From the NCBI GenBank assembly GCA_024643255.1, contig JAHENF010000006.1, positions 1-64,000 on the forward strand: a stretch of 64,000 nt of DNA, in the 5' to 3' direction. The notes beneath the pieces were generated by a model, which saw only the letters and a program-made list of their open reading frames with translations, made no database searches and had not been told where the DNA came from. The translations under genes were made by a program, and so were the position numbers. Source of the DNA: Ilumatobacteraceae bacterium. GTDB lineage: Bacteria; Actinomycetota; Acidimicrobiia; Acidimicrobiales; Ilumatobacteraceae. This document shows, one piece after another, positions 1-64,000 of the stretch (position 1 is the stretch's first letter; each line of letters opens with the position of its first letter).

Positions 1-1119
1 GCGCGCATCTGCGGCATCTGTCCCGTCGCCTACCAGATGAGCGCATGCCAGGCCCTCGAGGCGGCATGTGGTGTCGAGGTCGACGACGCCATCCGATCTC
101 TGCGTCATCTCCTCTACTGCGGTGAGTGGATCGAGAGCCACGTGCTGCACATCCATCTGCTCCACGCCCCGGACTTCCTCGGGTACCCGAGCGGGCTGGC
201 GATGGCGGTCGATCACCGTGACGAGGTCGAACGCGGACTGCGGCTCAAGAAGATCGGCAACCGCATCGTTGAGGTGGTGGGCGGCCGAGCCGTCCACCCG
301 GTGAACGTCAAGGTGGGCGGCTTCCACAGCACGCCGCCGGCGGCGACGATGCGCGCGCTGGTACCCGATCTCCGTCAGGCGCTGGAGGACGCGATCGCGG
401 TCGCCCACTGGGTGGGGTCGTTCCCGATGCCCGACCACGAACTCCCCGCCGGCACCGTCCTCGTCGCACTGCGGCACCCCACCGAGTACCCGATGCTGGG
501 CGATCGGCTCATGAGTACGACCGGCCTCGACATCGGTCCGGACGAGTATCCCGACCACTTCGCCGAGGTGCAGGTCGAACACTCGACGGCGCTGCACGGC
601 GCGATGCTCGCCGGCGGCGACTACCTCGTCGGTCCGCTCGCGCGCTTCGCACTGAACGCCGATCATCTCGCGCCGATCGCCGCATCGCTCGCCCGCGAGC
701 TCGGGTTGTCGCCGCAGGAACGCAATCCGTTTCGCAGCATCGTCGTGCGCGCCGTCGAAACCATCCACGCCTGCGAGACCGCCCTCGCGATCGCAGAGGG
801 TTACACGCCACCCGGTCGCGCGGCGGTCGCCGTCGAGCCGCGCGCCGCAACCGGGTACGGCTGGACCGAGGCGCCGCGTGGTCTGCTCTGGCACCGCTAC
901 GAAATCGACGACGATGGTCGCATCGCTGCGGCGCGGATCGTTCCGCCGACATCGCAGAACCAACCGGTCATCGAGCACGACCTGGCCCACCTCATCGGCC
1001 ACTCCCTGGATCTCGACGACGACGATCTCGAAGCGATCTGCGAGCAGGCGGTGCGCAACTACGACCCGTGCATCTCGTGCGCCACGCACTTCCTCGACAT
1101 GCGGGTCCATCGCTCGTGA
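1..1119 (+). CDS. [NiFe]-hydrogenase large (alpha) subunit, 5' truncated by window edge
   Basis: Catalytic subunit of a [NiFe]-hydrogenase. The frame is open from base 1 and begins ARICGICP, the N-terminal L1 motif whose two cysteines bind the Ni-Fe site; the C-terminal L2 motif DPCISCATH is at residues 355-363 of the 372 visible. A tail FLDMRVHRS follows it, as expected for a precursor cut by a maturation protease, whose gene overlaps this stop. About 50 residues are missing upstream. The short L1-to-start distance and the PVAYQMSA sequence after L1 suggest the cytosolic NAD(P)-linked group 3 (3b-like), but the other subunits lie outside the window, so the group is inference. Confidence 0.93.
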   Translation, partial: ARICGICPVAYQMSACQALEAACGVEVDDAIRSLRHLLYCGEWIESHVLHIHLLHAPDFLGYPSGLAMAVDHRDEVERGLRLKKIGNRIVEVVGGRAVHPVNVKVGGFHSTPPAATMRALVPDLRQALEDAIAVAHWVGSFPMPDHELPAGTVLVALRHPTEYPMLGDRLMSTTGLDIGPDEYPDHFAEVQVEHSTALHGAMLAGGDYLVGPLARFALNADHLAPIAASLARELGLSPQERNPFRSIVVRAVETIHACETALAIAEGYTPPGRAAVAVEPRAATGYGWTEAPRGLLWHRYEIDDDGRIAAARIVPPTSQNQPVIEHDLAHLIGHSLDLDDDDLEAICEQAVRNYDPCISCATHFLDMRVHRS

Positions 1120-1601
1120 CGCCAGTCATCACGGTCATCGCGATCGGCAATCCCTACCGTCGTGACGACGGCGTCGGCGCAGCGGTGCTGGCCGCTCTCG
1201 GCCGGCAGCTCGGGCCGGAGCCGCGGGTGCGGCTCGCGGAACTGGACGGCGAACCGGTTCGCATGATGCAGGCGTGGGAGGGATCGTCCACGGTCTGGAT
1301 CGTCGACGCCACGTCGTCGGATCGGCCGAGCGGATCGGTCCACGAGGTCGACGCACGCCGGCTCGGCGACGGGGAGTCGTCCTGGGGCGCCGTCGGTGGG
1401 GGTCACGCACTCGGCCTGCGCGAGGCGATCGAGTTCGCAGCGGCACTCGACCGGCTCCCGGCCGAGATCCGGGTGATCGGCATCGAGGGCGAGACGTTCG
1501 ACCATGGCGACGGCCTCACCCCGGCGGTGGCTGACGCTGTGCCTGTGGCGGCCGATCGCCTCCTTGCGTCGATCCGCACGAGTCTCGCGACCACCGCCTG
1601 A
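1116..1601 (+). CDS. Hydrogenase maturation endopeptidase (HycI/HyaD family)
   Basis: Protease that removes the C-terminal tail of the hydrogenase large subunit after nickel insertion. The GTG start at 1116 overlaps the upstream stop (GTGA) and puts the diagnostic AIGNPYRRDDGVG motif at the N-terminus. The first Asp of this motif, the Asp in VWIVDATS and the His in GGGHALGL match the three nickel-sensing ligands of the family. The 161 residues are typical. An ATG at 1068 is in frame but lies inside the hydrogenase gene and would add an unrelated extension, so I prefer the GTG. Direct overlap with its substrate gene implies translational coupling. Confidence 0.93.
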   Translation: MTPVITVIAIGNPYRRDDGVGAAVLAALGRQLGPEPRVRLAELDGEPVRMMQAWEGSSTVWIVDATSSDRPSGSVHEVDARRLGDGESSWGAVGGGHALGLREAIEFAAALDRLPAEIRVIGIEGETFDHGDGLTPAVADAVPVAADRLLASIRTSLATTA

Positions 1602-1615
1602 CCGTGTGACGGTCA
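1599..1615. terminator. Hairpin between convergent genes
   Basis: TGACCGT-GTG-ACGGTCA is a perfect 7-bp stem with a 3-nt loop. It starts in the stop codon of the hydrogenase protease and ends in the stop region of the convergent PPOX gene. There is no T tract, so the terminator role is inferred from position. The central GTGTGACGG resembles one arm of the CGTCACACGGTGCC repeats found at 37667, 39501 and 53887. Confidence 0.5.
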
Positions 1616-2017
1616 CTCCATGTAGAGGGTCTTGGTCGGGGTGATGCGCAGGACGACGCGCTGCTGCTCGTCGAGCATCGGCACGATCGCCGTCGGATCG
1701 GGCGGGGGATTGCCCGACAGCTCGCCGAAGATCAGCGCGGTCAACTCGGCCCGCAACGGATCGGCGTCGATCGCCTCGACCTCGCCGTAGACGACGAGAT
1801 GGATACGCCCGTCGGGCACCGTCAGGCTGACCTTCGGCTGGCGGACGGCGTTCTTCCACTTCGCGGTGAAGGCCTTCGCCGACACGAGCAGGCGCAGGTC
1901 GTCGTCCACCGCGTACCCGATCATCGATTGTTGCGGCGATCCATCGCTGCGTCCGGTGGCGAGCACCGCCCACTTGTGGGATCGGAGGAAGTCGAGCGGT
2001 TGCGGTTCCCAGTTCAT
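1613..2017 (-). CDS. PPOX-class (F420/FMN-dependent) split-barrel flavoenzyme
   Basis: 134-residue split beta-barrel protein of the pyridoxamine-phosphate-oxidase-like superfamily. The N-terminal WAVLATGRSDGSPQQS and the later VSLTVPDGR strand follow the pattern of actinobacterial F420-dependent reductases. Its ATG overlaps the stop of the flavin monooxygenase (ATGA at 2014-2017), so it is the last gene of the TetR-monooxygenase-PPOX operon on the minus strand. A role in reducing a product or cofactor of that pathway is inferred. F420 versus FMN use cannot be decided from sequence alone. Confidence 0.82.
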   Translation of the reverse strand: MNWEPQPLDFLRSHKWAVLATGRSDGSPQQSMIGYAVDDDLRLLVSAKAFTAKWKNAVRQPKVSLTVPDGRIHLVVYGEVEAIDADPLRAELTALIFGELSGNPPPDPTAIVPMLDEQQRVVLRITPTKTLYME

Positions 2018-3516
2018 ATCGAGGGCCTTTCGGGGCCGCCGGAATGAGACGCGGGGTTTGACCCCGCGTCCCCTTCTCGGAGGTGGGCGAGGAGCGCGTC
2101 GGTGGCGGCGATGAGTTCATCGCGATCGTGAGCGACTGCCGCGACGTACCGGTCGGGGCGGACGATCACCGCACCGCCCGGAGGAAGCGCCATCGGGATC
2201 GAGCCGGCCGGGAGTTCGACGGTCAGCGCGAGGTCGGCCCAGCGTTCGTCGAGGCCTGCCAGGACCGACGTGCCGTCGACGACGATGGCGAATCCCTTCC
2301 CGAGCAGTTCGTCGAGCGGCTGCCCGTCGACGCTCGGCTGGGGGAGTTGGCGGCCCACCGCCGGATGATCGCCGTGCAACATGCCGTCGCGCAGGATCGG
2401 GAATGGTCGGCTCCCGCCGTACGCCGCGTCGAGGCCCGTTGTCGCTGGGGCCCGCCCCGACAACTCGTCGATGAGACGCCCGGTGTCGACGGCGTGGGCC
2501 ACGACGCCGGCCGCGTGGGGCCGTCGTTCATCGCCGTACGTGTCGAGGAATGTGTCGCCGGCGAGACCGTCGTCGACCAGGCGCAGCTTCCAGGCGAGGT
2601 TGGCGGCGTCGCGGATGCCCGAACACAGACCCTGACCGAGGAACGGTGGCATCTGGTGGGCGGCGTCGCCGGCGATGAAGATGCGGCCGGAACGCATCGA
2701 GTCGGCCACCGTCGCGTGGAACCGGTAGACGACCGCTCGGATCAGCTCGGCGTCGTCGGGCGTGATCCGTCCCTCGAGGAGCTGCCAGACGCGCTCCGGC
2801 TCGACCATCTCCTCACGGGTCTCGCCCGGTTGCAGCTGGAATTCCCAACGGCGGTAGTCGGAATGGCCGACGATGAACGTGGTCGGCCGCACCGGATCGC
2901 ACACCTGTTGGACGACGCGGGGGAGCGATGCGACCTCGCGCCGCATCCTGACGTCGAGCACCAGCCAGTCCTGGTCGAAACCCTGGTCGACGAACTCGAT
3001 GCCGAGCTGCTTGCGAATTCGGCTCGATGCGCCGTCGGCGGCGACCAGCCAGCGTCCACGGACCGTCCCGTCACTGGTGTGAACGGTCACGGTGTCGGAC
3101 TCCGGCTCCACCGAGGTGACCTCGACGCCGAGCTGCAGTTCCACTCCGATGCGCTGTGCGGCGCGCCGCAGGAACGCCTCCAGCTCGGGCTGGTAGTAGG
3201 TGATGGTCGGGTGGAGGCCGAGCGGCCACGGCGCGTCGAGCGGCAGGTCGGCCCCGATGATCTGCTCACCGTCGGGTCGGACGAACTCCGCGCCGCGCAG
3301 CGGCGTCGTGATCGCGAGCAACTCCTCGAGCAGCCCGGCGTTCTGGAACACCCGTTGGATCTCGTCGTCCATCACGATCGCTCGCGGCAGGTCGTACACC
3401 TCGGGTGCTCGCTCGAGAATCCGCACGGAGAATCCTCGTTGTGCAAGCAGGAGCGCGGTCGTCACCCCGACCGGGCCGCCCCCGACCACGATCACGTCGA
3501 CAGCGGTGTCGTTCAT
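2014..3516 (-). CDS. FAD-dependent aromatic monooxygenase (MhpA/PHBH-like)
   Basis: Group A flavin hydroxylase that would put a hydroxyl on an aromatic acid or phenol with NAD(P)H and O2. The Rossmann motif VVGGGPVG is at residues 10-17, a DG motif (AADGASSRIRKQLG) in the middle, and the GD motif IFIAGDAAHQMPPFLGQG follows. The 500 residues match the 3-(3-hydroxyphenyl)propionate hydroxylase type. The ATG at 3516 overlaps the TetR stop (ATGA). The open frame upstream of 3516 is a shadow of TetR. The last about 17 codons run through a palindromic repeat at 2048-2070 and encode a low-complexity tail, so the ancestral end was probably just before it. Substrate unknown. Confidence 0.9.
   Translation of the reverse strand: MNDTAVDVIVVGGGPVGVTTALLLAQRGFSVRILERAPEVYDLPRAIVMDDEIQRVFQNAGLLEELLAITTPLRGAEFVRPDGEQIIGADLPLDAPWPLGLHPTITYYQPELEAFLRRAAQRIGVELQLGVEVTSVEPESDTVTVHTSDGTVRGRWLVAADGASSRIRKQLGIEFVDQGFDQDWLVLDVRMRREVASLPRVVQQVCDPVRPTTFIVGHSDYRRWEFQLQPGETREEMVEPERVWQLLEGRITPDDAELIRAVVYRFHATVADSMRSGRIFIAGDAAHQMPPFLGQGLCSGIRDAANLAWKLRLVDDGLAGDTFLDTYGDERRPHAAGVVAHAVDTGRLIDELSGRAPATTGLDAAYGGSRPFPILRDGMLHGDHPAVGRQLPQPSVDGQPLDELLGKGFAIVVDGTSVLAGLDERWADLALTVELPAGSIPMALPPGGAVIVRPDRYVAAVAHDRDELIAATDALLAHLREGDAGSNPASHSGGPERPSI
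2048..2070. repeat. Palindromic repeat, GGGGT-nnn-ACCCC family, inside a coding 3' end
   Basis: GACGCGGGGT-TTG-ACCCCGCGTC has perfect 10-bp arms and a 3-nt loop. On the minus strand it encodes DAGSNPAS near the C-terminus of the flavin monooxygenase. A related unit is at 13057-13080 and a shorter relative at 12201-12216. Confidence 0.75.
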
Positions 3517-4184
3517 CGTGCGGTCTCTTCGTCGGCGCCGAGAAACATCGTGACGAGCGCAGTGGCGTGCGCCTCGATGAAGGAATCGGCGAGGGTGTCG
3601 TGGCCGAGGAGTCGAGCCTCGGGTGCGTTCACGTAGGCGAGCGATGCCGCTCCCACGAGCGAGTAGTACAGGACCGTCTCGTCGATGTCGGCAACGACGC
3701 CGTCGGCGCGCAGGCGGCGCCACTGTTCGGTGACGAGCTCGAAACGTGGACGGGTGTGGCGCTCGACGATCCACTGCAGCCGTTCGGAGTCGATCGTCGC
3801 CTCCTGCACCATGATCCGGTTGAGCTCCGGGAGCCCGGCTGCGGCTCGGACGAATGCGTGGATGTTCGCCGCGAATCCGGCGCGGCTGCCCCAACCCGGA
3901 TCGGCGGCACCAAGGTGTTCGCGCACGGCGTCGTCGAGACGGCCGAAGAGATGGTCGACAGCGGACTTCCACAACTCCTCCTTGGAGTCGAAGTGGTAGT
4001 TGATCTGCGGTTGGTGCGTGCCGGCGGCGGTCGCGATGGCGCGGGTCGACGCGCCTTCGAAGCCATGTGCCGCGAACTCCTCGAGGGCGGCATCGAGCAG
4101 TGCGGTGCGGGTCGCGGTGGCACGGGCCTGGCGTCGCCGCGTCGTTGGTGGCGTCGCCGGTGGTGACGTCTCGATCGTGCTCAT
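3513..4184 (-). CDS. TetR-family transcriptional repressor
   Basis: 223-residue TetR regulator. The N-terminal helix-turn-helix includes AALEEFAAHGFEGASTRAIA and the typical recognition segment INYHFDSKEELW; the C-terminal helical ligand domain is unclassified. I use the ATG at 4184 (MSTIETS); an upstream in-frame ATG at 4226 would run into the divergent dioxygenase gene. It leads the minus-strand unit TetR-monooxygenase-PPOX and faces the extradiol dioxygenase at 4225 across 40 bp, so it likely controls both sides. That gap is AT-rich but holds only a weak ATCA-GG-TGAT palindrome. Confidence 0.88.
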   Translation of the reverse strand: MSTIETSPPATPPTTRRRQARATATRTALLDAALEEFAAHGFEGASTRAIATAAGTHQPQINYHFDSKEELWKSAVDHLFGRLDDAVREHLGAADPGWGSRAGFAANIHAFVRAAAGLPELNRIMVQEATIDSERLQWIVERHTRPRFELVTEQWRRLRADGVVADIDETVLYYSLVGAASLAYVNAPEARLLGHDTLADSFIEAHATALVTMFLGADEETAR

Positions 4185-4224
4185 GGGTTGCCATTCTCTA
4201 TCAGGTGATCTAATTTGTCCAGTC

Positions 4225-5133
4225 ATGGGACTTCATCGCTTGACCTCGATCACCCTTGGTGTTCCGGACGTGGCCGCCTCCACGGCGTTCTTCCACGACT
4301 TCGGACTGACGGGCGACGGGTTGTTGTCGACTCGTGACGGCGGTGAACAGCTCGAACTCGTCGCGTCTGCCACGCGCTCGCTGGAGCGGCTCGGTGTCGG
4401 GACCGACGATCCCGACGACTTCGACCGAATCGCTGCGCGGGTCGGTCACAGCGGGCTCGGCGCGGTCGTCGAATCGAGCGATGGCCGACTCGTGCTCTCC
4501 GAGCCGGTCACCGGTCTGCTCGTCGAGGTCACCATGGCTGAGCCGTATGCCGTACTACCGACTCCTCACACCTTCAACCGTCCGGGGGTGAACGAGCGAT
4601 TCGACGTTCCCGCCGAGAGCGTGCTCGCCGCCGACGGGGTTGCCCCGTCGAATCTGACCCACGTCGTCTACGGCACCCCGGATCAGCCGACGACCCTGCA
4701 GTTCTTCACCGACGTGCTCGGCTTCGAGATCAGCGACCAGGTGCCCGGGATCATCGCGTTCACGCGATGCGGTGAGGTCCATCACAATCTCGCGATCCAG
4801 GCTGCGCCGGTCGCTTTCCCGCACCACATCGCGTTCGAGGTCGACGACATCGACGACGTCGTGCGCGGTGGTCAGTCGATGGTCGACGCCGACCCCGAGC
4901 GCAACATGTGGGGCGTCGGCCGTCACGCCATCGGATCGAACTGGTTCTGGTACCTGCGCGATCCGAGCGGCACGTTCGTCGAGTACACCGCCGACATCGA
5001 CCGGATCTCAGCGCAGGATCTCTACCGCCCGAAGGACTGGCAGGGCCACGAGTTCCTGTATTCGTTCGGTCCGCCCGTGCCCGCCGAGTTCCTCGAACCC
5101 TCCGATCTCGCCGACCTCATCGCCGCCAGCTGA
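4225..5133 (+). CDS. Type I extradiol ring-cleavage dioxygenase (VOC superfamily)
   Basis: 302-residue protein with two VOC modules, like 2,3-dihydroxybiphenyl or catechol 2,3-dioxygenases, which open a catechol ring next to the diol. In the C-terminal catalytic module the 2-His-1-Glu iron ligands are visible as His in THVVYG, His in PHHIAFEVDD and Glu in FVEYTAD; GSNWFWYLRDPSG is the family signature before the Glu. The start at 4225 gives MGLHRLTSITLGVPD, a normal VOC start. It is divergent from the TetR gene and is probably the ring-cleaving partner of the monooxygenase at 2014-3516. Confidence 0.9.
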   Translation: MGLHRLTSITLGVPDVAASTAFFHDFGLTGDGLLSTRDGGEQLELVASATRSLERLGVGTDDPDDFDRIAARVGHSGLGAVVESSDGRLVLSEPVTGLLVEVTMAEPYAVLPTPHTFNRPGVNERFDVPAESVLAADGVAPSNLTHVVYGTPDQPTTLQFFTDVLGFEISDQVPGIIAFTRCGEVHHNLAIQAAPVAFPHHIAFEVDDIDDVVRGGQSMVDADPERNMWGVGRHAIGSNWFWYLRDPSGTFVEYTADIDRISAQDLYRPKDWQGHEFLYSFGPPVPAEFLEPSDLADLIAAS

Positions 5134-5135
5134 TC

Positions 5136-5165
5136 GGTGACGCGGTGCCAGGCACCGGCGTCACC
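5136..5165. terminator. Long hairpin between convergent dioxygenase and GntR genes
   Basis: GGTGACGC-GGTGCC-A-GGCACC-G-GCGTCACC forms a 14-bp stem with one bulged G. It fills the 35-bp gap between two convergent stops, so it probably acts as a bidirectional terminator. The GGTGCC core relates it to the repeats at 37667, 39501 and 53887. Confidence 0.6.
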
Positions 5166-5168
5166 AGT

Positions 5169-5849
5169 TCAGGCGGACCGCGCCAGGATCGATTCGAGGG
5201 AGCGGATCGTGCCGGCGAGGTGGCGGGTCAGTTCCTCGGCTGCACCGACGGCGTCGCCCCCGACGGCGAGATCTTTGAGGCGGCGGTGCGACTCGGCGAG
5301 GTTGTAGTCGGCCGGCCGGGCGAGCGCGCTGACCTTCATCATCAGTCCGGCCCGATCGGACAGCAGCGTCGACAGCCGCAGCATCCAGGCCGAGTCGCAG
5401 CACGACAGCAACTCGCGGTGGAAGGCTGCATGGTCGCTCGCCGTCGACAATCGGCTCCGGGTGAGCGCCTGCCACGCCGCCTCGACCCTCGCGGGGTAGC
5501 CGGCGTCGGCCGTCGCCACCGAGCGTTCGAGCGCCATCGGTTCGAGCACCTGGCGGAGCTCGTAGATCTCGACGGCCTCGGCGAGATCGACCGTTGCGAC
5601 GCGAGCCGATCCGTGTGCCTGCATCTCGACGAGACCTTCCGCAGCGAGCCGTCCGAGCGCCTCGCGCAGCGGGGTCGCCGACAGCCCGAGCTCCTTGGCG
5701 AGTGTGGAGATCACCAGCGGATCACCGGGCTGGAGTCGTCCGCCGAGGATCGCCTCCCGCAACCGATGATCCGCCCACGCCGATCGTGTCATCGGAACGT
5801 CGGGCGGTGACGCACTGGTCGTCAGGGTGCTCGTCGACAGTTCACTCAC
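5169..5849 (-). CDS. GntR-family (FadR/FCD type) regulator
   Basis: 226-residue regulator. The winged helix spans about residues 20-85 (LREAILGGRLQPGDPL, then ATPLREALGRLAAEGLV) and an all-helical FCD ligand domain follows, with Asp/His residues (HAAFHRELL, ESHRRL) that bind metal or acid ligands in this group. I chose the GTG at 5849: GAGAGG lies 9 nt upstream, whereas it directly abuts the in-frame ATG at 5858. It is divergent from the FAA hydrolase operon, and a perfect 12-bp palindrome in between (5886-5897) is the likely operator. Probably senses a pathway acid. Confidence 0.88.
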   Translation of the reverse strand: MSELSTSTLTTSASPPDVPMTRSAWADHRLREAILGGRLQPGDPLVISTLAKELGLSATPLREALGRLAAEGLVEMQAHGSARVATVDLAEAVEIYELRQVLEPMALERSVATADAGYPARVEAAWQALTRSRLSTASDHAAFHRELLSCCDSAWMLRLSTLLSDRAGLMMKVSALARPADYNLAESHRRLKDLAVGGDAVGAAEELTRHLAGTIRSLESILARSA

Positions 5850-5874
5850 GGCGCACATCCTCTCACATCTGACA

Positions 5875-5904
5875 TTGACTCGTACATCATATATGATCCA
5901 TGAT
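5875..5904 (+). promoter_or_regulatory. Putative promoter of the FAA-hydrolase operon
   Basis: TTGACT at 5875-5880 is a near-consensus -35. CATGAT at 5899-5904, 18 bp on, is a 4/6 match to a -10. It would start transcription near 5911, the preferred ATG, so the message may be leaderless. No good ribosome binding site precedes that ATG. Prediction only. Confidence 0.4.
5886..5897. promoter_or_regulatory. Perfect palindrome ATCATATATGAT, probable GntR operator
   Basis: ATCATATATGAT is a perfect 12-bp inverted repeat in an otherwise GC-rich region. It lies between the divergent GntR gene and the catabolic operon, and between the predicted -35 and -10. A bound repressor there would block transcription. 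AT-rich palindromes of this size are usual for FadR/FCD-type GntR proteins; the assignment is inferred from position. Confidence 0.65.
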
Positions 5905-5910
5905 GGTCCG

Positions 5911-6777
5911 ATGGGATTCCGCCTCGCCAACATCGCCGGTCGAGCAGCGCTCGTCGCCGGCGACCACTACACCGATCTCGCCACGCACTCCTCGGGCCTG
6001 CTCGGGCCCGACCCGATGGAGGCGCTCGCCCGGCCCGACCTGCTCGCCGAGCTCTCGGCGGGCCTCGACGACTCGTCGGTCACGGGTCTGCTGGCGGACG
6101 TCGTCCTCGGCCCGCCGGTGCCGCGCCCGCAGAAGTCGTTCGCCATCGGCCTCAACTACCGGGCCCACGCCGTCGAGGGCGGGATGGAGGTGCCCAAGAG
6201 CCCGCTCGTGTTCACCAAGTTCCCGTCGTGCATCGTCGGGCCGACCGCCGACGTCGAACTCCGCAGCGACGGCTGTGACTACGAGGGCGAGCTGCTGGTG
6301 GTGATCGGCAAGGGTGGCAAGGACATCAGCATCGCCGACGCCTGGGACCACGTCGTCGGCCTCACCGTGAGCCAGGACATCTCCGATCGGCCCGCCCAGT
6401 TCGCGGCGAAGCCGCCGCACTTCGACCTCGGCAAGTCCTTCGACACGTTCGGGCCGACCGGACCCGTCCTCGTGTCCGTCGACGAGATCGCCGACCGCGA
6501 CAACCTGCACATCGTGTGCGCCGTCAACGGCGAGGTACGCCAGGACGACACCACCGCGAACCTGATCTTCGACGTGCCGACGCTCGTCAGCTACCTCTCG
6601 CACATCACCACGCTCGTGACCGGCGACGTGATCTTCACCGGCACACCCGAGGGCATCGGCGCCGCCCAGGGCAAGTACCTCGCCGACGGCGACGTGATCA
6701 CCACGACGATCGACGGCATCGGCACGATGACCAACCGCTGCGTCCGCGTGAGCGACTACGCCAAGGTCGGTGCGTGA
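5911..6777 (+). CDS. Fumarylacetoacetate hydrolase (FAH) family protein
   Basis: 288-residue FAH-fold enzyme that hydrolyses a C-C bond of an acylpyruvate-like ring-cleavage product, or hydrates/decarboxylates a dienoate. The active-site strand FAIGLNYRAHA, the metal-binding Glu region YEGELLVVIGKGG, the segment VSQDISDRPAQFA and the end motif VIFTGTPEGIG are all present. I chose the ATG at 5911 (MGFRLANIAG); another at 5893 lies inside the operator palindrome. It heads a five-gene plus-strand operon with dioxygenase, SDR, flavin hydroxylase and CMD-like protein, so it likely acts after ring cleavage by the next gene. Confidence 0.9.
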   Translation: MGFRLANIAGRAALVAGDHYTDLATHSSGLLGPDPMEALARPDLLAELSAGLDDSSVTGLLADVVLGPPVPRPQKSFAIGLNYRAHAVEGGMEVPKSPLVFTKFPSCIVGPTADVELRSDGCDYEGELLVVIGKGGKDISIADAWDHVVGLTVSQDISDRPAQFAAKPPHFDLGKSFDTFGPTGPVLVSVDEIADRDNLHIVCAVNGEVRQDDTTANLIFDVPTLVSYLSHITTLVTGDVIFTGTPEGIGAAQGKYLADGDVITTTIDGIGTMTNRCVRVSDYAKVGA

Positions 6778-7733
6778 TGGCGCTCAACGGACTGCTCGAC
6801 ATCGAACTCAGCGTGCCCGCACCCACCGAGCTGGCCGCGTTCTGGGAGCGGCGCGGTCTGCGTCGCACCGACGACGGGGTGCTGGGCACCGCCGATCGTG
6901 AGGTCCAGCTGCGTATCGCCGAAGGGACGCACCGCCACCTGTCCGCACTGCACATGAGCTGCGAGACCGAGCAGGATCTCGCCGACATCGCCGGCCGCAT
7001 CGGTGCGATGGGCGTGCGGTCGACGATCGGGGGGACCACGCTGCGCTGCATCGACCCGGTCTTCAAGCACCGTGTCGTGATCGACGTCGGCGCACCGCAC
7101 CCGCTGTCGCCGGCGCAGGAGCGCGCCTACAACGGCCCGGGCGAACAGGTCCGGGCGAACACCCGCGCCGAAGCCGTCGTCGAAAGCGAACCGCGGCCAC
7201 CGCGGCGTCTCGGCCACTTCGTGCTCGGCACACCACACCTCGCCGAGGCGAACGCGTTCTTCTTCGACGGGCTCGGCTTCAAGGTGTCCGACCAGATCCT
7301 CAACGGTGTCGCCACGTTCGGACGGATCGAGTCCGACCATCACAACTTGCTGCTCCAGCCGGCGTCGACCAGCTACCTCAACCACTACGCATTCGAGGTC
7401 GACGACGTCGACGCCATCGGCAAGGCGGGCACGGCAGTGGTCGCTGAACGCCCCGGTGCGAGCGTCGTCGGCGTCGGTCGCCACAATCTCGGCTCGAACA
7501 TCTTCTGGTACCTCTCCGACCCCGCCGGGACGTTCTTCGAGTTCTACTCCGACATGGACCAGATCGTCGACGACGACGTGTGGGAACGCGACCACCTGCG
7601 CCGCGACTGGGAGGGATCCGACGGCCCGGCGGGGTTCTCGGTGTGGGGGCCCAAGGAACCGCCACCGGAGTTCTTCAACCCGCTCGATCTCGATGTGATC
7701 GGCGCCGCCCGCGAAGACCTCGGCTGGGACTGA
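6777..7733 (+). CDS. Second type I extradiol dioxygenase (VOC superfamily)
   Basis: 318-residue two-module VOC protein similar in layout to the enzyme at 4225-5133. Iron ligands in the catalytic module are His in LGHFVLGTPH, His in NHYAFEVDDV and Glu in FFEFYSDMD, preceded by GSNIFWYLSDPAG. The ATG overlaps the FAH stop (ATGA at 6777), giving translational coupling. The N-terminal module has lost the ligands, as is normal. It likely opens the catechol made by the hydroxylase at 8517 and passes the product to the FAH-type hydrolase. Confidence 0.9.
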   Translation: MALNGLLDIELSVPAPTELAAFWERRGLRRTDDGVLGTADREVQLRIAEGTHRHLSALHMSCETEQDLADIAGRIGAMGVRSTIGGTTLRCIDPVFKHRVVIDVGAPHPLSPAQERAYNGPGEQVRANTRAEAVVESEPRPPRRLGHFVLGTPHLAEANAFFFDGLGFKVSDQILNGVATFGRIESDHHNLLLQPASTSYLNHYAFEVDDVDAIGKAGTAVVAERPGASVVGVGRHNLGSNIFWYLSDPAGTFFEFYSDMDQIVDDDVWERDHLRRDWEGSDGPAGFSVWGPKEPPPEFFNPLDLDVIGAAREDLGWD

Positions 7734-7737
7734 GGCC

Positions 7738-8517
7738 GTGGACCTGGGGATCCGCGGCCGCCGTGCCATCCTGCTCGCCTCGAGTCGCGGACTCGGTCGG
7801 GCGTGCGCCGAGAGCATCGCCCGTGAAGGCGTGGACGTCGTCGTCAACGGCCGGACCGCAGACGACGTCGCCACCGCCGTCGAGGAACTGAGCGCCCGCT
7901 ACGACGTCCAGGTGGAGGGTGTCGTCGGCGACTCCTCGACCGTCGAGGTCCACGACGCCCTTCTGGCAGCGTGTCCCGAACCCGACATCGTGCTGCTCAA
8001 CGGCGAGGGTCCGTCTCCGATGCCGTTCGGTCGGATCGACGCGGCGGCGATGGAGGCCTCGTTGCAGCAGTCGTTGATCGGACCGCTGATGTTCGTGCAA
8101 CGCGTGCTGCCGGGGATGTGCGACCGCGGGTTCGGCCGGATCGTTGCGGTGAGCTCGGCGATGGTCAAGTCGCCGAACCCCATGATGAGCCTGTCGCACG
8201 GACCGCGGCTCGGGCTCACCGGTGTGCTCAAGGGGCTCTCGAAGGACGTCGTGCGCCACGACGTGACGATCAACCAACTGCTCCCCGAACGTTTCGACAC
8301 CGGTCGGCAGCAGCAGATGGCGAACCTGGTGATGAAGCTCAAGGGCATCACGTACGACGAGGCTCGCGCCGAGCAGGTGGCCTCGATCAAGGCCGGCCGA
8401 CTCGGTCGGCCCGACGAGTTCGGCGATGCATTCGCGTTCCTCTGCGCAGCGCAGAGCGGGTACCTGAGCGGACAGAACCTGCAACTCGACGGCGGCAGCT
8501 ATGAGGGTGTGTTCTGA
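7738..8517 (+). CDS. SDR-family protein lacking the catalytic Tyr
   Basis: 259-residue short-chain dehydrogenase/reductase fold. The cofactor loop (ASSRGLGRACAE) and the NGRT segment after the second strand suggest NADP binding. After the SSAMV strand the usual YxxxK is replaced by SHGPR, so the catalytic Tyr is Ser and the Lys is Arg. This occurs in a recognised divergent SDR subgroup, often near aromatic or steroid catabolic genes; activity is uncertain. The NNAG motif is also altered (LNGEGPSPM). GTG start 4 bp after the dioxygenase; the stop overlaps the next ATG. Confidence 0.82.
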   Translation: MDLGIRGRRAILLASSRGLGRACAESIAREGVDVVVNGRTADDVATAVEELSARYDVQVEGVVGDSSTVEVHDALLAACPEPDIVLLNGEGPSPMPFGRIDAAAMEASLQQSLIGPLMFVQRVLPGMCDRGFGRIVAVSSAMVKSPNPMMSLSHGPRLGLTGVLKGLSKDVVRHDVTINQLLPERFDTGRQQQMANLVMKLKGITYDEARAEQVASIKAGRLGRPDEFGDAFAFLCAAQSGYLSGQNLQLDGGSYEGVF

Positions 8518-10175
8518 TGAGCGAGCATGTCGAGCGCGTCGACGTGGTGATCGTCGGCGCAGGCCCGACAGGGCTGACCGCCGCCCACCTCTGTGCCCGG
8601 CTCGGGCTGTCCGCGATCGTCCTCGAACGACGCAGCGGTCCCCAGCGATCGCCTGCGGCGCACGTCGTCAATGCCCGCACCTTCGAGATCTGGCGTCAGG
8701 CAGGTGTCGACATGGGGCCGGTGTTCGATCAGTGTCTGCCACCGCAGGAGGCGGGCGAGGTCCACTGGGTCACCAAGCTCGGCGGCGAGGTCGTGGGGTC
8801 GCTGCCGTTCGAACGGCAGGGCGACGAGATGCTGGCGGTCACGCCCACGCCGATGCGTAACCTCAGCCAGCACCGGCTCGAACCGCTGCTGCTGTCACCC
8901 GATCTCGATGTCCGTTACGACCACGCTTGGTCGTCGATGACCGAGCGGCCGGATGGGGTGAGCGTCGAGGTCGACGGGCCGCAGGGTCCCTACCGCGTCG
9001 ACACCGGCTACGTGATCGCCGCCGACGGCGCCGCGAGTGCCGTCCGGCGTTCGCTCGGCATCGAGTTGACCGGGCCGCGGACCATCCAGTCGTTCGTGAT
9101 GGTGCATCTGGGTGCGGATTTCCGATCGCTCGTCGGGGACGCGCCGGGCGTGCTGTACTTCCTGGTCGATCCCTTGGTCGGGGGCACGTTCGTGTGTCAC
9201 GGGGTCGATCGGGAGTGGGTGTTCATGCACGGTTGGGATCCTGAGGCGGAGCCGATCGAAGCCTTCACGGAGGAGCGCTGCAGGGCCCTTGTGAGCGCAG
9301 CGCTGGCCGATCCGGCCGCCGAGTTCGAGGTGCTCGGGATCTCGACCTGGCACATGAGCGCACAGATCGCCGACACCTACCGCAGTGGCCGGACCTTCCT
9401 CGTCGGCGATGCGGCCCATCGGTTCCCGCCGACGGGAGGGCTCGGGCTGAACACGGGCGTGGCCGATGCTCACAACCTGGTGTGGAAGATCGCTGCGGTC
9501 GAGGTCGGCGCGGCCGATTTGTCGATCCTCGACACCTACGAGCTCGAGCGGCAGCCCGTCGCTCGCTTCAACTGCGACCAGTCGCTCGCCAACGCGTTCA
9601 AGCTGATCGAGGTACCGATCGCGTTCGGCTTCACCGACGATGCCGACGAGTCGGCGCGGATGCTCGGCGAGGTGCTTGCCGATCCGGTCCGGCGGGCCGA
9701 GGTCCAGACAGCGATCGCCGGCCAGGCGATCCACTTCGATCTGCTCGGGTTGCAACTCGGTCACGTCTACGAGGGCTCGCTCGTCGTCGCCGACGGCGCC
9801 GAGGCCGTCGTGCTCGACGAGCCGGCGCGTGACTATCTGCCGTCGACCCGTCCCGGCGGTCGCCTTCCGCACGGCTGGCTCGACGCCACGACGTCGACGC
9901 TCGACCTCGTCGATCCAGCGGTACCCACCGTGCTGGTGCGCGCCGGTACCGAGCCGGCGGCGCTGCCCGACTCGGTGATGGTGCGAACGATCGACGCCGG
10001 GGTCTGGGACGACACGTTCGGCATCGCGCCGGACCTGTGCCTGATCGTGCGGCCCGACCAACACGTCGCCGCGCGGTGCCCGGTGGTGGACGCCGTCGAC
10101 GCCCTCAAGCTCCTGTTCCCGGCGACCGCGAGCGCGGTGCACCAGCCGACGATGGACAGTGAGGCTTTGCGATGA
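8517..10175 (+). CDS. FAD-dependent aromatic monooxygenase (phenol hydroxylase/PHBH-like)
   Basis: 552-residue group A flavin hydroxylase. GxGxxG as VIVGAGPTGLTAAH near residue 12, a DG motif (AADGAASAVRRSLG) near 165, and the GD motif FLVGDAAHRFPPTGGLGLNT near 290. A C-terminal thioredoxin-like domain of about 150 residues is present, as in 2,4-dichlorophenol and phenol hydroxylases. The ATG overlaps the SDR stop (ATGA). With the adjacent extradiol dioxygenase and FAH hydrolase it forms a hydroxylate-cleave-hydrolyse route for an unknown aromatic. It differs clearly from the shorter hydroxylase at 2014-3516. Confidence 0.9.
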   Translation: MSEHVERVDVVIVGAGPTGLTAAHLCARLGLSAIVLERRSGPQRSPAAHVVNARTFEIWRQAGVDMGPVFDQCLPPQEAGEVHWVTKLGGEVVGSLPFERQGDEMLAVTPTPMRNLSQHRLEPLLLSPDLDVRYDHAWSSMTERPDGVSVEVDGPQGPYRVDTGYVIAADGAASAVRRSLGIELTGPRTIQSFVMVHLGADFRSLVGDAPGVLYFLVDPLVGGTFVCHGVDREWVFMHGWDPEAEPIEAFTEERCRALVSAALADPAAEFEVLGISTWHMSAQIADTYRSGRTFLVGDAAHRFPPTGGLGLNTGVADAHNLVWKIAAVEVGAADLSILDTYELERQPVARFNCDQSLANAFKLIEVPIAFGFTDDADESARMLGEVLADPVRRAEVQTAIAGQAIHFDLLGLQLGHVYEGSLVVADGAEAVVLDEPARDYLPSTRPGGRLPHGWLDATTSTLDLVDPAVPTVLVRAGTEPAALPDSVMVRTIDAGVWDDTFGIAPDLCLIVRPDQHVAARCPVVDAVDALKLLFPATASAVHQPTMDSEALR

Positions 10176-10207
10176 GTCTCGGCGCGACCCGTGCGCGCCG
10201 AGACTCA
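10173..10207. repeat. Strong stem-loop at the 3' end of the hydroxylase gene
   Basis: A perfect 14-bp stem, TGAGTCTCGGCGCG with its complement, closes a 7-nt loop (ACCCGTG). It begins in the stop codon of the hydroxylase. A diverged second copy follows at 10232-10272. It could act as a terminator or mRNA-end stabiliser inside the operon, before the CMD-like gene. Confidence 0.65.
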
Positions 10208-10231
10208 CCGGCGGCGGATTGCACGCTGGTG

Positions 10232-10272
10232 CGATGAGTTGCGACGCGACCTGTGCGCGCTCAGACTCATCG
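10232..10272. repeat. Second, diverged copy of the stem-loop with CGATGAG/CTCATCG arms
   Basis: Outer arms CGATGAGT and ACTCATCG pair perfectly around an imperfect GC-rich inner stem. The middle (GCGACC/TGTGCGCG) matches the copy at 10173. The CTCATCG/CGATGAG arms also occur in the tandem repeats at 59289-59388. The rest of the 192-bp gap (10176-10367) shows only the ribosome binding site GAGGAGA before the next gene. Confidence 0.55.
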
Positions 10273-10367
10273 GTGACGGACGACGCACTGAACCCCCGAC
10301 CGGTGCGCTCGGCCCCGCTCCATGCAACGATCGGTGTCGGACACCGATCGTGACCCGAGGAGACGAC

Positions 10368-10943
10368 ATGACCGCCGAACGCCCGACCCAACCACGCATC
10401 GAACCGATCGATCTCGACGACGTCACCGACGACGAGTTGCGCACGACGCTCGCCGGCGCGCTCACGCTCGACGGTCGGCCCCTCAACATCTTCGGCGTCC
10501 TCGGCCATCACCCCAAGCTGCTCAAGCGGTTCAACCTGCTCGGCGGGTTCCTGCTCAACAAAGGGTTGATCCCCGACCGTGAACGCGAGATCGTGATCCT
10601 GCGGATCGGGTGGAACGCCCGCGCCGTCTACGAGTTCGGGCAGCACACCGTGATCGGCCGACGCTGCGGGTTGACCGCCGAGGAGATCACGGCGCTCACC
10701 GAGGCCCCCGGCGAGTATGGGTGGAGCGCCGACGATCGTGCGCTCGTCGCCATGGCCGACGACCTGTCGACCGACGACTGTGTGAGCGACGCGACATGGG
10801 TGGCGCTGTCGGCGCGCTGGTCGGACGCCGAACTCGTCGAGTTGCTCGTCGTCGCCGGCTTCTACCGGCTCGTGTCCGGGTTCTTGAACAGCGCCGGTGT
10901 GCAGCTCGACGACGGCGTGCCGGGCTTTCCGTCTACTTCGTGA
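10368..10943 (+). CDS. Carboxymuconolactone decarboxylase (AhpD-like) family protein
   Basis: 191-residue helical protein of the CMD/AhpD superfamily. The segment REREIVILRIGWNARAVYEF and the following EITAL helix fit the family. The CxxC pair used by peroxidase-type AhpD proteins is absent: the site reads YEFGQH, keeping Glu and His only. A lyase or binding role is therefore more likely than a thiol peroxidase. GAGGAGA lies at good distance upstream of the ATG. It is the last gene of the GntR-controlled operon, separated by two stem-loops. Its end overlaps the convergent HdeD-like gene by 11 bp. Confidence 0.82.
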   Translation: MTAERPTQPRIEPIDLDDVTDDELRTTLAGALTLDGRPLNIFGVLGHHPKLLKRFNLLGGFLLNKGLIPDREREIVILRIGWNARAVYEFGQHTVIGRRCGLTAEEITALTEAPGEYGWSADDRALVAMADDLSTDDCVSDATWVALSARWSDAELVELLVVAGFYRLVSGFLNSAGVQLDDGVPGFPSTS

Positions 10944-11493
10944 GCTTGCGCAGCTGGAACGCCGAGAAGCAGATGAACAGCCCGAAGATGATCAGGTAGA
11001 GCCCGGAGATCCAGGCGACGACGGTGACCGTCGGCGCCGGCCAGACGACGACGATGACGCCCGCCGCGATCGACAGCAACCCACCGAGCGCCGCCACGCC
11101 GCGATGCTCGAGCTTGCTGTCGGCGATCGAGCCGATCAGTTCGATCGCGCCACCGATGATCCAGACGGCGCCGAGGATGGCCGCCAGCACGGCCACCGTT
11201 TGGAAGGGGTGGCGGAGCACGACGACACCGGCGACGATGCCGACGATGCCGACGAAGCCGGTGAACCCCGGTGAGATCGTGTCGTCGGCGAAGGCGGCGA
11301 CCAGACGATAGATGCCGTAGATCAGGATCTGCAGCCCGATCAGGATCGAGATCACCGTCAGCGTCTCCTGCGGCCAGGAGATCACCACGATGCCGAGTCC
11401 GAACGTGATCAGCCCCATCACGAAGACGGCGGGCCACTCCTTGGCGAGCTGAAGGCCCAGTTGTGCGTTGTCGGATTCGATCGTGTTGCTCAT
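10933..11493 (-). CDS. HdeD/DUF308-family membrane protein
   Basis: 186-residue integral membrane protein with six predicted helices arranged as three repeated pairs (for example FVMGLITFGLGIVVISWP, GFVGIVGIVAGVVVLRHP and ALGGLLSIAAGVIVVVWPAP), each ending in WP, RHP or WPAP, which is the DUF308/HdeD pattern. The ATG at 11493 (MSNTIES) follows a GGGGGC sequence. The family is linked to acid stress in enterobacteria, but its role in actinobacteria is unknown. It is convergent with, and overlaps, the CMD-like gene. Confidence 0.8.
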   Translation of the reverse strand: MSNTIESDNAQLGLQLAKEWPAVFVMGLITFGLGIVVISWPQETLTVISILIGLQILIYGIYRLVAAFADDTISPGFTGFVGIVGIVAGVVVLRHPFQTVAVLAAILGAVWIIGGAIELIGSIADSKLEHRGVAALGGLLSIAAGVIVVVWPAPTVTVVAWISGLYLIIFGLFICFSAFQLRKLTK

Positions 11494-11568
11494 GTTCGTC
11501 GCCCCCAGTGGTGGTGTTGGCAACCGAAGTTAGTCCGGTGCAATCCGGCGCAGGGTGACCATCGGCCG

Positions 11569-12174
11569 CTACGACGTCATGCCACCCAGGCCGACCAGCC
11601 CGCGGGCGAGTTCGATCTCGCCCATGTGGCGCAGGCCGTGCTGGTAGAGCCAGCACTCGAACCCGTCGAGCACGGTGATGCCCTGCGGCCCGGCGCACCG
11701 GGCGCTGTAGGTGCTGGCGATCATCGGCGGGTAGGGCTTGGCGATGAGCACGCGGGAGAAATCGGCCGGGTCCATCGATGCGAGGTGAGCCTCGGTTCGG
11801 TCGAACACCGTGCGCTGGTACTCCTTGTAGGCGTCGTAGTCGCCGATGCGCTGCGCGACCATCTCGTCGACCGTCTTGTGTTTGCCGTGGTCGGCGATCG
11901 TCAGCTGCACGCGCTCCTGCCATTCGTCGTTCCAGATCGGCGGCTCACCGGTGATCAGCATGAACGAGCCGTCGTGCACGTTGACGTAGTGGAACAGCGA
12001 GAACGCGATCGGCACGACACCGTCGCGCTCGAAGTGGTTGACGTGTTCGAGGTCCATCGTGTCGACGGCCTGGTAGTACAGCGAATGCATGGTGCGCATC
12101 CGCCGGTACAGCGAGTCCTGGGTCGGGTCGCCCAGAGCAGGCCCAGCGTTGAGGTCGAGATCGATGTCGGTCAT
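11569..12174 (-). CDS. DinB-like (putative metal-binding four-helix) protein
   Basis: 201-residue protein that I place in the DinB/YfiT superfamily. Evidence is the helical pattern and three histidine positions: LFHYVNVHDGS in an early helix and GLRHMGEIELARGL near the C-terminus. Many actinobacterial members use such bundles for mycothiol-dependent reactions; none can be assigned here. GAAGGAAG just before the ATG at 12174 supports this start. It follows the lipocalin-like gene by 32 bp on the same strand. Confidence 0.55.
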   Translation of the reverse strand: MTDIDLDLNAGPALGDPTQDSLYRRMRTMHSLYYQAVDTMDLEHVNHFERDGVVPIAFSLFHYVNVHDGSFMLITGEPPIWNDEWQERVQLTIADHGKHKTVDEMVAQRIGDYDAYKEYQRTVFDRTEAHLASMDPADFSRVLIAKPYPPMIASTYSARCAGPQGITVLDGFECWLYQHGLRHMGEIELARGLVGLGGMTS

Positions 12175-12200
12175 GAACTTCCTTCGGTCCGCAACGAGAT

Positions 12201-12216
12201 CCGGGGTCAGCCCCGG
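12201..12216. repeat. Short palindrome related to the GGGGT/ACCCC repeats
   Basis: CCGGGG-TCAG-CCCCGG has 6-bp arms and a 4-nt loop. It supplies the stop codon of the gene at 12207-12680. It shares the GGGG-CTGA-CCCC core with the unit at 13057-13080. Confidence 0.5.
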
Positions 12217-12680
12217 TCGCGTTCGAGGCGGGTGAGGCGGGCGGTGAAGCCGATGTACTGCCACATGAGGTCGTCGCCGTCGCGCCACCGCTTCACCTCG
12301 ATGTGGACACCGACGGGACGCAGCACGTGGACGCCGTCCTCGAACGTGGCGATCACGCTGATCGGGGTGGCCTTGTCGAACTCGGCGACGTCGTTGACGC
12401 CGTTCGCCTCGGTGCCGTCGCAGCGCATGTCGTGGATGATCCCGCCGGCGGTGATCGTGACCCGGTCGCCGCACTGCTCGATGCGCTGCATGCTGCCGAG
12501 CATCCGGTGGTCGGGGAGGGTCGCGCCGTCGACGAGCACCTCGGCGACCTCCCACCACCCGCGCATGTCGGGTGCTCCGGCGACGATCGGTTCGGTGCAT
12601 GCGGCGAGCACCGGTTCGGGGAACGTGTCGCCGTATCCGCCGGGCGGTGTCTTCGCGACCGGGATCGCATCGGCGTTCAC
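12207..12680 (-). CDS. Conserved hypothetical, lipocalin-like beta-barrel candidate
   Basis: 157-residue soluble protein, no signal peptide or membrane segment. After a short N-terminal stretch come regularly spaced beta strands with GWWEVAEVLVDG near residue 41, then SMQRIEQCGDRVTITAGG and DGVHVLRPVGVHIEVKRW. The early GxW and the all-beta pattern recall small lipocalin or fatty-acid-binding barrels; this is fold guesswork, not family recognition. The ATG overlaps the stop of the VOC gene (ATGA at 12677-12680), so the two are co-translated. The stop lies in a palindromic repeat. Confidence 0.6.
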   Translation of the reverse strand: MNADAIPVAKTPPGGYGDTFPEPVLAACTEPIVAGAPDMRGWWEVAEVLVDGATLPDHRMLGSMQRIEQCGDRVTITAGGIIHDMRCDGTEANGVNDVAEFDKATPISVIATFEDGVHVLRPVGVHIEVKRWRDGDDLMWQYIGFTARLTRLERDRG

Positions 12681-13036
12681 GATGCCGAAGCAGGCTCGTG
12701 CAACTCGACCATGTTGCCCGACGGGTCGAAAAGGAACGTCTGACGCGCCGAGCCGACTCCGCTCGGATCGCGGACGTCGATGCCGCGCTCGCGCAACTCG
12801 GCGACGGCGACATCGAGGTCGGCGACCTGGATGGCGAAGTGCTGGCCACAGCTGTCCGGAACCTCACCCTCGATCAGATGGACCTGCTGCCCACCGATGT
12901 CGAGCCACGCCCCGCCGAAGGGAAAGTCGGGACGATCCGTCCGAGCGCTCAGCCCGAGCACACCGGTGTAGAACTCGAGGCCCTCGGCCGCGTCGCGCAC
13001 GTTGATCGACACGTGATGAACCCCCAGCGGCTGCAT
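12677..13036 (-). CDS. VOC-family protein (glyoxalase/dioxygenase-like, single module)
   Basis: 119-residue single VOC module. Potential metal ligands are His in GVHHVSINV at the start, His in GQHFAIQVAD in the middle and Glu in NMVELHEP at the end, so the 2-His-1-Glu set seems intact. FYTGVLGLSARTDRPDFPFG is typical of glyoxalase/bleomycin-resistance relatives. It starts the small minus-strand operon VOC, lipocalin-like, DinB-like. Such single modules dimerise to form the active site. Substrate unknown. Confidence 0.85.
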   Translation of the reverse strand: MQPLGVHHVSINVRDAAEGLEFYTGVLGLSARTDRPDFPFGGAWLDIGGQQVHLIEGEVPDSCGQHFAIQVADLDVAVAELRERGIDVRDPSGVGSARQTFLFDPSGNMVELHEPASAS

Positions 13037-13056
13037 CGTTCCAGTGTGGCAGATGA

Positions 13057-13080
13057 GACGCTGGGGTCTGACCCCGTGTC
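13057..13080. repeat. Palindromic repeat GGGGT-CTG-ACCCC between VOC and ppsA genes
   Basis: GACGCTGGGGT-CTG-ACCCCGTGTC has a perfect GGGGT/ACCCC core and partly matching GAC/GTC outer arms. It sits 14 bp before the 3' end of ppsA and 21 bp upstream of the VOC start. It is the intergenic counterpart of the copy embedded in coding sequence at 2048-2070. Confidence 0.65.
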
Positions 13081-13093
13081 CTCGACTCGTCGT

Positions 13094-15361
13094 TCAGGCG
13101 CGGGCGGCGTCGAGCAGCATGCGGCGCTCGGCAGTCGCCAGCACCCGCCGAGCCGCGGTGACCGCGTCGGGATCGACCGAGATCGACGTGATGCCGAAGC
13201 GCACCAGGTGCTCGGCGAACGCCGGGTTCCGCGAGGGCGCTAGGCCGCACAGCGACGAGGTGATCCCGACGTGACGGCAGGCGGTGACGATCTGCTCGAT
13301 CGCCCAGAGGACTGCAGCATCGCTCTCGTCGAACAGTTCGGCGAGCATCTCGGAGTCGCGGTCGACGCCCAGCATGAGCTGTGTCAGGTCGTTGCTGCCG
13401 ATCGACACACCGGCGATGCCGAGCGCGGCGTAGTCGGGAATCCGGGCGATCACCGACGGGACCTCGGCCATCACCCAGGTGACCAGACCACGCTGACGTC
13501 CGAGCCGGCTCGCTTCGATGGCCTCCAAGCAGGCCTCCAGCTCCCACTTGGTCCGCACGAACGGGATCATCACCTGGAGATTCGGGAACTCCTCGCGCAC
13601 ACGCCCGAGCGTCTCCAACTCCAGCGCGAACGTCTCGGGATCCTTGATGTAGCGGTAGCAGCCCCGGTAGCCGATCATCGGGTTCTGCTCGACGGGCTCG
13701 AACCGTTCGCCTCCGGTCAGGCCTCGGAACTCGTTCGAGCGGAAGTCCATCGTCCGGTACACGACCGGTCGCGTCCCGAACGCGCCGGCGATCTGCCCGA
13801 GTTGTGCGGCCATCGCGCTGATGAATTCGTCACCGCGCCCGTCGGCGATCAGCGCCCGCGGATGGAAGCCGTCGAGGGCGTCGGCCACCATGAACTCACC
13901 GCGCAGCAATCCGACGCCGTCGACGTCGAGGGCGGCCACCTCGGCCGCCCGATCCGCCATCGCGAGGTTGACGTAGAGCTTGGTGGCGGTCACCTCCGAC
14001 ACGGTCGCCGCGGTGGGTTGCTGCGCTGCCCGATCGGTGATCACGGCAGGCAGATGACTCTCGCGATCGCCGGCGAACACCTGACCGGCCGCCGCGTCGA
14101 CGGTCACGACGTCGCCGTTTCGCAGCGTCGTCGTCGCCGTGCGCGTTCCGACGATCGCGGGGAGACCGAGTTCTCGGCTCACGATCGCCGCGTGGCACGT
14201 GCTTCCACCGGCATCGGTGATCAATGCGGAGGCGCGGCGCATGGTTGCGACCCAGTCGGGCGACGTCATCTCGGCGACGAGGACGTCACCGTCGGCGAGC
14301 AGATGACCCTCCTTCGGTGTCGCGAGGATGCGCACGTGCCCGGACGCGTGACGGTCGCCGACTCCGAGGCCCTGCAGGATCGGTGTCTCCGCGGGCCCGA
14401 CCGTCGAGGGCTCGAGCGTTGTCAGCGGTCGCGACTGGACGATGAACAGCCGGTCGCCGACGAATGCCCACTCGACGTCTTGCGGACTGCCGTAGTGCTG
14501 TTCGATCGCCAGACCGAGGTTCGCGACCTCGACGATCTCCTCGTCGGTCAGGACGCGCCGCCAGCCGGCGAGTTCGTCGAGTTCTTCGAGCACGTCACCG
14601 TCGGGACCGGTGGTGATCTGGACCGACTGACATCCGATCCGTACGTCACGCAGCGTCTGTGTCGCCCGATCGACGTGATACGTGTCCGGTTCGACCCGGC
14701 CCGACACCACGACCTCGCCGAGCCCGAACGCCGCCTCGATCACGACGTGACCGCGCTCGGCCGGATCGACGGTGAACATCACCCCGGATCGGTCCGATGC
14801 CACCATCTGCTCCACGACGACCGCGATCGCCGGCTCGTCGAACAGGCCTCGATCGACGCGGTATGCCGCAACGCGTTCGCCGAACAGCGATGCCCAGCAA
14901 TCGGTGATCCGTGCCAGGACGTCGGCGCCGCGCACGTTGGTGAATGTCTCGTTCATCCCGGCGAACGACGTGTCGGTCGAGTCCTCGGCGGTCGCGGACG
15001 AACGCACCGCAACCCTGACGTCGGGCCCGAGAGCATCCAGGCGCCCCAGCACGTCGTCAGCGAGGGACGCCGGCAGAGTGCATGCGCTCACCGAGGCGCG
15101 CGCATGACGCGCCGCAGCGGCCAGGTCGTCTGGGCTCAGCTCGGCGGCCCGTCGCGCGTGCTCCGCCAGTTCGTGGCGCAGACCGGCATGCTCCATCGCG
15201 TCGAGGTAGGCCTCCGCGGTGACGACGAAGCCCGGCGGCACGGGGAACCCGGCGCTGATCATCTCGCCGAGGTTCGCCCCCTTGCCGCCGACGAGGCCCA
15301 CGTCGCCCAGACCGACCTCCGAGAGGTCCACGATCCGACGTACTTCGGTCAACAGTGCCAT
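13094..15361 (-). CDS. ppsA: Phosphoenolpyruvate synthase
   Basis: 755-residue PEP synthase (pyruvate + ATP to PEP + AMP + Pi). The N-terminal ATP-grasp domain starts with [14 protein letters not shown] (residues 22-35) and contains RSSATAEDS near 120. The swivelling phosphohistidine domain has [14 protein letters not shown] with the catalytic His at residue 390. The C-terminal TIM barrel binds pyruvate ([37 protein letters not shown]). CCGTC and a strong GAGGAGG precede the ATG; a large stem-loop abuts that site. It lets cells make PEP from pyruvate or lactate, which fits the D-lactate dehydrogenase and acetate-CoA ligase genes further on. Confidence 0.96.
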
Positions 15362-15372
15362 GACGGCCTCCT

Positions 15373-15416
15373 CGAACGACGACGGGTCAGCGGCGACCCG
15401 TCTTCATCGTCGTTCG
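15373..15416 (-). promoter_or_regulatory. Large stem-loop in the ppsA leader, touching the ribosome binding site
   Basis: CGAACGACGA pairs with TCGTCGTTCG (10 bp) and, inside, CGGGTC pairs with GACCCG, leaving a small loop and a one-sided bulge. The outer arm ends at the base where the ppsA ribosome binding site (complement of CCTCCTC, 15367-15373) begins. It could terminate carbonic anhydrase transcripts or modulate ppsA translation; no aptamer is recognised. The rest of the 106-bp gap is featureless. Confidence 0.55.
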
Positions 15417-15467
15417 CGGATGTCGGGCGTGCCAGAGCCGAACGTCATGCCGCTCGGGCCCCAGGGA

Positions 15468-16106
15468 TCAGAGTCCGTCGAGCTCGTAGATGTAACGGGC
15501 GGGCTCGTCGGCGGGGTCGATCTCCAGATCCTTGAGCAGCCCATGGCGCAGGTCGTAGGCCCATCCGTGGACATGATCGCCCATCGCCGACCCCCACCTG
15601 CGTTGCACGATCGAGGTCGAGCACAACCGGTAGACCTGCTCGCGCACATTCAGCTCGACGAGGCGTTGATGGCGCAGCTCCGGGTCGTCGATCGCTTCGA
15701 GTTCGTCGTGATAGATGCGGTACACGTCCTTGATCGTTCGCAGCCACTTGTCGATCAGGCCGTGGTACGAGCCGTCGACGGCGGCGGCCACGCCACCGCA
15801 GCCGTAGTGTCCGCACACGATCACGTGCTGGACCTCCAAGACCTCGACGGCGAACTGGAGTACCGACATCAGGTTCATGTCGGTGTGCACCACGAGGTTG
15901 GCGATGTTGCGGTGGATGAACATCTGTCCGCTGCGCATGCCGACCATCTCGTTGGCGTTCACCCGGCTGTCGGAGCACCCGATGAACAGGTACTCGGGTG
16001 ACTGGCCTGCAGCGAGCCGTTCGAAGTGGTCCGGATCGAGGGAGAGTTCGGATTCGACCCATCGCCGGTTGTTCTCGAAGAGCTGTTCGTACGAGGGTGT
16101 GATCAC
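15468..16106 (-). CDS. Beta-carbonic anhydrase
   Basis: 212-residue cytosolic beta-class carbonic anhydrase. Zinc ligands are Cys44 (in CSDSR), His100 and Cys103 (in CGHYGCGG); Asp46 and Arg48 form the catalytic dyad. It supplies or removes bicarbonate for carboxylations and pH balance. It lies upstream of ppsA on the same strand with a 106-bp gap, and is divergent from the winged-helix gene at 16194. Confidence 0.95.
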
Positions 16107-16193
16107 GGCCGACAGCCTGCCAGACCAAGCGGGTGATCGTCCGACCCGTCAGGGTTCGGGCTGGGGCGGGGTGGTGATTCGTAGGATGGCGCC

Positions 16194-16499
16194 ATGAGCG
16201 AACCGGTCGACGAGGGCACGTGGACGTTCCTGACCAATCACACCCATGTGTTGATCTGTCTCACCCGCGACCCGCGACTTCGCCTTCGTGACCTTGCCGA
16301 CGAGGTGGGCATCACCGAGCGAGCCGTGCAGGGGATCGTGAAGGACCTCGAGCGAGCGGGCTGTCTGACCCGCCACCGCGAGGGCCGGCGAAACCGCTAC
16401 GACATCGTGTTCGACCGGCCGATGCGCCACCGGGTCGAGCGCCATCACGTGGTCGGCGACCTGCTGAACGCGATGGTGCCTCCGCCCGTCGTCGACTGA
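16194..16499 (+). CDS. Small winged-helix (MarR/ArsR-like) DNA-binding protein
   Basis: 101-residue protein, essentially one winged helix. LRLRDLADEVGITERAVQGI is the helix-turn-helix (about residues 29-48), followed by DLERAGCLTRHREGRRNRY, the wing. A short C-terminal helix (RHRVERHHVVGDLLNAM) could mediate dimerisation. No sensor domain is obvious. The divergent 87-bp gap to carbonic anhydrase suggests it may regulate that gene or itself, but no clear palindrome was found there. Confidence 0.8.
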   Translation: MSEPVDEGTWTFLTNHTHVLICLTRDPRLRLRDLADEVGITERAVQGIVKDLERAGCLTRHREGRRNRYDIVFDRPMRHRVERHHVVGDLLNAMVPPPVVD

Positions 16500-16500
16500 T

Positions 16501-17445
16501 CTACGCCGGTGGTGGCGGTGGCGGCGGTGTGGTCGGCGAGCCACCGGCCGGCGGCGGTGGAGGAGGAGGCATGGTGCCGGGCGGCGTGACGCTCGGTGGC
16601 GGTGGGGCCTGTGCGAACGCGGTCGGGGGCCCGGGCATCGGCGCACCGGATGGGGCGGGCTCGTCGACGGCCGGTGGCTGCCTGCGACTGCGGACCACGA
16701 AGAAGATGGCGACGGCCAGGGCGACCACGGCCAGCAGGACTCCGACGATGAGCCATGTGTTCGAACTCGATCCACCGCCGGGCGTCCATTCGGCGGTCAG
16801 CGCGGCATCGCCGTTGGTGACGAAGTCGGCGTCCGGCGTGATCTTCCAGGTTGCGGTCGATCCGTTGGTCGACGTCGCGTTGTTGTCACCGAGCGACCCG
16901 GGAGCCGACACGCTGAACTCGATCGAGAAGAGTTCGTCGAGGCTGACACCGAGTAGTGCGGTGATATCCGCGCTGTCGGCGCCACCGGACAGGTCGCTGA
17001 CACCCTGGAGTGTCGCGGTGAACTTCGTGCCCGAGGCATCCTGCACGATGTTGATCGACGAGCCCTGGCCCGATGTGGTGAGTTCCTCGATCGGTACTCC
17101 TGACACCGTGCACTTGACCCCGACCTCCGAGCCCTCGTTGATCTCCTCGACCTTCACGTCGTAGTCGGCCAGCGAACCGCTGACATCGCCGCACGGGTCG
17201 TCGCCCTCGGTGAGCGTCTTCAGCAGCTCCTCACCACCGAGGCCGTCGAGCTGCGCCGTGTCCTGCCCGAGCAGACCGCCGAGTTCTTCGAGTTGTTTGG
17301 TGTCGACGACGGTCAGGATCGAGACGTCGGCCGTCCCGTCGTCGTTGATCGTGTAGGTCGACTCGAAACGGAAGCAGCCCGAAAGCAGCAGGACCGCGGC
17401 AATGAGTGCAGCGGCCGGCGTCGTTCGGCGAAGGTGTCGATCCAT
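16501..17445 (-). CDS. LppM-like lipoprotein with C-terminal membrane anchor and Pro-rich tail
   Basis: 314-residue exported lipoprotein. A signal peptide with lipobox LLSGC puts the acylated Cys at residue 24. The domain that follows (ESTYTINDDGTADVSI and similar strands) matches the actinobacterial LppM/DUF3153 type. A transmembrane helix (about residues 232-252) is followed by RSRRQ and then a tail of about 60 residues very rich in proline and glycine on the cytoplasmic side. It is convergent with the winged-helix gene (1 bp apart) and divergent from the MBL-rhodanese gene. Confidence 0.8.
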   Translation of the reverse strand: MDRHLRRTTPAAALIAAVLLLSGCFRFESTYTINDDGTADVSILTVVDTKQLEELGGLLGQDTAQLDGLGGEELLKTLTEGDDPCGDVSGSLADYDVKVEEINEGSEVGVKCTVSGVPIEELTTSGQGSSINIVQDASGTKFTATLQGVSDLSGGADSADITALLGVSLDELFSIEFSVSAPGSLGDNNATSTNGSTATWKITPDADFVTNGDAALTAEWTPGGGSSSNTWLIVGVLLAVVALAVAIFFVVRSRRQPPAVDEPAPSGAPMPGPPTAFAQAPPPPSVTPPGTMPPPPPPPAGGSPTTPPPPPPPA

Positions 17446-17487
17446 GCCATCGAACGGTAGTCGTCTCTCCCCTCAGCGTCAGGATCT

Positions 17488-17503
17488 ATACCACCAGGGG
17501 TAT
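17488..17503. promoter_or_regulatory. CsoR/CstR-like operator ATACC-N6-GGTAT
   Basis: ATACCACCAGGGGTAT matches the ATACC-N6-GGTAT pattern of CsoR-family repressor sites, including the persulfide sensor CstR. It lies 33 bp upstream of a persulfide-dioxygenase-like MBL-rhodanese gene. The same pattern recurs at 20292-20307 before a second rhodanese gene. No CsoR/CstR gene is in the window. Confidence 0.62.
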
Positions 17504-17535
17504 TCTGGAGCGATACGGTCCACGTGGAGGAATCG

Positions 17536-18927
17536 ATGATGAAGTTCACTCAGTACTACCTCGACTGCTTGTCACAGGCGTCCTATCTGATCGGCGACGA
17601 GACGACGGGGCGCGCGATCGTGGTCGACCCGCGGCGCGACATCGACGAGTACGTCCGCGATGCGACCGAGGCCGGTCTGGTGATCGAGCTCGTGATCGAG
17701 ACGCACTTCCATGCGGACTTCCTGTCCGGACATCTCGAACTCGCCGAGGCGACCGGGGCCGAGATCGGGTACTCGTCAGTGGCGGAGACCGAATTTCCGT
17801 CGCGCAAGCTCGCGGACGGGGAGCGCATCTCGCTCGGCGACGTCCAGCTCGAGATCCGCCACACCCCGGGTCACACCCCCGAGTCGATCAGCGTCGTCGT
17901 CTGGGAACACGCCGACGATGCGGTTCCGTATGGCGTGCTGACCGGCGATGCCCTGTTCATCGGCGACGTCGGCCGACCCGACCTCCTCGCTTCACTCGGC
18001 TTCACCCGCGACGAACTCGCCGATCAGCTCTACGAGAGCTTGCACGGCAAACTGCTCACGCTGCCCGATGCGACTCGCGTGTATCCCGCGCACGGCGCCG
18101 GCTCGGCGTGCGGCAAGAACCTGTCGACGGAGACGTGGTCGACCATCGGCAACCAGCGCGTCGAGAACTACGCGTTGCTCGCTCCCGACAAGCAGACGTT
18201 CGTCGATCTCGTGACCGAGGGCCAGCCGCCGGCCCCGGCGTACTTCGTCTACGACGCCGTGCTGAACCGCAAGGATCGGCCCTTGCTCGACGAGACGGCA
18301 CCGCTTCGTTCGCTCACGATCGACCAGGCCACGTCGCTCGTCGAGGCGGGCGCACTTCTGCTCGATGGCCGTACTCCCGAGGAGTTCGCACACGGACATC
18401 TCGTGGGGTCGATCAATGTCGGCCTCGAGGGGCGATACGCGGAATTTGCCGGCTCGGTCGTGCCGACCGACGCCGACATCGTGCTCGTCGTCGACCCGGG
18501 CTTCGAGCTCGAGGCGCGCAACCGCCTCGGTCGCATCGGCTTCGACCGCGTCGTCGGTTCGCTCGACGATCCTCTCGGGGTGATGGCCGACGCTCCGGAA
18601 CGTACGCAGCGCGCATCGCGGCTGACGGTCAGCGAGTTCGAGCGACGCCGGGCGGAGATCGAGGGCGTGCAGATCGTCGACATCCGAAATCCGGGCGAGG
18701 TGGCGCTCGGTGGGATTGCCGGCGCCATCGCCATTCCGGTCGGTCAACTCCCTGGCCGCGTCGACGAGCTCGATGCTTCGGCTCCGACCGTCGTGTATTG
18801 CGCCGGCGGCTACCGATCGTCGGTCGCGGCGAGCCTGCTCCGACTCCGAGGGTTCGACGACGTCTCCGACCTCGTCGGCGGGTTCGGTGCCTGGGTCGAG
18901 ATCACCCAGTCGGTCACCAACCGCTGA
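17536..18927 (+). CDS. MBL-fold persulfide dioxygenase-like protein fused to two rhodanese domains
   Basis: 463-residue sulfur enzyme. The N-terminal metallo-beta-lactamase domain carries THFHADFLSGH, ligand-bearing GHTPES and GDALFIGDVGRPDL, the pattern of ETHE1-type persulfide dioxygenases with one iron. Two rhodanese domains follow: the first has Asp where the catalytic Cys should be (VVDPGFEL) and is probably structural; the second has an intact loop CAGGYRSS. GGAGG at 17526-17530 fits the ATG at 17536 (or 17539). It likely oxidises protein or low-molecular-weight persulfide to sulfite or thiosulfate. The upstream ATACC-N6-GGTAT site suggests control by a persulfide sensor. Confidence 0.88.
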   Translation: MMKFTQYYLDCLSQASYLIGDETTGRAIVVDPRRDIDEYVRDATEAGLVIELVIETHFHADFLSGHLELAEATGAEIGYSSVAETEFPSRKLADGERISLGDVQLEIRHTPGHTPESISVVVWEHADDAVPYGVLTGDALFIGDVGRPDLLASLGFTRDELADQLYESLHGKLLTLPDATRVYPAHGAGSACGKNLSTETWSTIGNQRVENYALLAPDKQTFVDLVTEGQPPAPAYFVYDAVLNRKDRPLLDETAPLRSLTIDQATSLVEAGALLLDGRTPEEFAHGHLVGSINVGLEGRYAEFAGSVVPTDADIVLVVDPGFELEARNRLGRIGFDRVVGSLDDPLGVMADAPERTQRASRLTVSEFERRRAEIEGVQIVDIRNPGEVALGGIAGAIAIPVGQLPGRVDELDASAPTVVYCAGGYRSSVAASLLRLRGFDDVSDLVGGFGAWVEITQSVTNR

Positions 18928-18949
18928 ACCTGCTCCCTACGATCGGGGC

Positions 18950-19882
18950 ATGTGGTCGTCCAAGGTGCGCGACGTCGCCCGGTCGTTGATCGGGCTCCTG
19001 ACCGAGACGTACGGGGAGTGGCGGCGGCATCGAACCATCCGGCTCGGCGCCGGGCTGGCCTACTACGGGCTCTTCGCGTTCGTCCCTCTGCTCGCCGTGA
19101 GCTTGTCGTTGGCAGGCATCTTCTTCGCCAAAGAGGATGTGCAGACCTATCTTGCCGGCCAACTCGCGTCGATCGTCGGTGACGACTCTGCGGCCGTGAG
19201 TGGGGCGATCGCGGGTGTGCTCGACGGATTCGACTCGATGGTCGGGCTCGGGCTCGTCGGTGCCGCGTCGTTGGTGCTGACGGCGTCGCTGCTCGTCCTG
19301 GCGCTCCAGGACGCCTTCAACACGATCTGGGAGCGCCCGGTGCATGCTGGGATCCGCCAGACCATCGCCCGTCGGCTGCTGGCCTTCGTCGTCGTGCTCG
19401 CCTGTGGTGCGGTGCTCGTGGTGTCGTTCGCGTTGAACGCCGTGACGGCGTTGTTCGGCCAGATGGTGCCGGACGTCGCCGTGGTCGAATCGCTCGGCGA
19501 ACTGATCGGAACGGCCGGCTCGTGGGCGCTGGGGATCGGCGTCGTGGCACTCCTCTTCCGCTACCTGACCGATGTGCGAGTCCCGTGGCGTGGAGCGCTC
19601 CCCGGTGCCGCGGTGACGGCGCTGCTCATCGCGGTCGGCACCGTCGCCATCGGGGCGTACCTTCGCCGTTACGCATCCTCGTCGCTGCTCGGTGCGACCG
19701 GCAGCGTGTTCCTGGTGCTGATCTGGATCTACTACGAGGCGCAGATCATCCTGGCCGGCGCGGAATTCACGCGGGTGTTGTCGGCGCGGGGCCTCGAGCC
19801 GATCTGGCCGGCGTCACTGGGTGACGACGGGAAGGCCGGAGGCCTGCCACCCGACGATGCCGCCGTCGATGTCGACGGCTGA
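18950..19882 (+). CDS. YihY/BrkB (UPF0761) family inner-membrane protein
   Basis: 310-residue protein with six or so transmembrane helices; GAGLAYYGLFAFVPLLAVSL and FLVLIWIYYEAQIILAGAEF are YihY/BrkB hallmarks. Function of the family is unsettled (the ribonuclease BN name is historical). ATG at 18950, 22 bp after the MBL-rhodanese gene, so probably co-transcribed. The last 69 bp overlap the convergent rhodanese lipoprotein gene; the tail (DDGKAGGLPPDDAAVDVDG) is therefore antisense to a conserved coding sequence and is likely a recent extension. A second paralogue is at 59413-60306. Confidence 0.85.
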   Translation: MWSSKVRDVARSLIGLLTETYGEWRRHRTIRLGAGLAYYGLFAFVPLLAVSLSLAGIFFAKEDVQTYLAGQLASIVGDDSAAVSGAIAGVLDGFDSMVGLGLVGAASLVLTASLLVLALQDAFNTIWERPVHAGIRQTIARRLLAFVVVLACGAVLVVSFALNAVTALFGQMVPDVAVVESLGELIGTAGSWALGIGVVALLFRYLTDVRVPWRGALPGAAVTALLIAVGTVAIGAYLRRYASSSLLGATGSVFLVLIWIYYEAQIILAGAEFTRVLSARGLEPIWPASLGDDGKAGGLPPDDAAVDVDG

Positions 19883-20266
19883 GGCGAATCCGAGCTGCTG
19901 CATCATCGCGAGCGCTTGACCGCTGCGGTTGCCCGACCGGCAATAGACGAGGTACGGAACCCCGAGGTCGAGTCGGCTCAGCTGGTCGGCGAAGTCCGGA
20001 TCGTAGAAGTCGACCAGCACGGCGCCGTCGAGGTGCCCCTCGGCGTACTCCTGGGGAGTGCGCACATCGAGCACGACGAGATCGGCCGGGGCTTGCGCGA
20101 TCATCGTCGAGGCCTCCTGGGCGCTGATCGTGGCGAAGCTGCCGGTGGTCTCGACGGCGACCGAGGCCGGTGTCGAGGCAGCGGACGGCGTCGAACCGTC
20201 GTCGCTGCTGCACGACGTGAAGACTGCGAGGGATCCGGCGATGAGGACGAGGGCGATACGGCGCAC
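19814..20266 (-). CDS. Rhodanese-domain lipoprotein
   Basis: 150-residue exported protein. The signal peptide ends in lipobox VFTSC (Cys19). A single rhodanese domain of about 100 residues follows; its catalytic loop CRSGNRSG starts at Cys109, and DVRTPQEYAEGHLDGA is the family signature. It would carry persulfide sulfur at the outer face of the membrane. A CsoR/CstR-like site 25 bp upstream matches the one before the MBL-rhodanese gene, suggesting co-regulation. Its 3' end overlaps the YihY gene on the other strand. Confidence 0.9.
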   Translation of the reverse strand: MRRIALVLIAGSLAVFTSCSSDDGSTPSAASTPASVAVETTGSFATISAQEASTMIAQAPADLVVLDVRTPQEYAEGHLDGAVLVDFYDPDFADQLSRLDLGVPYLVYCRSGNRSGQALAMMQQLGFASAVDIDGGIVGWQASGLPVVTQ

Positions 20267-20291
20267 GATGACAGGGTATCAGCGCACCGAC

Positions 20292-20307
20292 ATACCTCAT
20301 GGGGTAT
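20292..20307. promoter_or_regulatory. Second CsoR/CstR-like operator ATACC-N6-GGTAT
   Basis: ATACCTCATGGGGTAT has the same ATACC-N6-GGTAT layout and length as 17488-17503. It lies just upstream of the rhodanese lipoprotein (minus strand) and 62 bp before the GNAT gene (plus strand). Confidence 0.6.
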
Positions 20308-20368
20308 CTCATGGGTCGCTCGTGGGTTGGCCGGGCTGTGACGTCCTGCTCTTGCCAGGCGTGGCCCG

Positions 20369-21310
20369 GTGGCGTTGAGTGGAGTCGTGCCATCGCAGCA
20401 GAGTCCATCGTCGCGTCGCGCCGACGACGCAGGGGTGATCGACGTCATCGATCTCGCCGACGGACGCCGCATGGTGGTGCGGTCCACGACGGTGGACGAC
20501 GCCGAGCGAATCTGTGGGCTCTACGACGAACTCGACCGCGCCGACCGGCAGCGGCGGTTCTTCGGCTCGTTCACGCCGCGCATCGAGTGGTGCCGACGTT
20601 GGGCGGGAATCGGCGAGCGCGGTGGGTTCGGGGTCATCGTGCTGGTGAGCGACGCCGTCGTCGCAGAGGCCGGCTATGCGATGCGGGCCGACGGTGACGG
20701 CGACCTGGCCGTCACGGTGGCGGCACCCTGGCGCGGCTGGCTCGGCGCGTATCTGCTCGATGTGCTCGTACGCCACGCGTCATCCGTTGGACTGCGCAAC
20801 CTGCAGGCCGAGATACTGCTCGAGAACGGGCCGATGTTGTCGCTGTTGTGTCGGCGCGACCCCGTGGCGCTCGGCCATGACAACGGCGTGGTGCGACTGA
20901 GCATCGGCACGAGCGGCACGACCGCTGACTGGCCGCCGGACGAGACCCGACCCCGGATTCTCATCGAGGTGGCCGGACGACGATGGTCGGGGGAAGCGGC
21001 GGCCGAACAGGCGGGGTTCGCCAACATGCTGTGCGCCGGTCCCGACCATCGCGGGCCACATGCCTGTCCGGTCCTGGAGGGCGGCACGTGTCCGCTCGCC
21101 GATGGGGCCGATGCCATCGTCGTCTTGCTCGACCCCGACGATGAACGGAGCCGTCAGCTGGTCGAGGCGCACCATCGTCGTTCGCCCGACACGCCGATTC
21201 TGGTACGACGCCGCAGCGACACCGAGCCGATACCGGAGGGTTGCCTCGAACTCGACGGCGACGCCGCTCGGGTCGTGGCGCAGTTGGTGGCGTTGGTCGG
21301 ACAGCGTTGA
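20369..21310 (+). CDS. GNAT acetyltransferase with an extra Cys/His C-terminal domain
   Basis: About 313 residues. Residues 24-180 resemble a GNAT acetyltransferase (RRMVVRSTTVDDAERI, then AAPWRGWLGAYLLDVLVRHA as the acetyl-CoA segment). The C-terminal 130 residues form a separate alpha/beta unit with a Cys/His cluster (LCAGPDHRGPHACPV, then GGTCPLADGADAIVVL), possibly a metal or redox site; I do not recognise it. Starts are uncertain: GTG at 20369, or GTG at 20387 or 20435. Position at the edge of the stress island suggests regulation of metabolic enzymes by lysine acetylation, as done by actinobacterial Pat-type enzymes, but that is inference. Confidence 0.72.
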   Translation: MALSGVVPSQQSPSSRRADDAGVIDVIDLADGRRMVVRSTTVDDAERICGLYDELDRADRQRRFFGSFTPRIEWCRRWAGIGERGGFGVIVLVSDAVVAEAGYAMRADGDGDLAVTVAAPWRGWLGAYLLDVLVRHASSVGLRNLQAEILLENGPMLSLLCRRDPVALGHDNGVVRLSIGTSGTTADWPPDETRPRILIEVAGRRWSGEAAAEQAGFANMLCAGPDHRGPHACPVLEGGTCPLADGADAIVVLLDPDDERSRQLVEAHHRRSPDTPILVRRRSDTEPIPEGCLELDGDAARVVAQLVALVGQR

Positions 21311-21317
21311 GTCGTCG

Positions 21318-22145
21318 TCACCCGAAGAAGATCCGCAACGCCGACGCTTCGACGACGCTGTCGTCCTCGGGGCTGCGCGAGATGAGCACCAGCGCGCCAC
21401 CGCCGGACCCCGGGCTCGTGAACTCGATCGTGTCGCTGAACGGGCCCGGCTCCGGACCGCCGCTGCCGGTGACGAAACCCTGGTAGATCGGCTCACCGTT
21501 GGCATCAGCGCGCAACTCGACGTCAACCGTGCCCTCGAAGGCGGAGGCCGTGCCGGAGATGGCGAGTGGACTCTCGACGATCGCGCCCTGCGCCGGTTCG
21601 TCGATCGTGAGGTTCTCGCCGGCGGCACCGAGCACCCACCAGGAGTCGTCGGCGGTGAGCTGGCGGACGAAGACGACCGTCATCGGGCCGACCGCTGCAG
21701 CTTTCACCTCGATCTCGCCGGAGCGGCTGTCGCCTGCCTGGAAGTCGCCGACGACCGGATCGGTGAATCCGAGGTAGTCGGTCGCGAAGCTCGTCGCCGC
21801 CTCCACCGGATCGGCGAAGCGCGTCGGACTGTCGACCCACGGCCAGATGGCCTGGCGTGTCGCGTCGGCCGGATCGGTGGTCGGGGGCTCGGTGGCGGGA
21901 ACCTCCGTCGTGGTCGGTGCCTCGGTGGTCGGTGACACAGTCGTTGGTGCCTCGGTGGTCTCCACCGATGTCGTCGCCACGTCGGTGCTGTTCGCCGCAG
22001 TGGTCGCGGCCGAGTCGGAATCGTCGTCGCCACCGGTGACGAGCAGCAGCGCTCCGACCAACGCGGCGACGATCACCATGGCGCCGACGATCAGTGGCCA
22101 ACGCTTCGAGCCGGCAGTCGTGTCGCCGTTCATCTCATTCGTCAT
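21318..22145 (-). CDS. Membrane-anchored Gmad2 (Ig-like) domain protein
   Basis: 275 residues. One N-terminal transmembrane helix (residues about 17-37) is followed by a Thr/Pro/Glu-rich linker of about 60 residues, likely crossing the cell wall, then an unclassified domain and a C-terminal Gmad2 immunoglobulin-like domain (IDEPAQGAIVESPLAISGTA, ending in LRIFFG). Gmad2 domains are found in exported and spore-germination proteins; the function here is unknown. It follows the baeRF gene by 33 bp on the same strand, and is convergent with the GNAT gene. Confidence 0.78.
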   Translation of the reverse strand: MTNEMNGDTTAGSKRWPLIVGAMVIVAALVGALLLVTGGDDDSDSAATTAANSTDVATTSVETTEAPTTVSPTTEAPTTTEVPATEPPTTDPADATRQAIWPWVDSPTRFADPVEAATSFATDYLGFTDPVVGDFQAGDSRSGEIEVKAAAVGPMTVVFVRQLTADDSWWVLGAAGENLTIDEPAQGAIVESPLAISGTASAFEGTVDVELRADANGEPIYQGFVTGSGGPEPGPFSDTIEFTSPGSGGGALVLISRSPEDDSVVEASALRIFFG

Positions 22146-22178
22146 GTCCTACCTCGCTCGTATCGATCGGTGAGTGCA

Positions 22179-23201
22179 TCAGTCGATCCCATAACGCAGC
22201 AGTGCCGCAACGCCGTCGGCCACCCCGAGTTCATCGGCGATGACGATGGAGCCGCCCCGTGCCAGCGTGTCGCGGGCGACGGTATCGGCGCCGTCGACGA
22301 GGCGGGTGCGGTCGAGGAAGAGTGTCGCCACCCGTCCTTCGTCGGCTGCGGTCGCCGTCGACTCGTTGCCTTCCGTTCCGAGTGCATGTTGCCCGAGCGC
22401 TCGGCGGAGCTCGGCCACCGCCTCAGCGCTTCGGCGTTGCCGCTTGCGCAGCGACTCGTCGAGTGCGGCTCGTCGCAGGCGCTGGACGGCCCCTGGCTCG
22501 TGGCGGCCTCCCGCCTGGACGACGGACACGGTGAATCGGTGTGTGTCGAGGTGCCGCTCGACCGACGCGACCTCCCTGTCGTCGCCGGTCAGGACGATGA
22601 GTCGTGTGTCGCTCGTGGCGGCGTGTTCGATCGCCCGGGCGATGGCTGCCGCCGTCCGCTCGGCCGCCGCATCGAGCCGGCGCTCATGGCTGGCGTGATC
22701 GGTCTTGGTATGGCCTCGATCCTCGACAGGGTCTGCCGTGACCGATCCGGCGTCGGCGACCTCGATGTGGTCGATGAGGTAGACATCCGCCCCGGCGTGG
22801 TCGACGAGTGCTGCGACGACCGGCGTTCGGTCGGCGAGCTCGTCGACGGCAGCCAGCAGGGCAGGGATCTCGCCGACATGAGCCATCGGCACCACGTCGT
22901 AGTCGGTCAGCCAGCAATGGGCTGCCCCTGCGTCGTTTGCGGTGACCAGCACCATCTCGCCTCGGGGGTCGAGCGACTCGACCTCGTGATCGAGGTGCTC
23001 GAGGGCGGCCGTTCCGGCACCCAGATGCGCCAGTTCGGTGCGTCGGGCATGCCACCTCACCTTGCGGTCGTCGCCGTTCTGGCCAGGGGTCGAGCAGAGC
23101 ATCACGACCGTCGCATGGGGACCATCGAGTCGATACCGCTCGGCGATCTCGTGCAGACCCGTCAGCTCGTCGCGGCCGGCAACATCGATTGTCTTCGCCA
23201 T
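22179..23201 (-). CDS. baeRF-family protein (Rv2629-like, eRF1-type domain)
   Basis: 340-residue protein that resembles the bacterial archaeo-eukaryotic release-factor-like (baeRF) group, to which M. tuberculosis Rv2629, a DosR-regulon gene, belongs. Visible are an N-terminal alpha/beta domain, a central segment VVAALVDHAGADVYLIDHIE, a highly charged hinge (DRGHTKTDHASHERRLDAAA) and a C-terminal pelota/eRF1-like domain (TRLIVLTGDDREV). No GGQ-type peptidyl hydrolysis motif was seen. A role on stalled ribosomes or in dormancy is inferred from the family. A DevR-like box lies 35 bp upstream of the ATG. Confidence 0.72.
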   Translation of the reverse strand: MAKTIDVAGRDELTGLHEIAERYRLDGPHATVVMLCSTPGQNGDDRKVRWHARRTELAHLGAGTAALEHLDHEVESLDPRGEMVLVTANDAGAAHCWLTDYDVVPMAHVGEIPALLAAVDELADRTPVVAALVDHAGADVYLIDHIEVADAGSVTADPVEDRGHTKTDHASHERRLDAAAERTAAAIARAIEHAATSDTRLIVLTGDDREVASVERHLDTHRFTVSVVQAGGRHEPGAVQRLRRAALDESLRKRQRRSAEAVAELRRALGQHALGTEGNESTATAADEGRVATLFLDRTRLVDGADTVARDTLARGGSIVIADELGVADGVAALLRYGID

Positions 23202-23235
23202 GCCATCAGTGTCTCCGAGGCGGGCGTCGAACCGA

Positions 23236-23249
23236 CAGGGCCCAAGGTC
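23236..23249. promoter_or_regulatory. DevR/DosR-like box AGGGCCCAAGGTCA (site 1)
   Basis: Matches the motif AGGGCCSWANGTCA shared with 29041, 33197 and 35694. It lies in the 76-bp gap upstream of the baeRF gene. Aligned to my recollection of the mycobacterial DosR box (GGGACTWWAGTCCC), it keeps GGG-C at one side and GTC at the other. Confidence 0.62.
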
Positions 23250-23277
23250 AGGAGCCGTCAGCAGCGGTCAGCCGCGG

Positions 23278-23532
23278 TCACGCACTCAGGAACGCCCGCA
23301 GTGCATTGACGGTGGTCAGCCGGGGGTAGTCGCGCTCGGGGATCTCGCGACCGGACTCGGTGGCGAGTCGCGTCATGATCGCCAGATGGTCCATCGAGTC
23401 GAGCTGGAGTTCGGTCCAGAAGTCGACATCGAGATCGAGATCGGCGAGTTCCGGCTCCAATTCGGGGGCGACGTCGGCGATCGCGGTCAGGATCATGGCG
23501 ACGGGATCGGGAAGTGTCTCGTCGGGATTCAC
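23278..23532 (-). CDS. Acyl carrier protein (phosphopantetheine-binding)
   Basis: 84-residue acidic four-helix carrier protein. The attachment serine is Ser46 in the motif LDSMDH, which is close to the usual DSL. The acidic N-terminal half and the length are normal for ACPs. Its ATG overlaps the stop of the E2 gene (ATGA at 23529-23532), which makes it the last member of a 2-oxoacid dehydrogenase operon. That is an unusual place for an ACP and suggests that the acyl group is passed to a carrier rather than only to CoA. Confidence 0.87.
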   Translation of the reverse strand: MNPDETLPDPVAMILTAIADVAPELEPELADLDLDVDFWTELQLDSMDHLAIMTRLATESGREIPERDYPRLTTVNALRAFLSA

Positions 23533-24743
23533 AGGTCCTCCGGGTGCTCGAGGTGGTGGGCGATGGTGGCGAGGAAGCGGCTGCCGGCGGCGCCGTCCGT
23601 CGCCCGGTGGTCGGCGGCCAGCGTGACGGTGACGATCGGGCGGATCGTCACCAGGTCATCGATCACCCAGGGGCTGCGACGAGACCGCCCGAACCCGACG
23701 AGTGCAACCTGCGGTGGCGAGATCACCCCGTGGACGAGGTCGGCCCCGCTGTCGCCAAGATTGGTGATGGTGATCGTCGAACCCGTCATCCAGCTGGCGC
23801 GGAGGGTGCCGCTGCGGGCTCCGGCGACCAGTTCGTTGAGCGTCGACATGATCTGGTCGAGCGAGTGCTGGTCGGCGTCGGCGACGTGAGGTGTGACGAG
23901 TCCACCCGTGCGCAGCGAAATGGCCATCGCGACGTTGACCGAGTCCGCCGGCGCGAATTCGTCGTCGACCCACGAACCGTTGAAGTCGCGATGACGTGAT
24001 GCGGCCAGCGCCACCGCACGGATGTAGCAGGCAGCGGGCAGCAGCCGTTCGGTGATCGGGCGGCTCGCGTTGCGCTCGGTGAGCCACGTGTCGAGTCGAC
24101 CGACGTCGACATCTCGTGCGAGGTGGTAGTGGGGGATCTCCCTGTTGGCCTTGCTCATGCGCTCGGCGATGAGCGTGCGCATCGACGTCGGTGGGCGCCT
24201 GCGTTCGACGGTCGCGGCCGCCGGGACGCCGCGGACGTCCGCGGCGACGATGGCACCGCCGGGCCCCGTTCCCGCAAGGGCAACGAGATCGAGGCCGCGT
24301 TCGGCCGCCAGGCGGCGAGCAAGGGGCGACGCCGGCACACGGGAACGCACGGGCGTCGCGGCGGGTGGGGCAGCAGAGTGCGTGACCGGCGGGGTGGCAG
24401 GATGGGTCGCGGATCGGGCCGTGGGTTGGGCGGCCAGCTCGTCGACAGGTTCGCTGGTCGGTCGATCGACGGACTCACCGGTGGGACGCAGCCGGACGAT
24501 CGGGGTGCCGACGGCGATCAGCTCCCCGATCGGGACGAGAAAGGCCTCGACGACACCGTCGTGCCAGATCTCGATGTCGATGTCGGACTTCTCGGTCTCG
24601 ATGACCGCCATGAGGTCGCCTCGGTGCACCGTGTCACCGACGTCGACCCGCCACTCGAGCACGCGACCCTCGTCCATGTCGGCGCCGAGCGACGGCAGGA
24701 GGTAGTCGAACGCGGCGTCGACGTCGCCCGACGTGACGCTCAT
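23529..24743 (-). CDS. 2-oxoacid dehydrogenase E2 (dihydrolipoamide acyltransferase)
   Basis: 404-residue E2. Single lipoyl domain (residues about 10-87) with lipoylated Lys52 in ETEKSDID; a Pro/Ala/Thr-rich linker; an E1/E3-binding domain ([20 protein letters not shown], near residue 140); and the acyltransferase core ending in the active-site motif DHRATDGA. The ATG at 24743 overlaps the E1beta stop (ATGA). No E3 (lipoamide dehydrogenase) gene is nearby, so it must share the housekeeping E3. Substrate could be pyruvate, acetoin or a branched 2-oxoacid; with acetate-CoA ligase in the operon, pyruvate is most likely. Confidence 0.9.
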
Positions 24744-25768
24744 CGGTCGCCGACCAGGTCGTGAGCCGCGGCGACGATGTCCTCGATCTGGGGGATCGCG
24801 GCCGTCTCGAGATGCTTGGCGTACGGGATCGGCACCTCGGCGCTCGCGAGCCGTGCAATCGGAGCGTCGAGCGACCAGAAGCACCGCTCGGTGAGGCCGG
24901 CGGAGATCTCGGCACTGAGGCCGCCGGTCCGCCACCCTTCATCCACCACGAGTGCCCGGCTGGTCCGTGCGAGCGACGCCGCCATGGTGTCGAAGTCGAG
25001 CGGCCGCAGCGAACGCAGGTCGATCACCTCCGCCGACATGCCGGCGGCGGAAAGGAGATCGGCCGCGGCGAGCGCCTTCGAGACCATTCCGGCCGATGCG
25101 ACGATCGTCAGGTCGCTTCCATGGCGACGCACGGCCGCTCGATCGATGTCGACCGGGCCGAGGACAGGGTCGACCGGACCGCTCTCGTTGTAGAGCGTCG
25201 CGTGTTCGAAGATGATCACCGGATTGGGGTCGGCGAGCGCTGTCGGCAACATCCATCGGGCATCCTCCGGCGTGGCGGGCGCCACGACCTTGAGGCCGGG
25301 GACGTGCGCGAACCAGCCCTCGAGACTGTGCGAGTGCTGCGCGGCGAGCTGACGACCGGCGCCGGTCGTCGTACGGATCACGAGCGGCACGTTGAGTTGA
25401 CCGCCCGACATGTGCAGCAGCGTTGCGGCCGTGTTCACCACCTGGTCGAGTGCGAGCAGGCTGAAGTTGACCGTCATGATCTCGACGATCGGTCGCAGCC
25501 CTCCGAGAGCGGCACCGATCCCGGCGCCGACGAACCCCGACTCCGACAGCGGGGTGTTCCTCACCCGATCGCGACCGAACTCTTCGTACAGACCCTTCGT
25601 GACGGCATAGGTGCCGCCGTAGTCCGCGACATCCTCGCCCATGATGAACACCCGGTCGTCGGTGGCGAGCGCGTCGCGCAGCGCCTCGCGCATCGCCTCG
25701 CGATAGGTCATCGAGGGCACCACTTCGGCATCGATGCGTTCGTCGGTGTCGGCGTCGAGTGAGCTCAT
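24740..25768 (-). CDS. 2-oxoacid dehydrogenase E1 beta subunit
   Basis: 342-residue transketolase-like E1beta. [51 protein letters not shown] and [20 protein letters not shown] are conserved pyruvate dehydrogenase E1beta sequences; the last carries the active-site His. It forms an alpha2-beta2 heterotetramer with the E1alpha gene directly upstream, which it overlaps (ATGA at 25765-25768). The first 16 residues are an extra tail. Confidence 0.93.
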
Positions 25769-26814
25769 GGCCAGACCTCGTCATCGGTCGTCGTCTCAGG
25801 ACTGCGCTCGATGTGCGGCGCAGGTTCGGCGTCGCGGGTGACGTGATCGAGCAGCGTGTCGATCGGTTCGATCGGCGCAGCCTCGGCAGCTGCGACGGCG
25901 GCCTCGGTCTCGGCGCGCGCTCGTTCCCACATCTCTTCGATGTCCGCGTCGGTGACGATCTGCTCGTCGACCAGGCGCCTGGCGAAGGTTGCGATGGGAT
26001 CGCGGAGCTTCCAGTGTTCGACCTCAGCCGGGTCACGGTAGAGGTCGGGATCGAACATCGAATGGGCCCGGAAGCGGTAGGTCTGGAACTCGATGAACAT
26101 CGGCCCGCCGTCGGCACGGACCGATGCCAGTGCCTTCGTCGTGGCGCGATGGACTTCGACGATGTCCATGCCGTCGACGCTCCACGCCGGAATCGCGTAG
26201 CTCGCCGCCTTCAGCGCGAGGTCGATCTGGGACTCGCTCGACCGCAGTGACGTCCCCATGGCGTACCGGTTGTTCTCACAGCAGAACAACACCGGCACGT
26301 TCCACAGCGCCGCGAGGTTCATCGCCTCGTGGAACTCGCCCTCGGCGACAGCGCCTTCGCCGAAGAAGCAGACGGTGACCGCTCCGGAGCGTCCGAGTAC
26401 CTGGTCGGCGAGGCCGAGCCCGACTGCGACGGGCAGGTGGCCACCGACGATCGCGTTCCCGCCGAAGAACCGAGTCGCGGCGTCGAACAGGTGCATGGAG
26501 CCGCCGCGTCCGCCTGAGCACCCGGTCGCCTTGCCGAACATTTCGGACATGATCGACTCGGCCGAGACACCTCGAAGCAGGGCGTGGCCGTGCTCGCGGT
26601 ACGTGGCGAGCACGGCGTCGTCCGGACGCAGGCAGCTCATCACGCCGGACGCGATCGCCTCCTCACCGATGTACAGGTGGAGGAACCCGCGGATCTTGGA
26701 CTCGCCGTAGAGCTCGGCGCAGCGCTCCTCGAAGACCCGCACGCGGATCATGTCGCCGAGCAGCGACCGCCAGAGATCGTGGTCCGTCGCGAGGGGTGAC
26801 GACGAGATGGTCAT
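25765..26814 (-). CDS. 2-oxoacid dehydrogenase E1 alpha subunit (TPP-dependent)
   Basis: 349-residue E1alpha. The thiamine-diphosphate motif spans [20 protein letters not shown] to [20 protein letters not shown] and [11 protein letters not shown] are also typical, and the phosphorylation-loop-like [20 protein letters not shown] is intact. The ATG at 26814 overlaps the acetate-CoA ligase stop (ATGA). The long open frame upstream of this start belongs to the ligase region. It decarboxylates a 2-oxoacid and transfers the acyl group to E2-lipoate. Confidence 0.93.
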
Positions 26815-28634
26815 GGTCGCTCCGTTCGTTCGGGGGCGGACTCGAGCGCGGAGATGTCGCCCTCGTCCTCGCCGAGTTCGCGGGCCTTGAGCAATCGTCG
26901 CATGATCTTGCCGCTGCGGGTGTGCGGCAGCGCGTCGACGAACTCGATCTCCCTGGGAGCCACGGCCGCGCCGAGGCGTGCACGGGCGTGCCCGAGCAGC
27001 TCGCGTCGCAACTCCTCCGTCGGCTCGTGGTCGTGTGCGAGCACCACGAATGCCTTCACGATCGTTCCCGCCGTGGCGTCGGGCTTGCCGATCACGCCGG
27101 TCTCGATCACGGCGGGATGTTCGTCGAGTACCGATTCGACCTCGAACGGCCCGATGAGGTGTCCGGCCGTCTTGATGACGTCGTCGCCGCGTCCGACGAA
27201 CCAGTAGTACCCGTCGCCATCGCGGCGCGCGAGGTCGCCGGATCGGTACCACCCGTCGACGAACGCCTTGCGATAGCGGTCGTCCTGATCGAGGTAGGCG
27301 CGGAACATCGATGGCCAACCGACACGGAGGGCCAGTTCCCCCGAGGTGTCCGGGTCGTCGATCTCGACCGGTGAGCCGTCGGCGTCGAGCACGAGTTCAC
27401 CGTCGGCGGTCCGTGCGAGCAGCGTGGCCTCGATACCCGGCAACGGCCGCCCCATCGAACCGGCGCGAACCGGTTGCGACCGGTAGTTGGCGATCATGAT
27501 GCCGCCGGTCTCCGTCTGCCACCAGGTGTCGAGCACGGGGACACCGAAGACTCGTTCACACCAGTGCACGGCGTCGGCATCGAGCGGTTCGCCGACGCTC
27601 GCGACGAGGCGCAGCGCGTCGAAGTCGAAGCCGGCAGCCAACTCGACCCCCGACCGTTGGAGCATCCGGATCGCTGTGGGAGCGGTGTAGAAGACGTCGA
27701 CCCGATGGCGCTCGAGGATGCGGTACCAGCGTTCGGCGTCGAAGTCCGCCTCGTCGACGATGCTGGTCACGCCGTTCGTCAGGGGCGCGATGATCCCGTA
27801 GGACGTCCCGGTGACCCAGCCGGGGTCGGCAGTGCACCAGAAGACGTCGTCGGGGTGCAGGTCGAGGACGAGACGACCGGTCATGTGATGCGTGACGACA
27901 GCGCCGTGAACGTGCACCGCTCCTTTGGGCGTTCCTGTCGTGCCGCTCGTGAAGTGCAGCAGCGCCGGTGTCTCAGGTGCGGTGTATCCGATCTCGAAGG
28001 CCTCGCTGCCGTCGCTGAGAAATGACCCCAGGGAGACCACTCGCGGACCACCGGTTCGTCGATTCGTCGACCCAGCGGTCTGATCCTCGGTTGCCCCACA
28101 GATCAGGACCAGTTCCAGATCCGGGAGCTGGTCGATGATCTGCGCGACCTTGCGGCGGTAGAGCAGCGGTGTGGTCACGAGCACCCGGATCCGACCGAGC
28201 CGGAGACGTTGTGCGATCGGCTCGGGCCCGAACGCAGAGAACAGGGGAGTGAAGACGCCGTGCGCCTTGAGCGTGCCGAGCACGCTGACGTAGAGATCAG
28301 GGATCCGCCCGGTGAGCGACGCGACACCGGTCCCCGGCCCGAACCGATGCCGTCGAAGGGCCGACGCGAATCGATCCGTGCGCGACGCGAGCATCGCGTA
28401 GGTCAGATCGACCGGTTCGTCCACGCCGTCGGCCTGACGGCCGATCCATCTCAGCGCCACGTGGTCGCCCCGCCCGGCGCGCACATGACGATCGAGCGCA
28501 AGGTCGGCGATGTTGACGCCGCGTTCGGCATCGGGGGGTCCGCCGAGGTCGTCCCACGCCTGGGTCCAGTCGAACGCGCGGACCGCGACGTCGTAGTCGA
28601 GCAGCCAGGGTTCGGTGGTGGACCTGGTGTTCAT
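26811..28634 (-). CDS. acsA: Acetate--CoA ligase (AMP-forming acetyl-CoA synthetase)
   Basis: 607-residue adenylate-forming enzyme. Phosphate-binding loop [17 protein letters not shown]; the acetate-pocket Trp in [10 protein letters not shown]; hinge [20 protein letters not shown]; and catalytic Lys in [13 protein letters not shown] near the C-terminus. The sequence is of the Bacillus AcsA kind. It activates acetate, or makes acetyl-phosphate-free acetyl-CoA, next to a pyruvate dehydrogenase-like complex. The ATG overlaps the AhpD-like gene stop (ATGA at 28631-28634). The Lys is a known acetylation target in this family, and a GNAT gene lies nearby. Confidence 0.9.
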
Positions 28635-28975
28635 GGCGAAAACTGCTCCAAGGCCTGCAACGCGTGCGTGGCATAGGTGGAGGCCGGGCCGCCGCCCATC
28701 AGCAAGGCGACCCCGAGGGCCTCGTGGACCTGGGCCGGTGTCGCGCCGGCGCGGAGAGCATCGTGCATGTGCAGTGCGATGCAGTCGTCACAGCGCTGGA
28801 CGACGGCGATGGCGACGGCCATCAGTTCCTTGGTCGCCTGGGGCAGTGCGCCGTCTGCCATCGAAGAGCGGTGGAGATCGCTGAAACCCTTCATCTGGCC
28901 AGGAATCGCCGTCATCAGGTCGCGATAGCCCTGTCGGAGTTCGGATCGGTGGCCCGGGAAATCGTGCGCGGTCAT
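28631..28975 (-). CDS. AhpD-like (carboxymuconolactone decarboxylase fold) thiol protein
   Basis: 114-residue helical protein. The motif [16 protein letters not shown] (from about residue 62) holds the CxxC pair and the His of AhpD-type alkylhydroperoxidases, which use lipoylated E2 as electron donor in mycobacteria. Finding it as first gene of an operon that encodes a lipoyl-E2 is therefore suggestive: it may draw electrons from that E2 to reduce peroxides. The promoter region at 28976-29128 carries a DevR-like box. Confidence 0.86.
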
Positions 28976-29040
28976 GAGGTCATGGTCTGTCCGAGTGGCG
29001 CGTCGTGCCAGAGAACAAGGTCATTCCCGGCGCTCCGGCA

Positions 29041-29054
29041 TGACTTTCGGCCCT
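29041..29054. promoter_or_regulatory. DevR/DosR-like box (site 2, TGACTTTCGGCCCT)
   Basis: Reverse complement is AGGGCCGAAAGTCA, a full match to the shared 14-bp motif. It lies in the 153-bp divergent gap, 66 bp from the AhpD-acsA-dehydrogenase operon and 75 bp from the universal stress gene, so could serve both. GGAGGAGG before 29129 is the stress gene's ribosome binding site; nothing else was seen in the gap. Confidence 0.65.
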
Positions 29055-29128
29055 GCCTCTCGTGCCGCGAACGTGGCTTGATCGGTGCAGTGGCCCGGGA
29101 TCGAACACCGGAGGAGGAACGCGACGAC

Positions 29129-30100
29129 ATGCTGAAGACCGATGACGCCCCCGTGACACGCCCCGGCGCGCCCGCCGACGACCCTCGTCGATGGGTCGTC
29201 GGGATCGACGGGTCGCAGTGCGCGACCAACGCGTTGGGCTGGGCGATCGGTCACGCCCCGGGACGGGCGACGAGCGTCGAGCTGGTGACTGCGTGGCAGC
29301 CGCCATCGGTCGCGGCGTACCCGATGTCGAGCCCGTCCGTGGCGGTGTACGACGATTCCGAACTGGTCGCTGCTGCGGCCGACGACATCGAGGAACTCGC
29401 CGCGCGCAGCCGGGGCACGCTCGACATGCCGGTCGAGTCGTTCGTGGGCCGAGGCGGACCCGCCGAGGTGCTCCTCGCGGCGTCGGCCCAGGCGGGCCTG
29501 CTCGTGCTCGGCAGTCGGGGCCGCGGTGGCTTCGCGCGCTTGTTGCTCGGCTCGACGAGCACGCAATGCGCGACGCACGCCACCGTGCCGACCGTCGTGG
29601 TGCCGGGTGATTTCGAGCCGGTCACGACCCGTCGCATCCTCGTCGGCTTCGACGGGTCGCAGAACTCCCTCGTGGCCCTGCGCTGGGCCGTGCAGTTCGC
29701 GACTCCCGGATCGACGGTGGTCGCCGCCTGGGTCTGGGATGCCACGCCGCTGGCAGTGGGGTCGGACGCGTTCTTCTTCCCTGATGCCAGCGACCTGGCT
29801 GCGGAGCGCTTCAACCACCTGGTGCAGCCGGTCGAGTACGAGGCTGCGGCCGTCGAGGTGACGCTCGAGCGGGAGTTCATCAGAGGCACACCGCGCGCGT
29901 CTCTCGCCGCGCAGGCCGAAGATGTCGATCTCGTCGTGGTCGGCGCTCGTGGTCACGGCGCAGTGGGATCGGCACTACTCGGATCGGTCTCGACGTGGGT
30001 ACTGCATCATGTGCACCGGCCGATCGCCGTGGTGCCGTTCGACGAGTCGTCGGCGGCACACACCGAGGAATCACCTCCGCCCGACGCCTTCCACGGATAG
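29129..30100 (+). CDS. Tandem-domain universal stress protein
   Basis: 323-residue protein with two USP domains. Each starts with a hydrophobic strand and DGS (VVGIDGSQCATNAL, LVGFDGSQNSLVAL) and has the ATP-binding pattern G-x2-G-x9-GS (GSRGRGGFARLLLGSTS; GARGHGAVGSALLGSVS). Strong GGAGGAGG precedes the ATG at 29129. It directly precedes the DevR-like regulator, as Rv3134c precedes devR in M. tuberculosis; family members bind ATP and influence growth arrest. Confidence 0.93.
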   Translation: MLKTDDAPVTRPGAPADDPRRWVVGIDGSQCATNALGWAIGHAPGRATSVELVTAWQPPSVAAYPMSSPSVAVYDDSELVAAAADDIEELAARSRGTLDMPVESFVGRGGPAEVLLAASAQAGLLVLGSRGRGGFARLLLGSTSTQCATHATVPTVVVPGDFEPVTTRRILVGFDGSQNSLVALRWAVQFATPGSTVVAAWVWDATPLAVGSDAFFFPDASDLAAERFNHLVQPVEYEAAAVEVTLEREFIRGTPRASLAAQAEDVDLVVVGARGHGAVGSALLGSVSTWVLHHVHRPIAVVPFDESSAAHTEESPPPDAFHG

Positions 30101-30152
30101 TCATCGCTCGATTGGTTCGACATCTGCGCCGATGCGAGCGACAATGGCGCGC

Positions 30153-30794
30153 ATGATCCGTGTCTTCCTGCTCGACGACCACGAAGTCGTTCGTCGAGGT
30201 GTCGCCGCCACCCTCGAGGCCGAGGACGACATCACGGTGGTCGGTGAGGCCGGCGATGCCGACGAGGCACTCGCCGAGATCCGGCGCTGCTCGCCCGACG
30301 TCGCCGTGCTCGACGTCCGCCTCGGCGACGGCAACGGGATCGACGTGTGCCGCCAGATCTCCTCGGAATTCCCCGACGTCAAGTCGTTGATCCTCACGTC
30401 GTTCGACAGCGACAGGGCGCTGGTCGACGCGGGCCTCGCCGGCGCTGCCGGGTTCATCCTCAAACAGATCCGCAGCAACGAGCTCATCGAGGCGATCCGT
30501 GGTGTCGCCGACGGACGCCGGTACCTCGACGACGCCGAGGTCCGGCTCGCTCTTCGTCGTCTACGCGACAGCGAGGAGGGCCGTCTCGAGGATCTCACCC
30601 CGCAGGAGCGTCGGATCTTCGATCTGATCGGCGAGGGATACACCAACCGGCAGATCGCCCAGGACATGTACCTCGCCGAGAAGACCGTCAAGAACTACGT
30701 CTCGAACCTGCTCGCCAAGCTCGGCATGTCACGGCGCACCGAGGCGGCCGCGCTGTCGGCTCGTCTCGAGGAACGCCACCGCAACGATCTCTGA
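30153..30794 (+). CDS. devR: DevR/DosR-like response regulator (NarL/LuxR family)
   Basis: 213-residue two-domain regulator. The receiver has acidic residues in LLDDHEVVRR, phospho-acceptor Asp54 (VLDVRLGDG), Thr82 and Lys104 (FILKQIRSNE), at the same numbers as in mycobacterial DevR. The LuxR helix-turn-helix (LTPQERRIFDLIGEGYTNRQ to LGMSRRTEAA) is C-terminal. I take the ATG at 30153 (MIRVFLL); 30144 is possible. It is the probable activator acting at the AGGGCCSWANGTCA boxes. The histidine kinase is convergent rather than downstream, unlike devRS. Confidence 0.88.
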   Translation: MIRVFLLDDHEVVRRGVAATLEAEDDITVVGEAGDADEALAEIRRCSPDVAVLDVRLGDGNGIDVCRQISSEFPDVKSLILTSFDSDRALVDAGLAGAAGFILKQIRSNELIEAIRGVADGRRYLDDAEVRLALRRLRDSEEGRLEDLTPQERRIFDLIGEGYTNRQIAQDMYLAEKTVKNYVSNLLAKLGMSRRTEAAALSARLEERHRNDL

Positions 30795-30815
30795 ACCGCG
30801 CGGCCCGCACACGGT

Positions 30816-30845
30816 GATCAGACCGGCACGGATCAGACCGGCACG
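30816..30845. repeat. Perfect 15-bp tandem duplication at the kinase stop
   Basis: GATCAGACCGGCACG occurs twice in a row (30816-30830, 30831-30845). The second copy contains the stop codon of the histidine kinase (minus strand). It looks like a slippage duplication of the gene's last codons in the gap between the convergent regulator and kinase. Confidence 0.85.
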
Positions 30846-31807
30846 GTCCACACCAGCAACGTGCCGCTGGGGTCGTTGTGGCCGACGGTGCAGCTCCCGC
30901 CGAGCTCCGCGGCCCGCCACATCATGTTCGACAGCCCACCGGAGCGCTTCGGCTCGTTCGGCAGGCCGACGCCGTCGTCGGTGATCGACAGACTGAGCTG
31001 CTCGCCGACGTGCTCGATGTGCACGACGGTCGTCTGGGCGCGAGCGTGGCGGACCACGTTCGACAAACCCTCGGTGACGGTGGCGACCAGCTGGTCGGCG
31101 ATGAAGTCCGGCAGATGGTCGATCTCGCCGACCAGCTGCAAGTCGGGCTCGAATCCGAGGTGTCGGGCGCGATCGTGAACCAGCTCGTTCAGCTGCGCCG
31201 ACACGCTGCGATGATCGTTGGCCTGGCCGAGTCCGAAGATGGCCGAGCGAAGTTCGCGAATCGTGTCGTCGAGTTCGGTGATCGTGCTGGCGATGCGCTC
31301 GGCCACGACCGGTGGCTGCGCCGAGGACTGCACCGCCTGGAGGCTCATGCCGGCGGCGAAGAGCCGCTGGATCACCATGTCGTGGAGGTCGCGTGCAATC
31401 CGTTCGCGATCTTGGAGCATGGCCATCTCGGTCGCGAACGCCTGGCGATCGCTGACGTCACGAATCGTGGCGATCGTTCGCAGGTGGCCATCGATCTCGA
31501 CAGGGCTCAGGCTGACCTCGACCGGGAAGAGTGCCCCACCTGCGTCCTGGGCGAACAGACGCGGACCGGTCCCCATCGGCCGGATGGTGGGGTGTTCGGC
31601 GTACTCGGCCCGACGACGCGGGTGCGCGTGTCGGAACTCCATCGGGACGAGGTCTTCGACCGACGATCCGATCAGGTCGTCGACCGTGCGACCGAACATC
31701 GACGCCGAAATCGGATTCGCAAGGAGGATCTCGCCGTCGTCGGCGACGAGGAGGACTCCGTCGGGACAAGAGTCGAAGAGTGCTCCGGCGAACTGGTCGT
31801 GGTCCAT
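30833..31807 (-). CDS. PAS-domain histidine kinase of the DevS/NarX type
   Basis: 324-residue cytosolic kinase. PAS domain at residues about 5-118 (DSCPDGVLLVADDGEILLAN). HisKA_3 dimerisation domain DRERIARDLHDMVIQRLF with phospho-His142, very like DevS. HATPase domain with TVTEGLSNVVRHARAQ (N box) and ITDDGVGLPNE (G box). DosS/DevS and DosT sense O2, NO and CO with haem in GAF domains; no GAF is present here, so the signal must come through PAS or a partner. It lies convergent to the regulator. Confidence 0.9.
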   Translation of the reverse strand: MDHDQFAGALFDSCPDGVLLVADDGEILLANPISASMFGRTVDDLIGSSVEDLVPMEFRHAHPRRRAEYAEHPTIRPMGTGPRLFAQDAGGALFPVEVSLSPVEIDGHLRTIATIRDVSDRQAFATEMAMLQDRERIARDLHDMVIQRLFAAGMSLQAVQSSAQPPVVAERIASTITELDDTIRELRSAIFGLGQANDHRSVSAQLNELVHDRARHLGFEPDLQLVGEIDHLPDFIADQLVATVTEGLSNVVRHARAQTTVVHIEHVGEQLSLSITDDGVGLPNEPKRSGGLSNMMWRAAELGGSCTVGHNDPSGTLLVWTVPV

Positions 31808-31860
31808 TCGCCATCGATGTTATTTGGTGTCTGCGGCGTTCCACCGTTCGGGTGGCAGGG

Positions 31861-32673
31861 TCACCGTGCGGTGAGGTGCGGGGGACGGAGCAACAGCACG
31901 GGGCATCGCGCGTGGCGCACGATCGCCGCGGCCGTGCTGCCGGTCACCAATCGATTCATTCCGGTTCGGCCGTGCGTCGATGCGATGATCATCGATGCGT
32001 GCAGCGATTCCGCGAAATCCGCGATCTCGTCGTGCACGTTGTGTCCGTGGAGGACCTCGAACTGCACCGGGTGTCCGGATTCGGCAGTCAGCCGACGAGC
32101 GAGACGCGCAGGGTATGCCGCCTCGTCGATGTCACCCGAGAGTGCGAGGTCGGGTTCGGCGACTTCGACGATCCAGGGCTCGGTCTGCAGCTCGATACCC
32201 CATGCCGCCGCCAATGGCAGCACCGACTCCGACGCCGTCGATCCGTCGACCGTCACGATGACCGGCCCGTCGAACCCTTGCACCTCGCAGTGCGGCCCCA
32301 CGATCAGCACCGGACCGAAGACCAACTGGAGCAGTTCCTCGGCGACGCTGCCCAGCAGTGCGGCCGAGCGACCGCGGCCGTGTGACGCCATCACCACGGT
32401 GACCTCCGGATGGGCCTCGACCTCGGCGGCGATGCCCGCAGCGACACTCTCGGCAGCGACGATCACCTTGGTCCGGACGTCGACGCCGGAGGTGTCGTGC
32501 TCGCCCAGGCGTTCGGTGAGCCGTTGCTCGACGCCGGGAAGTTCGTCCGGAGCGACGACCACCTCGACGATGTCGACGTTGGTGGTGCACCGGCGCGCCA
32601 GAACCATGGCGACGTCCGCAGCGCGCCACGATGCATCGGATCCGTCGACGGGAACGATCAGGTGCTGGACCAT
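31861..32673 (-). CDS. Tandem-domain universal stress protein
   Basis: 270 residues with two USP domains. Domain 1 begins IVPVDGSDAS and has ASHGRGRSAALLGSVAE; domain 2 begins VIVTVDGSTAS and has ASTHGRTGMNRLVTGSTAA, both fitting the ATP-binding consensus. It follows the PPOX gene at 32699 by 25 bp on the same strand, so the two are probably one transcript under the box at 33197. Confidence 0.9.
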   Translation of the reverse strand: MVQHLIVPVDGSDASWRAADVAMVLARRCTTNVDIVEVVVAPDELPGVEQRLTERLGEHDTSGVDVRTKVIVAAESVAAGIAAEVEAHPEVTVVMASHGRGRSAALLGSVAEELLQLVFGPVLIVGPHCEVQGFDGPVIVTVDGSTASESVLPLAAAWGIELQTEPWIVEVAEPDLALSGDIDEAAYPARLARRLTAESGHPVQFEVLHGHNVHDEIADFAESLHASMIIASTHGRTGMNRLVTGSTAAAIVRHARCPVLLLRPPHLTAR

Positions 32674-32698
32674 GGGAACCTCCGGGGGACGTGAATCG

Positions 32699-33115
32699 TC
32701 ACTGAGAACGATCGATCTGGAATCGGCGGCCGGTGATCGACGACGCCGAGATCCGGACGAAGTAGGGCTTGTGCGACAGGTGCCATGGACGCACGGACAA
32801 GTCGAACGAGTCGAACAGGTCGGTCCGGCGATTGATCAGTTCGGCGTGGCCGTGCAGTACGACGCTCCACGCGGCGCCATCGTCGGTCCCGTCGACCTCG
32901 AAGGCCACCTCCCCGGCCTCGACCGCCCCGGACAACTTGGATCCGAGCGCGGTTCGGAACACGATCGATCCCTGGTCGACCTGATGGTTGATCGGGAAGA
33001 TGTCCACCCCTCCATTGCGTGTCGGCACGGCCAGCCGACCGACCTCTTCGTTGCGGACCAGATTCCAGCACTCGGATTCGATCAGGTGCTCCATCGGTTC
33101 GAGTTCGAATCCCAT
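32699..33115 (-). CDS. PPOX/NimA-like FMN-binding split-barrel protein
   Basis: 138-residue pyridoxamine-oxidase-like flavoprotein. The N-terminal MEHLIESECWNLV helix, VGRLAVP strand and DIFPINHQVDQGSIVFRTA core are typical of the actinobacterial group often found in dormancy regulons. It could act as a flavin-dependent reductase. It is divergent from the stress protein at 33260, with a DevR-like box between, and is paralogous to the protein at 35120-35659. Confidence 0.86.
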   Translation of the reverse strand: MGFELEPMEHLIESECWNLVRNEEVGRLAVPTRNGGVDIFPINHQVDQGSIVFRTALGSKLSGAVEAGEVAFEVDGTDDGAAWSVVLHGHAELINRRTDLFDSFDLSVRPWHLSHKPYFVRISASSITGRRFQIDRSQ

Positions 33116-33196
33116 CCGACACCTCCCTTCGACCGACGCTGTGGCGACGGGTTCCCCTCGCGTACTCCATGGTGGTCGCGTGGCCTGCGACGGGCA

Positions 33197-33210
33197 AGGG
33201 CCCTACGTCA
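33197..33210. promoter_or_regulatory. DevR/DosR-like box AGGGCCCTACGTCA (site 3)
   Basis: Full match to the shared 14-bp motif. It lies between the divergent PPOX gene (81 bp away) and universal stress gene (49 bp away). The remaining 130 bp of this gap show no other clear signal. Confidence 0.65.
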
Positions 33211-33259
33211 CAGCACTTCGGCACTGGTGACCGTCTGGTGCGTCGGCGATACTCGAGGC

Positions 33260-34108
33260 ATGAGCGCACGTTGGATCGTTGGGGTCGATGGGTCGGATGC
33301 GTCGGTCGACGCGCTCCGTTGGGCCGTTGCACACGCACCGGAACGCGGTGCCGAGGTGACGGCGGTCTCGGCCTTCCACGTGCCGGCGGTGATGTCGTTG
33401 ATGACCGCGAAACGCGGATTCGGCGTCGACGAACTCGGTCTCGAGGCCACTGCCGGCCATGACCTCGACGTCGCCATCGCCGCGGTCGGACGCGACGTCG
33501 CGGTCACGCCGGCGGTCATCGAGGGGCAGGCCTCCCACGTACTCGTCGACGCGGCTGCCGACGCTGACACACTCGTGGTCGGCCAACGGGGAAGCGGTGA
33601 GCATCGACAGCACTGGCTCGGCTCGGTGAGTCGCTACTGCGCGACGCACTGTGCCCGGCCGGTCGTGGTCGTTCCGCCCGGATGGACATCGGACCCAACG
33701 TCGCGAATCGTCGTCGGTTTCGACGGCAGCGACCACGCTGGCGCCGCCCTGCGATGGGCGCTCGAGTTCGCGAACGCCGAGACGACCGTGCAGGTGGTCG
33801 CCGCGATGGAGGTCGCCCCGTGGCTCGGCGAGCGGGCGACACGCGAGAGGTTCCCGGCCGAGGTCGCCGAACACGAACGGGCACTCACCGAGGCCATCGA
33901 CGCGATCGACAGTGAGGGACGCACCGAACGAGCGTTGCTGCTCGACGGACCCCGCCAAGCGCTCGTCGACGCGGCTCGGTCGGCGGACCTCCTCGTCGTC
34001 GGGACGAGGGGTCGTGGCCTGATCGCCACGGAATTCCTCGGCTCGGTGAGCACGTCGTTGCTCCAAGATGCGGTGATCCCGATGGTCGTCGTCCCTCACC
34101 GCAGCTGA
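33260..34108 (+). CDS. Tandem-domain universal stress protein
   Basis: 282 residues, two USP domains (WIVGVDGSDASVDALRW; IVVGFDGSDHAGAALRWA). The second has a complete ATP loop (GTRGRGLIATEFLGSVS). The first is altered: GQRGSGEHRQHWLGSVS. ATG at 33260; the long frame upstream is a shadow of the kinase and other genes. The D-lactate dehydrogenase gene follows 11 bp later on the same strand, so both are likely induced together from the box at 33197. Confidence 0.92.
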   Translation: MSARWIVGVDGSDASVDALRWAVAHAPERGAEVTAVSAFHVPAVMSLMTAKRGFGVDELGLEATAGHDLDVAIAAVGRDVAVTPAVIEGQASHVLVDAAADADTLVVGQRGSGEHRQHWLGSVSRYCATHCARPVVVVPPGWTSDPTSRIVVGFDGSDHAGAALRWALEFANAETTVQVVAAMEVAPWLGERATRERFPAEVAEHERALTEAIDAIDSEGRTERALLLDGPRQALVDAARSADLLVVGTRGRGLIATEFLGSVSTSLLQDAVIPMVVVPHRS

Positions 34109-34119
34109 GCATCGCACGC

Positions 34120-35109
34120 ATGGCTGACATCAGGATCTTCTCCGCCAAGCCCTACGACCGCGCTGGGTTCGACGCGGCCAATCGAGTGCACGACCTCGTC
34201 TTCCTCGATGCTCGTCTCGATGCGTCGACCGTCGACCTCGCGACCGGGGCAGATGCGGTCTGCGTCTTCGTCAACGACGACGTGTCGACACCTGTCCTCG
34301 AGGAGTTGCATCGGCGCGGCGTGCGCTGCGTCGCGCTTCGGTGCGCGGGCTACAACAACGTCGATCTCGGTGCCGCCGAGCGACTCGGTCTCGCCGTTGT
34401 CCACGTGCCCGCCTACTCGCCGAATGCGGTTGCCGAACACACCCTGGCGCTGATCTTGGCCCTCAACCGGCGGATCCACCGCGCCTACAACCGCGTCCGC
34501 GACGGCAACTTCTCGCTCGACGGTCTGGTCGGATTCGATCTCGCCGGCAAGACCGCGGGGGTCGTCGGCACCGGTCGGATCGGGGTCATCGTCGCGCGGC
34601 TGCTCTGGCACCTGCGTTGTCGCGTCGTCGCCGTCGATCTCGTCGCCGATCCGCACCTGCTGGAGCTCGGTGTCGAGTACGTCGACTTCGAACAGTTGCT
34701 CGCGGAGAGCGACCTGATCACACTCAACTGTCCGCTGACCAACGAGACGCATCATCTGATCGACGCGGGTGCGATCGGCCGAATGCGGCGATCGCCGATG
34801 CTCGTCAACACCGGCCGCGGCGCACTGATCGACACGCAGGCGGCGATCGACGGGCTCAAGTCGGGCGCGATCGGCTCACTGGCGCTCGACGTCTACGAGG
34901 AGGAGGCCGACCTGTTCTTCGAGGACCGCAGCGACGAGATCCTCGATGACGACGTGTTCGCGCGGCTGCTCACCTTCCCGAATGTCCTGATCACGGCTCA
35001 TCAGGCCTTCCTCACGCGGGAGGCGCTGTCTGCGATCGCGACAACGACGTTGGACAACGTCTCGTCGGTGTTCTCGGACGGGCCGGTGAGCAATCGGGTA
35101 CGCGCCTGA
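34120..35109 (+). CDS. ldhA: D-lactate dehydrogenase (D-2-hydroxyacid dehydrogenase family)
   Basis: 329-residue NAD-dependent enzyme of the fermentative LdhA type (pyruvate + NADH to D-lactate). RCAGYNNVDLGAAERLGL and VPAYSPNAVAEHTLALILAL are characteristic. The cofactor motif is GVVGTGRIGVIVAR; the catalytic triad is Arg in VNTGRGALID, Glu in DVYEEE and His in ITAHQAF. It regenerates NAD+ when respiration is limited. Its place behind a stress-protein gene with a DevR-like promoter supports induction under hypoxia. Confidence 0.92.
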   Translation: MADIRIFSAKPYDRAGFDAANRVHDLVFLDARLDASTVDLATGADAVCVFVNDDVSTPVLEELHRRGVRCVALRCAGYNNVDLGAAERLGLAVVHVPAYSPNAVAEHTLALILALNRRIHRAYNRVRDGNFSLDGLVGFDLAGKTAGVVGTGRIGVIVARLLWHLRCRVVAVDLVADPHLLELGVEYVDFEQLLAESDLITLNCPLTNETHHLIDAGAIGRMRRSPMLVNTGRGALIDTQAAIDGLKSGAIGSLALDVYEEEADLFFEDRSDEILDDDVFARLLTFPNVLITAHQAFLTREALSAIATTTLDNVSSVFSDGPVSNRVRA

Positions 35110-35119
35110 CCGGCGCACC

Positions 35120-35659
35120 TCAGTCGGCGTGAAGCTTCGGAGCACCGGGGTGGAACGGAGCGTCCGGAGCAGGGTGGGCGGCGAGGCCCTCGGCATCGTC
35201 GTCGTCCTGGTCGGCGGACCATCCGATCGAATCGTCCGGAGTGGCGGTGTCGACGATGTGATAGCGACGACCGGTGACGACGGTGGGTTCGATGCGCACG
35301 AAGTTCGGCTTGTCCCAGGCAAGCCACGGAAACAGCGGGAGATCTTCAGCATCGAAGACCTCCTGCATCCGCTCGATGGCTCGGGCCTGGCCCTTCACGA
35401 CGACGCTCCAGGCGGTGCGATCACCGGGCACGTAGCCATCGATCTCGAACGCGACGAACCGATTGAGGACCGCGCCGGCGAGCTTGGTCCCCGCAGCGCT
35501 GCGGAACACGATGCCGCCGCGGTCGGCGAGAAAGTTGATGGGAAAGATGTCCGGCTGTCCGGCGATGTCGACCGCGAGCCGCCCGACGTCCGCCTGGTCG
35601 AGGAGGTCCCAACACTCCGACTCGCTCAGGATTTCGGTTGCTTGCTGTCGATCGTCCAT
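35120..35659 (-). CDS. PPOX/NimA-like FMN-binding split-barrel protein with acidic tail
   Basis: 179 residues from the ATG at 35659 (an in-frame ATG at 35677 would add six). The core resembles the protein at 32699-33115: ILSESECWDLLDQADVGRLA, DIFPINFLADRGGIVFRSA and FVRIEPTVVTGRRYHIV. A C-terminal extension of about 40 residues is rich in Asp, Ala, Pro and His and is probably disordered. It converges on ldhA with a 10-bp gap. A DevR-like box lies 35 bp upstream. Confidence 0.87.
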   Translation of the reverse strand: MDDRQQATEILSESECWDLLDQADVGRLAVDIAGQPDIFPINFLADRGGIVFRSAAGTKLAGAVLNRFVAFEIDGYVPGDRTAWSVVVKGQARAIERMQEVFDAEDLPLFPWLAWDKPNFVRIEPTVVTGRRYHIVDTATPDDSIGWSADQDDDDAEGLAAHPAPDAPFHPGAPKLHAD

Positions 35660-35693
35660 GCAACCATCGAACACCATCGGGCACCCCGGGTGA

Positions 35694-35707
35694 AGGGCCG
35701 AATGTCA
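35694..35707. promoter_or_regulatory. DevR/DosR-like box AGGGCCGAATGTCA (site 4)
   Basis: Full match to the shared 14-bp motif, upstream of the minus-strand PPOX gene and downstream of the beta-CASP nuclease gene on the same strand. Spacing to the start is 35 bp, equal to that of site 1 before the baeRF gene. Confidence 0.65.
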
Positions 35708-35742
35708 GATCGGCGGGCTCAGCGGCGACCCCTTTCGTGACG

Positions 35743-37110
35743 TCACGGCAGACGCACGCGCTCGAACTGCGTCGGCACGACCGCGGTGATGCCGCTGTCG
35801 ATGAGTCGTGCGGCGAGTGCCTCGCTCGAGTCGGGTTCCCCGTGGACGACGAACACCGTTTGCGGTCGTTCGGGGAGTGCGGCGATCCAGGCGGCGAGCC
35901 CGTCGGCGTCGGCGTGGACCGACATCGAACGCAGCGTCAGGATGTCCGCGCGCGCCGAGACGTACCGGCCCAGCATCTTGACCGTGCGGGCGCCGTCGGA
36001 CAGCGATCGGCCACGGGTTCCGCTCGCCTGGTAGCCGCACAGCACCACCGAGTTGCGGTGATCGGGCAACAGCCGCGCCAGATGATGCAGGACGCGGCCA
36101 CCCGATGCCATGCCCGACGCGGAGATGATGATCGCCGGGGCGGTGAGTTCGTTGAGCGACTTGGAGTCCTCGACCGTCGGACACTCGTGCAGGCCGCCAC
36201 CGGGGTCGAAGTCGACATCCGGGTTTGCCGAGCGATAGATGTCGAGGACGCGCAACGCCATCGGACTGTCGACGTACACCGGCAGCGTCGGGATCCGGCC
36301 GGCGCTCATCAGGTCGCGCAGCACGGTGAGCAACACTTCCGTGCGGTCGACGGCGAACGCTGGGATCAGGACGATGCCGCCTCGTCGGGCGGTGCGGGTC
36401 ACGAGATCGGCGAGCGCGGCGACCTCGTCCTGAGGTGCCGGGTGCAGCGAATCGCCGTAGGTCGATTCGACGAGCACGGTCGTTGCGGCGGGCGGTGTGA
36501 ACGGGCCGGGTACGAGCGGATGGTCGCCGCGGCCGAGGTCGCCGCTCACCAACAGCGTGGTGGTGGTGCCGCCGTTCTCGGGGCTGTCGGTGATCGTGAG
36601 ATGCACGCTCGACGAGCCGAGAATGTGGCCGGCCGGTGTGAACCTCGCGGTGAAGCCGTCGGCGACGTCGATCGGCGCGTCGAAGGCCACGGGGCGGAAC
36701 AGGGGGAGGGTGGCGTCGGCATCGTCGGAGGTGTAGAGCGCCAGGGCGGGGTGGTGCTTGGAGAAGCCGCGCTCGTTGGCGAATCGCGCTTGTTCCTCCT
36801 GGAGGTGGGCGGAGTCTGGGAGGAGGATCGCGCAGAGTTTGCACGTGTCGTGCGTCGCGAAGATCGGCCCGCGATAGCCGTCTCGCACCAGTCCCGGCAG
36901 CCAGCCGCTGTGGTCGATGTGCGCGTGCGTGACGACCACAGCGTCGATCGTGCTCGGATCGACCGGGAAGGGAGCCCAGTTCGCCATGCGGTCCCGTTTG
37001 GCGCCCTGGAACAACCCGGCGTCGACGAGGACGGTCGACCGATCCGTTCGGACGAGGAAGCGGCTGCCCGTGACGGTGCGGGTCGCTCCCAGGAACTCGA
37101 GGGTGATCAT
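35743..37110 (-). CDS. MBL-fold beta-CASP RNA-processing nuclease (Ysh1/CPSF-like)
   Basis: 455-residue metallo-beta-lactamase nuclease. GATRTVTGSRFLV at the start, zinc motif THAHIDHSGWLPG, FTPAGHILGSSSVHL and GDLGRGDHPLVPGP are diagnostic, and the beta-CASP domain follows (VLVESTYGDS; IISASGMASGGRVLHHL). The C-terminal RMMBL-type motif is around SVHADADGLAAWI. The ATG at 37110 (MITLEFLG) is the proper start; upstream frame is non-coding. Relatives process RNA 3' ends; some occur in anaerobic stress clusters. It is divergent from a universal stress gene. Confidence 0.9.
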   Translation of the reverse strand: MITLEFLGATRTVTGSRFLVRTDRSTVLVDAGLFQGAKRDRMANWAPFPVDPSTIDAVVVTHAHIDHSGWLPGLVRDGYRGPIFATHDTCKLCAILLPDSAHLQEEQARFANERGFSKHHPALALYTSDDADATLPLFRPVAFDAPIDVADGFTARFTPAGHILGSSSVHLTITDSPENGGTTTTLLVSGDLGRGDHPLVPGPFTPPAATTVLVESTYGDSLHPAPQDEVAALADLVTRTARRGGIVLIPAFAVDRTEVLLTVLRDLMSAGRIPTLPVYVDSPMALRVLDIYRSANPDVDFDPGGGLHECPTVEDSKSLNELTAPAIIISASGMASGGRVLHHLARLLPDHRNSVVLCGYQASGTRGRSLSDGARTVKMLGRYVSARADILTLRSMSVHADADGLAAWIAALPERPQTVFVVHGEPDSSEALAARLIDSGITAVVPTQFERVRLP

Positions 37111-37174
37111 TCCACCGACTCTAGGATCGATGGTGCGGCCGGTCGGGTCGCGGGAGTGTGAGAGGGAGACGATC

Positions 37175-37654
37175 ATGTCGACGACGATCGGCAACGAAGA
37201 CGGTGACACGGCGGGCCGCGCCTCGGCGGAGCGACGCGGGCCGGTGGTCGTCGGCATCGACGGATCCACCAACGCTCAGCGGGCGCTCGCGGTCGCGGCC
37301 GATCTCGCCCGCGCGGTCGACGCCGATCTCGCCGTGTTCCACGCGTTGGGCTTGATGACGGTGATCGAGGGGCGTCACGTGCCGTCCGAGGGTCATCGCG
37401 ACGACATCGAACGGCTGCTGCGCAACGAATGGTGCAGCGCGCTGCAGGGGGATCGAACACTCCGCTGGCGAGCGGAGATCGTGTACGGAAGTCCCGCGGA
37501 AGTACTGCTCAGTCTCGCTCGTGACCTCGACGCGTCATTCGTCGTCGTCGGTTCGCGCGGTGTCGGTGACGAACAGGCGCTCGGCAGCACGAGCCATCAC
37601 GTCGTGCACCACAGCGACCGTCCCGTCGTCGTCGTTCCGCCCGCCAGCCGCTGA
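37175..37654 (+). CDS. Single-domain universal stress protein
   Basis: 159-residue USP with a 20-residue polar N-terminal tail. The domain begins VVVGIDGSTNAQRAL and ends with GSRGVGDEQALGSTSHHVVH, an ATP loop of slightly altered form. GAGAGGGAG precedes the ATG at 37175. The 64-bp divergent gap to the nuclease gene holds no DevR-like box, so its control may differ from the other stress genes. Confidence 0.9.
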   Translation: MSTTIGNEDGDTAGRASAERRGPVVVGIDGSTNAQRALAVAADLARAVDADLAVFHALGLMTVIEGRHVPSEGHRDDIERLLRNEWCSALQGDRTLRWRAEIVYGSPAEVLLSLARDLDASFVVVGSRGVGDEQALGSTSHHVVHHSDRPVVVVPPASR

Positions 37655-37666
37655 CCCATCACATGG

Positions 37667-37695
37667 CGTCACACGGTGCCGGGTCAGATGTGACG
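37667..37695. repeat. 29-bp palindromic repeat, copy 1 (CGTCACACGGTGCCGGGTCA type)
   Basis: Starts CGTCACA and ends TGTGACG, which pair as 7-bp arms. It differs from the copy at 39501-39529 at two positions only. It lies between the convergent universal stress and thiolase genes, a terminator position. Confidence 0.78.
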
Positions 37696-37696
37696 G

Positions 37697-38896
37697 TCAG
37701 GCCGCGGACCTCTCGAGAATGTGGATGCCGCAGGCCGAGCCGAGGCCGATCACGTGGGCGAGACCGACCTTGGCGCCCTCGATCTGACGGTCGCCCGCCT
37801 CGCCGCGCAGATGGTGGCAGACCTCCCAGATGTTGGCGATCCCGGTCGCCGAGATCGGGTGGCCCTTCGACTGCAGGCCGCCTGACACGTTGACCGGCAG
37901 TGAGCCGTCGCGCCACGGCGCGCCGGAGTTGAAGAAGTCGACGGCGCCACCCTCCTCGCACAATCCGAGATTGTCATAGTGGACCAACTCGGCCGTCGCG
38001 AAGCAGTCGTGGAGTTCGACGAGGTCGAGATCCTCGGGGCCGATGCCGGCCTGCTCGTAGGCGGTCTTCGCGGCGTTGCGGGTGAGCGTGTTGACGTCGG
38101 GGAGGACCTGGCATGCCTCCTGCCACGGATCGGACGTCAGCACCGATGCCGACACCTTGACCGCGCGTCGCTGCTGTTCGAGCGACAGCGTCTTGAGCTT
38201 CTCGCCGCTCACGACCACCGCTGCAGCGGCACCGTCGCAGTTGGCCGAACACATCGGCCGGGTGTTCGGGTAGGCGATCATCATGTCGCCCATGATCTCC
38301 TCGAGCGTGAAGCGCTTCGAGTAGGCGGCCAAGGGGTTGAGGGTGGAATGGGCGTGGTTCTTCTCGGAAATCTTCGCGAAGAGCTCGAAGTCGGCACCGC
38401 CGTACTTGTGGCCGTACTCCATACCGACCTGGGCGAATACGCCCGGCATCGTGTCGGTGCCGATGCGGCCATCGGTCGAGGTGACCGCGCCGAAGCGGCC
38501 CTGCGGCTCCCACTCGTTGCCGTCCTTCTTGGCGCGACCGCCGCCTCCGAGGAGTCCGACGCCGGCCAGCTTCTCGACGCCGACCGCGAGGCCCATGTCG
38601 GATTCGCCGGCCTTGATCGACATGATCGCGGTGCGCAGCGCGGTCGCACCGGTGGCGCAGGCATTCGACACGTTGTAGACGGCGATGCCGGTCTGGCCGA
38701 CCTGCTTCTGGATCTGCTGGCCGATCCCGCCGGAGCCCATCAGGTTGCCGGCGGCCATGACTCCCATGTCGGCCATCGTGACCCCACCGTCGGCGAGCGC
38801 GGCCATCACGGCTTCGGACGCGAGGTCGACGACGTCGCGGTCGGTGTGCTTGCCGAACTTGGTCATGTTGATCCCGAGGATCCAGATCTCGTCCAT
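37697..38896 (-). CDS. SCP-x/lipid-transfer-type thiolase
   Basis: 399-residue thiolase-fold protein. Nucleophile Cys in NACATGATALRTAIM; the conserved LVELHDCFATAE and SGGLQSKGHPISATG of SCP-x-type (non-decarboxylating, degradative) thiolases replace the usual HNF/CGG arrangement. It likely cleaves or forms a beta-ketoacyl-CoA or acts as an aldolase-like partner of the DUF35 protein at 39046-39456, as Ltp/ChsH2-type pairs do in steroid catabolism. The 149-bp upstream gap holds no recognisable signal. Confidence 0.9.
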   Translation of the reverse strand: MDEIWILGINMTKFGKHTDRDVVDLASEAVMAALADGGVTMADMGVMAAGNLMGSGGIGQQIQKQVGQTGIAVYNVSNACATGATALRTAIMSIKAGESDMGLAVGVEKLAGVGLLGGGGRAKKDGNEWEPQGRFGAVTSTDGRIGTDTMPGVFAQVGMEYGHKYGGADFELFAKISEKNHAHSTLNPLAAYSKRFTLEEIMGDMMIAYPNTRPMCSANCDGAAAAVVVSGEKLKTLSLEQQRRAVKVSASVLTSDPWQEACQVLPDVNTLTRNAAKTAYEQAGIGPEDLDLVELHDCFATAELVHYDNLGLCEEGGAVDFFNSGAPWRDGSLPVNVSGGLQSKGHPISATGIANIWEVCHHLRGEAGDRQIEGAKVGLAHVIGLGSACGIHILERSAA

Positions 38897-39045
38897 TTTC
38901 CCTGTCGTTTCTCTGTCTCGGCCTCACGGCCGGTCGGTGGTTGGTTGGTTGCGGTCGGCCTCGTCCGCCTCGTCGCTGGCGCTTCCCTCGGCGGCGTGCT
39001 CAGTTCGAGTGATCGGTGATTGTGCTCGGTGGTCGTGTCGGAGGG

Positions 39046-39456
39046 TCAGATCGGTTCGAAGGCGAAGCCGATCGCTTCGGTGCCGTGGTCGTCGGTGCCG
39101 AGCGAATAGGTGGTCAGCTGCACGTTCATGCCGGTGTGCACATGATCGGCATCGGGCTCGACGTTGCGCAGATTGGCGCGCACGCTCGTGCCGTCGCAGT
39201 CGATCACGCCGGACACGAATGGCACTTCGACGCCCGGGGCCGCGAACGCGACGATCGTGAACGTGCGCAGTTCACCGCTGGTGGCGATCTTCACGCGCCG
39301 GAAGTCGGTGCCGAAACATGCCGCGCAGGCGTTGCGGCGGTCGAAGAATCGCGCGCCGCAACCGGTGCATTCGTTGGCCGCCAGATGTGGTTCGCCGTCA
39401 TCGAGCACGAGGTAGTCGACGAGCGGCACACGCGTCGGCGCAGAGGTGTCAGCCAT
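39046..39456 (-). CDS. DUF35 zinc-ribbon/OB-fold protein (thiolase partner)
   Basis: 136 residues from the ATG at 39456 (MADTSAPTRV). The N-terminal rubredoxin-like ribbon has two CxxC pairs (CTGCGARFF; CAACFGTDF). The rest is an OB-fold (GELRTFTIVAFAAPG, PFVSGVIDCDG). These proteins bind acyl-CoA and pair with SCP-x thiolases or MaoC hydratases. It lies upstream of the thiolase on the same strand. Confidence 0.88.
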   Translation of the reverse strand: MADTSAPTRVPLVDYLVLDDGEPHLAANECTGCGARFFDRRNACAACFGTDFRRVKIATSGELRTFTIVAFAAPGVEVPFVSGVIDCDGTSVRANLRNVEPDADHVHTGMNVQLTTYSLGTDDHGTEAIGFAFEPI

Positions 39457-39500
39457 GCCCGCGAACGTATCGACCGAGCGCAACGCCCGACGACCCGAAC

Positions 39501-39529
39501 CGTCACACGGTGCCGGGTCAAACGTGACG
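39501..39529. repeat. 29-bp palindromic repeat, copy 2
   Basis: Same length and orientation as 37667-37695 with two substitutions; arms CGTCAC and GTGACG pair. It lies 5 bp before the 3' end of the thioesterase gene and 44 bp upstream of the DUF35 start. Confidence 0.78.
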
Positions 39530-39534
39530 TTTCG

Positions 39535-39978
39535 TCAGTCGGCGCCCATCGTCACGAGCCAAGCGGGGAGGCGGGTCGGGCGCCCCTGGGTGGTGACGCA
39601 TCCGTGCACCGTCACCCCGGTCGCGCGGACCTGCGCGACTCCGTCGGGACCGGCGACCGTGATGAGGTAGGCCATCTGGAACGTCGCACGTGTCACCTCG
39701 GCGAGGTGGAGGTGCACCGTCATCAGGTCGTCGAACTCCAGCGGCTTGCGGTACTGCACGAACGACTCCAGCACCGGGGACTCGAGGCCCGCCTCGCGCC
39801 ACTCGGTGAACGGGTGTCCGATCTCGCGGAGATACGCGACCCTGGTCTCCTCGAAGTAGTGCAGGTAATTGCTGTGGTGCACGATGCCCATCGCATCGGT
39901 CTCGACGAATCGCACCCGGATGTCGTGTGTGAAGTCGTAGTCGGTCGGCGACGTCGAGGGGTCGGCGGAGAGACGCAC
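39535..39978 (-). CDS. Hotdog-fold acyl-CoA thioesterase (YbgC/4-HBA-CoA thioesterase type)
   Basis: 147 residues. RFVETDAMGIVHHSNYLHYF contains the catalytic Asp and the signature of the YbgC/FcbC group. It hydrolyses acyl- or aroyl-CoA esters. Same strand as the DUF35 and thiolase genes, so a small acyl-CoA operon is likely. It is divergent from ybaK across 41 bp. Confidence 0.9.
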   Translation of the reverse strand: MRLSADPSTSPTDYDFTHDIRVRFVETDAMGIVHHSNYLHYFEETRVAYLREIGHPFTEWREAGLESPVLESFVQYRKPLEFDDLMTVHLHLAEVTRATFQMAYLITVAGPDGVAQVRATGVTVHGCVTTQGRPTRLPAWLVTMGAD

Positions 39979-40019
39979 GAGGCGACACTACAAGTGTGCG
40001 CCGGCCCTACAGTCGTGCC

Positions 40020-40484
40020 GTGACCCCAGCAGTCGTGACCCTCGAGGCCGCAGGGATCGACTTCACGATCCACGAGTACGAACGCGGTGACGATCTTCGC
40101 GACTTCGGGCGCGAGGCCGCCGAAGCACTCGGTCTCGATCACGACCAGGTCTTCAAGACCCTCGTGGTCGTCGCCGACGACGAGCTGATCGTCGCCGTCG
40201 TCCCGGTGAGCTGTCAGCTGTCGATGAAGCGCATCGCCGCCGCGGTCGGAGCGAAGAAGGCCGTGATGTGCGATCCGGCACGCGCCGAACGGTCGTCGGG
40301 GTACATCGTGGGCGGGATCAGCCCGATCGGCCAGCGCAAGACGTTGAGGACGGTCATCGACGAGTCCGCCGATCTGTTCGACGTCGTGTACGTCAGCGGA
40401 GGGAAGCGGGGGATGGACATCGGCCTCGCGCCGGCCGACCTCGCTCTCGTCCTGGACGCGGTCGTGGCGCCAATCACCGCGTGA
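40020..40484 (+). CDS. ybaK: YbaK/EbsC-type Cys-tRNA(Pro) deacylase
   Basis: 154 residues from the GTG at 40020. FKTLVVVADDELIVAVVP, the catalytic Lys in VFKTL and VGGISPIGQRKTLRTVIDE are YbaK signatures. It removes Cys mischarged on tRNA-Pro, protecting translation fidelity. The GTG start fits the usual family N-terminus (TPAVVTLEAAGIDFTIHEY); the in-frame ATG at 39996 would overlap the divergent promoter. It ends 5 bp from the convergent M48 gene. Confidence 0.9.
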   Translation: MTPAVVTLEAAGIDFTIHEYERGDDLRDFGREAAEALGLDHDQVFKTLVVVADDELIVAVVPVSCQLSMKRIAAAVGAKKAVMCDPARAERSSGYIVGGISPIGQRKTLRTVIDESADLFDVVYVSGGKRGMDIGLAPADLALVLDAVVAPITA

Positions 40485-40488
40485 ACCG

Positions 40489-41403
40489 TCACTGGGCAGG
40501 GTGACGCATGAGCGCCTCGATGCGCGCCACACGGGTCCGCGCCGGCGGATGCGATGCTCGAAGGCGCGCCCGCCAACCGATCGGTCGACCGCCCGATCCG
40601 CCGGCGAGCACCTGCCGCAGTGCACTTGCCAATTCGCGTCCGAAGCCCATGCGAACCGCCCGTCGGTCGGCCTCGAACTCGGAGGAGTGCCCGACGAGAT
40701 TGGCGAGCGCGTCGCTCCCACGCAACGCGGCGGTGAAGATCCACGACAACCCGTTCACGATCGCCGCCACGACGTTGCCGAGTGCCGAGATGAGTGGCGA
40801 CCGACGGCCGAAGCTGCCGGCCGCCGCGTGCGCGACGTTCTCGAGGAAGAACCCGATGCGCGCCAGCAGGACGACCGGAGCCGACAACCAGTGCCCGATC
40901 GTGATCGCCACGGTGTGCAACCCGAGGTGATGGCTCAGTTCGTGAGCGAGCACGCCCTGCAGTTGTCGCTGGGAGAGTTCGTCGATCGCGTACGAAGTGA
41001 CCACCACGAGGTGGCCACCACACGCGAAGGCGTTGAGTTCCTCCGACGGGAGCACGCGCACGACGAACCGGCTCGCCGGGAGGTCGTTGGCCTGGGCAAT
41101 CTGCGCCCACAGCGGCTCGATCACCGCCGCTTCCTCGAGTGTCGCTCGGCGTGCGCCGAGGAGGGGAGTGAGCACGAAGACCTGAATGGGACGCACGAAG
41201 AGGCCGATTCCGGCCACCAGGAAGCCGACGACGAACCACCAGTACCGCACCGGTGTGGCCCAGCCGATCGGCAACCAGATCAGAAAGAGTGCGAGCAGGC
41301 TGAACGGCACCATGGCGACCACGGGCGTGAAGGCCCAGATCGCACCCCGATCGACGCGTCGGGCGCCGCTGTGTCGTCGCATAGCGTTGGTCAGAATACG
41401 CAC
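40489..41403 (-). CDS. M48-family membrane zinc metallopeptidase
   Basis: 304-residue HtpX-like peptidase. Two N-terminal transmembrane helices (about residues 23-75), then the catalytic motif AHELSHHLGLH (HExxH) near residue 155 and the third zinc ligand Glu in SSEFEADRRAVRMG. A further hydrophobic pair lies after HELSHH. It is likely to degrade damaged membrane proteins with the active site in the cytosol. The N-terminal ten residues precede an Arg-rich stretch (RRHSGARRVDRG). Confidence 0.9.
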   Translation of the reverse strand: MRILTNAMRRHSGARRVDRGAIWAFTPVVAMVPFSLLALFLIWLPIGWATPVRYWWFVVGFLVAGIGLFVRPIQVFVLTPLLGARRATLEEAAVIEPLWAQIAQANDLPASRFVVRVLPSEELNAFACGGHLVVVTSYAIDELSQRQLQGVLAHELSHHLGLHTVAITIGHWLSAPVVLLARIGFFLENVAHAAAGSFGRRSPLISALGNVVAAIVNGLSWIFTAALRGSDALANLVGHSSEFEADRRAVRMGFGRELASALRQVLAGGSGGRPIGWRARLRASHPPARTRVARIEALMRHPAQ

Positions 41404-41538
41404 CGTGGTCGACGCTCCCTCCCGGTCTGAACTTGCTCAAGATCGCCCGAAGGCCTCGTACCGGCACCATTTTCCGGGTTACTGTCGCTGACGTCACACG
41501 AGCACGAGCTCGGGCGCATGGGCGAATGAGGACGACTG

Positions 41539-43269
41539 GTGCACAAAACCTCGACGACAGAGCTGGCGATCGAGCAGCAGCGGGTCCGCTCGCTGCTCGA
41601 CGAGTCCGCGTCGTGCCGGGCCGTCGACACCGATCAGGCCCGCCAGCTCGCACTCGATGCACGGGTCATCGCCCGGGCGCATGACCTGCGCGAGGCCGAG
41701 GCCGAGGCGCTCTACCAGCTCGCCTCGATCGCCCACCAACGTGGGCGCACCGAGTATGCGTTCGCGCTTGCTTCCGAAGCGGTCGAGCTCGCCGAACCGC
41801 ACTCGATCAGCCTGACGCTCGCCTGGTCGCTCCACCTGATCGGCGTCGTCTACTACCAGGCCAGCAATTACGCGGGGGCGCTCGACCACTGTCTGCGAGC
41901 GCTCCAGGTGTACCGGGCGACCGAGCATGCCGTCGACGAGGGCCGGATCCTGCACTCGATCGCGGCGATCTATCAGTCGATGGCCGACTACGACCGGGCG
42001 ATCAGCACCTACGAGAACGCCCTGGCGGTCAACGAGGCGTTGGGACGACCGGATGTCGATGCCATGGTCCTGGGCAATCTCGCTCGCATCCGGGGACGCC
42101 GCGGTGAGCACCTCGAGGCGATCGGTCTCGGGCGCCGAGCGGTCGAGTTGGCTCGCGTCCACGCCCCACACCTCGTCGGCAGTCTGCTCGCCGACCTCGC
42201 GGAAGCGCACGTCGGACTGTCGGATCACGACGGTGCGGCCGCGTGTTTCGTCGAGGCTCGCCAGGACTGGGCCACCCGGGGGGTCGATGGGGCGCAGCTC
42301 ACCCCGACCGAACAACTCGGCATCATGGTGTCGGAGGGGCGTGTCGCGCTTCGTAGCGGCCAGGCCGACGAGGCGATCGCCTCGCTGCTCGCCGCGCTCG
42401 ATCTGGCGGATCGGACCGACAACCGAGAGCTCGAGCTCGAGGTGCACGATCTCCTGGCGGTGGCGTACAAGCACGCCGATCGCCACGCCGAGGCGCTCGA
42501 GCACCGCGAACGTCACTTCGCGCTCCACCGTGAGATCTTCACCGATGCCGCCGACCTGCGCCTGCGGACCGTTCAGGTCGCGCACGACAACGAGGCCGCG
42601 CGCCAGCTCGCCGAGATCACACGACTCAAGACCACGGGCCTGATCGCCGACTACGCAGCCGGCCACGCCGATGTCGACGCCTACCACCTCGAAGCGTTCG
42701 AGCGGGTGGCGGCGCTGGCGGAGTTCCGGGGAGGGAACACGACCAAGCACACGAGCGCGGTCGGTGATCTCGCTGCCGAGATCGGCCATGCGATCGGTCA
42801 GCAACCCGAATGGTGCGAGCGGTTGCGACTCGCGGCTCGTCTGCACGACATCGGCAAGGTCGCCGTGTCCGACACGGTGCTGCTCAAGCCCGGTCCACTC
42901 ACGGTCGAGGAGTACCACGAGGTCAAACAGCACACCGTGCTCGGGCGCCGACTCCTGTCGGGCGTGTCGACCGAGCTGTTCTCGATGGCTGCCGAAGCCG
43001 CATGGTCGCACCACGAATGGTGGGACGGATCGGGGTATCCGAACGGACTCAGCGGTCTGGCGATCCCGTTGTCGGGCCGCATCGTCGCCATCGCCGACGT
43101 GTTCGACTCGCTGGCGACCCGTCGGGTGTACAAGCGCGGCTGGAATCTTGCCGAAGCCGTCCGTTTCGTGATGTCGGGGTCAGGGTCGCAGTTCGAGCCA
43201 GATCTGGTCGGTGCGTTCGTCAAGGTGATGATCGCCCGCCATCCCGAACTGGCCGATCAGCTGGCCTGA
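41539..43269 (+). CDS. TPR-repeat protein with C-terminal HD-GYP phosphodiesterase domain
   Basis: 576-residue cytosolic protein from a GTG at 41539. Residues about 30-340 form seven or so TPR units (for example AEALYQLASIAHQRGRTEYA; GRILHSIAAIYQSMADYDRA). A short coiled segment leads to HD-GYP at about 395-560: HDIGKVAVSD, then HHEWWDGSGYPNGL, with intact GYP and HD metal ligands. HD-GYP enzymes hydrolyse cyclic di-GMP; the TPR part probably recruits partners. No receiver or GGDEF is present. Confidence 0.92.
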   Translation: MHKTSTTELAIEQQRVRSLLDESASCRAVDTDQARQLALDARVIARAHDLREAEAEALYQLASIAHQRGRTEYAFALASEAVELAEPHSISLTLAWSLHLIGVVYYQASNYAGALDHCLRALQVYRATEHAVDEGRILHSIAAIYQSMADYDRAISTYENALAVNEALGRPDVDAMVLGNLARIRGRRGEHLEAIGLGRRAVELARVHAPHLVGSLLADLAEAHVGLSDHDGAAACFVEARQDWATRGVDGAQLTPTEQLGIMVSEGRVALRSGQADEAIASLLAALDLADRTDNRELELEVHDLLAVAYKHADRHAEALEHRERHFALHREIFTDAADLRLRTVQVAHDNEAARQLAEITRLKTTGLIADYAAGHADVDAYHLEAFERVAALAEFRGGNTTKHTSAVGDLAAEIGHAIGQQPEWCERLRLAARLHDIGKVAVSDTVLLKPGPLTVEEYHEVKQHTVLGRRLLSGVSTELFSMAAEAAWSHHEWWDGSGYPNGLSGLAIPLSGRIVAIADVFDSLATRRVYKRGWNLAEAVRFVMSGSGSQFEPDLVGAFVKVMIARHPELADQLA

Positions 43270-43285
43270 CTCGACCGGTCGTCAG
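43266..43285. terminator. Imperfect palindrome between convergent genes
   Basis: CTGACTCGACCGGTCGTCAG includes the perfect 10-bp core CGACCGGTCG and CTGA/TCAG outer arms. It overlaps the stops of both the HD-GYP and TetR genes. Terminator role is inferred from position only. Confidence 0.4.
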
Positions 43286-43911
43286 GAGAGCGCGCTGGCG
43301 ACCCAGCGACGAACGAACGCGGCGAGGTCGTCGACGGTGACGTCGTCGCCCAACCGACCGTTGCGGTACGAGTTGGAGAACGACGACACCGTTCCGAGGA
43401 CGCCGACGGCGACGAGACTCGACGGTGCGTCGGCGATGTGCCCGGCCCGCTGGCCCTCCTCGACCAGACGTCGAACGTCGTCGAGGTAGACGCCCGCCCC
43501 CTCGTCGAGCACGTCGGCGACGTCGGGGTCGGTGCGTTCCACGTCGAGCAGCGCGAAGTACGCAGCATGGTCCGCCATGAATCGCACGCTGGCCTCGGCG
43601 CCGTTGGCGATCCGGGTCACGGCGTCGGCGTCCGGGTCGAGGACGGCACCCTGAGCGCGGCGCAGACGTAGTCGCATGGTGCGGACCAGTTCGGCGAACA
43701 GTGCCCCCTTCGTCGGGAAGTACCAGTAGAACAGCCCCTTGGCGACACCGGCGGCGGTACAGATGTCGGCGATTCGAGTGGCTGCGTACCCGCGGTCGGC
43801 GAACAGTTCTGCGGCGGCATCGAGCAGCTGCTGCTTGCGCTCGAGACCGTGTTCGGTGTGCTGGCGTTCGTCGTTCGGCGCGTCGATGGAGTCGGCGCTG
43901 GCGTTCGTCAC
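43282..43911 (-). CDS. TetR-family regulator
   Basis: 209 residues from the GTG at 43911. The HTH is LLDAAAELFADRGYAATRIA followed by GVAKGLFYWYFPTKGALFAE, a classic FadR/AcrR-like TetR head. The C-terminal ligand domain is unclassified. Longer in-frame starts would read through the 20-bp operator at 43929-43948 and into the ferredoxin gene, so they are unlikely. It is divergent from the ferredoxin, and very probably represses it and itself. Confidence 0.86.
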   Translation of the reverse strand: MTNASADSIDAPNDERQHTEHGLERKQQLLDAAAELFADRGYAATRIADICTAAGVAKGLFYWYFPTKGALFAELVRTMRLRLRRAQGAVLDPDADAVTRIANGAEASVRFMADHAAYFALLDVERTDPDVADVLDEGAGVYLDDVRRLVEEGQRAGHIADAPSSLVAVGVLGTVSSFSNSYRNGRLGDDVTVDDLAAFVRRWVASALS

Positions 43912-43928
43912 GCCGACAGTCCAACCGA

Positions 43929-43948
43929 TCTTGACCCGCGGGTCAAGA
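43929..43948. promoter_or_regulatory. 20-bp perfect palindrome, probable TetR operator
   Basis: TCTTGACCCGCGGGTCAAGA is a perfect inverted repeat, 17 bp upstream of the TetR GTG and 33 bp upstream of the ferredoxin ATG. TTGACC-N-GGTCAA-like sites are common for actinobacterial TetR regulators of lipid and redox genes. Confidence 0.78.
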
Positions 43949-43981
43949 CGAGGCGAGCGGGCCGGGTTACCATCGGCGGCG

Positions 43982-44293
43982 ATGGCCGGCACCCGCGACG
44001 AGCGCATCTCGCTGCGCACGCGCAACGACAAGTGGCAGAAGGTGCCGTTGCGCATCGAGATGTCCGAGTGCATCAACTGCGACGCGTGCCTGCGTCACTG
44101 CCCGCCACACTTCGGGGCGATCTTCAACCACGGCGCCGATGTGATCATCATTCCCGAGCTGTGCAGCGGGTGCGACAAGTGCCTGCCTGCATGTCCCGTC
44201 GACTGCATCTACCCCGACCCCGAGTGGCAGTCGACCGCCGTCCCCGCCGACTGGTGGGACGAACCGCTGAGCCCCGAGGACCCCTACCGCTGA
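43982..44293 (+). CDS. Two-cluster 4Fe-4S ferredoxin-type protein
   Basis: 103 residues. Cys motifs CINCDACLRHCPP and CSGCDKCLPACPVDC each hold C-x2-C-x2-C-x3-CP, so two [4Fe-4S] clusters are likely. About 25 residues precede the first cluster (ISLRTRNDKWQKVPLRIEMS), and the C-terminus is Trp/Asp-rich (ADWWDEPLSPEDP). It is a small electron carrier; partner unknown. Controlled by the divergent TetR through the palindrome between. Confidence 0.92.
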   Translation: MAGTRDERISLRTRNDKWQKVPLRIEMSECINCDACLRHCPPHFGAIFNHGADVIIIPELCSGCDKCLPACPVDCIYPDPEWQSTAVPADWWDEPLSPEDPYR

Positions 44294-44385
44294 CCCCTCG
44301 CGAGGTGCTGGCACATCGTGGACGGATTCGAACATCGGCGCGGCTGGGTTCCGGATCGGCGACGGAGCGAGTAGAAACGGGGTCG

Positions 44386-45150
44386 ATGACGACACCACCA
44401 GTCCTTCCAGGCGCCGAACCGCTCTCGCATGTCGGCACGACCGATGTCGGCGTCCTCGTGCTGCACGGGTTCACCGGGAACCCATCCTCGATGCGCGGGC
44501 TCGCCGAGGCGATGGTCGCGCTCGGCCACCACGTCGAGATGCCACGCCTTCCGGGGCACGGCACCACCATCGAGGACATGCTCGACACCGCGTGGGCCGA
44601 CTGGATCGGCGAGGTGGGCGCGGCACACTCCCGACTCGAAGGCAGGGCCGACCGCATCGTCGTGATGGGACTGAGCATGGGTGGCAGCCTGACGCTGTGG
44701 TCGGGTCTCAACCTGCCCGACGTCGCAGGCCTGGTCTGTGTGAACCCGGCGACGATGGGTCAACCGGCCGAGGTGATCGACATGCTGAGTGAGATGGTGG
44801 CCGACGGGACCGAGATCGCACCGGCGATCGGCGGCGACATCGCCGACCCCGACGCCGTCGAGATCGCGTACGACGGCGTGCCACTGCGCGCCATGTTGTC
44901 GCTGATGAACGACGGGCTGATCCCGATGTCCGATCGTTACGGCGAGCTGACGATGCCGCTGCTGCTGATCACGTCGCGCCAGGACCACGTCGTCGATCCG
45001 GCCAACAGCGAGCAACTCGCGGCCGGCTATGGCGGCGAGGTCGAGCACGTGTGGCTCGAACGCAGCTATCACGTCGCCACGCAGGACTACGACGCGGACG
45101 AGATCAACCGCAGAGCGGGCGAGTTCGTCGCCCGCGTCACGGCGGGCTGA
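44386..45150 (+). CDS. Alpha/beta-hydrolase carboxylesterase (Est30-like)
   Basis: 254 residues. VGVLVLHGFTGNPSSMRGLA carries the oxyanion HG; nucleophile Ser in VMGLSMGGSLT; acid Asp in TSRQDHVVDP; His in ERSYHVATQD. This set matches Est30-type carboxylesterases and monoacylglycerol lipases. ATG at 44386. The preceding 92-bp gap shows no clear signal. The lgt gene follows 11 bp later. Confidence 0.9.
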   Translation: MTTPPVLPGAEPLSHVGTTDVGVLVLHGFTGNPSSMRGLAEAMVALGHHVEMPRLPGHGTTIEDMLDTAWADWIGEVGAAHSRLEGRADRIVVMGLSMGGSLTLWSGLNLPDVAGLVCVNPATMGQPAEVIDMLSEMVADGTEIAPAIGGDIADPDAVEIAYDGVPLRAMLSLMNDGLIPMSDRYGELTMPLLLITSRQDHVVDPANSEQLAAGYGGEVEHVWLERSYHVATQDYDADEINRRAGEFVARVTAG

Positions 45151-45161
45151 CCGTCCCGATC

Positions 45162-46073
45162 ATGCTCGCCAGCATTCCCAGCCCGTCGATCAACTCGATC
45201 GACATCGGTCCACTCAGCCTGAACCTGTACGGGCTCATGATCGCGCTCGGCGTGATCGCTGCCGTCTGGCTGTTCGGCAAGCGGCTCGAGGAACGCGAGA
45301 TCGGCACCAAGGACGACGCCAGCGCGATCGCGATCTGGGCGGTCGCCGCCGGGGTGATCGGCGCCCGGCTCTACCACGTCGTCACCGACTACGACCGGTT
45401 CCGGAACAACTGGGGCGAGATCCCGGCGATCTGGAACGGCGGGCTCGGCATCCCGGGGGGACTGCTCTTCGGCATTCCGGTGGGGTTGTACTTCGCCAAG
45501 AAGCGGGGAATCCCGCTCGCGGCGGGCGCCACCTGCGCCGCGCCGGCGATCCCGCTCGCGCAGGCGATCGGTCGCTGGGGCAACTACTTCAACCAGGAAC
45601 TGTACGGCCGACCGACCACGCTGCCGTGGGGGCTGGAGATCGATGCCGCCCACCTCCAGGACGGTTACGCCGTGGGCACGCTGTTCCACCCGACGTTCCT
45701 CTACGAGTCGCTGTGGAGCCTCGGGCTCTGCCTCGTACTGCTCTGGATCGACAAGCGATTCCGTCCCGCTCCGGGCCAGCTGTTCGTGATGTACGTCATG
45801 GGGTACGGGATCGGGCGCTTCTGGGTCGAGGGCATGCGCATCGACGCCGCGCATCGCATCGGCGGGCTGCGCCTCAATGAATGGGTAGCGCTCGCCGCCG
45901 TGGTGATCGGCGGCATCGTGCTCGCGTGGATGCGACGTCACCCGATCGCCGAACCCGTCATCGTCCACCCGCTCGGAACACCCGACGACGATCACGACGA
46001 CCGGTCGCTCGTCCCCGATGTCGTCGACGCCGAGGCACCCACCGTCGACGACGACTCCGAACCCGAATCCTGA
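45162..46073 (+). CDS. lgt: Prolipoprotein diacylglyceryl transferase
   Basis: 303-residue membrane enzyme that moves diacylglycerol from phosphatidylglycerol to the lipobox Cys of prolipoproteins. The signature AQAIGRWGNYFNQELYGRPT and the conserved GARLYHV and GYGIGRFWVEGMR are present, in about seven transmembrane helices. A C-terminal acidic tail of about 35 residues is cytosolic and typical of actinobacterial Lgt. It serves lipoproteins such as those at 16501 and 19814. Confidence 0.95.
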   Translation: MLASIPSPSINSIDIGPLSLNLYGLMIALGVIAAVWLFGKRLEEREIGTKDDASAIAIWAVAAGVIGARLYHVVTDYDRFRNNWGEIPAIWNGGLGIPGGLLFGIPVGLYFAKKRGIPLAAGATCAAPAIPLAQAIGRWGNYFNQELYGRPTTLPWGLEIDAAHLQDGYAVGTLFHPTFLYESLWSLGLCLVLLWIDKRFRPAPGQLFVMYVMGYGIGRFWVEGMRIDAAHRIGGLRLNEWVALAAVVIGGIVLAWMRRHPIAEPVIVHPLGTPDDDHDDRSLVPDVVDAEAPTVDDDSEPES

Positions 46074-46118
46074 GGGCTCGCAGCCGTTGAGGGGACGGAT
46101 GGTCGCGCATGCTCAACT

Positions 46119-48257
46119 GTGCGGGTGTCTGACCTCGTCCACCTGACCGGCCGAACATTCGACGTCGTCGTCGACGTCGCGTCCGGAACACCGACCATCG
46201 TCCACTGGGGCGCGCCGCTCGGCACCGACGCCGACCTCGCGAACATGGCCGGCGCGATCGGGCGGCCACCTGTGACCGGTGCCCTCGGCGTCGTGGCTCC
46301 GATCAGCCTGATTCCGCTGCACGCCGACGGGTTCCCAGGGCGCCCCGGTCTGGAGGGTCGCCGCGGTGGCGGTCGGGCGTGGGCGCCGCGATTCGGCCCG
46401 GTGTCACACCGCCTCGACGGACGATCGTTGATCGTCGAGTCGCGCGACGATCGTGCCGAGCTGACCCTCGTGACGACGATCACCGTCGACGACGTACTGG
46501 CCGTGCGGGTCGAGTTGACCAACACGGCGTCGCGTCGCTACTCGCTCGATGCGCTCAGGGTCACGCTGCCGGTGCCGTCAGAGGCCGACGAGTTGCTGCG
46601 CTTCGAGGGTCGCTGGGCCCGCGAGTTGCAGCCGACCCGTTCACCGTGGACCCACGGCGCGGTGCTGTCCGAGAATCGTCGCGGGCGAACGTCGCACGAA
46701 CACCCACCACTGGTCTTCGTCGGTACGAACGGCTTCGGCGAGTGGGCCGGGGAGGTGTGGGGGATGCACGTCGCCTGGAGCGGAAACCACACGATGTTGG
46801 CGGAACGTCTCGCCGACGGGCGTCGGTATGTCCAGGGCGGCGAGCTGCTGCATCCGGGCGAGGTCGTGCTCGAGCCGGGCGAGACGTACGCGACTCCCTC
46901 GTTCGTCGGCGTGTACTCCGACCACGGGCTCACCCCGGCGAGCTGGGGCTTCCATCGCGCGGTGCGTTCGAGCCCGGTGCACCCCACGACGCCGCGACCG
47001 GTGCTCCTCAACACGTGGGAGGCGGTCTACTTCGACCACGACGGCGATCGACTGCGCGAGCTGGCCGATGTGGCCGCCGCCGTCGGTGTCGAACGGTTCG
47101 TGCTCGACGACGGCTGGTTCGGTTCGCGACGCGACGACACCTCCGGGCTCGGCGATTGGTGGGTGTCGCCCGAGGTGTACCCGAACGGCTTGACGCCGCT
47201 GATCGACCACGTCACCGGGTTGGGCATGGAGTTCGGGATCTGGGTCGAGCCGGAGATGGTGAATCCGGACAGCGATCTGATGCGGGCGCATCCCGCATGG
47301 GCGCTGACCACCGAGGGATACGAACCCGTGCTCGGTCGCCACCAACTCGTGCTCGACCTGGCCAATCCGGCCGCCTACGCCCACGTGTTCGAGCTGCTCG
47401 ACGCGCTGTTGCGCGATCACGACATCTCCTACGTCAAGTGGGACATGAACCGCGACCACGTGCAGGGTTCGGGTGCCTCCGGCGCCGCCGGCACCCACGA
47501 CCAGACCGTGGCGCTCTACTCGATGCTCGACGAGCTCCGCGTTCGTCATCCGTTGGTCGAGTTCGAATCGTGTGCGAGCGGGGGTGGGCGCATCGACCTC
47601 GAGATCCTCCGGCGCACCGAACGGGTGTGGACGAGCGACTGCAACGATGCGCTCGAACGTCAGACCATCCAGCGCGGCGCGTCGATGCTGCTGCCACCAG
47701 AGGTGATGGGCGCCCACATCGGCCCGAGCCGCGCCCACACCACCGGGCGAGTGCACTCCTTCGCGTTTCGGGCCGCGACGGCACTGTTCGGCCATCTCGG
47801 CGTCGAGTGGGACGTCACCAAGCTCGACGAGCGAGACCGGGAGCAGCTGGCCGCAACGATCGCGCTGCACAAGCAGCACCGGCCGCTCCTGCACGGTGGC
47901 GACACCGTTCGATTCGACACCGAGCCGACGTACTGCGCGCACGGCGTCTATGCGCCCGATCGGTCGGAGGCCCTGGTGTCGTTCGCCCAACTGACCACCG
48001 GCGCCAGCCTGACGCCGCCCGTGCTGCGCCTCCCCGACCTCGATCCCGCCACTCGCTACCGCGTCGTCCACGTGCCGCTCCCAGGCGAGCGCTGGGGGGC
48101 CGTTCCGGGGCAGCCGGAGTGGCTCGCCGGCGGGATCACGCTCACCGGCCGGCAGCTCGCCGCGCACGGCATCAGGCCACCGGTCCTGCCTCCCGAGTCG
48201 GCCGTGCTGTTCCATCTTCTCGCCGATCGAGAGCGCGCGTCGATCAGAGGTGCGTGA
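46119..48257 (+). CDS. GH36-family alpha-galactosidase
   Basis: 712-residue cytosolic enzyme that removes terminal alpha-galactose from oligosaccharides. N-terminal beta-supersandwich, then TIM barrel: FVLDDGWFGSRRDD, WVEPEMVNPDSDLM, nucleophile Asp442 in YVKWDMN, acid/base Asp507 in VWTSDCNDALERQ, and C-terminal domain. GTG start at 46119. No signal peptide and no sugar transporter or regulator lies beside it, so the gene appears isolated. It ends 21 bp from the convergent HTH-citrate synthase. Confidence 0.94.
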   Translation: MRVSDLVHLTGRTFDVVVDVASGTPTIVHWGAPLGTDADLANMAGAIGRPPVTGALGVVAPISLIPLHADGFPGRPGLEGRRGGGRAWAPRFGPVSHRLDGRSLIVESRDDRAELTLVTTITVDDVLAVRVELTNTASRRYSLDALRVTLPVPSEADELLRFEGRWARELQPTRSPWTHGAVLSENRRGRTSHEHPPLVFVGTNGFGEWAGEVWGMHVAWSGNHTMLAERLADGRRYVQGGELLHPGEVVLEPGETYATPSFVGVYSDHGLTPASWGFHRAVRSSPVHPTTPRPVLLNTWEAVYFDHDGDRLRELADVAAAVGVERFVLDDGWFGSRRDDTSGLGDWWVSPEVYPNGLTPLIDHVTGLGMEFGIWVEPEMVNPDSDLMRAHPAWALTTEGYEPVLGRHQLVLDLANPAAYAHVFELLDALLRDHDISYVKWDMNRDHVQGSGASGAAGTHDQTVALYSMLDELRVRHPLVEFESCASGGGRIDLEILRRTERVWTSDCNDALERQTIQRGASMLLPPEVMGAHIGPSRAHTTGRVHSFAFRAATALFGHLGVEWDVTKLDERDREQLAATIALHKQHRPLLHGGDTVRFDTEPTYCAHGVYAPDRSEALVSFAQLTTGASLTPPVLRLPDLDPATRYRVVHVPLPGERWGAVPGQPEWLAGGITLTGRQLAAHGIRPPVLPPESAVLFHLLADRERASIRGA

Positions 48258-48278
48258 GCGCCTCGCGCGAGCACGATG

Positions 48279-49445
48279 TCAGCCGCCGTCCTCGGGGCCG
48301 CGGTGGATCGGCGTGGCGACACCGCGGAAGCGCACGGGGCGCTCGGCGACCTCCTCGGCATAGTGGGCTCCCCAGCCGGCGATGCGCGCGACTGCGAAGA
48401 TCGGCGTGTTCGGCTCCAGGCCGGCGACCCACGTGAGCGCTCCGAGTGCGAGGTCGACGTTCGGTTGGCGCGGCATCACCCGGCCGACCTCGGCGACGAC
48501 CGCGTCGACCATCGCCGCACCGTCGGGGTCGAGCCGCCGAACACGATCGAGGAGCACGGGATACCTCGGATCGACACCGCGGTAGACCTTGTGGCCGAAT
48601 CCGGGAACCTGTCGGCGCTCCGAACGGAACCGGGCGATCACCACTGCCGCTCCGTCGTCGGCGCACGCTTCGAGGAATCGGTGCGCCTCGGCGGAGGCAG
48701 CGCCGTGCAGGGCCCCTTCCAGACATGCCAGGCCCGCGGCGAATGCGAGGTACGGCGTGGTTCGCACCGACGCGGCGATGCGCACCGCGAGCGTGCTCGT
48801 GGCGAGTTCGTGGTCGGCGAGCAGCACCAGTGCGGCGTCGACGGCCGCGACCAGTTCCTCCGATGGACGCCGACGCCACGCGGCCGTCAGCCGCAGGGCG
48901 TAGGAGCCGGTTCTCCGTTCGGAACCAAGCGCGACCGGCGCGGCGAGCAGCAGTCGCTTCGCCGAAGCGGCCGGGGAGTCGTCTGGGCGGCGGGCGGCCA
49001 TCACGTGCGCCGAGACAGTGAGCCGCCCGATCGACGACAGATCGAGTGAGGTGACCGTGTCGATCGCCGCGCGGTCGGTGGGTTCGTCCGGCGGCCAGAC
49101 CGTTCCCGATGGAACGACCCCACCCGACCACAACAGGTCGGCGACATCCTCGAACGAGTGCTCCGTGACGAGGGCCGACACCTCGTGACCGCGGTAACGC
49201 AACGACGACTCGTCGATCGTGGTGACCGCCGACGACACCTGGACGTCGATGGTGGCTCGGGGGCCCGACGGCGAGCGGCGGCTTCGCTCCGCAAGTCGGA
49301 TCACCTCGTCGCGGGAGAAGAGTGATGTGCGACCGTCTGCGCCAGTCGTTCGGCCGAGGCGACCCCGACTCACGTAGGCATACAGCGTCGCCTTCGAGAC
49401 GTTGAGCAGCGCGGCGGCCTCGGTGGATCGGATGAGCGTGCTCAT
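48279..49445 (-). CDS. DNA-binding (MerR/excisionase-type HTH) citrate synthase fusion
   Basis: 388 residues from the ATG at 49445 (an ATG at 49454 is equally possible). Residues 1-57 form a winged helix: STEAAALLNVSKATLYAYVS, then RTSLFSRDEVIRLAE. The rest is a citrate synthase fold with GFGHKVYRGVDPRYPVLLD and PNVDLALGALTWV; the LTIDH-type first His is replaced by VLLADHELATS, which keeps His. It is divergent from an ordinary citrate synthase across a set of TTGAY repeats, so it may be a metabolite-sensing regulator as well as, or instead of, an enzyme. Confidence 0.88.
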   Translation of the reverse strand: MSTLIRSTEAAALLNVSKATLYAYVSRGRLGRTTGADGRTSLFSRDEVIRLAERSRRSPSGPRATIDVQVSSAVTTIDESSLRYRGHEVSALVTEHSFEDVADLLWSGGVVPSGTVWPPDEPTDRAAIDTVTSLDLSSIGRLTVSAHVMAARRPDDSPAASAKRLLLAAPVALGSERRTGSYALRLTAAWRRRPSEELVAAVDAALVLLADHELATSTLAVRIAASVRTTPYLAFAAGLACLEGALHGAASAEAHRFLEACADDGAAVVIARFRSERRQVPGFGHKVYRGVDPRYPVLLDRVRRLDPDGAAMVDAVVAEVGRVMPRQPNVDLALGALTWVAGLEPNTPIFAVARIAGWGAHYAEEVAERPVRFRGVATPIHRGPEDGG

Positions 49446-49467
49446 CGGGTCCATGATGGGCGTCGGT

Positions 49468-49516
49468 GTTGACGATGTCAACGTTGATGAAATCAATGTT
49501 GATTTGATGCGTTGAC
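49468..49516. promoter_or_regulatory. Array of TTGAY/RTCAA half-sites between divergent citrate synthases
   Basis: GTTGAC-GAT-GTCAAC (49468-49482) and TTGAT-GAA-ATCAA (49484-49496) are perfect palindromes with the same 3-bp spacer. TTGAT follows at 49499 and 49504 and GTTGAC at 49511. Seven half-sites in 49 bp of this AT-rich divergent gap imply cooperative binding, most likely by the HTH-citrate synthase itself. Confidence 0.72.
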
Positions 49517-49533
49517 CATCGGACACTCATCTC

Positions 49534-50676
49534 ATGACACAACAACTCATCGACGTCCCCGCCGGGCTCAACGGCGTGATTGCCGCCGACACTGCGATCG
49601 GTGCGGTCGACGGTGACCGCGGCTTCTTCCACTACGGCGCCCACGACGCGACCACGCTGGCGCGCACCCGCTCGTTCGAGGAGGTGTGGTTCCTCGTGCG
49701 CGAAGGCCGGCTCCCGAACGACGACGAGGCACGAGCATTTCGCTCACTGGTCGCATCGCTGCGCGCGATCCCCGTGGACCTGCTGCCCGTGATCGACGTG
49801 ATGGCACGGCAGGAGGCCTCGATGTTGGCGAAGCTGCGTGCGGTGTTGTCCGTCGCGGCGCACGTCCTCGGATTCGACCCGGTGATCGACGTCGACGACG
49901 CCGCCCGGCGGGAACAGACCCTGCATCTGGCAGCGTTGGTGCCGTCGATCCTCGCCGCCCTGTCTCGCCTTGCCCGCGATGAGGCCCCCGTCGAGCCCGA
50001 TCCGACGCTCGCGCACGCCGCCGCGTACCTGCATCAGACGACGGGTGTCGTGCCGACGCCGGTCGCCGCCAGGGCCGTCGAGCAGTACATGATCCTGACG
50101 ATCGACCATGGGTTCAATGCGTCGACGTTCACCGCCCGGGTGGTCGCGTCGACGGGTGCCGATCCGGCCGACGCCGTGTGCGCCGCGCTCGGAGCGCTGG
50201 CCGGGCCGCTGCACGGCGGGGCACCCAGCCGGGCACTCGATGCCCTCGACGAGATCGGGTCCGTCGATCGGGCCGCCGACTGGGTGCGCGGTGAAATGGC
50301 GGCCGGTCGACGGATCATGGGGTTCGGGCATGCGGTCTACCGCGCCCCGGACCCGCGATCGGCACTGCTGCGGGAGGTCGCCGAACGGCTCGGTGGTGAC
50401 CTCGTCGAGTTCGCGATCGCCGTCGAAGCCGAGATCCTGGTCACTCTCGCCGAACTCAAGCCCGGCCGGCCGCTCCCGAGCAACGTCGAGTTCTATGCGG
50501 GCGTGGTGATGGAGACCGCCGGCCTGCCGCGCTCGATGTTCACACCGACGTTCGCCGTCAGCCGCACGGTGGGCTGGTGCGCCCACATCGTCGAACAGGC
50601 GGCTGCCGCGAAGCTCATCCGCCCGTCCTCGCGCTACATCGGCCCAGCCCCCACACCCGCGTGGGAGGGCCGGTAG
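49534..50676 (+). CDS. Citrate synthase (or 2-methylcitrate synthase)
   Basis: 380-residue citrate synthase. Catalytic His residues in LTIDHGFNAS and GFGHAVYRAPDPRS; the third catalytic position is Glu in SNVEFYAG, where Asp is usual. Substrate loop GGAPSRALDALDEIG. It condenses oxaloacetate with acetyl-CoA, or with propionyl-CoA. It is divergent from the HTH-citrate synthase fusion; they may form a regulator/enzyme pair or hetero-oligomer. gatC follows 11 bp later on the same strand. Confidence 0.9.
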   Translation: MTQQLIDVPAGLNGVIAADTAIGAVDGDRGFFHYGAHDATTLARTRSFEEVWFLVREGRLPNDDEARAFRSLVASLRAIPVDLLPVIDVMARQEASMLAKLRAVLSVAAHVLGFDPVIDVDDAARREQTLHLAALVPSILAALSRLARDEAPVEPDPTLAHAAAYLHQTTGVVPTPVAARAVEQYMILTIDHGFNASTFTARVVASTGADPADAVCAALGALAGPLHGGAPSRALDALDEIGSVDRAADWVRGEMAAGRRIMGFGHAVYRAPDPRSALLREVAERLGGDLVEFAIAVEAEILVTLAELKPGRPLPSNVEFYAGVVMETAGLPRSMFTPTFAVSRTVGWCAHIVEQAAAAKLIRPSSRYIGPAPTPAWEGR

Positions 50677-50687
50677 CCTCGTAGGTC

Positions 50688-50990
50688 GTGTCCGACCGCA
50701 TCACCCCCGAGGCAGTCGCGAAGGTGGCCAAGCTCGCTCGGCTGTCGCTCAGCGACGACGAATTGCTGCATGCGACGCATCAGCTGAGCGACATGCTGGA
50801 TCACTTCGCCGACATCGACGCTCTCGATCTCGACGGCGTCACGCCCATGACCCACCCAACGCCCATCGCCAATGTGATGCGCGAGGACATCGAGATGGAC
50901 TGCCTCGACCGTGACGAAGTGCTTGCCGCGGCACCCGCCGCAGAAGACGGGCGCTTCCGGGTGCCACCGATCATCGGCCTGGACGACTGA
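50688..50990 (+). CDS. gatC: Asp/Glu-tRNA amidotransferase subunit C
   Basis: 100 residues from a GTG at 50688. ITPEAVAKVAKLARLSLSDD and DLDGVTPMTHP are GatC hallmarks; it forms a belt around GatA and GatB. It makes Gln-tRNA(Gln) and Asn-tRNA(Asn) by transamidation. The stop overlaps the gatA ATG (TGATG). Confidence 0.94.
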   Translation: MSDRITPEAVAKVAKLARLSLSDDELLHATHQLSDMLDHFADIDALDLDGVTPMTHPTPIANVMREDIEMDCLDRDEVLAAAPAAEDGRFRVPPIIGLDD

Positions 50991-52435
50991 TGACCGATCT
51001 GACCGACTCGTTTCCGACAACGGCCATCGACATCGCCTGGAACGTCCGCAACAACATCGTCCGAGCGACCGAGGTCGTCGAACGGCATCTTGCGGAGATC
51101 GAGCGCCGCGAAGACGACATCCACGCGTTCAATCTCGTGCTGGCAGACGAGGCGCGTGAGCGAGCCGCCGAGATCGACGATGCGGTCTCCGTCGGACGCG
51201 ACGTCGGCCCCCTCGCCGGGGTGCCGATCGCGCTCAAGGACAACATGTGCACGCGAGGCATCCCGACGACGTGCTCGTCGAAGATCCTCGACGGTTGGCG
51301 GCCGCCGTACGACGCGACGGTCGTCACCAAACTCCGCGAAGCGGGTGCGATCGTCATCGGCAAGACCAACCTCGACGAGTTCGCGATGGGATCGAGCACC
51401 GAGAACTCGGCGTTCGGTCCGACTCGCAATCCGCATGACACCACCCGGGTCCCCGGAGGTTCGAGCGGCGGGTCGGCGGCCGCGGTGGCCGCGGGATTCG
51501 CGGCGCTGAGCCTCGGCTCCGACACTGGCGGATCGATTCGTCAACCGGCCGCGCTGTGTGGCGTGGTCGGGGTCAAGCCGACCTATGGCGCCGTCAGTCG
51601 ATACGGGCTGATCGCGTTCGCCTCGAGCCTCGACCAGATCGGGCCCTTCTCCACGACGGTCGCCGACGCGTCGCTGCTGCTCGAGTCGATCTCGGGGCAC
51701 GATCCGCTCGACTCGACCTCGATCCGCCAGGGGTCACTCGACATCACTCGCCAGCTCGACTTCGGCGTCGCAGGGCTTCGCGTCGGTCGGATCACGGACC
51801 TGCCGGAGGGCGCGAGCTCCGACGTCGTCGAACGACTCGAGCAGGCATTCGATGCACTGCGCGACGCAGGGGCCGAGATCGTCGACGTCGAGGTGCCGGC
51901 CTTCACGTACGGCCTCACCGCCTACTATCTGATCGCACCTGCCGAGGCGTCGAGCAACCTCGCCCGCTACGACGGCGTCCGCTTCGGCAATCGCGTCGAG
52001 GCCCCCGACACCAATGCGATGTACACCGCGACGCGCACCGACGGTTTCGGAGCCGAGGTCAAGCGGCGGATCATGCTCGGCACCTATGCACTGTCGGCGG
52101 GGTACTACGACGCCTACTACGGACGGGCGCTGAAGGTCCGCCAACGCATCGCCGACGACTTTGCGAGGGCGTACGAGCGAGCCGATGTGCTGCTGACGCC
52201 GGCATCGCCGACGGTCGCCTTCCACCTCGGGGACAAGACATCGGACCCGATGTCGATGTATCTCTGCGACACCTACACGATTCCGTCGAACCTCACCGGC
52301 GAGCCGGCGATGAGCGTGCCGTTCGGGACAGGCGACGACGGTCTGCCGGTCGGTGTGCAGGTTCTGGCGCCCGCCCTCCAGGAGGCGATGATGTTCCGTA
52401 CTGCCGCAGTCCTCGAACAGCGGGTGCCTCGATGA
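50990..52435 (+). CDS. gatA: Asp/Glu-tRNA amidotransferase subunit A (amidase)
   Basis: 481-residue amidase-signature enzyme that releases ammonia from Gln. Ser-cisSer-Lys triad: Lys in PIALKDNMC, the Ser in RVPGGSSGGSAAAVA and the later Ser in GSDTGGSIRQPAALCG. Its ATG overlaps the gatC stop, and its stop overlaps the gatB ATG (ATGA at 52432-52435), making a tightly coupled gatCAB operon. Confidence 0.97.
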   Translation: MTDLTDSFPTTAIDIAWNVRNNIVRATEVVERHLAEIERREDDIHAFNLVLADEARERAAEIDDAVSVGRDVGPLAGVPIALKDNMCTRGIPTTCSSKILDGWRPPYDATVVTKLREAGAIVIGKTNLDEFAMGSSTENSAFGPTRNPHDTTRVPGGSSGGSAAAVAAGFAALSLGSDTGGSIRQPAALCGVVGVKPTYGAVSRYGLIAFASSLDQIGPFSTTVADASLLLESISGHDPLDSTSIRQGSLDITRQLDFGVAGLRVGRITDLPEGASSDVVERLEQAFDALRDAGAEIVDVEVPAFTYGLTAYYLIAPAEASSNLARYDGVRFGNRVEAPDTNAMYTATRTDGFGAEVKRRIMLGTYALSAGYYDAYYGRALKVRQRIADDFARAYERADVLLTPASPTVAFHLGDKTSDPMSMYLCDTYTIPSNLTGEPAMSVPFGTGDDGLPVGVQVLAPALQEAMMFRTAAVLEQRVPR

Positions 52436-53883
52436 GCGACGCCATCACTTCCGAGTGGACCTTCCGCGGGTACGAGATGGTCGTGGGTCTCGAGGTCCAC
52501 GTCGAACTCGCCACCCGCACGAAGCTGTTCTCGGCGTCGCCCAACCGCTTCGGCGACGAGCCGAACACCAACATCGACCCGGTGACCCTCGGTCTGCCCG
52601 GGGCGCTCCCCGTGCTCAACCGTCAGGCGGTCGAACTCGCAATGCGCCTCGGCCTGGCCGTCAACTGCACCGTGCAGCGCTCGACCTTCGCCCGCAAGAA
52701 CTACTTCTACCCCGACATGCCGAAGGCGTATCAGATCAGCCAATACGACGAGCCGATCTGCATCGACGGCTGGCTCGACCTGCCCGATGGGTTCCGTGTC
52801 GGCATCGAACGCGCCCATCTCGAGGAGGACACCGGCAAGTCGACGCATGTCGGCGGGACAGGCGGGCGCATCCACGGGAGCGAGCATTCGTTGATCGACT
52901 TCAACCGCGCCGGTGTGCCGCTGGTCGAGATCGTCAGCCGTCCCGACATCCGAACCCCGGAGCAGGCCAAGGCCTACGTCAGCGAGTTGCGCGCGATCCT
53001 CGTCGCCGTCGGTGCGTCCGACGCGAAGATGGAGGAGGGCTCGATGCGCGTCGACGCGAACGTGAGCGTCCGCCTGCCGGGTGCCGAGTTCGGCACGCGA
53101 TGCGAGATCAAGAACGTCAACTCGGTGCGCTCGGTCGGTCGGGCGATCGAGTACGAAGCGCAACGTCAGGTCGGCATGCTCGAAGCCGGCGAGTCGATCC
53201 GCCAGGAGACGCGACACTGGGACGAGACCGACGGCCGGACGCACACGTTGCGCTCGAAGGAGGACGCCGACGACTACCGGTACTTCCAGGAACCCGACCT
53301 CGTCGTCGTCGATCCCGATCCCGAGTGGATCGAACGAGTTCGCTTCTCGCTGCCGGTGCTGCCGGCGGCGCGTCGGGTGTTGCTCGCCGCGGCGACCGGA
53401 CAGCGTCCCGACGCCGAAGCCATCCTCGTCGTGACCGACCGTGACCAGGACGCCTACGTGCTCGCCGTTGCCGCGGCGGGTGGTGATGCGAGCCGCGCGC
53501 TCGTGCACGTCAAGGAGGCCTTTGCCGACGAAGGTGCCCGCCCATCGGTGCCCGCCGCCGCGCTCGCGACGCTCACCCGGATGGAGATCGACGGAGAACT
53601 GACCGCCACCCAGGCCAAGCAGGTACTCGCGGAGTTGGCCGCCGGAGGTGGCGGCGACGCGCGCGCGATCGCGGCGGCGAAGGGGTTCGAGGCGATGGAT
53701 GCCTCCGAACTCGAAACGATGGTCGACGCGGCGATCGCCGCGCAGCCCGAGGCCTGGGCCAAGTACTGCAGCGGTGAGGGCAAGGCACTCGGCGCGCTCG
53801 TCGGCGCAGTGATGAAGGAGTCGCGGGGGCAGGCCGACGGCAAGGCCGTCACGGCGCTCCTCGAACGTCGCCGCGACGCCTGA
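52432..53883 (+). CDS. gatB: Asp/Glu-tRNA amidotransferase subunit B
   Basis: 483-residue tRNA-binding kinase subunit that activates the misacylated Glu or Asp. VGLEVHVELATRTKLFSAS, YFYPDMPKAYQISQYDEP and AHLEEDTGKSTHVGG are GatB signatures; the C-terminal YqeY-like domain starts near residue 330. Start at 52432 from the ATGA overlap. The stop is 3 bp before a palindromic repeat (53887). Confidence 0.97.
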   Translation: MSDAITSEWTFRGYEMVVGLEVHVELATRTKLFSASPNRFGDEPNTNIDPVTLGLPGALPVLNRQAVELAMRLGLAVNCTVQRSTFARKNYFYPDMPKAYQISQYDEPICIDGWLDLPDGFRVGIERAHLEEDTGKSTHVGGTGGRIHGSEHSLIDFNRAGVPLVEIVSRPDIRTPEQAKAYVSELRAILVAVGASDAKMEEGSMRVDANVSVRLPGAEFGTRCEIKNVNSVRSVGRAIEYEAQRQVGMLEAGESIRQETRHWDETDGRTHTLRSKEDADDYRYFQEPDLVVVDPDPEWIERVRFSLPVLPAARRVLLAAATGQRPDAEAILVVTDRDQDAYVLAVAAAGGDASRALVHVKEAFADEGARPSVPAAALATLTRMEIDGELTATQAKQVLAELAAGGGGDARAIAAAKGFEAMDASELETMVDAAIAAQPEAWAKYCSGEGKALGALVGAVMKESRGQADGKAVTALLERRRDA

Positions 53884-53886
53884 TTC

Positions 53887-53914
53887 CGTCACGTTTGACC
53901 GGCACCGTGTGACG
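53887..53914. repeat. 28-bp palindromic repeat, copy 3, inverted
   Basis: CGTCACGTTTGACC followed by GGCACCGTGTGACG is the reverse complement of the 39501-39529 unit with one C missing. It lies directly after gatB and before the SDR gene, and the CGGTGTGACGG that follows repeats one arm. No other feature was seen in the 97-bp gap apart from a weak (9 of 11 fixed positions) DevR-box-like match at 53930-53943. Confidence 0.78.
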
Positions 53915-53980
53915 CGGTGTGACGGAAGTCAACCTTTGGCCCTGACCATGGCGTCAGGTCATGAGTCAGAATCTTGTGGG

Positions 53981-54733
<753 letters not shown>

Positions 54734-54770
54734 CTCGTCGCTGTCGCTCTCGCATTGCGACACTCGCCCG

Positions 54771-56015
54771 ATGGACTTCGAGATCCCCGCCGACATCCAA
54801 GACACGCTCGATCAGATCGACGCCTTCATCGACGCGGAGATCAGGCCGCTCGAATTGCAGGACGACAACATCCGGTTCTTCGACCATCGCCGCGAATGGG
54901 CGCGCACCGACTTCGACAACGACGGTGTGCCCCGAGCCGACTGGGAGGCGTTGCTGCGCGAGATGCGGCGGCGCGCCGACGAGGCCGGGTGGCTGCGCCT
55001 CGCGCTGCCGGCCGAGTTCGGCGGCCAGGACGCGAGCAACCTCAAGATGGCGATCATCCGCGAGCATCTCGCCGCGAAGGGGCTCGGTCTGCACAACGAC
55101 CTCCAGAACGAGTCGTCGATCGTGGGCAACTTTCCGACGGTGCTGATGATGCGGGACTTCGGCACCGAGCAGCAGAAGATCGACTGGATGCCCGGCTTCC
55201 TCGACGGGACGCGCCGCCTCGCGTTCGGCCTCACCGAACCGAACCACGGCAGCGATGCGACCTACATGGAGACCACCGCCGTCCGCGACGGTGACGAATG
55301 GATCATCAGCGGCATGAAGCGTTGGAACTCGGGGCTCCATCACGCCACCCACGACATCATCTTCGCCCGCACGTCCGGCGAGCCGGGGAGCCCGAAGGGC
55401 ATCAGTGCGTTTCTGGTGCCGACCGATGCGCCCGGGTTCCAGGTCGAGTTCTTCTGGTGGACGTTCAACATGCCCACCGACCATGCAGAAGTGAGCCTCA
55501 CCGACGTTCGTGTCGGCGCCGATGCACTGTTCGGCGAGGTCGACCGGGGCCTGGAGCTGGCCCAGCACTTCGTGCACGAGAATCGCATCCGTCAGGCCGC
55601 CTCGTCGCTCGGGGCTGCGCAGTTCTGCATCAACGAGGCGGTCGCCTACGCCAACAGTCGCACCACATGGGGCAAGAAGCTGTCGGTCAACCAGGGCATC
55701 CAGTTCCCCCTCGTCGAGCTGCACACCGAAGCGGCCATGTTGCGCCAGCTCGTCAGGTACACCGCCACGATGCTCGACACGAAGCACCACATGGAGGTCA
55801 CCCATCTCGTGGCGATGTGCAACTACCGCGCCAACCGTCTCGCGTGCGATGCCGCCGATCGGGCGATGCAGACCTGTGGTGGCGTCGGGTATTCCCGCCA
55901 CATGCCGTTCGAGCACATCTACCGCCACCACCGCCGGTACCGCATCACCGAGGGATCCGAGGAGATCCAGATGCGCAAGGTCGGCCAGCACCTGTTCGGC
56001 TTCGGCCGCAGCTGA
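54771..56015 (+). CDS. Acyl-CoA dehydrogenase
   Basis: 414-residue FAD-dependent enzyme, alpha-beta dehydrogenation of an acyl-CoA. FGLTEPNHGSDATYMETTA and VGADALFGEVDRGLELAQHF are typical; NQGIQFPLVELHTEAAMLRQ is the helical C-terminal part; QTCGGVGYSRHMPFEHIYRH and RITEGSEEIQMRKV close the active site. The usual catalytic Glu position near the C-terminus reads EGSEE, with Glu available. Similar to the ACAD10/11-like (large) subgroup. Confidence 0.9.
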   Translation: MDFEIPADIQDTLDQIDAFIDAEIRPLELQDDNIRFFDHRREWARTDFDNDGVPRADWEALLREMRRRADEAGWLRLALPAEFGGQDASNLKMAIIREHLAAKGLGLHNDLQNESSIVGNFPTVLMMRDFGTEQQKIDWMPGFLDGTRRLAFGLTEPNHGSDATYMETTAVRDGDEWIISGMKRWNSGLHHATHDIIFARTSGEPGSPKGISAFLVPTDAPGFQVEFFWWTFNMPTDHAEVSLTDVRVGADALFGEVDRGLELAQHFVHENRIRQAASSLGAAQFCINEAVAYANSRTTWGKKLSVNQGIQFPLVELHTEAAMLRQLVRYTATMLDTKHHMEVTHLVAMCNYRANRLACDAADRAMQTCGGVGYSRHMPFEHIYRHHRRYRITEGSEEIQMRKVGQHLFGFGRS

Positions 56016-56023
56016 GCGCGCAG

Positions 56024-56043
56024 ACGCGGCCGAGACGCCGCGT
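56024..56043. terminator. GC-rich hairpin between convergent genes
   Basis: ACGCGGC-CGAGAC-GCCGCGT is a perfect 7-bp stem with a 6-nt loop, 9 bp after the acyl-CoA dehydrogenase stop and before the end of the antiporter gene. No T tract. It fits a bidirectional terminator. Confidence 0.5.
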
Positions 56044-56063
56044 GGGTGATCAGACCCGTCGGC

Positions 56064-57926
56064 TCACGGTGCCGGGCGTTGCGCTCCGGTTGGATTCGTG
56101 TCCTCGTGGGCGGCGATGTCGTCGTCGAGTTGCTTGAGCAGCGACGGCGCTGCCAATCCGATCACGTCACCCTCGGTCGGGAGCGGATCGTTGCGGCACA
56201 GGAATGACATGCGCCCCTCGGCGACGCGGACCATCGGAATGAAGAGATCGGCCTCGACTGCCGCTGTCACGATGTTGCTGCTCCGCGCGCCGCGGACCCG
56301 CCAGCCCTGGCGGGAGTGTTCGTCGAGGGTCGAGTAGGTCAGCCCCTCGATGCCGATGATCCGCCCGAGGTGCTCCTCGGGCACCGCCGAATCACCGGCG
56401 CGGCGCTTCTCCGGGGCCAGCTGGAAGACCTCTCGGCGGCCGAAGACGCGGGCAAATCGGGCCGTCGCCAACGCGTTGGCCTCGTCGTTCGAGGTGAACG
56501 CGAGGAGCCGACCGATGCCGCGCAGATCGAGGGCGTGGCTCGCCTCCTCCGACAGCACGCTCATGCGCCGTGCCGGGAGACCCGCAGCGATGGCTCTGGT
56601 CACGTTGTACGGATCGGTGTCGACCAGCAGCGTCTTGATGTTGCGCTTGTCGAGCTCGGTGCCGAGTCCACGCCCCACGGCGTGCGAGCCCGCGATGAGG
56701 ACGCCGTTCGCCTGCGCTTCGGCGAGCCCGAGCCAGCGGGCGGCCGGGCCGGCGAAGAATCCGTAGACGACGATCGTGCCGATGATCACCAGGAACACGA
56801 TCGGCACGATCTTCGAGGCGTCGGGGACGTTCTCCTCCTCGAGTCGGATCGCGAAGATCGCCGAGACCGCGGCAGCCACGATTCCGCGCGGTGCCATCGT
56901 CATGAGGAACATCCGCTCGCGCCAGTTCAACGACGTACGAACGGTCGCGACCAGCACCGAAAGCGGTCGCGCGACCAACACCAACACCGCGACGAAACCG
57001 ATCGCCGGGACGAGCACGTCCTTGAGCGCGTCGGCCTGGATGCGCGCTGCCAGGAGGATGAACAGCACCGAGATCAGGAGCGTCCGGAGGCTCTCGTTGA
57101 ACTCGAGGACCTGACGGATGGTCGAACTCTCATGGCGGGCGAGGTAGATGCCGAGCACCGTGACGGCGAGCAGCCCGGCCTCCTCCTGCACCTGGTTCGC
57201 GGCGACGAACGACGCCACGACGAATGCGAACGTGACCGGGACCGCCAGCTGGTCGGGGATCAGGAACCGGCGCAGTGCCGTGTCGAGCGCCAGCGCGGCG
57301 GCCAAACCGAGGCCGGCACCGGCGACGATCGTGAGCAGGAGCACGCCGATCAACCTCGTGACGGCCTCGTCGGGCGCGTCGGTGACCACGATCTCGAACG
57401 CGAGCAGCGCGCCGGTGGCCCCGATCGGGTCGATCAGCACACCCTCTGCACGAAGAATCGGTCCCGTCGTGCCGGTCGGTCGAACGAAACGCAGCAGCGG
57501 CCCGACGACGGTGGGTCCGGTCACGACCAGTACGGCGCCGAGCACCAGCGCCGCCTCGTTCGAGATCCCGAAGATCTCGCGGGCGCTGAACCAGGCGACG
57601 AGGAACGTCACCACGGCGCCGAAGGTGATCAACCGTCGAACGACGGTGCCGGTTGATCGCAGCTCGCGAGGCGGGAGGTCGAGGCCGCCTTCGAAGAGGA
57701 TGACGGCGACCGCCAGCGACACCAACGGAAAGAGGGTTCCGCCGAGGAGCTCGTCGGGATCGACGATGCCCGTCACGGGACCGAGGAGCAGGCCAGCGAG
57801 CAGCAGCGCGATGATCGAGGGGATCTGTGTGCGCCAGGCCAGCCACTGAGCGAGCATGCCCGCGCCGAGAATCAGTGCCAGGGCTGGTCCGACCGCAGTG
57901 TCGCCGGCAGCGAGGATTGCCGTCAT
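56064..57926 (-). CDS. CPA1-type cation/proton antiporter with TrkA-N/TrkA-C domains
   Basis: 620 residues. About 12 transmembrane helices to residue 410 (Na+/H+ exchanger core; the motif VLIDPIGATGALLAFEIVV with ion-binding Asp, and LVVTGPTVVGPLLRF), then a regulatory RCK/TrkA-N domain (VLIAGSHAVGRGLGTEL, NAD-binding) and a C-terminal part. The ATG at 57926 (MTAILAAGDTAV) is the natural start; the long frame above it is a shadow of the hydrolase gene. Probably extrudes Na+ or K+ in response to nucleotide state. Confidence 0.93.
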   Translation of the reverse strand: MTAILAAGDTAVGPALALILGAGMLAQWLAWRTQIPSIIALLLAGLLLGPVTGIVDPDELLGGTLFPLVSLAVAVILFEGGLDLPPRELRSTGTVVRRLITFGAVVTFLVAWFSAREIFGISNEAALVLGAVLVVTGPTVVGPLLRFVRPTGTTGPILRAEGVLIDPIGATGALLAFEIVVTDAPDEAVTRLIGVLLLTIVAGAGLGLAAALALDTALRRFLIPDQLAVPVTFAFVVASFVAANQVQEEAGLLAVTVLGIYLARHESSTIRQVLEFNESLRTLLISVLFILLAARIQADALKDVLVPAIGFVAVLVLVARPLSVLVATVRTSLNWRERMFLMTMAPRGIVAAAVSAIFAIRLEEENVPDASKIVPIVFLVIIGTIVVYGFFAGPAARWLGLAEAQANGVLIAGSHAVGRGLGTELDKRNIKTLLVDTDPYNVTRAIAAGLPARRMSVLSEEASHALDLRGIGRLLAFTSNDEANALATARFARVFGRREVFQLAPEKRRAGDSAVPEEHLGRIIGIEGLTYSTLDEHSRQGWRVRGARSSNIVTAAVEADLFIPMVRVAEGRMSFLCRNDPLPTEGDVIGLAAPSLLKQLDDDIAAHEDTNPTGAQRPAP

Positions 57927-58028
57927 GGTCGGCCGATGGTCTGGTCGACGGGGTGCATCCGAGGCGATGGTAGTGCGCAGCGGCCGCACGCCGAAGACCC
58001 CGAGCGGCAAGTCGGGTACCTTGCCGAC

Positions 58029-59285
58029 ATGGGTGCACGCATCGAACGGATCACGTTTCCCGGAAGCCAAGGTGCACAACTCGCGGCTCGATTGGACCTC
58101 CCGGCAGGCCCACCGCGTGCGTTTGCGTTGTTTGCTCACTGCTTCACGTGTGGCAAGGACATCCACGCGGCGTCCCGGATCGCCAACGCGCTCACCGATG
58201 TGGGATACGGCGTGTTGCGCTTCGACTTCACCGGGCTGGGCATGAGCGAGGGCGAATTCGCCAACACCAACTTCACGTCGAACACCGACGACCTCGTCGC
58301 CGCTGCCGACTGGCTGCGTGACAACCATCGAGCCCCGCAAGTGCTCATCGGTCACTCGCTCGGCGGTGCTGCGGTCCTGGCGATCGCCGAGTTGATTCCC
58401 GAGGCGCGGGCGATTGCGACCATCGGCGCGCCGTCGAGCCCCGAACACGTCACCGGGGTGTTCTCGTCGTCGCTCGACGAGATCGAGTCGACAGGGGCGG
58501 CCGAGGTGCAGCTCGCAGGCCGGACGTTCACGATTCGCCGGCAGTTCGTCGACGATCTCCGCAATCACGTGGTCACCGAGCGGGTCGCCACGATGAAGAA
58601 GGCGTTGCTCGTGCTGCATTCACCGATCGACAACACGGTGGGCATCGACAACGCTGCGGAGATCTTCCTCGCCGCCCGGCATCCGAAGAACTTCGTGTCG
58701 CTCGACGGCGCCGACCACTTGCTGTCGGTGTTCCCGGATGCGGCGTTCGCGGCATCGATGATCGGAGCGTTCGCCAATCGGTACATCGTCGACGAGAGTG
58801 GCGCGCTCGATGCTCCCCGCGCCACCGCACCGGTGGTGGTCGCCGAGACGAGCCAGGGGGCCTTCCTCAACCACGTCGTCGTGGGGAGCCATCGCCTGCT
58901 CGCCGACGAGCCCGAATCGGTTGGGGGATACGACGCCGGTCCGTCACCGTACGACTTCCTCGGCATCGCCCTCGGCGCCTGCACGTCGATGACGTTGCGC
59001 ATGTATGCCGACCGCAAGCAACTCCCGCTCGATCAGGTGACCGTGGAGGTCAGCCACGGGAAAGTGCACGCCGACGACTGCGACGAGTGCGCCGCCAACG
59101 AGCATCTGGACGGTCGCAGCGGAATGATCGACCGGTTCGAACGCGTGCTCCACATCGCCGGCGACGACCTCACGGACGCCGACCTGGCCAAGCTGCTCGA
59201 GATCGCCGACAAGTGCCCGGTGCACCGCACGCTCGGGTCGGCGAGCGCCGTCGTCACCCGCCTCGCCGATCACGTCCACGACTGA
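58029..59285 (+). CDS. Alpha/beta-hydrolase fused to an OsmC-type peroxidase domain
   Basis: 418 residues. Residues 1-250: hydrolase, HCFTCGKD, nucleophile Ser in IGHSLGGAAVLA, acid in HSPIDNTVG and His in DGADHLLS. Residues 265-418: OsmC domain with redox Cys in LGACTSMTLRMYADRK and the second Cys in DKCPVHRTL. This known fusion couples ester or fatty-acyl hydrolysis to organic hydroperoxide reduction. Start ATG 58029; divergent from the antiporter. Confidence 0.93.
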   Translation: MGARIERITFPGSQGAQLAARLDLPAGPPRAFALFAHCFTCGKDIHAASRIANALTDVGYGVLRFDFTGLGMSEGEFANTNFTSNTDDLVAAADWLRDNHRAPQVLIGHSLGGAAVLAIAELIPEARAIATIGAPSSPEHVTGVFSSSLDEIESTGAAEVQLAGRTFTIRRQFVDDLRNHVVTERVATMKKALLVLHSPIDNTVGIDNAAEIFLAARHPKNFVSLDGADHLLSVFPDAAFAASMIGAFANRYIVDESGALDAPRATAPVVVAETSQGAFLNHVVVGSHRLLADEPESVGGYDAGPSPYDFLGIALGACTSMTLRMYADRKQLPLDQVTVEVSHGKVHADDCDECAANEHLDGRSGMIDRFERVLHIAGDDLTDADLAKLLEIADKCPVHRTLGSASAVVTRLADHVHD

Positions 59286-59288
59286 ATC

Positions 59289-59420
59289 TCATCGTCCGCC
59301 GCGATCACCCCGCTGCGATGAGGTTTCAGATCACCTGTCGGGCAGGAAACTCATCGTCCGCCGCGATCACCCCGCTGCGATGAGGTTCACGGCCACCTGT
59401 TGCGCCGGAAGCTCATCGCT
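59289..59420. repeat. 62-bp-period tandem repeat, two full units and a partial third
   Basis: A 38-bp core beginning CTCATCGTCCGCCGCGATCA is identical at 59289-59326 and 59351-59388; the third (about 59413) keeps only CTCATCGCT and coincides with the end of the YihY gene. Each core has CTCATCG/CGATGAG arms able to pair around 21 nt. Spacers are diverged. The block fills the 127-bp gap between convergent genes. Confidence 0.8.
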
Positions 59421-60306
59421 GGGCGGGGGCGGTGTTCGCGTCGGCGCCGAGCGGGTCGACGCGATCGAGTGACCCCTCACGATGTCGCACCAGTGCGGCG
59501 TTCAGTTCGGCGCTCATGATCGTGACGATCGCCAGCAGGCTGAGCCAGGTGACCAGGCCCAGCACGACGGCGAACTGGCCGTAGGTGTCACTTGCGTTCT
59601 TCGTGATCCGCATCACGATGTCGGTGCCGAAGCGTTGGATCAGGGTGTAGGCGATCCCGGCGGTGACCGCACCGGGCCAGATGTCGCGCCAGGTCGGCTC
59701 GGCCGCGGTGAGGAAGCGGAGCATCGCCGCCAGCATCGAGATGTTGATCGCCACCGTCGCGACCGCGAGCACGATGCGCCCGGCGAGCGGAAGATCGGCC
59801 GCCTTGACGATCGTGCTGATCGTGAGGCTGGCGATCTGAGCCGCGCCGATGAACACCAGTCCGAGCACGGCCTTGCCGCGCTGCTTCGGCATGGCGTCGC
59901 GGTGGTCGACGTCGATCTCCCAGACGTCGTCGAACGCCCCCTGCATCGCGACGAAGGCCTTCGTGGCGCTCCACAGGGCGGTCGCGAGGCCGGCGATCAA
60001 GACCCACACGCTCCCGCTGAGTGACGCCGGGTCGTTCTGGAGTTGCTGACCCAGCACCGGGATGTCGGCGAGGGCACCGTTGATGATCCGTTCCTGCAAT
60101 TCCTGGTTGTCCTTCAGGACGAGCCCCAGGATGGTGGTTGCCGCCAGCATCAACGGGAAGATCGACAGGAAGCCGAAGAACGCCAGCACCGACGCGTTGC
60201 GTCCGGAGATGTGTCGGCGCCATCCGTCGAGTGTGTCGACGGCCACCTCGATCGCCGGATGTTTCGCGCGTAGGTCCAGCATCCGCTCGCTCGTCGTCCA
60301 CGCCAT
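59413..60306 (-). CDS. YihY/BrkB-family inner-membrane protein
   Basis: 297 residues; helices around ASVLAFFGFLSIFPLMLAAT, SVWVLIAGLATALWSATKAF, LGLVFIGAAQIASLTISTIV, and the C-terminal LGLVTWLSLLAIVTIMSAEL. It is a diverged paralogue of 18950-19882. Its stop lies at the start of the 62-bp-period tandem repeat, so the C-terminal residues may have been changed by repeat insertion. 3 bp separate its start from ung. Confidence 0.85.
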   Translation of the reverse strand: MAWTTSERMLDLRAKHPAIEVAVDTLDGWRRHISGRNASVLAFFGFLSIFPLMLAATTILGLVLKDNQELQERIINGALADIPVLGQQLQNDPASLSGSVWVLIAGLATALWSATKAFVAMQGAFDDVWEIDVDHRDAMPKQRGKAVLGLVFIGAAQIASLTISTIVKAADLPLAGRIVLAVATVAINISMLAAMLRFLTAAEPTWRDIWPGAVTAGIAYTLIQRFGTDIVMRITKNASDTYGQFAVVLGLVTWLSLLAIVTIMSAELNAALVRHREGSLDRVDPLGADANTAPAQR

Positions 60307-60309
60307 GGC

Positions 60310-60984
60310 CTACATCCTTCCCGAACCGTCGAGATTCCAGTCGATCGGTTCGCGTCCGGCCGCCACGAGTGCCGCATTCGCCCGGCTGAACGGCTTGCTC
60401 CCGAAGAAGCCGTTGTGCGCCGACAGTGGTGACGGATGCGCCGACTCGATCACGATATGCCTCGAATCGATCAGCTCCCGTTTACGCCGGGCGGAGTTGC
60501 CCCACAGGATGAACACCACCGGCTCGGGCTTGGCGCCCACGATGCCGATGACGTGGTCGGTGAACGTCTCCCAACCGTGTTTCTGGTGCGATGCGGCCTC
60601 GCCGGCGCGGACGGTGAGTGTCGTGTTGAGCAACAACACGCCGTTGCGTGCCCACGCCTCGAGGTTGCCGTGATCGGGAATCGTCAGACCGAGATCGTCG
60701 TGCAGCTCCTTGTGCACGTTGACGAGCGACGGCGGGACGCGGACTCCCGGGCGCACGGAGAAGCACAGCCCATGCGCCTGCTGCGGCCCGTGATAGGGAT
60801 CCTGGCCGAGGATGACAGCGCGCGTGTCGGCGTACGACGTCAGGTGCAGCGCGGCAAACACGTCGTCGGGCGGCGGGTACACGGTGTGCGTGCGTCGCTC
60901 GTCGGCGACGAACGCTTGGAGTTCGTTCCAGTACGGCTGGTCGAACTGATCGCGCAACAGCGGATTCCAGTCGGTCTTCGGCAT
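60310..60984 (-). CDS. ung: Uracil-DNA glycosylase
   Basis: 224 residues, family 1 UNG. Water-activating loop GQDPYHGPQQAHGL with catalytic Asp62; FSVRPGVRVPPSL; uracil-binding NTTLTVR; leucine loop HPSPLSAHNGFFGS with catalytic His. It removes uracil from DNA to start base excision repair. Divergent from the PLP enzyme across 17 bp. Confidence 0.97.
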   Translation of the reverse strand: MPKTDWNPLLRDQFDQPYWNELQAFVADERRTHTVYPPPDDVFAALHLTSYADTRAVILGQDPYHGPQQAHGLCFSVRPGVRVPPSLVNVHKELHDDLGLTIPDHGNLEAWARNGVLLLNTTLTVRAGEAASHQKHGWETFTDHVIGIVGAKPEPVVFILWGNSARRKRELIDSRHIVIESAHPSPLSAHNGFFGSKPFSRANAALVAAGREPIDWNLDGSGRM

Positions 60985-61001
60985 CGACTCAATTGCCTAG
61001 C

Positions 61002-62018
61002 ATGAAGGTTGTGTTCGATCATCTCGAACGAGCTCGGCTCGCAACGCTGCCCACGGCCCTCGAAGCGGGCCCGAACCTCGGTGGAGGAACTCGGCTGTGG
61101 GTGAAACGTGACGACCTGACCGGGCTCGGTGGCGGCGGGAACAAGGCGCGCAAGCTCGAGTTCCTCTGCGGCGACGCGCTCGCCGCAGGCGCCGGGGCGC
61201 TGGTCACGGTCGGTGCGGCACAGTCGAACCACTGTCGGATGACCGCGGCCGCCGGCGCTCGCCTCGGCCTCGAGGTGCACCTGGTGCTGTCCGGCGACCG
61301 TCTCGAGACCATCGCGGGGAATCAGTTGTTGTCGATGCTCTTCGGCGCCCAGCTGCATTTCACGGGCGCCGAGGAGAGCCATTGGGGTGAGTTGGAGATG
61401 GCGCGCGAAGCGTTGACGGAGCAGCTCGACGTCGAGGGTCTCGCGCCGTATGCGATCCCCATCGGCGGCAGCACGGCGGTCGGAGCGCTGGGCTATGCCG
61501 CGGCGTTCATCGAGATGCTCGACCAGTTCGATGCCGCCGGCATCGTCCCGAGTCACATCGTGTTCACCTCGTCGAGCGGCGGCACGCATGCCGGTCTGCT
61601 CGCCGGCCGGGCCGCAGCGGCGCACGGCGGTCGCCGGGTTCCGGACGTGGTCGCGATCGGGGTGGCCAAAGGGGTCAACATCGGCCGTCCGGACATCGCC
61701 GAACTCGCCAATCACACGCTGACCCTGATGGGGTCGACGGCGATCGTCGCGCACGAGGACGTCGAGGTCGACACCCGCTGGATGGGCGACGACTACGCCG
61801 TGCCCACGCCGGCCGCCGACGCCGCGATCCACTGGGCGGCTCGCACCGGAGGCTGGTTGCTCGACCGGACGTACTCGGGCAAGGGGTGCGCGGGCCTGCT
61901 CGGCCTCGCTGCGGAGGGCCGATTCGGCACCGACGTCGTCTTCATCCACACGGGCGGGTGGCCGGCGCTCTTCGCTCCCGGTGGAGTTCCGCCAGAGCCC
62001 GCCGGAGGCGCCCGGTAA
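61002..62018 (+). CDS. PLP-dependent D-cysteine desulfhydrase/ACC deaminase-family enzyme
   Basis: 338 residues. PLP Lys48 in GGGNKARKLEF; SNHCRMTAAAGARLGL; TSSSGGTHAGLLAGR is the phosphate-binding loop. These are shared by D-cysteine desulfhydrase and 1-aminocyclopropane-1-carboxylate deaminase; sequence alone does not settle which, though the spacing is more like desulfhydrase. The ATG at 61002 is favoured (MKVVFDHLERARLA). The oxygenase follows 10 bp after. Confidence 0.85.
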   Translation: MKVVFDHLERARLATLPTALEAGPNLGGGTRLWVKRDDLTGLGGGGNKARKLEFLCGDALAAGAGALVTVGAAQSNHCRMTAAAGARLGLEVHLVLSGDRLETIAGNQLLSMLFGAQLHFTGAEESHWGELEMAREALTEQLDVEGLAPYAIPIGGSTAVGALGYAAAFIEMLDQFDAAGIVPSHIVFTSSSGGTHAGLLAGRAAAAHGGRRVPDVVAIGVAKGVNIGRPDIAELANHTLTLMGSTAIVAHEDVEVDTRWMGDDYAVPTPAADAAIHWAARTGGWLLDRTYSGKGCAGLLGLAAEGRFGTDVVFIHTGGWPALFAPGGVPPEPAGGAR

Positions 62019-62028
62019 CGTTGCGACG

Positions 62029-62997
62029 ATGAGCGATCAGATCCTCGACGTCGACCTGCTGGCATTCGAACGCTCCACCGGTCTGGCGCGCCGCGCCGTC
62101 GTCGACGGGGTGCGGCGCAGCCTCGAGACCGGCTTCGTGTACACGAGCCACGATCTCTCCGAGGATCTGCTCGACACCACCTACGCCATGTTGAAGACCT
62201 TCTTCGAGTTGGCGCCCGAGGAGAAGCAGCGATTCGTGGCACCCGGCGCCAACGGCCAGACCGGGTACACCGGGCTGCTCGTCGAGACCGCGGCGTCGAG
62301 CGACAAGCCCGATTGGAAGGAGATGCTGAACTGGTCGGCACCGATCGCCGCCGGGCATCCGCTCAAGCGGAAGTTCTCCACTGCGTACCCCGACCAACTC
62401 CTGCCCGAGGCCGCCGTGCCCGGCATCACCGAGGTGCTGTACCGGTTTCACGAGTCGATTGCCGACCTACAGCGTCGCTTCCTCCGCGTGATCGCCGAGG
62501 GCATCGGGTGTCACGAGACGTTCTTCGACGACATGGTCGCCGAGGGTCCGACGTTGACCCGAGCGATTCGTTACCCAGCGATGTCCGACCTGGGCGAGGA
62601 CGGCCACGTCTGGGCGGCAGAACACGGCGACATCAACCTGATCACGGCGCTGCCACGGGCGACGGCGCCGGGTCTGCAGGTGAAGGTCGGCGACGATTGG
62701 GTCGATGCGACGCCGCCAGACGATGCGGTCATCATCAACACCGGGATCATGCTCGAGCGGCTCACCAACGGCGTGATTCCGATCGGCTGGCATCGAGTAG
62801 TCGCAGCGCCGGGCTACGAGGGCGAGCGCTACAGCGTCGTGCAGTTCTGCCACCCACGCCCATGGACCGTCCTGGCTCCGGTGCCGTCGTGCTGCACCGA
62901 TGAGCACCCGCAGCGTTTCGCCGCGATGAGCGCGGCGGATGCACTCGATGAGGTGCTCTACGAGATCAACCTCGTGGAAACCGCTCGACGCGTCTGA
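62029..62997 (+). CDS. 2-oxoglutarate/Fe(II) oxygenase (isopenicillin N synthase-like)
   Basis: 322 residues. Iron ligands His199 and Asp201 (EHGDINLI) and His255 (GWHRVV); Arg267/Ser269 (RYSVVQF) bind 2-oxoglutarate. The N-terminal DIOX_N region starts QILDVDLLAF. ATG at 62029. Family members hydroxylate, desaturate or form rings; in actinobacteria similar genes make modified amino acids or break down ethylene-related molecules. It forms a pair with the PLP enzyme, which suggests an amino-acid-derived substrate. Confidence 0.88.
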   Translation: MSDQILDVDLLAFERSTGLARRAVVDGVRRSLETGFVYTSHDLSEDLLDTTYAMLKTFFELAPEEKQRFVAPGANGQTGYTGLLVETAASSDKPDWKEMLNWSAPIAAGHPLKRKFSTAYPDQLLPEAAVPGITEVLYRFHESIADLQRRFLRVIAEGIGCHETFFDDMVAEGPTLTRAIRYPAMSDLGEDGHVWAAEHGDINLITALPRATAPGLQVKVGDDWVDATPPDDAVIINTGIMLERLTNGVIPIGWHRVVAAPGYEGERYSVVQFCHPRPWTVLAPVPSCCTDEHPQRFAAMSAADALDEVLYEINLVETARRV

Positions 62998-63001
62998 GCG
63001 G

Positions 63002-64000
63002 TCACGGGCGAAGCAGCGGAGATCGCGGCACGTCTCCGTCGCGACGCTGTGCGAGTTCGATCCAGATCGGGGTGGCGAGGTCGAGCGGTGTCGACCACGA
63101 CGCCGGGACCTCGGGCGACCCGCCGGCCCCTGGCCCGTACGGCAGCTCCGGCGCCCACCCGCAGCCCTCGCTGGGGTAGATCATCGCCGCCCACCCTGCG
63201 GCCGTCACCTGGCCGTCCGAGGTGATGATCCACTGAGAATCGATGTCGCGGTTGTCGTCGGTGGTCTCGATCGTCACCGCGTCGTGCGTCTCACCGGTCG
63301 GCGGGCTGGCCCATGGACCGATGCCAACCGAGCACACCTGTCGGAACAGGGCATCGATCACGGGGCCGTAGGCGTCGACCGGGGTTCCGTCGAGGTCTTC
63401 GATGGTCAACCGGATGTGCGGGGCGACCGCATCGGTCGCGATCTGCACGGTGGCGTCGGTCGGGACGTCGGAACGCACGCCGATCGGAAGCGGGCTGGAG
63501 TCGCCCATGAAACCGAGGATCTGTCCGGCGCGCACGCTCGCGCCGACGCGCGCCAGTGGTGTGAGGCGAAGGTGGGCAGGGGCCGCGCCGTCGTCGGTAC
63601 CCGGTGAGTCGTCGTTGAATCCGGCGAGGACGTAGCTCCTGCCGGTGTCGTCCGTCACCGTGACCGAGATCGTGCTGCCCAAGTCGTCGTGGACGTCGGT
63701 GACGACTCCGTCGGTCACCGACAGCACGGGCTGCAGCTTCACGCCGAAGATGATCCCCGGTGCCTCCTCGGCGCAGAGTCCTGCGGCCTCGATCTCCTGC
63801 TTCGTCGCACCGGCGCCGGCGCCGGCATCCGGCGCGACGTCTTCGGCGTCACCGCAGTCGGGTGCCGCCAGACGAGTCGGGCCGATCACCGGGAAGGCGA
63901 TGGTCGCCTTGCGTTCGACGGCCGGCGTCTCGGGATCGACCGCCTGGGGGGCGGGGAGTTCAGGGGGCAGGCCGAGGCGGGCGAGCGCCTCGGCGAACGT
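63002..64000 (-). CDS. M23-like (degenerate) exported domain protein, 5' truncated by window edge
   Basis: 332 residues visible; the frame is open to the window end, so the true start is beyond 64000. The central part (FGVKLQPVLSVTDGVVTDV, then VGASVRAGQILGFMGDS) resembles the LytM/M23 beta-barrel, but the YxHL-type zinc His of active M23 enzymes is replaced in VLAGFND. So it may be a binding or regulatory domain. The C-terminal 150 residues (PHIRLTIEDLDGTPVDAYGP and onward) are unclassified. It is convergent with, and 4 bp from, the oxygenase. Confidence 0.6.
   Translation of the reverse strand, partial: TFAEALARLGLPPELPAPQAVDPETPAVERKATIAFPVIGPTRLAAPDCGDAEDVAPDAGAGAGATKQEIEAAGLCAEEAPGIIFGVKLQPVLSVTDGVVTDVHDDLGSTISVTVTDDTGRSYVLAGFNDDSPGTDDGAAPAHLRLTPLARVGASVRAGQILGFMGDSSPLPIGVRSDVPTDATVQIATDAVAPHIRLTIEDLDGTPVDAYGPVIDALFRQVCSVGIGPWASPPTGETHDAVTIETTDDNRDIDSQWIITSDGQVTAAGWAAMIYPSEGCGWAPELPYGPGAGGSPEVPASWSTPLDLATPIWIELAQRRDGDVPRSPLLRP

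Follow-up and report, generated by a model that had tools for sequence, protein, structure and literature searches.

Organization of the locus

The window analyzed here, a 64,000-nucleotide stretch of the genome of an Ilumatobacteraceae bacterium (GCA_024643255.1, contig JAHENF010000006.1, positions 1 to 64,000), carries two divergent genes related to citrate synthase. The gene on the reverse strand (48279-49445, 388 aa, P0001) encodes an N-terminal helix-turn-helix (HTH) fused to a citrate synthase domain, an architecture abbreviated below as HTH-CS, and is proposed to be an autoregulatory transcription factor. Its proposed target on the forward strand (49534-50676, 380 aa, P0002) encodes a CitA-type citrate synthase. 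With ATG 49445 taken as the start of the fusion gene, the intergenic region spans 88 bp (49446-49533) and contains a predicted operator array of seven TTGAY/RTCAA half-sites (49468-49516). Besides the divergent pair, the genome possesses one further citrate synthase gene, a housekeeping copy, for a total of three. On the 3′ side of citA, at 50688-53883, lie ORFs that by eye resemble gatC, gatA and gatB (amidotransferase subunits) and are apparently unrelated.

The HTH-citrate synthase fusion

An initial annotation, made from the sequence alone, described an excisionase-like HTH fused to citrate synthase and a second, divergent citrate synthase, and profile searches bear out both. In Pfam, the winged HTH (residues 4-56; 49278-49436, reverse strand) matches HTH_17 (PF12728) with 35.5 bits and the citrate synthase domain (residues 68-388; 48282-49244, reverse strand) matches Citrate_synt (PF00285) with 182.8 bits, each above the gathering score (cut-off 27 in both cases). 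The excisionase-type family TIGR01764 falls just under its cut-off (26.9 vs 28.8 bits), and the fusion does not reach the MerR family proper (PF00376, 17.2 vs 28.2 bits; PF13411, 15.3 vs 21.6 bits). Pfam returns only the HTH_17/MerR-like and Citrate_synt domains, with neither a LysR HTH nor its substrate-binding domain. Among the NCBIfam equivalogs and subfamilies, the protein scores under every curated cut-off for a named citrate synthase subfamily, the best being TIGR01800 with 123.6 vs 421.3 bits.

The AlphaFold model of the fusion has a mean pLDDT of 91.6. Its HTH consists of helices 7-14, 18-26 and 45-56 with wing strands 32-34 and 41-44, at a pLDDT of about 93-97 up to residue 50 that declines into the linker. 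The long dimerization helix that follows the HTH in MerR proteins is missing from the model, and linker residues 57-74 contain no helix. Residues 68-388 superpose on Pseudomonas aeruginosa PrpC (6s6f) with a Z of 36.3 and an rmsd of 3.5 over 320 residues (VIA-align), and the domain thus has the citrate synthase fold. Catalytic residues H247, H285 and D331 are all present, as are the substrate-binding residues H212, R294, R354 and R374.

The mechanically listed ORF of the fusion opens upstream at GTG 49526 (415 aa) and crosses the operator array. ATG 49445 is the likely start, because the N-termini of homologues fall there and a predicted promoter lies 7 nt upstream. GTG 49526 is unlikely, as the operator and promoter would then fall within the gene.

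The divergent citrate synthase

The partner matches Citrate_synt with 348.4 bits (Pfam) and exceeds the curated cut-off of the CitA-type family PRK12350/NF009005 (336.5 bits vs 332). Its best PDB match is Bacillus subtilis CitA (2c6x), and it groups in the CitA clade. The initial annotation also pointed to Glu in place of the usual catalytic Asp in its SNVEFYAG motif. The residue (Glu319) was correctly read, but it has no bearing on the case for a sensor, since CitA-type enzymes normally carry it: it occurs in 109 of 109 CitA-type partners and in the structures of B. subtilis CitA (2c6x) and Mycobacterium tuberculosis CitA, which rules it out as a mark of changed function. At related loci of the order to which the bacterium belongs, the divergent CitA bears an in-frame N-terminal CBS pair in 14 of 44 cases by motif (e.g., L051:309-1835 and L044:264-1745, plus about 12 further loci), with Pfam confirming CBS in two. 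This suggests allosteric control of CitA by adenylate besides transcriptional control.

Operator array and promoters

All seven half-sites of the initial annotation are present, at positions 49469, 49477, 49484, 49492, 49499, 49504 and 49512, in the layout GTTGACGATGTCAAC.GTTGATGAAATCAAT.GTTGATTTGATGCGTTGAC. Two cores of sequence RTCAAYRTTGAY occupy 49477-49488 and 49492-49503. The window holds two copies of TTGAYNNNRTCAA vs 0.07 expected, and in the 3.57-Mb genome RTCAAYRTTGAY is found solely within the fusion/citA intergenic region; no further copy in this genome indicates a regulon beyond the locus. A chance origin of the array is excluded by the window expectation, by its uniqueness in the genome and by its conservation relative to shuffled sequences (see below).

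Two promoters are predicted within the intergenic region, and their −35 boxes are operator half-sites. The fusion-gene promoter (49453-49481, reverse strand) pairs TTGACA (49481-49476) with CATCAT (49458-49453) across 17 nt and ends 7 nt before ATG 49445; the search that located it returned one promoter vs a shuffle mean of 0.0. The 17-nt spacing and a distance of 6-7 nt to the fusion start recur in L004, L005, L006 and L059. On this side, the window and its nearest relatives have a clear −10 signal, which is not sharp when all homologues are taken together. The citA promoter (49499-49527, forward strand) joins TTGATT (49499-49504) to GACACT (49522-49527), also across 17 nt, and ends 6 nt before ATG 49534. 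An xAxxxT hexamer lies exactly 17 nt past the last half-site in 25 of 41 homologous regions, while the other spacings tested are each found in 0-5. Transcripts from both promoters are likely leaderless, judging by these distances.

Repression is the preferred mode of action, because a protein seated on the array would obstruct the −35 boxes of the two promoters. MerR-type HTHs frequently activate, and the several adjacent half-sites would also suit a protein that activates citA or acts on it as a dual switch in the manner of MerR. Such a role is nevertheless doubtful in view of the coincidence of half-sites with −35 boxes, the normal 17-bp spacer of the citA promoter compared with 19-20 bp at MerR-activated promoters, and the missing MerR dimerization helix.

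Conservation of the operator

Related loci were gathered into a comparison set of 153 from at least eight phyla, from which known duplicates were removed and in which a few may remain. A scan of named genomes with the fusion alignment gave at least 574 confirmed relatives, and 80 loci were kept, from Actinomycetota, Pseudomonadota, Chloroflexota, Deinococcota, Gemmatimonadota, Dormibacterota, Myxococcota and Verrucomicrobiota. Conservation of the HTH in this named-genome set is partly by construction, because the HTH peptide TLYAYVSRG served as part of the seed for the scan.

In 147 of 153 loci, the region upstream of the fusion contains a site matching RTCAAYVTTGAY in at least 11 of 12 letters (133 perfect, 14 with 11 letters). 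Dinucleotide shuffles reach 11 of 12 in 1.2% of cases and 12 of 12 never, and a reversed RTCAAYVTTGAY decoy never exceeds 10 of 12 in the upstream regions of the 153 loci. Within the order, 51 of 198 genomes carry the fusion (by reading of the search output). CitA is divergent from it in nearly all of the 50 order loci examined, and the intergenic regions of fusion loci display the same palindrome. A 20-bp pattern, TTGAYNNNRTCAAYRTTGAY, has 38 matches in 25 of the 198 genomes, all but four of them just upstream of the fusion, and is present in 23 of 51 fusion-bearing vs 2 of 147 other genomes (Fisher p 6e-14). Among nine named genomes or records, the site occurs at the fusion's own promoter in eight, which have 0-3 further matches; L090, the ninth, has a site that deviates from the pattern searched.

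The site is missing at the citrate synthase genes of five order genomes that lack a full fusion and at the housekeeping citrate synthase gene of the window genome (best 8-10 of 12 letters in each case). It is found upstream of fusions for which no citA was found (L006, L009, L010, L019 and L033). The initial annotation had suggested self-regulation, and the comparison strongly supports it: a conserved operator in the shared promoter region follows the fusion gene across phyla, even without citA, and sequence comparison thus firmly favors an operator that tracks the fusion rather than its partner.

Could the array be read by an unrelated regulator, such as MtrA or GlnR in actinomycetes, instead of the fusion's own HTH? 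MtrA does bind the SCO5831-SCO5832 intergenic region of Streptomyces coelicolor in vitro (PMC12323332), but conservation of the site across many phyla, its linkage to the fusion gene and its lack at citrate synthase genes of genomes without the fusion render this very improbable. SCO5831 and SCO5832 (citA3/citA4) lie on either side of a single intergenic region; that study describes both as putative citrate synthases and considers MtrA alone as their regulator (PMC12323332). Streptomyces loci L072 and L081 contain an HTH-CS/CitA pair and operator as in the window. The reported MtrA site, TTGACTTAACTGTCCA (PMC12323332), opens with a TTGAC half-site resembling those of the array. MtrA and the fusion may compete at this intergenic region.

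Partner genes at related loci

In 109 of the 153 loci, the divergent neighbor of the fusion encodes a CitA-type citrate synthase. In 14 others, all from Xanthomonadaceae (Pseudoxanthomonas, Stenotrophomonas and Luteimonas), it is prpB (methylisocitrate lyase), followed by prpC (2-methylcitrate synthase) where the flank extends far enough. HTH-CS lies divergent from prpB-prpC in L084, L091, L097, L104, L105, L121, L127 and others, which makes it a candidate for controlling the methylcitrate cycle in this family. Another 11 of 153 loci have a condensing enzyme of HMGL-like type, a relative of homocitrate and isopropylmalate synthases (in place of CitA in L055, L056, L085, L093, L095, L096, L122 and L138). 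Those of the HMGL-like partners that were scored fall under all NCBIfam cut-offs, and they are candidates for unrecognized citrate or homocitrate synthases. Rarer partners are a leuB-like gene with a citrate synthase gene, class III CoA-transferase, a TctC receptor and DinB. The neighbor of the fusion in L115 and L117 (Paraburkholderia) and L112 (Comamonadaceae) encodes either a class III CoA-transferase or TctC, a tricarboxylate-transporter receptor.

The operator is retained with all main partner types, as well as where no partner was found among the 153 loci, and is therefore tied to the fusion gene. The range of partners points to a signal common to enzymes condensing a 2-oxo acid with an acyl-CoA.

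Ligand pocket and catalytic residues

Residues of the fusions were numbered after pig citrate synthase according to their motif positions. Equivalents of the oxaloacetate contacts His238, Arg329 and Arg421 are conserved in 153 of 153 fusions and that of Arg401 in 151, with Lys in the other two. Catalytic equivalents are likewise retained in most fusions (His274, 148/153; His320, 148/153; Asp375, 152/153). The proposal of the initial annotation that the fusion acts as a metabolite sensor gains support from this near-universal predicted pocket, which persists even where catalytic residues are lost.

Oxaloacetate may not be the ligand at every locus; the partner types differ, and other ligands are possible. 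A product or acyl-CoA, such as citrate, 2-methylcitrate or propionyl-CoA, is a serious candidate in its place, if somewhat short of probable. The partners include prpB-prpC, HMGL-like enzymes, a CoA-transferase and a tricarboxylate-transporter receptor, and in citrate synthases the arginines that contact oxaloacetate also bind citrate through its carboxylates. Conservation is nonetheless highest at the oxaloacetate contacts, which by themselves do not separate substrate from product.

The full catalytic triad is found in 146 of 153 fusions and is broken in seven. Five of these seven clearly have the operator (L032, L053, L088, L093 and L112), L153 has an 11 of 12 site located farther upstream, and L048, which lies near a contig end, has no operator match. 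The L112 fusion is devoid of both the His274 and Asp375 equivalents. In the phylogenetic tree, fusions form a single clade (SH-aLRT 100) apart from the CitA partners (97), and their end branches are longer than those of CitA. Catalytic residues are thus dispensable in some lineages, and the tree and the broken triads fit a sensor freed from catalysis there.

Trigger enzymes such as PutA, BirA and NadR combine an enzyme-derived and a DNA-binding domain in one chain and control genes of their own pathway, including their own. The fusion shares this combination, although some HTH-CS members, unlike PutA, BirA and NadR, have lost catalytic residues. By analogy with PutA and BirA, the fusion could be a working citrate or 2-methylcitrate synthase that binds the operator and whose turnover sets the regulatory state. 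Retention of triad and pocket in 146 of 153 proteins, the window protein included, and the intact fold of the model would be expected of such an enzyme. It is nonetheless an unlikely account of the family, given the longer branches of the fusions and the seven members whose triad is broken and whose pocket is preserved; the operator is clearly present in five of these. No citrate synthase acting as a trigger enzyme was found in the literature searched.

A further argument against a working enzyme comes from Caulobacter crescentus. There, CitB (CCNA_03757) complements an Escherichia coli gltA mutant while CitC (CCNA_03758) does not, and their identities to B. subtilis CitA are 37% and 32%, respectively (PMC7083601). 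In 21 Caulobacteraceae loci, the partner is about 34-38% and the fusion about 26-35% (mostly ~32%) identical to the same protein. Because these values match the published ones, and from the synteny of the family, CitC is probably an HTH-CS orthologue, which would make it a member without citrate synthase function in E. coli. As in the window, the two citrate synthase-like genes are neighbors; in contrast to the reading proposed here, CitC is treated in that study as a citrate synthase-like paralogue that is inactive in E. coli, with no mention of a DNA-binding domain or an operator in the passages searched (PMC7083601).

Proposed mechanism

The fusion is very probably a one-component, autoregulating repressor that uses a citrate synthase domain as its sensor, with its DNA binding and ligand inferred. 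Here, the excisionase/MerR-like winged HTH would read DNA, and the citrate synthase fold would sense the ligand. Citrate synthases are usually homodimers, and as such the fusion would sit on inverted RTTGAY half-sites in the 88-bp region and, from the position of these half-sites, repress citA as well as its own gene. Filling of the conserved pocket by oxaloacetate, alone or together with an acyl-CoA, would then close the citrate synthase domain. This closure would reposition the two HTHs and relieve repression, such that CitA is produced when its substrate is abundant.

Relation to known systems

In B. subtilis, the LysR-type regulator CitR is encoded divergently from a CitA-type citrate synthase gene, which it controls. 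The window shares with this system a dedicated regulator gene divergent from a CitA-type gene. It differs in that the fusion has an excisionase-type HTH and senses through a citrate synthase domain of its own. Enzyme domains serving as sensors beside an HTH are a known kind, exemplified by trigger enzymes and BirA-like proteins; no earlier case of citrate synthase in this role was found in the open-licence literature. That literature likewise yielded no paper in which a fusion of citrate synthase and a DNA-binding domain is described as a regulator, and no description of the HTH-CS operator; such genes are called citrate synthases there. ATU_RS25370 of Agrobacterium fabrum illustrates the point: it has the fusion architecture, a divergent citrate synthase/methylcitrate synthase and the operator, all as in the window, and is labelled by NCBI solely as an enzyme family member ("citrate synthase family protein").

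Significance

Taken as a family, HTH-CS proteins seem more plausibly than otherwise to be widespread, unrecognized transcription factors in which citrate synthase was turned into a receptor for oxaloacetate (or acyl-CoA/tricarboxylate). With one deeply conserved operator from Actinomycetota to Pseudomonadota and Deinococcota, they would control the acyl-CoA condensing enzyme encoded opposite, including prpBC of Xanthomonadaceae. Hundreds of genomes (at least 574 confirmed matches) carry HTH-CS, labelled citrate synthase in the records and papers found. If the protein is a regulator, these labels are wrong, and so are metabolic models that rely on them. The family would then supply a transcription factor responsive to metabolites that enter the citric acid and methylcitrate cycles, which would be useful as a biosensor part. 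With some copies in which catalytic residues are gone while the pocket and operator persist, HTH-CS would offer a natural series for the change from enzyme to sensor.
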